Below, one piece after another: positions 1 to 64,000 of a DNA stretch of 64,000 nucleotides. The stretch's first letter is position 1. Each line of letters begins with the position of its first letter. The notes under the pieces were generated by a model. The model was not told where the DNA came from and did no database searches. It saw only the letters and a program-made list of their open reading frames with translations. Made by a program: the position numbers and the translations under genes. Origin of the DNA: Arctopsyche grandis (lineage: Eukaryota > Arthropoda > Insecta > Trichoptera > Hydropsychidae); contig NC_135355.1 in NCBI RefSeq assembly GCF_051622035.1, positions 21,220,986-21,284,985 of the forward strand, read 5' to 3'.

Positions 1-122
1 CATATCTCGTAAACGATTGTGAACCAACAAAAATCATTATCATATTCGAATTCAGTGAGTCAAACTTAGTAAAGATTGATTGGTCTCCGCTCCGGTAATT
101 TTTTTTTGTTGCTCAGTGTAAT
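1..122 (+). repeat. End of the CACTGAGCAAC foldback family
   Basis: From the left edge to GTTGCTCAGTG at about 117 the sequence matches the terminal part of the foldback element at 57768-57957 and of the inverted arm at 45250-45390, including the CGTAAACGAT, CCAACAAAAATCA and GTCTCCGCTC blocks. The other end lies outside the window. Confidence 0.75.
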
Positions 123-1030
123 TAAGATTTAATATTTGAATGTGTGAAATTTCATTTTTATATATACACATGTATACTTACGAATATAACATGTACATAT
201 GTATGTATGTGCGTGGGTATGTACAGTTATGCGGTTTTGCGCTGTTGCGCTATGTACATATGTATAGGCCTACATACATACACACTACGCGACTTTCCCT
301 CAGTTGTCCCACGGCGCTCAGCATCTCTAAATCCGCGGAAAACTCAGAAGGGAAACAATTGGAGTGTGGCACAAGTGTGAAGATCACATCCGTTGGTTTC
401 GCTCGCGGCATTCCAACCTCGAACTTAATAACGTGAAATATGAACCGGCACAGAATTCGCATCAAACCCTCGCAACCAGGATACAAAACGGGAACGTTGA
501 TAGGGGAGACGGGAGTAGAAGAATGGGGTGGCTTAGAGGGGAAAGGGAGTGTTAACAATGCGACAATGACGACAGGAGGCTTTTCAGGCGTCAACCGCAA
601 CTACATAGACACACGAGTCAGTCGTATGAAATAAACCTCCTATAGAATATTTGTATGTATGTATGTACGTGTATATGTGAGAACGAGCATATATGCATAC
701 ATATATCTTAAAAATCCGGTGTTTATTGTGATACCAATGCATATGTACATATGTATATGAGAGATTGGGTAGAATTTCATGGCGTTAATTGTATGCTAAG
801 ATAAATTTTAAAATTCTAAAATAATGTTGAAAATGATGATCCATTTGATGAAGAATTCTTGAAAACGAAAAATAAAAAACATTTGTAATGTCACCGCGAG
901 TTGAAAGAAACAAGACGGGTAGCGGTACGAGGTGTAAGCAAGGGGGTTGACTAGAGCGACTCTTTTTTTTTCGTTACACCATTTCCGTAACCATTTTTTT
1001 CATTTATGTGTCGCTAAAAAAGTTCACACT
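123..1030. other. Intergenic; G+C-richer patch at 290-610
   Basis: No gene recognised. The patch at 290-610 is clearly richer in G+C than its surroundings and open in several frames (for example 440-634 plus), but no product resembles a known family. It could be an exon or 5' UTR of a gene to the left. The remainder is AT-rich with TACATATGTA-type motifs. Confidence 0.4.
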
Positions 1031-1112
1031 TAAAGAAATCTCGAGTTCGAATTTTCGCATGATCACAAAACTTCATCTGTTGTTACTACGTAGAAAAATA
1101 ACTATTTTATTT
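1031..1112 (-). repeat. Fragment of dispersed repeat family A
   Basis: CTCGAGTTCGAATTTTCGCA followed by ATGATCACAAAACTTCATCT matches the head of the longer copies at 10420-10500 and 41465-41560, in reverse orientation. Confidence 0.7.
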
Positions 1113-1968
1113 AAGTCGATAAAAATATAACATTATTTAAAAGTATTATTATGAAATGTAAAAATAAATGTAAACACAATCACGTTTTACTGTACTGCAG
1201 TTTGAAGTACCTACGCGACTACGTTTTTCCATCAAATTCTTACTACGACTACAACAACGACTACGACAACGTTTTACCACAAATGTGTATGTATGTATGT
1301 ACATAAACTATTTATGAATTCCAAAATTTACCTTAATGCTATTTTTTTATTTACCCTAATATACTGTATTCAAAAAAAATTATGATTTACACAACAAATT
1401 TAATCAATTGGAGACGTACATACGTATATTTTGATATTTTACTTACCTAAATATAAAAAATGTGTACATTTTAATAAACATATGTATACATTAATTATTT
1501 TAAAAACGTTCATATATACATATATTAGAATGAACTCAAGTCCAAAAGCATCCAAATATGGTTTAAAGTTACGAACTAATTTAACTATACGTTTCAAACT
1601 CGTAACCATCTTAAAAGTAAGTTAAGCATGTGTGATCAAACGTTGCAAATTTTATCCCGTTTTGCTGTAGCAAACTCTACATGAAAAACCATTAGTGGAG
1701 ATAGTCGTAAAGTGGAATTTAATTATGTGAAAAGTGCCGGCCGCTTGTGCAATAGTGGCTAAATTTCATCGCTGTAATCTAATATAACCAAACAACAGAT
1801 TTCATTCTACATACCAGTAAAATGCTTTTTACAAGCTATTAAATTCTACGCATACATAAACTATACATATGAATTTTCATTTTAAATTTTGTTCAAAATT
1901 TCAAACAATAAAGCTACAACGAAGTTGAATGTCGATTTAAATTATTGTTTGTGTATATATGTTACACC
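1113..1968. other. AT-rich intergenic, no gene seen
   Basis: Only low-complexity AT-rich sequence, a short ACTACGACTACAACAACGAC run near 1240-1270, and no ORF with recognisable similarity. Confidence 0.4.
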
Positions 1969-2057
1969 GAATCCGTGAAATTGTCTATTACACGCATTCG
2001 GCAAGAGAATTGCCGAATGCGTGAAAAATGCAAGCATGTTGCCCAGTTCACGGATTC
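1969..2057. repeat. Nested palindrome
   Basis: Inner perfect arms CACGCATTCGGCAA (1991-2004) and TTGCCGAATGCGTG (2010-2023) enclose a 5-base loop. Outer arms GAATCCGTGAA (1969-1979) and TTCACGGATTC (2047-2057) pair around them. It adjoins the GGTCAG cluster and may be one end of a DNA transposon. Confidence 0.8.
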
Positions 2058-2077
2058 CGTAAGAATTTATATTACAT

Positions 2078-2280
2078 TGGTCAGAATTTATATAAAACGG
2101 TCAGAATAGTAGAACTAAAATAGATATTAAATGGTCAGAATTTATATTGAATGGTCAGAATTTAAACTGGATTGGTCATAATTTGTATTAAATGGTCAGA
2201 ATTATGTTGACAGATGGTCAGTTGGCACTAGTATCATTACTAGTGCGTGCAACGTTGAAGATTGGTACAAGTGGTCAAGA
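2078..2280 (+). repeat. Cluster of degenerate GGTCAGAATTTA units
   Basis: GGTCAG or a one-base variant recurs at about 2079, 2099, 2133, 2153, 2174, 2193, 2216 and 2271, spaced about 20-30 bp, mostly followed by AATTTAT. Such subterminal motif clusters are typical transposase-binding arrays; an inverted pair of clusters at 29563-29950 looks related. Confidence 0.6.
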
Positions 2281-2640
2281 GGACCATCGAACAGCCAAAC
2301 TTCAAACGATTATCATTCGCATTCGCGCGCATCTCGACATTGACAATTCGCACGCGGTACGCGCTCACGCACTATCTACATACAACCCTCTTCAACAAAA
2401 CATTTATCAGACCTTAGCTACCACCCACCGTGACCCACGATTATCCACGCTCTTTGACTGAAATCACTAATATACACGACTTTAGGCATTCCCAATCCGG
2501 ACAAGATTATTTTCTTTAACAGAGGAAGAACTAATCAGCATGAAAGACTATTGTCTATAAAGATTATTGTTATTAAATATTATTGTCGATTAGAAAAAAA
2601 AGTGTATGAGATAATTATCGATAAATAAAAAATTATAATA
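2281..2640. other. Intergenic, no gene recognised
   Basis: Open on the plus strand to 2461, but the predicted peptide is not recognisable and overlaps the repeat cluster. Probably transposon interior. Confidence 0.35.
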
Positions 2641-2675
2641 CTCTTTATGTTTTTTTTGTTTTCCTTTTTTTGGGT

Positions 2676-2930
2676 TATATCTAATGACTACAGGTGTTAC
2701 TAAATTCTTATTCTTATCGACACGACGTAAATTTTTTTCAAATTTTTAAAATGACCGGAAGTGTCTTCTTTTTTTAAATTTTTGAATTCAATTATCTTCC
2801 AAACCGCTAACTGAATCGAACCACATTTTTTTAAGTGTAATATAAATTATAAATTCTATAATCCATTATTTTTTAAATATTTTTACCTGAACCGGAAGTA
2901 GTACTTTTACTCTAGAGAATCTAACTAACC
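2676..2930 (+). repeat. Dispersed repeat family A, internal part
   Basis: TCTTATCGACACGACGTAAA, ATGACCGGAAGTG and CCGGAAGTAGTACTTTTACT match 10630-10690 and 41635-41850 in order and orientation. The head segment is missing. Confidence 0.75.
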
Positions 2931-3142
2931 GAACGAACATTTCAGTTGTTCATGAACGAACCGAAATGATTACTTGAACTTTAATATGTACATATGCATG
3001 TACTATGTATAGGTATATTTATTATAATTATACTAATCGCATTTATACAGAAATTATTATTATGTGAATGTATTTTTATGTGTACTTTTATTATAAAAAG
3101 CAATTTCAATGCTTTCTAATGGAGAAATGTTTTAAATATTTT

Positions 3143-3146
<4 letters not shown>

Positions 3147-3201
<55 letters not shown>
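3147..3201. repeat. (TA)n microsatellite
   Basis: Uninterrupted TA dinucleotides followed by a short CA run and ATACATATG. Confidence 0.95.
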
Positions 3202-3209
<8 letters not shown>

Positions 3210-3214
<5 letters not shown>

Positions 3215-5139
3215 TATACATATACATATGTATATGTTATAAATTTAAAAAAAAAATTTCATAATAAAGTTAACTGGTTACGAATATTCGCAGTCATTAA
3301 AAATTAACTTACTCTTGATTTAATAACATCTTGGTACATATATCAATAGCTTTTGTTCAAATATATCTAGACGTGAGCATCTGCCTCGTAAAATAATCAC
3401 AAGACTCTTTGCTCCTTTTACGATTCGTTTAAACGTTGAAGATATGCCCCCGACCCATTTGTTGCTCCTTATCTTTGGTTATTATCAATCCAGGGAAAGA
3501 CGTTGCCCGTCAAAGATCACCCGTATGTGAGTAATAATTTAGTATCTGTTACTAATCAAATTTACACTAGATTCGGTTGAATTAATTTAAATTTAATACA
3601 AGTTAAATCATATCTCAAATAAAATTTTATATTTCCCGTAAAATAAATCGAAAGGATTTATTGGAGGAAAAGTTGATGACAAAAGGATATTACATATGTA
3701 TTTAGAGTAACAGAAAGCAAGGAATAATTCCTCAATTCAATAGACCTACTAGTTACTGAATTATCTAAATGAATTTTTAAGACTATCGAACTATTATCGA
3801 ATATTAAATAGAATAAATACGATGCGAATACGAAATTTTCAATAAATTTTATAAAATCAATCTACTTTGCGATAATATATATGTATATATGTATAGCTAA
3901 TTTGATGGTTTTTAATTTAAAACTATAGTTTTGCATAAAGACAAAAAAAATTCAAATTTATATACATATGTATTTATTATATGTAATATAGAAGAAAAAT
4001 AAAACAATAGTTTCCATTGAGTATGTTAATAATTTTATGGCCAGTTTCTCAATGAAACAAAATTTCACCCAGCAAATCAATAATTGAGTTCGAATTCTGG
4101 GAAAATTTAGCTGCAGATTGCTAGCAAATTTTCCGCTTTTCTCTCCCCGTCCCCCCCTCATTTCTGTTTGTGAGGGGAGAAAAGAAACGCAGCATAAAAG
4201 TTTTTTCATTAATAGTTTCCCATTGGACGACTTTTCCGTGGTCGCATACATCCGTACCTACATATGTATGTATAATACGGGCGATTTTTGTAGCTTTTTT
4301 AACTTTCTCTCTTTCTCCACTTTTTTTCGTCCTCAATAAATATCATTTTTCACCTTAAAACCGAGTCCCAGATAAGTCTTCTTCGCTCTCGCTCTCCAAT
4401 TTTTCCCGAAGTGCCGACAAAGTTTTCCCTCGAAATGGAATTCGGCGTAAATCATTCACAAATATTTCACTCGATACGTACACTGTTCTCAGCTTGATAA
4501 TAATTCATCTTTTCTGTGTAAGAAAAAAAATATTTTTCGTAGATTTTTTTTCTTTACCGGTTTCATTAAATATCATGTGATTTATCATTCGTTTTTCGTT
4601 CATTTTCAAATTAATAAATTAATTTGAAAAAACCTGAAATATTTTTTTACTAACAATACATAAGTATGTTTACTATACGTTTATAAAAGTAATAAATAGC
4701 ATAGTTTTTACATCACATTTAATGTAGATAGTATCAAAATAAATATAATATTGTATACATACACATACATACATTCACGAGTTAGAAATTCATTCACAAG
4801 TATATATGAAATATGGCACAATGTAATTTTTTTTCCTTTAAAAGAAGCAGTATGGTTATAACAACAAAAATTGTGTTCCATTTAAAATTATAAAAAAGAT
4901 ATATTATTATCATATTAAAATTATAATTACCTAGAGATTTATATACAGTATTATGACTTTAAACATAATTCACACAATTTACATTTCATAATAACATACA
5001 ATTACTTATAATACGACCTTAATACATTTATATATTGTAAAAAGAAAAAATAATATATTTTCAATTATTGCTTTATAAATATTTAATACATATATTAGTA
5101 ACATACAAAATAAGTCTTCTGGGAAAAATATCTGATTTT
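3210..5139. other. Downstream flank and 3' UTR region of Etnppl
   Basis: AT-rich. Two less biased patches (3370-3540 and 4100-4450) look single-copy but encode nothing recognisable. The 3' UTR of Etnppl must lie in the right part. Confidence 0.4.
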
Positions 5140-40372
<35,233 letters not shown>

Positions 40373-40833
40373 GTCTGAAACTGTCAGTCGAGACCTGTTC
40401 AAATTTGAAGAGCAACGAACGAGAAAACTTGTCCTGCAAAATAAAAAATAGTTCCATAATAAAAATAATTAAACAATAGAATCGTTTTACAAGATCCGAC
40501 ACCTGAAATCAATTCGAAATAATTTAAAAAATATCATATTGTATTGTATGTGATATAAGTGCGTTGCCGATTGTACAGAGGATACTGACCTATCGCGAAT
40601 TATCAGACTACTGAATGAAACGTTATTCATTTATGATATTTATACATTAAAATATGTGCATAAAAAATAAAGGGGCAAATATTTGGCATGTCAACAAATA
40701 CTGTTATCGTGCTAAGTTGATATCACAATACCTGTTAAACTTTCAAAGGTCGACTTGTCGAAAGGAAAATTCGTAGTCGACTGGTCGACCAGCGTGTGAC
40801 AACAGATAAACTTGGCTCACAATTGTGACGTCA

Positions 40834-40861
40834 ACTTGACAACGTACGCCAACTTATATAG
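40834..40861 (-). promoter_or_regulatory. Candidate TATA box and initiator for Etnppl
   Basis: On the minus strand CTATATAAG (40861-40853) is followed 16 bp later by TCAAGTT (40839-40833), which resembles an initiator. A possible 5' UTR donor (CAG then GTATTG, near 40732) and acceptor (ending 40434) could join this to exon 1. This is motif matching only. Confidence 0.25.
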
Positions 40862-41047
40862 CAGCGTGTCTGAACTGGTTCGAGATCAATGTGACAATCT
40901 AACGTTTAACCCTTTGTCGACTAGAGCAGATTAATCACCGATTAGACATTAAGTCTGATATGTATGAGGTGACCATTCGTACTGATTTTACCAATATAAT
41001 ACTGGTTTTTTTGGGTGTGTTCTGGTTTTTTATCTAATGCATAAATG

Positions 41048-41164
<117 letters not shown>

Positions 41165-41459
41165 AGGCTTTTTGTGAAAATTACATATGTATCCTACACA
41201 AATATTGGCAAATAAGTCGAAAGTTTTTACCGGGAACAAATGCGCCTGCCAAACAGTTTTTTTTTTTATTTCTTTGGTGAACAATATGTGGTCCAGTGAT
41301 AAAACGCAATTGAATGTTGAAACCAAATGTTTGATAACTGAGCATAATTTTAAACAATCTTGTATAGAATTTTATAAGAGAATTCAATGAAATGGATAAA
41401 TTTTTTAAAATAATTTGTGACCATGATTCTTTAATGTTCGTTTTAAATAATTGAATTAA

Positions 41460-42560
41460 ATTGTATTTACTTTATCTATGTATGTACGTAGTAACAATAG
41501 ATGAAGTTCTGTGATCATGCGAAAATTCGAATTCGAGATTTTCACTGCTTCGAACTCGGAATCGATCACTGATCACGTTTTCATGGTCTAGAAAAAGTGT
41601 GTGTGAATGAGTATTTTGTATCGGTGACCGAAATTCTTATCGATACGAAATCATTTTTTTCAAATTTTTAAGTTGACCGGAAACGGTAACTCCTCTTATA
41701 CATAAGTGTCCTCTTTTTTATAAGTTTTTGAATTCTGCTAATATCGCTAACCGAATCACACATAATTTTTACTTTATTTTTACATGTAATAGAAATTATA
41801 AATTTTATAACTTAATATTTTTATCTCAATCGGAAGTAGTACATACTTGTAATCTACAGGATCGAGGTATTTTATGATTTTCTTGGAATACTTTCGGCAC
41901 ATTGAACTGAGATTTCGTATCTATAAGTTTAAGATTAATTTTAAAAGTTTGAATAATTTTATAATTTTAATAGTTTTAAGTTTAATATCAAATTTGGTGA
42001 GCACCCGTCAACCCTAAATGGCAGTTTACTCTTGTTAAATTTTTCTTCCACTATTTTTTTCGACTCCTTAAACATGTGTACTCTTCACGAGAAAATTTAA
42101 GTATAATCCTTGTATTAATGTGATGAAAATAAAAAAAAATCATTAAATTTAATAAACTGGAAGTGGGATTAAAACCGGAAGTGGGACTCTTAGAAAAGTC
42201 AAAAATGTTGTGACCACACAATTTTTTTCACCCTATCAAACTAAAAATTTACATTTGTACTATTTACATATGTACATACCAGATTGGAGTTGATAAGGTT
42301 TTGGCTAGAACTCGTAAGCCGGAAGTAGTAATATTTTTAAAACAATATTTCATTATTTTATTTTGACCTTTTAAACTAATTCGTTCTTCTTGATATTTTA
42401 TGTTTATAATATTCATAGTAATAATTAAGTAATAAAAAAAAATAAAACAAAATCCGACAACTGGAAGTAGAACTTTTGTCTTGTGTAAGTTCCCCTACAT
42501 TTGCGTTCAATTTGTATCGAAAATGGTCTCGTGACCGGTATGTGTAAACATGTACATATG
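41460..42560 (+). repeat. Dispersed repeat family A, long copy
   Basis: Colinear with 10405-11480: the CTTTATCTATGTATGTACGT head, TGATCATGCGAAAATTCGA, GAAACGGTAACTCCTCTTAT, CGGAAGTAGTAC and AAACTGGAAGTGGGATT blocks. No long open frame. Confidence 0.85.
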
Positions 42561-42875
42561 TATGTATGTACTTTGAATTTCAAAAAACGATCACCTTAAC
42601 TACGTATCAGTTCTTTATTTGATAGCGAGACTTCGCTAAAAAGTTGATACGATGTTGTATTATACATGGCAGGTATTCGAATTCCGTGATGACGCTTGTA
42701 TATAGAATAGACATCAAAACAGATTGGGTTTAAAAATATTGGTTGCCAAGAGACAAAAAGATCCCATCTACAAATATAAAGCTGTCGTTTAATTTTTATA
42801 AGAAATAAATAAAATTTTCAAAAAATATCTCAGTTTCTTAATTACTTGTGTCAGACGGACACGTCCATGATTTAT

Positions 42876-44176
42876 ATATATTTATTTATTTATTTTAAAC
42901 AGACCATTGTGGCATAACAGGAATTCCTAAAGCGCCACAATGGTCAAAAAATATAACACAAAAAAGAAACAAAAACAAAATAACAATTAAACATAAACAT
43001 AAATACATCCATACATACATAAAAAATAGCATTTAATAATAACAGATAAAGTAAAAATATCAAATAAAATATAGCATAAGGAATGCCTTGCACCTACAGC
43101 CAGTTTCAATAAATATGTAAGAAACAACTACAAATACAAAACATCCCTGTAGGCCCAAATGGAAGAGAGTTAATCAAAATTTCACTCATAAATCACAATC
43201 AATCATGAAAACAATGATGAGCGCAGACTACCAGATAAATGGGTTAGAGTAATTTCCGACAATTTACGCTCACTAAGGTGGAAAATATCACATTCAGTCT
43301 CGGCAGCAACGATTTCATTAAGAAGTCGGATAGCTCTTGGAATAGGAGCCATTCGAAAAAGGACTGTGCGGGCAGGAGGTACAGCCAACAAATGATGATG
43401 TCTACCACGCACATAGTGATTAGGGACATAAAGCCCCAACTGCTCCAGCAACAACGGGCATGACGTATTACCACGTAAGAGCAGGAGAACGAAACGAATT
43501 AATGAGAAGTTTCTCCGAAGTTCAAGGGAATTATACCCAAGCATGCCCAAAAGGAAAGGAGTGGGGTAGAGATATGGGTAATACCCATATTCTTTCCTAT
43601 ATAGGAAACGAAGAAATGCTTTTTGCACTTTCTCAATCATCAGAGAGTAATTTGCTTCATGCGGATTCCACACAATCGCATTATACTCTAGCTTACTTCT
43701 CACAAGCGAATTGAAAAGCAAGCGAGAAGACAAAGGATTGGAGAATAATCTTGCATATCTCAAAACAAATCCAAGTCGACGAAAGGAAACGTCAGCCACT
43801 TTTTTGATATGGTTGTGAAAGGTGAGCTGAGGATCAAAAGTGATACCCAAATCGACAATAGATTCCACACGCTTCAACAAGACGGATCTAATGGAATATC
43901 CGTGACAATAGAGCGAATGTGCACGTCCATAGCTCATAATTGCACATTTGTTTAAATTAAGTTCAAGGCCTAAACTAGAACTGAACTCCAAGACAGCGTT
44001 AATATCAGCTTGAAGGAGAGAGGCTTGCCTCTCATCCTTGACAGCAAAAAATAATTTAACGTCGTCAGCAAACAAGAGACATGATGCATTACATAAAACT
44101 CTAGGGAGTGGACCCCTGAGTAACACCAGATCGAGTAAAAAATGAAGGAGATTCATAAAGACCATATATGAATATA

Positions 44177-44178
<2 letters not shown>
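42876..44178 (-). mobile_element. jockey-like LINE, 5'-truncated
   Basis: Coding part 44178-43203 and 3' UTR 43202-42896 with a CCATTGTGGC / GCCACAATGG hairpin (42903-42950), ending in an (AAAT)n tail at 42882-42895. The 5' edge falls in a (TA)n tract (44180-44210). A second 3' UTR of the same family lies at 49500-49870. Confidence 0.88.
43203..44178 (-). pseudogene. LINE reverse transcriptase, C-terminal half
   Basis: Open for about 325 codons: LPRVLCNASCLLFADDVKLF with catalytic FADD, LELNLNKCAIMSYGRAHS, VDLGITFDPQLTFHNHIKKV, RSKLEYNAIVWNPHEANYSL and a conserved C-terminus. The palm N-terminal half and endonuclease are missing. Translation of the neighbouring TA tract extends the frame artificially. 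Confidence 0.85.
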
Positions 44179-45791
<1,613 letters not shown>

Positions 45792-45796
45792 TATAA

Positions 45797-45865
45797 TTTC
45801 GCTATTCCGTCTGTGTGTCTGAGATAACGTTCGCCGTACTATAAGGGCGAAATCACACAGTGCGG
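45797..45865 (-). repeat. GTACGGCGAACG small repeat
   Basis: TCGCTATTCC ... GTTCGCCGTACTATAAGGGC and GAAATCACACAG is the reverse complement of 49868-49920 and, in part, of 12791-12911. Confidence 0.7.
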
Positions 45866-46254
45866 TATGTGGGATGTTTTTTATAGATAGTTTTAAACAT
45901 ATATAAAAAATGTGGTATACCTGGCACGTATACAACGACCGTCTACCACGAACGACCGGTACGCCCCGCCCCTTTAGACGTTTTTCGGTCAAATTGTATG
46001 GTTTTATTTATCCTTCCTTGAAAGTGATCGATAACGGTTTTAAGAAATATAGGAGAACTTGTGGACGTACCACATACCGCATACCACGCTGTGTGATTTC
46101 TCCCTGAAAGTCGTTTCGATTCGACATACATTTGTACGTAAGCTAGAAGCGTAGTGTTGGAAGCGTCCAACAAAACGACGTACGAATGCAATACGAACAA
46201 TAACAACAGAAAAAATTTCTATATATACTTTTCGATGCGAATATTTCGAATAAT

Positions 46255-46310
46255 ATCTTAATATGCCATAACCCGTGCGATGATATTTCATCGGGCACAA
46301 CACTAGTAAA
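46255..46310 (-). repeat. SINE-like fragment, GATGAAATATCATC family
   Basis: CGATGATATTTCATCGGGC and CACTAGT are the complement of the head of the copy at 16125. Confidence 0.5.
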
Positions 46311-46324
46311 AAATATAAAAGTTC

Positions 46325-49499
<3,175 letters not shown>

Positions 49500-49505
<6 letters not shown>

Positions 49506-49870
49506 TTATTTATTTATTTATTTAATAGTTTTGGACCATTGTGGCATTACAGGAAGAACCTAATGCGCCACAATGGCCTACATTTGAAAAAGATATAAAA
49601 AAATGATATAAAAACAAGTATACTGTAAATAAAGGAAAAAAGCAAAAGCAGAAAACATGGTAAAATAAAATAATAAAAAAAAGTAACAAAAGGAAAATAA
49701 TACCTCATTCAGAGAGAAAAAAAAAATAACAAAAGTGTAAAAATTAAAAATAAAATCCATAAATCCCATTCTTTGTTTACACTGAGCCAAATTAAAATAG
49801 TATATAAAAATGTACAAAAGAGAAAGAAAAAATAAAATAAAATAAAACAAAATATGAATAAAAAATAAAA
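49500..49870 (-). mobile_element. LINE 3' UTR fragment
   Basis: (TTTA)n then GGACCATTGTGGCATTACAG and GCGCCACAATGGCC, the same hairpin as 42903-42950, followed by A-rich sequence. No coding part survives. Confidence 0.8.
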
Positions 49871-49920
49871 TCACAGTGTGTGTGATTTCGCCCTTATAGT
49901 ACGGCGAACGAGACACACAG
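49868..49920 (+). repeat. GTACGGCGAACG small repeat
   Basis: GTGTGTGATTTCGCCCTTAT, AGTACGGCGAACGAGACACA: complement of 45797-45865. Confidence 0.7.
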
Positions 49921-49938
49921 ACTAAATTATTATTATAA

Positions 49939-49954
<16 letters not shown>

Positions 49955-50019
<65 letters not shown>
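49955..50019. repeat. (TA)n tract at RTE 3' end
   Basis: About 65 bp of TA abutting the (CAT)n 3' tail of the next element. Confidence 0.95.
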
Positions 50020-54307
<4,288 letters not shown>

Positions 54308-54784
54308 ATAAAATTTCAAAATGATATTATCATGACGAGATTTGCAGTGAACAGCGAACGAGTATGTAAGTGCTTCGTTGCAAGGTTTGTTTACCTAAAA
54401 TTTCTTAGAATAATTGTCTCTGAACTAATACAGTAATAAAGTAAAGTAAAATAACACAGCATATCTACACTTGGGTAAGGGCAGCGATGGTAAACCTTTC
54501 GGAATTTACGGATCACTTCATTTATAATTTTAAATGCCGTGGACTACTTACATATATATGAATAAATACATACATTTGAAAAATAATGATCATTTAATCT
54601 AAATTAAATAATCTTAATTTAACAAAGGAGTATAAAATTCGAATTTAATCTTATTTTTCAAGGTAATACCGGTACCGAGTTATTTTATTTTTTGGGTAGG
54701 TTATTTAGTATATATAATTTTTAAGATGACAATTATGTAATGTTGAAAATTGAATCAAAACTGATAACTTGAGTTCTACATAGT
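54308..54784. other. Intergenic, no gene seen
   Basis: AT-rich, no supported features. Confidence 0.4.
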
Positions 54785-54898
54785 ACCCAGGGAAGAGACT
54801 TTTTATGTAACTATGTGCGTAAGGTTTGTTGGGAACATCGAAAACAAATCAAAGTTTCTATGAGTACGATATCGACATCGTTGAATTTTTTTTGAATC
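54785..54898 (+). repeat. Dispersed repeat shared with 38755-38875
   Basis: GGAAGAGACTTTTTATGTAA, GTACGATATCGACATCGTTG and neighbouring blocks. Confidence 0.65.
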
Positions 54899-54962
54899 GT
54901 CAAACCGGGAACGGGAATGGCATGCGTTATTGTGGCATTATAACTTTATAACGTATGCCGGG

Positions 54963-55811
54963 TAGGGATCCCAAATATTTGTCGACTTCAACTATTCGAA
55001 TTTTGAATAGTAAATCAAGAGCTATTCGAATATTCGAATATATTTGAAAATTAAAATAAAGGTAATTACATTTCTACAAATCATAAATTATATTATATTT
55101 ATATATAATATATTACAATTAATACATAATTTTAAGAAAATTGAAAAAACATATAAAACTAAAATGCACACATAAAAATTTATAAACTCCTTCACCTGTT
55201 ATTAAATATGCACTATTCTTGTTTAATTCTTTGATTGTGGTTTCAACGGGAGTATGAACATCAATTAAAATTTTCAAAATATCAATTTCATTCTTAGAAA
55301 CAGTATTGAATTATTAATTAAGTATTAATTATTATTTTAGTGCTATGTTTACACTTTCGTAAACTTGAATAAATCGTCTTATCATAGTTACCATTGAATT
55401 CCACCTCGTTTTTACATCCAATAATAATTTCAATTTTTTATTTTCTTTTTTCATTATGATTTTTTCTAAAAATGTATATTTCGCCGGTGATTTCTTAAAT
55501 ATTCGGTATATTTTTCTGATGCTTTCTAAAATTTCGTAGAGATTATTATCGATCGAAAAGTGATTTTTTTCAAACATTTCTGTATTTAATAAATAAAAAT
55601 CCATTTCTTCTTCCTCATTATCTTCATTTTCATCACAATTATCTCCATTACATATTTCATTTTCTTCATAATCGTCTTTCCATATTGATTTTGTGTATTT
55701 ATTTTATAAAAAAATATACACACGAATCATATTCGAACAGTTGATGAAATAACGAATGGCTAAAAATCAGACGAATAATTCGAATACTCGAATATTCGAT
55801 TGGGATCCCTA
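54963..55811 (-). mobile_element. hAT-superfamily transposon with perfect 8-bp target duplication
   Basis: Inverted repeats TAGGGATCCCAA (54963-54974) and TTGGGATCCCTA (55800-55811) are flanked by ATGCCGGG on both sides (54955-54962 and 55812-55819). Subterminal TTCGAATATTCGAATA motifs are present at both ends. It is 849 bp long, thus internally deleted. A different subfamily from 7713-8757 but with similar TAGGG termini. Confidence 0.94.
55332..55690 (-). pseudogene. Partial hAT transposase
   Basis: An acidic stretch (DENEDNEEEEMDFYLL) leads into IYRIFKKSPAKYTFLEKIIM and KLLLDVKTRWNSMVTMIRRF, the LLLDVKTRWNS motif of ZBED-like hAT transposases. Stops after VNIALK. The BED finger, most catalytic residues and the dimerisation domain are absent. 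Confidence 0.85.
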
Positions 55812-55841
55812 ATGCCGGGTTCAGCTAATTCTTCATTCATT

Positions 55842-56083
55842 AAAAGCACATTCATATTTCAATTAAAATAAAGTTTGTGTTTGCATCCTTAAAGATCTGT
55901 CTTGAGATAAGCTTTTGCAAACAAAAAAAAATGGGCCGCCGTACGATAAACAATTATCGGTCATAGCAGGTATAAAAAAAATGCACCACTGAGAAATCAA
56001 CAAGAAAAAACAAAAATAATCGAATTCCAATGTAATATATTTTAATCAGTCTGGTTACTTCCAGACACCCCAAATGCCGAGCC
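55842..56083 (+). repeat. Third, partial copy of the inverted-arm sequence
   Basis: From AAAAGCACATTCATATTTC to CCCCAAATGCCGAGC it matches 44617-44859 with few changes, in the orientation of the left arm. Confidence 0.88.
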
Positions 56084-57447
56084 ACTGGACAGGATACGAT
56101 GATATTTGGCTGATATTAATTTCACCGCTAATTGTTGTTTAAAATACAAAATTGAAAATCAACTAGAATGTAAAATCGAATAAAAAATATAAAAAAGTAG
56201 TAAGTACATATGTTAATATTATAGTATCCTACCATAAAAATACTCGGCTAACTATAAACCACACAAACTAGTGACGAGAAAACAAACAAAAATTCACGTG
56301 TTCATATATGTATGCCTTAGGGAAAAATTTCGGCGAGTGCGAAAAGTATTTCAGTTGAACTTTCAATGGTGTGTATATGGCGATAGGTGGGGATGGGCGA
56401 TTGGGACAATAGTATTTCAGTCAAATTTGCTACCTGCGCGTACGAGAGTTTGTGGGGACGGGCGAGAAGTCAACCCGGTTTGTGTGCGTATCGCAGTGGC
56501 GAGTTATCCATAGTGGGTTGCGACAATAGCCAAATTTTCCCGTGTGGGTACCGCTTTCGAGCAACCTTTCCGGGAACCGCTGGGGCACGCCACACAATCG
56601 AGAAATAATATTTAAGAATTTTTGGCACGCGGATGATATATATGATTCGTTAACTCTCCTAATTCCCCAAATACATGATGAAGAATCATACAGGTTACTC
56701 GATATTGTGAATCATTTATGTTTAAAATTTAGGAAAAACCTTTGTTGATTTTGGGAGTGCGCGCTAGATTCTGATCGGTGCGCGAGGGAGGGGGGGGGGG
56801 AATTTTCCGAGCTGAAGTTACGTATATTTTCATGGGCTTCAAGATCTTGTTACTGCCCGGTCTCCTCCAGTTGATCCCGAGCCGTAAATTGTATTATAAA
56901 TGTATTTTATCACTACTGCGAAATGTGCAAATATGGATAGTTTAAAAGACAAACAAAGATAGTCACTAAGAAACAGTCTAAAAGTGTTACCTTATCTTAG
57001 TGAATAGAGCAAGTAAATATTTAATCATATTTAGCAGCAGTTGAAATGTTGTAATTAGCTTAACTTTCAATGAAAACAAGATTATTTTTTAACTGTGTAG
57101 ATTCTGAAACATCAATATGTATTATCAAAACCGAAGCTTAATGTCCCTATATTATTTTATATTGCATACAAATTGCAGAACACCACTTGACTGAAGTGTA
57201 ATCGCATTATCCACATTTAAAATAAACTACATCACTCTTCAATCGTCACTATCATTTGATCAACTTAATAGGGTTAAATAGGAATACGTAAGAGTGTGTG
57301 TATGAATAGTTACATAATATTTACTACATATATTATGAGTATTATATACTTGTGTTTATTATCAAAAGCAGAAATGCAAAACATGTTACAAATTGTGATC
57401 CAATCATTTTATCGTGTTCAAAAATAAGCGGCCAATAACAATGAGAA
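56084..57447. other. Intergenic; G+C-richer patch at 56310-56610
   Basis: The patch has no recognisable coding product in any frame. The rest is AT-rich with a G run near 56790. Confidence 0.35.
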
Positions 57448-57957
57448 ACAAAAAAAAATACCAGAGCGGAGACTAGCCAATCTTTACTAAGTTTGACCCA
57501 CTGAATTCGAATATGATATTGATTTTTGTTGATGGGTGATCGTTTACGAGATATGAGCGTTTAAAAAAATCCGCGATTTTTTGGATTTTGCGGTCTTTAA
57601 CTCAAAATTTAGGATTGTTACGCTCAAAGTGAGTATTGGAATCAATAGTCAGATATTTTTCCTATTAATTGTTATATTTTATTGCTTTAAAATACTTCTA
57701 ATCAATTGTCTAGCGAATTTCAAATGTCAAAAATATATTTTTTCTTCAAAAATATATAACAATCCTAAATTTTGAGTTAAAGACCGCAAAAGCCAAAAAA
57801 CTGTAAAAATCGCGGATTTTTTTAAACGCTCATATCTCGTAAACGATCACCCACCAACAAAAATCAATATCATATTCGAATTCAGTGGGCCAAACTTAGT
57901 AAAGATTGGCTAGTCTCCGCTCTGGTAACTCAAAAACGTGATTTTTTGTTGCTCAGT
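57448..57957. mobile_element. Foldback element, CACTGAGCAAC family, about 510 bp
   Basis: Left arm 57448-57620 and right arm 57767-57957 are complementary over about 175-190 bp (TACCAGAGCGGAGACTAGCC, GATCGTTTACGAGATATGAG). The left arm also carries about 120 bp more that matches 53330-53440. Ends read CAATGAGAAAC and GTTGCTCAGTG. No coding capacity. Confidence 0.85.
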
Positions 57958-59198
57958 GTAATTAATATTCATAAGGTTATTTCAGATTTGAAAAACATAA
58001 CTGTTGCAAGAATAATAAAAATAAATTTCGTACACAAATGATTTATATACTAATATTGTATTGATTTATATACTAATATAATGATTTTTATCCGGCTTCG
58101 CTCGGTATTTGTAATATAAACCACTTAAACATGGATAATCTAAAAGTAAACATTTTATTAAATGTATTTGAATAGTTTTATTTTATTTGAATATTCATTT
58201 GTTTTTTTATTAAATTGAACGTCACAGATTTTACAAACCAAACAAATATACATACATAGTCTCTTTCGAAATTATATATTAGATATGTATGTATATATAT
58301 ATATTTAAGTCAGGTATAATCTTCACGTAAATAACATTTATAAGATATAATATCTATTTCGAATAGCTACTTCCTCTTGAAAACGTTGAAATGGCAACGC
58401 AGATTTGTACGTAATGTACGATTACATAATATGCAGGATGGAAGGATAAAAGTGGAATTAAAAGTTTTTAAATTTTTTTTTTATAATTTAATTTAAATTC
58501 ACTCGACACCAACATTTAAAAATGGATCAAAGATCAAAAACAAGTAAAATGAGCCAGGACTAAATATGTAAAATTAAAACAATAATCAATTCAATTTCGT
58601 TTAGTTTTCCACACAACTTCCTAGTATTTAAACGTAAATAAATTTTTATGCAATGTGATTAATGCAATCTTATGAACACTATTCAATATGCTGTTTTAAC
58701 ACGTGTGTGAACAATTTGATAGCGCACAATATGGAGATGAATCACAAGAAAACACAAAGATGACACAATTATCACAACCAAGGTATGAGCGAACAGTTTG
58801 CAACAACAAGTGTATTTCGGGTCAGTAATATGTATATCGATAGTTAAAAGGTGTTCGTCTTTAACATTACACATAATATAATACCTTCCAAAATGACTAT
58901 CAAATTTATATCCTGGAACATACTAAAAACCTCGCCAATGGAGAGCATTAAATCGTAATATTTGTCAACTACATTTCAGTCATTCTAAATAGCCTAAAAA
59001 AAAGGGTATTTGAGACAAAAATATGAAAAAACGGCAATTCTGGTCATAGAATTGTGCCATTGAAAATCCACATAACAATTTAATATGAACAGCTATTGGG
59101 GTCCCAAATGGACAATAATAGAATGAAATATTTTATTATACATTTATCTGAAGTGTAAAAATAGTTTTTATATAATAAATTATGCAATTTTCAATGTG

Positions 59199-59206
<8 letters not shown>
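57958..59206. other. Intergenic, no gene seen
   Basis: AT-rich; a TCCGGCTTCGCTCGGTATTT fragment at 58091 looks like repeat debris. Confidence 0.35.

Positions 59207-59290
<84 letters not shown>
59207..59290. repeat. (TA)n microsatellite
   Basis: About 84 bp of TA. Confidence 0.95.
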
Positions 59291-59293
<3 letters not shown>

Positions 59294-61808
59294 ATAATTT
59301 ATATTCATGTGGGAAAAAACCTGGAATATTAATACGAAATTTCAACGTGCAAGCGAATCCCAAAAATCAACTGTAAATTTATGATTCATGTTGATTAAGT
59401 ATTTGTTTTTTTTGTTTTCAACCTAACTAGCAGACTACAATTTTCTATCTATAATGCTATTAACACATCCATCTTACAATATATTTATAACTATAATAAT
59501 ATGAAGAATCATAAACTTAGGCAAATGACAAACTTCACCCGGGCTAAATGACCGTCCGTCGCAATAGTGTGCTTTTATACACATATACAAAAAATAAAGG
59601 TGACCGAGGGATGAATAGGCTGATAAATTTATATTACGCATTCAAGAACATATGAAGTATATCGAGTACGCAAATCAAACAACAAGAATTACATTTAAGT
59701 GAAAATGTTGAGCGCACACAACCGCAAACGAATGGAGAGATCATTTTATCAGTTCTGGGGACTATTGCTAGAGCTACAAAATGTTAAGTGACATCAAATA
59801 CTAAAGAGTTTCAATAAGTAACCCACACTAACAGAATATGACATGTTTATGCTCTTCCACAGTAAACCTAGATTAAAAATTTCATGCACTTCGTTTCAAA
59901 AGATTTATGACATTGTTCACAATACAGAATACACAATATGTATAAAACGTTGAGTCAATAAACATTGGAGGCACTGTAATGCAATGAAGCAATGGAAAGA
60001 GCTCTTCAAATTGCCGAAAAAAAAATACGAAAAAAGACATGTCTCGAAACACCAAAATCAAGGCAACTAGACAGCTCTTTTCATTGCTTCTTTCTTCATA
60101 TATTCAATATATGGATTGAAACAATTTTTCAACTATGAAAAATAGATTAAGCCTAAATTTCTTACGATATATCTAAATAAAATAATAATCAGCTCTTATT
60201 CCTCTCATTTATGATAGAAATTTGTGAATAATTGTCACAAATCCCTTAATAAAATCCTTAATATAAAAGTTTCAATTAAAAACGCCCTAAATTAAATACA
60301 TTTAATTAATAAAAATGGGAGTCAAAATTTGGGATCATTATTTTTTATTAATGTGATATGTACAAAACCGAAAAACTCGGTGCTTATGAAAAAAATTAAT
60401 ACAAATAAATTCGATTCAAGCGATACCATAAAAACCTACGAAGAAAAACAAAATTTGATGAATTTCTTAATACTTTCAGTCGCAAAGTGCGTGTTTATTT
60501 AGTCGCAAAATTATTGATTATTAAATATCTATCAACGACACTAATGAAAACTACTTATCACGACTCCAATTATTTAATATTAACATTAGACAGAAATCAA
60601 TGATTTCAAATAGCAATTTATTTTACTCTTTGAACAGAGCTGACTATGGACATTGACAAAAGGCAATATGAAAAGTCTTCAATCAATAAACGTGATACAT
60701 ACATATATTATTCAAACCATATGTTCTTTTAAATTGTAATTATAATATAAAACGGCATTTTTTTTTATTTTGTACAGATATTACCTTAACACACATATAT
60801 TTGCACTGTTAATAGAGTATGAATGTCGTTTAAATTTAATGGTTAATATATAGGCTATGCTCATACCTACAATCTCAGTGAACATATTTATTTCTCCATG
60901 AATATTTGCAAACACATAATCTGCAAGGTGATTTATGATTATTTCGCTTATTAATAAAAATGTACAATTGCGAATGAGAAGTTTATCACCTTGATATAAA
61001 AATTGTTTAAGTGTTAAAATGTTTATATTATACAAATTTTTTACTCCAATGTGTATACAATATACCAACAAAAATATTTAAATTAAATATGTGAATGCAA
61101 ATGTTACTCTTTAAGGTAAAAAAAAATACTGAGCAGCAATAAAAACATTCCACATATTTCAGTCTCATAAAAGGAGTTAATAAAAAAATCCCTCCTTCAA
61201 TTATATTCCAAATGACCATTAATTATGAATTTAACTAATACATAGTGAACAACCGCAAGTCAGAGTACCACATTTATATTTTCATTCAACTCATTCGCAT
61301 TGTCCAAAATGTGAATAAAAAGTATATTTAAATGTGCGTTTTACATATTGAATTTAATATTTTAATTATATTTCATTTAACACAAAACAAATATGTATTG
61401 TATTAATCAAATGAATGTTAAAATCGAATATTATGATTACCACCAGAAAAGAAAAACAAAAAAATTATAAATACCCATTTGGGAGTTTTAGTAAACACCC
61501 AAATCGAAAAAGATTAAATATTTACTCATCTTCCCGGTTTAAATTTTTTGTGGTGTTACAGAATTCACATCCAAGTCAAAATTAAATTAGAATCATGTCT
61601 CAAATACTACAGTTAATTAGTTTTACTGGAAATATGAAGAATTTCCTAAGTGATACATAAATGTAATATAAATAATAACTCAAATTATCATTCAGCCCAA
61701 ATACATAAGTTTATATTCGAGCATTTATCTCATAATGATAAAAAGAGAAATATTAAATGTAAGAAATCACTCGGACTAATTAAAAATCAAGTTGAATGTA
61801 CTAAATAA
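59291..61808. other. Intergenic or long 3' UTR of the ZSWIM8 homologue
   Basis: AT-rich, unusually poor in the TE repeats that fill the rest of the window, which suits a long 3' UTR. No transcript end is evident and no ORF is recognised. Confidence 0.35.
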
Positions 61809-62459
61809 TCAGGTATTCTTCAATTGAGGATAATTCTTCGATACCGATCCTTGCCACGGCTGGCTACCACCCTGACACTGCCTGACTCTACCCCTACCGC
61901 CACGACCTCCACGCCCACCACGCCCTCGCATTAGCCCTCGATCTGCCATTTCCATGCTTGAATTTCCTCCACCACTCTCAATTCTCTCCCGACTGTCTTT
62001 AAGCTCAGAAACTAAAATATAATCATTATTTCTGTGAGATTCTTGAAAAGAATTTTCAATCTCTTGTCCATATTGTGATCGATACAAATACGAAGTTGAA
62101 CAATCAGAAACTATATTGTGAGAAGACCTGATAGACTGTAAAATTTCAAAGTTTTGCATGTTATTATAAAAGCCTTTGCAATGTTGCTGAATGTCCAGAC
62201 CTTCTGGTCCCTCAGAGCACGATTGCAAATAAACAGGATCGGAGGACGGTAATTTGTCCCCCACATAATCAGGAGGAAAGGTCACTTGTGGTGGGGCTCC
62301 TACATTCTGAAGAGAAATAACATTGCTCTTAGGTAAATAGCACTCAGAAGAATCACCAGAAGCTTCAGCAGGTGTAGGAGACGCTGTAGGGGAAGGAGCC
62401 CCAGACGTGGAGGGCGGGGAGCGACCAACCCCGCTGCCACTCGGCTCCGAACACCTTTG
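61809..62459 (-). CDS. Candidate stop-codon readthrough extension of the ZSWIM8/Dora homologue
   Basis: Immediately after the TGA at 62460, in the same frame and with no intron, 216 sense codons follow before TGA at 61811-61809. The product begins with a Ser/Pro/Thr/Gly-rich stretch (SGVGRSPPSTSGAPSPTASP), continues with acidic and Ser-rich sequence, and ends in an RGG box (RGRGGRGGRGGRGR) and NYPQLKNT. Base composition is richer in G+C than the AT-rich DNA around it, as expected for coding sequence. Explanations are UGA readthrough, an alternative splice form, or long 3' UTR open by chance. An acceptor-like TTTCTCTTCAG ends at 62307. Spliced from the phase-2 donor at 62612 it gives an immediate stop, but from the phase-0 donor at 63625 it would enter this frame. 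Confidence 0.5.
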   Translation of the reverse strand, partial: QRCSEPSGSGVGRSPPSTSGAPSPTASPTPAEASGDSSECYLPKSNVISLQNVGAPPQVTFPPDYVGDKLPSSDPVYLQSCSEGPEGLDIQQHCKGFYNNMQNFEILQSIRSSHNIVSDCSTSYLYRSQYGQEIENSFQESHRNNDYILVSELKDSRERIESGGGNSSMEMADRGLMRGRGGRGGRGGRGRVRQCQGGSQPWQGSVSKNYPQLKNT

Positions 62460-62526
62460 TCATTTACTATTGGCTTGTAGTGCAGCAGTTATTTTTGTCC
62501 AGAGGTCTTTGTGACAGGATTTTGAT
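62460..62526 (-). CDS. Zswim8: ZSWIM8/Dora homologue, last conserved exon with stop
   Basis: Follows TTTTTTTTAG. It encodes SKSCHKDLWTKITAALQANS K and TGA at 62462-62460. Vertebrate ZSWIM8 also ends within a few residues of its KELW block, so this is the conserved end. The five exons in the window give 342 aa plus stop. The stop is TGA followed by C, a context known to be leaky, and the frame continues open (see 61809-62459). Confidence 0.9.
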
Positions 62527-62612
62527 CTAAAAAAAATTAATTAATTTCAACCGTTAACAAAGCAACTATTTATGTAATAACGTACAAAATAAAATAATGA
62601 TAATATATTAAC

Positions 62613-62762
62613 CGTCTAATACATTGCAACCATTCTTTGAACTGGTTGGTACCCTCGGGTGTCAAATGTAAGGCAGTTCTGGCTGATACAACCACGTTTG
62701 CAAAATCTTCATAGTCAGATATTGGTAGATGGTACAGCATTTGATGCATACATTGTATATAC
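62613..62762 (-). CDS. Zswim8: ZSWIM8/Dora homologue exon
   Basis: Follows TTTCTAG and ends at donor GTTAAT (62612). It encodes YIQCMHQMLYHLPISDYEDF and TALHLTPEGTNQFKEWLQCI, matching the penultimate block of ZSWIM8. Phase 2 at both ends. Confidence 0.93.
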
Positions 62763-62833
62763 CTAGAAATTAAATTTAAACTTAAAATCTTATACACATA
62801 CATTGATGATTTCCAATGAACTGCAATCCTTAC

Positions 62834-63064
62834 ATCTGCTGACATTTCTGTACCAAAGGAGCAAGAGGACCTCGCAAATGTTGCATAAAGAGTGTATGAT
62901 TATTTCTCGCTAAATATTCAGCTGATTCCATTGCCAAATCATACAACACAAATGGACTAATCACTGAATTTACAGCACATAGACAAAATTGGTGAACATA
63001 CTGGGTACCCAATTTTTTAGATACTCTGAGCAACCATTTCACATTCTCTCCATATGGGGGCGTT
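62834..63064 (-). CDS. Zswim8: ZSWIM8/Dora homologue exon
   Basis: Follows CATGTTTTAG and ends at donor GTAAGG (62833). It encodes TPPYGENVKWLLRVSKKLG, TQYVHQFCLCAVNSVISPFV and ...LVQKCQQ, a close match to the ZSWIM8 C-terminal helical repeat region. Both ends are in phase 2. Confidence 0.95.
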
Positions 63065-63332
63065 CTAAAACATGGAAAATATTTAATGGAAAATACTACG
63101 TGAATAAAAAAGAAATCTAAATAATTCGAAGTCAAAATAGTAATGATTGATAAATTTATTATCTTATTAAACATTTTTTGTTAACGATATGAAAATAAAT
63201 TAATTTACTGTTATTATTGGGATAAAATATTTAAATACTGACCCAATTTCAATGAAATACTAATAGAATTTAAAAAATGGATTGTCCCTATTCCTATTAA
63301 AGAAAGCGATTTGATTTCACCTAATCAAATAC

Positions 63333-63538
63333 CTGCTGTATTTGTTTTGAGGACGATCATCGTGCACCCGTCTGGCTTGTGCTTCTAAAGCTAACATTCC
63401 AACTCTGTATGCAGCTAATAGTGCACGTAATTGTTGTGGATTATACTGATGTGGTCGTGGTGGACCCCTTGGACTAGCAGCACGTACAGGTGCTGCAACA
63501 ACATACTGTACTGGAGCTCCAAAGGGTACACCATAAAC
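63333..63538 (-). CDS. Zswim8: ZSWIM8/Dora homologue exon
   Basis: Follows ATATTTTAG and ends at donor GTATTT (63332). After a low-complexity start (Pro, Ala, Arg, Gln) it encodes LRALLAAYRVGMLALEAQAR and RVHDDRPQNKYSR. AAYRVGMLALE is diagnostic of the ZSWIM family C-terminal region. Enters in phase 0 and exits in phase 2. Confidence 0.94.
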
Positions 63539-63625
63539 CTAAAATATTATAGAAATTACATTGAATTAGACCATAAAATCATATACAATAAATAAAAATA
63601 AAATTTTCTATAAAAATAAAAAAAC

Positions 63626-64000
63626 CTGCATATGATGCGGTGGTGGAGGCATAGGTGGTGGATGATGAAACTGAATATGCAGTGGATGATATGCAAATCC
63701 ATAAGGTGCCATTCCTAGAGGCGCGATTGGAGCTAATGGAAGTGGGGCAATTGCGGTCAGTGGTTGCATTAAAGTGGGTTCTGGTTCAGGGTCTAAATCT
63801 CTATCTACTTCTCCAGCTGGAGCGTGCCTCAAAAATAATTCATACCAATATTTGGCAACGGTAAAAAGCACTTCTGGAAATACGCCACCACCTTTAGATG
63901 CATTTTCGACGGTAAGGCAAGCCCTCTCGAGCATAGGATCACTTTGCTCTTTGCATTGTAAAACAGCACGTTGAATCTCGTTGTGATTGAGAGCATGAGC
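63626..64000 (-). CDS. Zswim8: ZSWIM8/Dora homologue, internal exon cut by the window edge
   Basis: Runs from the right edge in frame (AHALNHNEIQRAVLQCKEQ), through MLERACLTVENASKGGGVFP EVLF, to a Pro/Met/His-rich linker ending HHMQ at donor GTTTTT (63625). The LNHNEIQ and LERACLTVE blocks match the C-terminal half of ZSWIM8. This protein is the substrate receptor of the CUL3-type ligase that destroys Argonaute bound to highly complementary targets (target-directed microRNA degradation). The N-terminal BC-box, cullin box and SWIM zinc finger lie beyond the window. Confidence 0.93.

Follow-up and report, generated by a model that had tools for sequence, protein, structure and literature searches.

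Directly behind the TGA stop codon of a ZSWIM8/Dora gene, and in the same frame, a coding-like open extension of 216 codons (61812–62459, minus strand) was found near the end of the 64,000-nucleotide stretch of DNA analyzed here (the window). Readthrough of this stop codon, to which we assign a probability of roughly 0.6, is the reading that we favor for the origin of an extended Dora. Ribosomes would then probably pass the UGA from time to time and thereby produce a longer protein.

The Dora gene and its stop codon

Near its end, the window carries the 3′ part of the gene on the minus strand, and the five coding exons there splice in frame upon translation. They are located at 63625–64000 (open at the window edge and ending in phase 0), 63333–63537, 62834–63064, 62613–62762, and 62463–62526, the last of which is the final canonical coding part and ends in SKSCHKDLWTKITAALQANSK, the same C-terminal end as in intact insect homologues. 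The first four were supported by in-frame translation and tblastn, and the third, which encodes part of the ZSWIM4-8_C domain (PF21055), additionally by Pfam. The canonical part matched this family with an E-value of 1.2e-56 and human ZSWIM8 in PDB entry 9rwz with an E-value of 1.6e-49. When 100 kb were scanned by tblastn, six insect Dora proteins gave collinear HSPs over approximately 20 kb of the same contig, upstream exons included; the gene extends upstream of the window in the genome. The window gene is assigned to ZSWIM8/Dora on the grounds of its ZSWIM4-8 C-terminal domain and of the collinearity of its exons with insect Doras. In a tree of the C-terminal region comprising the window sequence and 35 of 73 retrieved Dora proteins, the window sequence, which fills fewer than half of the retained columns and has a branch length of 0.54, adjoins Lepidoptera and one further relative with a support of 100/99; it is assigned to the insects and to no particular order. 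Exon 1 of the gene (contig positions 21303923–21304051, minus strand) has a GC3 of 0.96 over 43 homology-supported codons, compared to 0.17–0.37 in eight later exons, and behind the homology-supported part the open frame continues into HPP and AN repeats.

The 73 Dora proteins, six of which are from molluscs, were retrieved by a protein search with the third of the exons listed above. Sixty of them end no more than 13 residues from a conserved LW motif, as does the protein of the window, and the remaining 13 are incomplete, retain introns, or represent alternative models. Among the ends near LW, 25 carry NSK and 19 carry NGK; the canonical end in the window reads ALQANSK-TGA-C. Because 60 of the 73 proteins end at this point, the TGA at 62460–62462 (minus strand; TGA CAA AGG), the proposed readthrough site, is regarded as the ordinary, ancestral Dora stop and not as a recent nonsense mutation. 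A premature stop created by such a mutation was ruled out, since the homologues share the same end.

To the age of the sequence context, two further gene models are relevant. Those of Eumeta and Blattella continue beyond the Dora stop in a different frame, and they were back-translated under the constraint of the conserved C terminus. The Eumeta model forces a TGA-C, and that of Blattella gives TGA-(C/T)AA-(A/G)GG, which is compatible with the TGA CAA AGG of the window; the next codon differs. The agreement of both back-translations with the window suggests, without proving it, that the TGA-C context at the Dora stop is old. The preliminary description had called UGA-C the commonest leaky context in insect readthrough genes. 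TGA-C is described as favored in readthrough genes, and a bumblebee study with 851 candidates relied on it to estimate false discovery (PMC7826183). The UGA-CUAG motif is not the context of the Dora stop, and the RNA behind it forms no stem-loop beyond chance (z = +0.26, with 120 of 200 shuffles folding as well).

The open frame, its coding signal, and its composition

The frame remains open from 62459 to 61812 and terminates at a second stop (TGA followed by T; 61809–61811, minus strand), at which the GC content changes from 46% in the extension to 24% in the 3′ UTR. This confirms the 216 open codons behind a TGA-C that had been noted beforehand, and the accompanying claim that such an opening is unlikely by chance was borne out as well. 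Given the base composition of the extension itself, the probability of 216 open codons, calculated as (1 – p_stop)^216, amounts to 4.3e-6, and none of 2000 simulated sequences stayed open over this length in any of nine models (three training sequences, each with Markov orders 0 to 2). On both strands of 160 kb of the genome, 24 of 19,368 stop triplets precede at least 216 open codons; the other 23 belong, by eye, mostly to exons, retroelement ORFs, or simple repeats, with a few unassigned. Among the 968 TGAC sites in the 160 kb, the one of Dora alone precedes an opening of this length. When the 476-Mb assembly (189 contigs) was searched in six frames with the extension, one match was obtained, the extension itself, and because of this single match an origin from a repeat or transposon was ruled out.

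Retroelement and repeat sequences were observed elsewhere in the window. One retroelement reverse-transcriptase ORF is present in two copies, which by eye are almost identical across long regions, at 5907–7567 (plus strand, split into several frames) and 50034–52994 (minus strand), and there are further ORFs that appear retroelement-like by eye at 25513–28203 (minus), 46284–49247 (plus), and 43206–44237 (minus). Long TA-type simple repeat arrays (45504–46007, 49213–50018, and 52144–52994) read IYIYIY in several frames and thus give rise to long chance ORFs. Exons at 15057–15380 and 19908–20210 (minus) resemble, by eye, an alanine-glyoxylate aminotransferase 2 type protein.

The coding signal of the extension was assessed with two codon models, a larger one derived from 1049 Dora codons and a smaller one derived from 342 codons inside the window. 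In the larger model, the extension scores 0.183 bits per codon in frame 0, compared to –0.119 and –0.149 in frames +1 and +2 and values near –0.4 in the 3′ UTR. This score was reached by none of 2000 composition-matched stop-free nulls and by none of 13,592 control windows; in the smaller model, 28 of the 2000 nulls and 11 of the 13,592 control windows reached it. One antisense frame of the extension, which contains 13 stops, has a score almost equal to that of frame 0 in the larger model (0.154), and in the smaller model it scores 0.022 vs. –0.014 for frame 0.

The first 25 codons (A1; 62385–62459, minus strand) are Ser/Pro/Gly-rich, have a GC content of 68%, and are devoid of coding signal in frame: their score is reached by 914 of 2000 nulls in the larger model, where frame +1 is higher, and by 1677 of 2000 in the smaller one. 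This GC content is matched by only one of 788 coding 25-codon windows of Dora. The GC3 of A1 (0.60) is reached by 19 of the 788, with all ten listed starts in exon 1, and because of these coding windows, the high GC3 was set aside as proof of non-coding DNA. In the 26 codons that follow (A2; 62307–62384, minus strand), a coding signal is present in frame, the score being reached by one of 2000 nulls in the larger model and by 39 of 2000 in the smaller one. Similar results were obtained for the segment from 62306 to 61812 (1/2000 and 18/2000, respectively). We consider it well supported, from a single genome, that the extension is protein-coding in the Dora frame with the exception of its first 25 codons.

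The Ser/Pro/Thr-rich character that had been ascribed to the extension applies to about its first 40 residues and, by eye, not to the remainder. Likewise, the RGG box with which it was said to end is present, as a tri-RGG box (RGRGGRGGRGGRGR; 61887–61928, minus strand) encoded by mixed Gly and Arg codons, but it occupies residues 178–191 of the 216 and is followed by another 25 residues. The tandem structure of this segment is restricted to a weak 9-nt array of 2.9 copies. Weak matches of the RG-repeat region were obtained to Sm D1 (E-value 0.0053) and SERBP1 (E-values 0.17–0.19), and no Pfam family was found on the extension at E-values up to 10. A search of the protein database gave no homologue of the extension at the thresholds used; its sensitivity is limited, since a query that included the last 21 canonical residues also listed no Dora, although the database holds 73. 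No homologue was found at the thresholds used in two DNA collections (viruses, bacteria, and archaea), and a canonical Dora exon had no relative in the genome_contigs and viral_contigs collections. None of the 73 retrieved Dora proteins displayed a counterpart of the extension. In the Dora model of Megaselia scalaris (P0036), exon 4 is followed by a Ser/Thr/Pro-rich tail of approximately 158 residues instead of the canonical last exon, and this tail shows no alignable similarity beyond chance to that of the window. The last exon of the Megaselia model may be a genuine alternative one, or the gene predictor may have circumvented a readthrough stop.

Proposed readthrough and alternative explanations

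In the reading that we favor, the Dora mRNA would bear a leaky UGA-C stop at which most ribosomes terminate to give canonical Dora, while a minority would insert an amino acid and continue for 216 codons. The resulting C-terminally extended isoform would carry a disordered Ser/Pro/Thr-rich linker and the tri-RGG segment, and the UGA would be bypassed by translation, not by splicing. Readthrough is favored because of the exact frame, the ancestral stop, the UGA-C, and a length and disorder that are usual for long insect extensions. Annotated fly extensions range from 4 to over 1000 residues, most of them from 8 to 300, and according to FlyBase curators, many of the longer ones are of low complexity and show features of disorder (PMC4528330). 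The median readthrough rates obtained by ribosome profiling in the fly are 5.2% where the extension is conserved and 1.7% where it is novel (PMC3840789). Of the features by which insect readthrough is recognized, the window Dora has both an in-frame coding-like region behind an ancestral stop, the first 25 codons being without signal, and the favored four-base context (TGA-C). The earlier proposal of readthrough is supported in part: the coding nature of the extension in the Dora frame is well supported, and readthrough appears, as far as can be argued from sequence, to be the best available mechanism. Among the papers listed by text searches, no title or abstract opening concerned readthrough of this gene.

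The canonical end could also be joined to the extension by the removal of an exitron, i.e., an in-frame intron inside a coding exon. A hypothetical 84-nt GT-AG intron (62384–62467, minus strand; ATA/GTAAAT ... CCTTCCCCTACAG/C), in phase 1 on both sides, would be removed from some transcripts together with the TGA. Its ends, phase, and length fit, seven of eight measured Dora introns being 71–87 nt long, and the coding signal starts in 62384–62307 and not before. When the codons of the extension were shuffled, an equally good pyrimidine tract in this phase appeared in only 66 of 2000 sequences (first 300 nt scanned), and it appeared in 313 of 5000 when shuffling was confined to the first 51 codons. 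Before the TGA, the last exon contains no more than two GT dinucleotides, both in phase 1, and the candidate donor (62467) scores 3.2, which is above three of the eight real donors scored leave-one-out, although 14 of 97 exonic GT decoys equal it. However, the GC content of the candidate intron is 64% (0.643), compared to 11–25% (0.106–0.254) in the eight measured Dora introns. Its acceptor at 62384 (CTCCTTCCCCTACAG/C) scores –8.7, a value attained by 98 of 119 exonic AG decoys, compared to 2.7 to 8.9 for the real acceptors, which are T-rich; the splice matrices behind these scores were built from only eight Dora introns with junctions placed by eye. The 84-nt intron is thus disfavored by its composition and acceptor quality. 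Longer variants, in which the same donor is joined to phase-1 acceptors at 62300, 62111, 62042, or 62012, the last with a score of 8.2, would have a GC content of 43–53% and would excise segments with coding signal, and splicing from 62467 to 62012 would remove 456 nt of the extension that bear much of this signal. Taken together, we regard an exitron of either size as unlikely.

The extension might instead be a non-coding, partly GC-rich 3′ UTR that is open by accident, as could be suspected from the lack of a homologue in the searches described above, from the absence of coding signal in A1, and from the antisense frame that scores nearly as high as frame 0. A chance of about 4e-6, the codon signal, the single match in the genome, and the mixed codons of the RGG box argue against this and render it quite improbable.

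As a competing explanation, the preliminary description had put forward an isoform in which the donor behind 63625 is joined to the acceptor AG at 62307–62308 (minus strand; TTATTTCTCTTCAG/AAT). The second part of the extension would here replace the conserved C-terminal domain. The phases indeed match, as both sites are in phase 0, and the motifs are good: the real donor, itself part of the matrix used, scores 8.2, and the acceptor scores 4.2, which is within the real range and equaled by four of 119 exonic decoys. A further phase-0 acceptor, with a score of 5.2, is present at 62136. Such an isoform would, however, discard the conserved PF21055 domain, and it accounts neither for the same-frame coding signal in A2, which it would make intronic, nor for the 51 open codons before 62307 (approximately 0.07 by chance), which makes it very unlikely. 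The donor of exon 4 would require a phase-2 acceptor, and this phase occurs neither in the four YAG acceptors that have 9 or more pyrimidines in 13 positions nor in the six best by the Dora matrix.

Slightly less probable still is that the downstream part is translated on its own, in the manner of a dicistronic transcript, for instance from the first in-frame ATG (which encodes the Met of MQNFEILQ): this ATG is present in the extension, but the open frame and the coding signal reach well upstream of it in the Dora frame. Finally, UGA encodes selenocysteine in some genes and its editing would give UGG, but selenocysteine insertion or A-to-I editing at this codon is hardly credible, given no Rfam match at the gathering score in the window, no SECIS among three hits down to an E-value of 10 in 60700–62600, and an A that is preceded by G, a poor editing context.

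Possible role of the extension and comparison with known systems

ZSWIM8, Dora, and EBAX-1 serve as the CUL3 receptor in target-directed microRNA decay. Human ZSWIM8 grips the RNA to either side of the trigger site with three loops; decay is severely reduced when all three are mutated, and from weak density the 3′ flank is suggested to exit AGO2 beside a C-terminal HEAT repeat (PMC12803205). A tri-RGG tail at the C terminus could add RNA affinity near this HEAT repeat, and since the loops hold the RNA flanking the trigger and their joint mutation impairs decay, this constitutes a concrete, testable hypothesis. The extension may be disordered and RNA-binding and may tune microRNA decay, for instance via added affinity for the trigger RNA that is embraced by ZSWIM8. 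It is conceivable, if doubtful, that regulated readthrough creates a minor Dora isoform whose tri-RGG tail offers the CUL3 ligase an extra RNA contact next to the C-terminal HEAT repeats, along which the 3′ flank of the trigger RNA runs in human ZSWIM8, and that the efficiency of termination would thereby tune the microRNAs that are destroyed. If translated, the extension would bring the factor that confers specificity on target-directed microRNA decay under the control of a recoding switch; otherwise, it would be one more member of the large class of insect readthrough extensions.

The canonical protein of the window is a clear relative of ZSWIM8, Dora, and EBAX-1 throughout, but differs from the 73 retrieved Dora proteins in its open extension. 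With RGG-box RNA-binding proteins such as SERBP1 and Sm D1, the extension shares a tri-RGG segment without domain homology. As in exitrons, an in-phase 84-nt GT-AG pair spans the Dora stop, whereas the GC content and the acceptor of this candidate are unlike those of Dora's own introns. Sets of insect readthrough genes are available for Drosophila, Anopheles, and the bumblebee, with kel, hdc, Syn, and oaf as the classic fly cases. The case for the window Dora is drawn from the sequence of one genome; like the members of these sets, it displays a UGA-C at an ancestral stop, an in-frame coding-like extension of usual length, and a low-complexity start.
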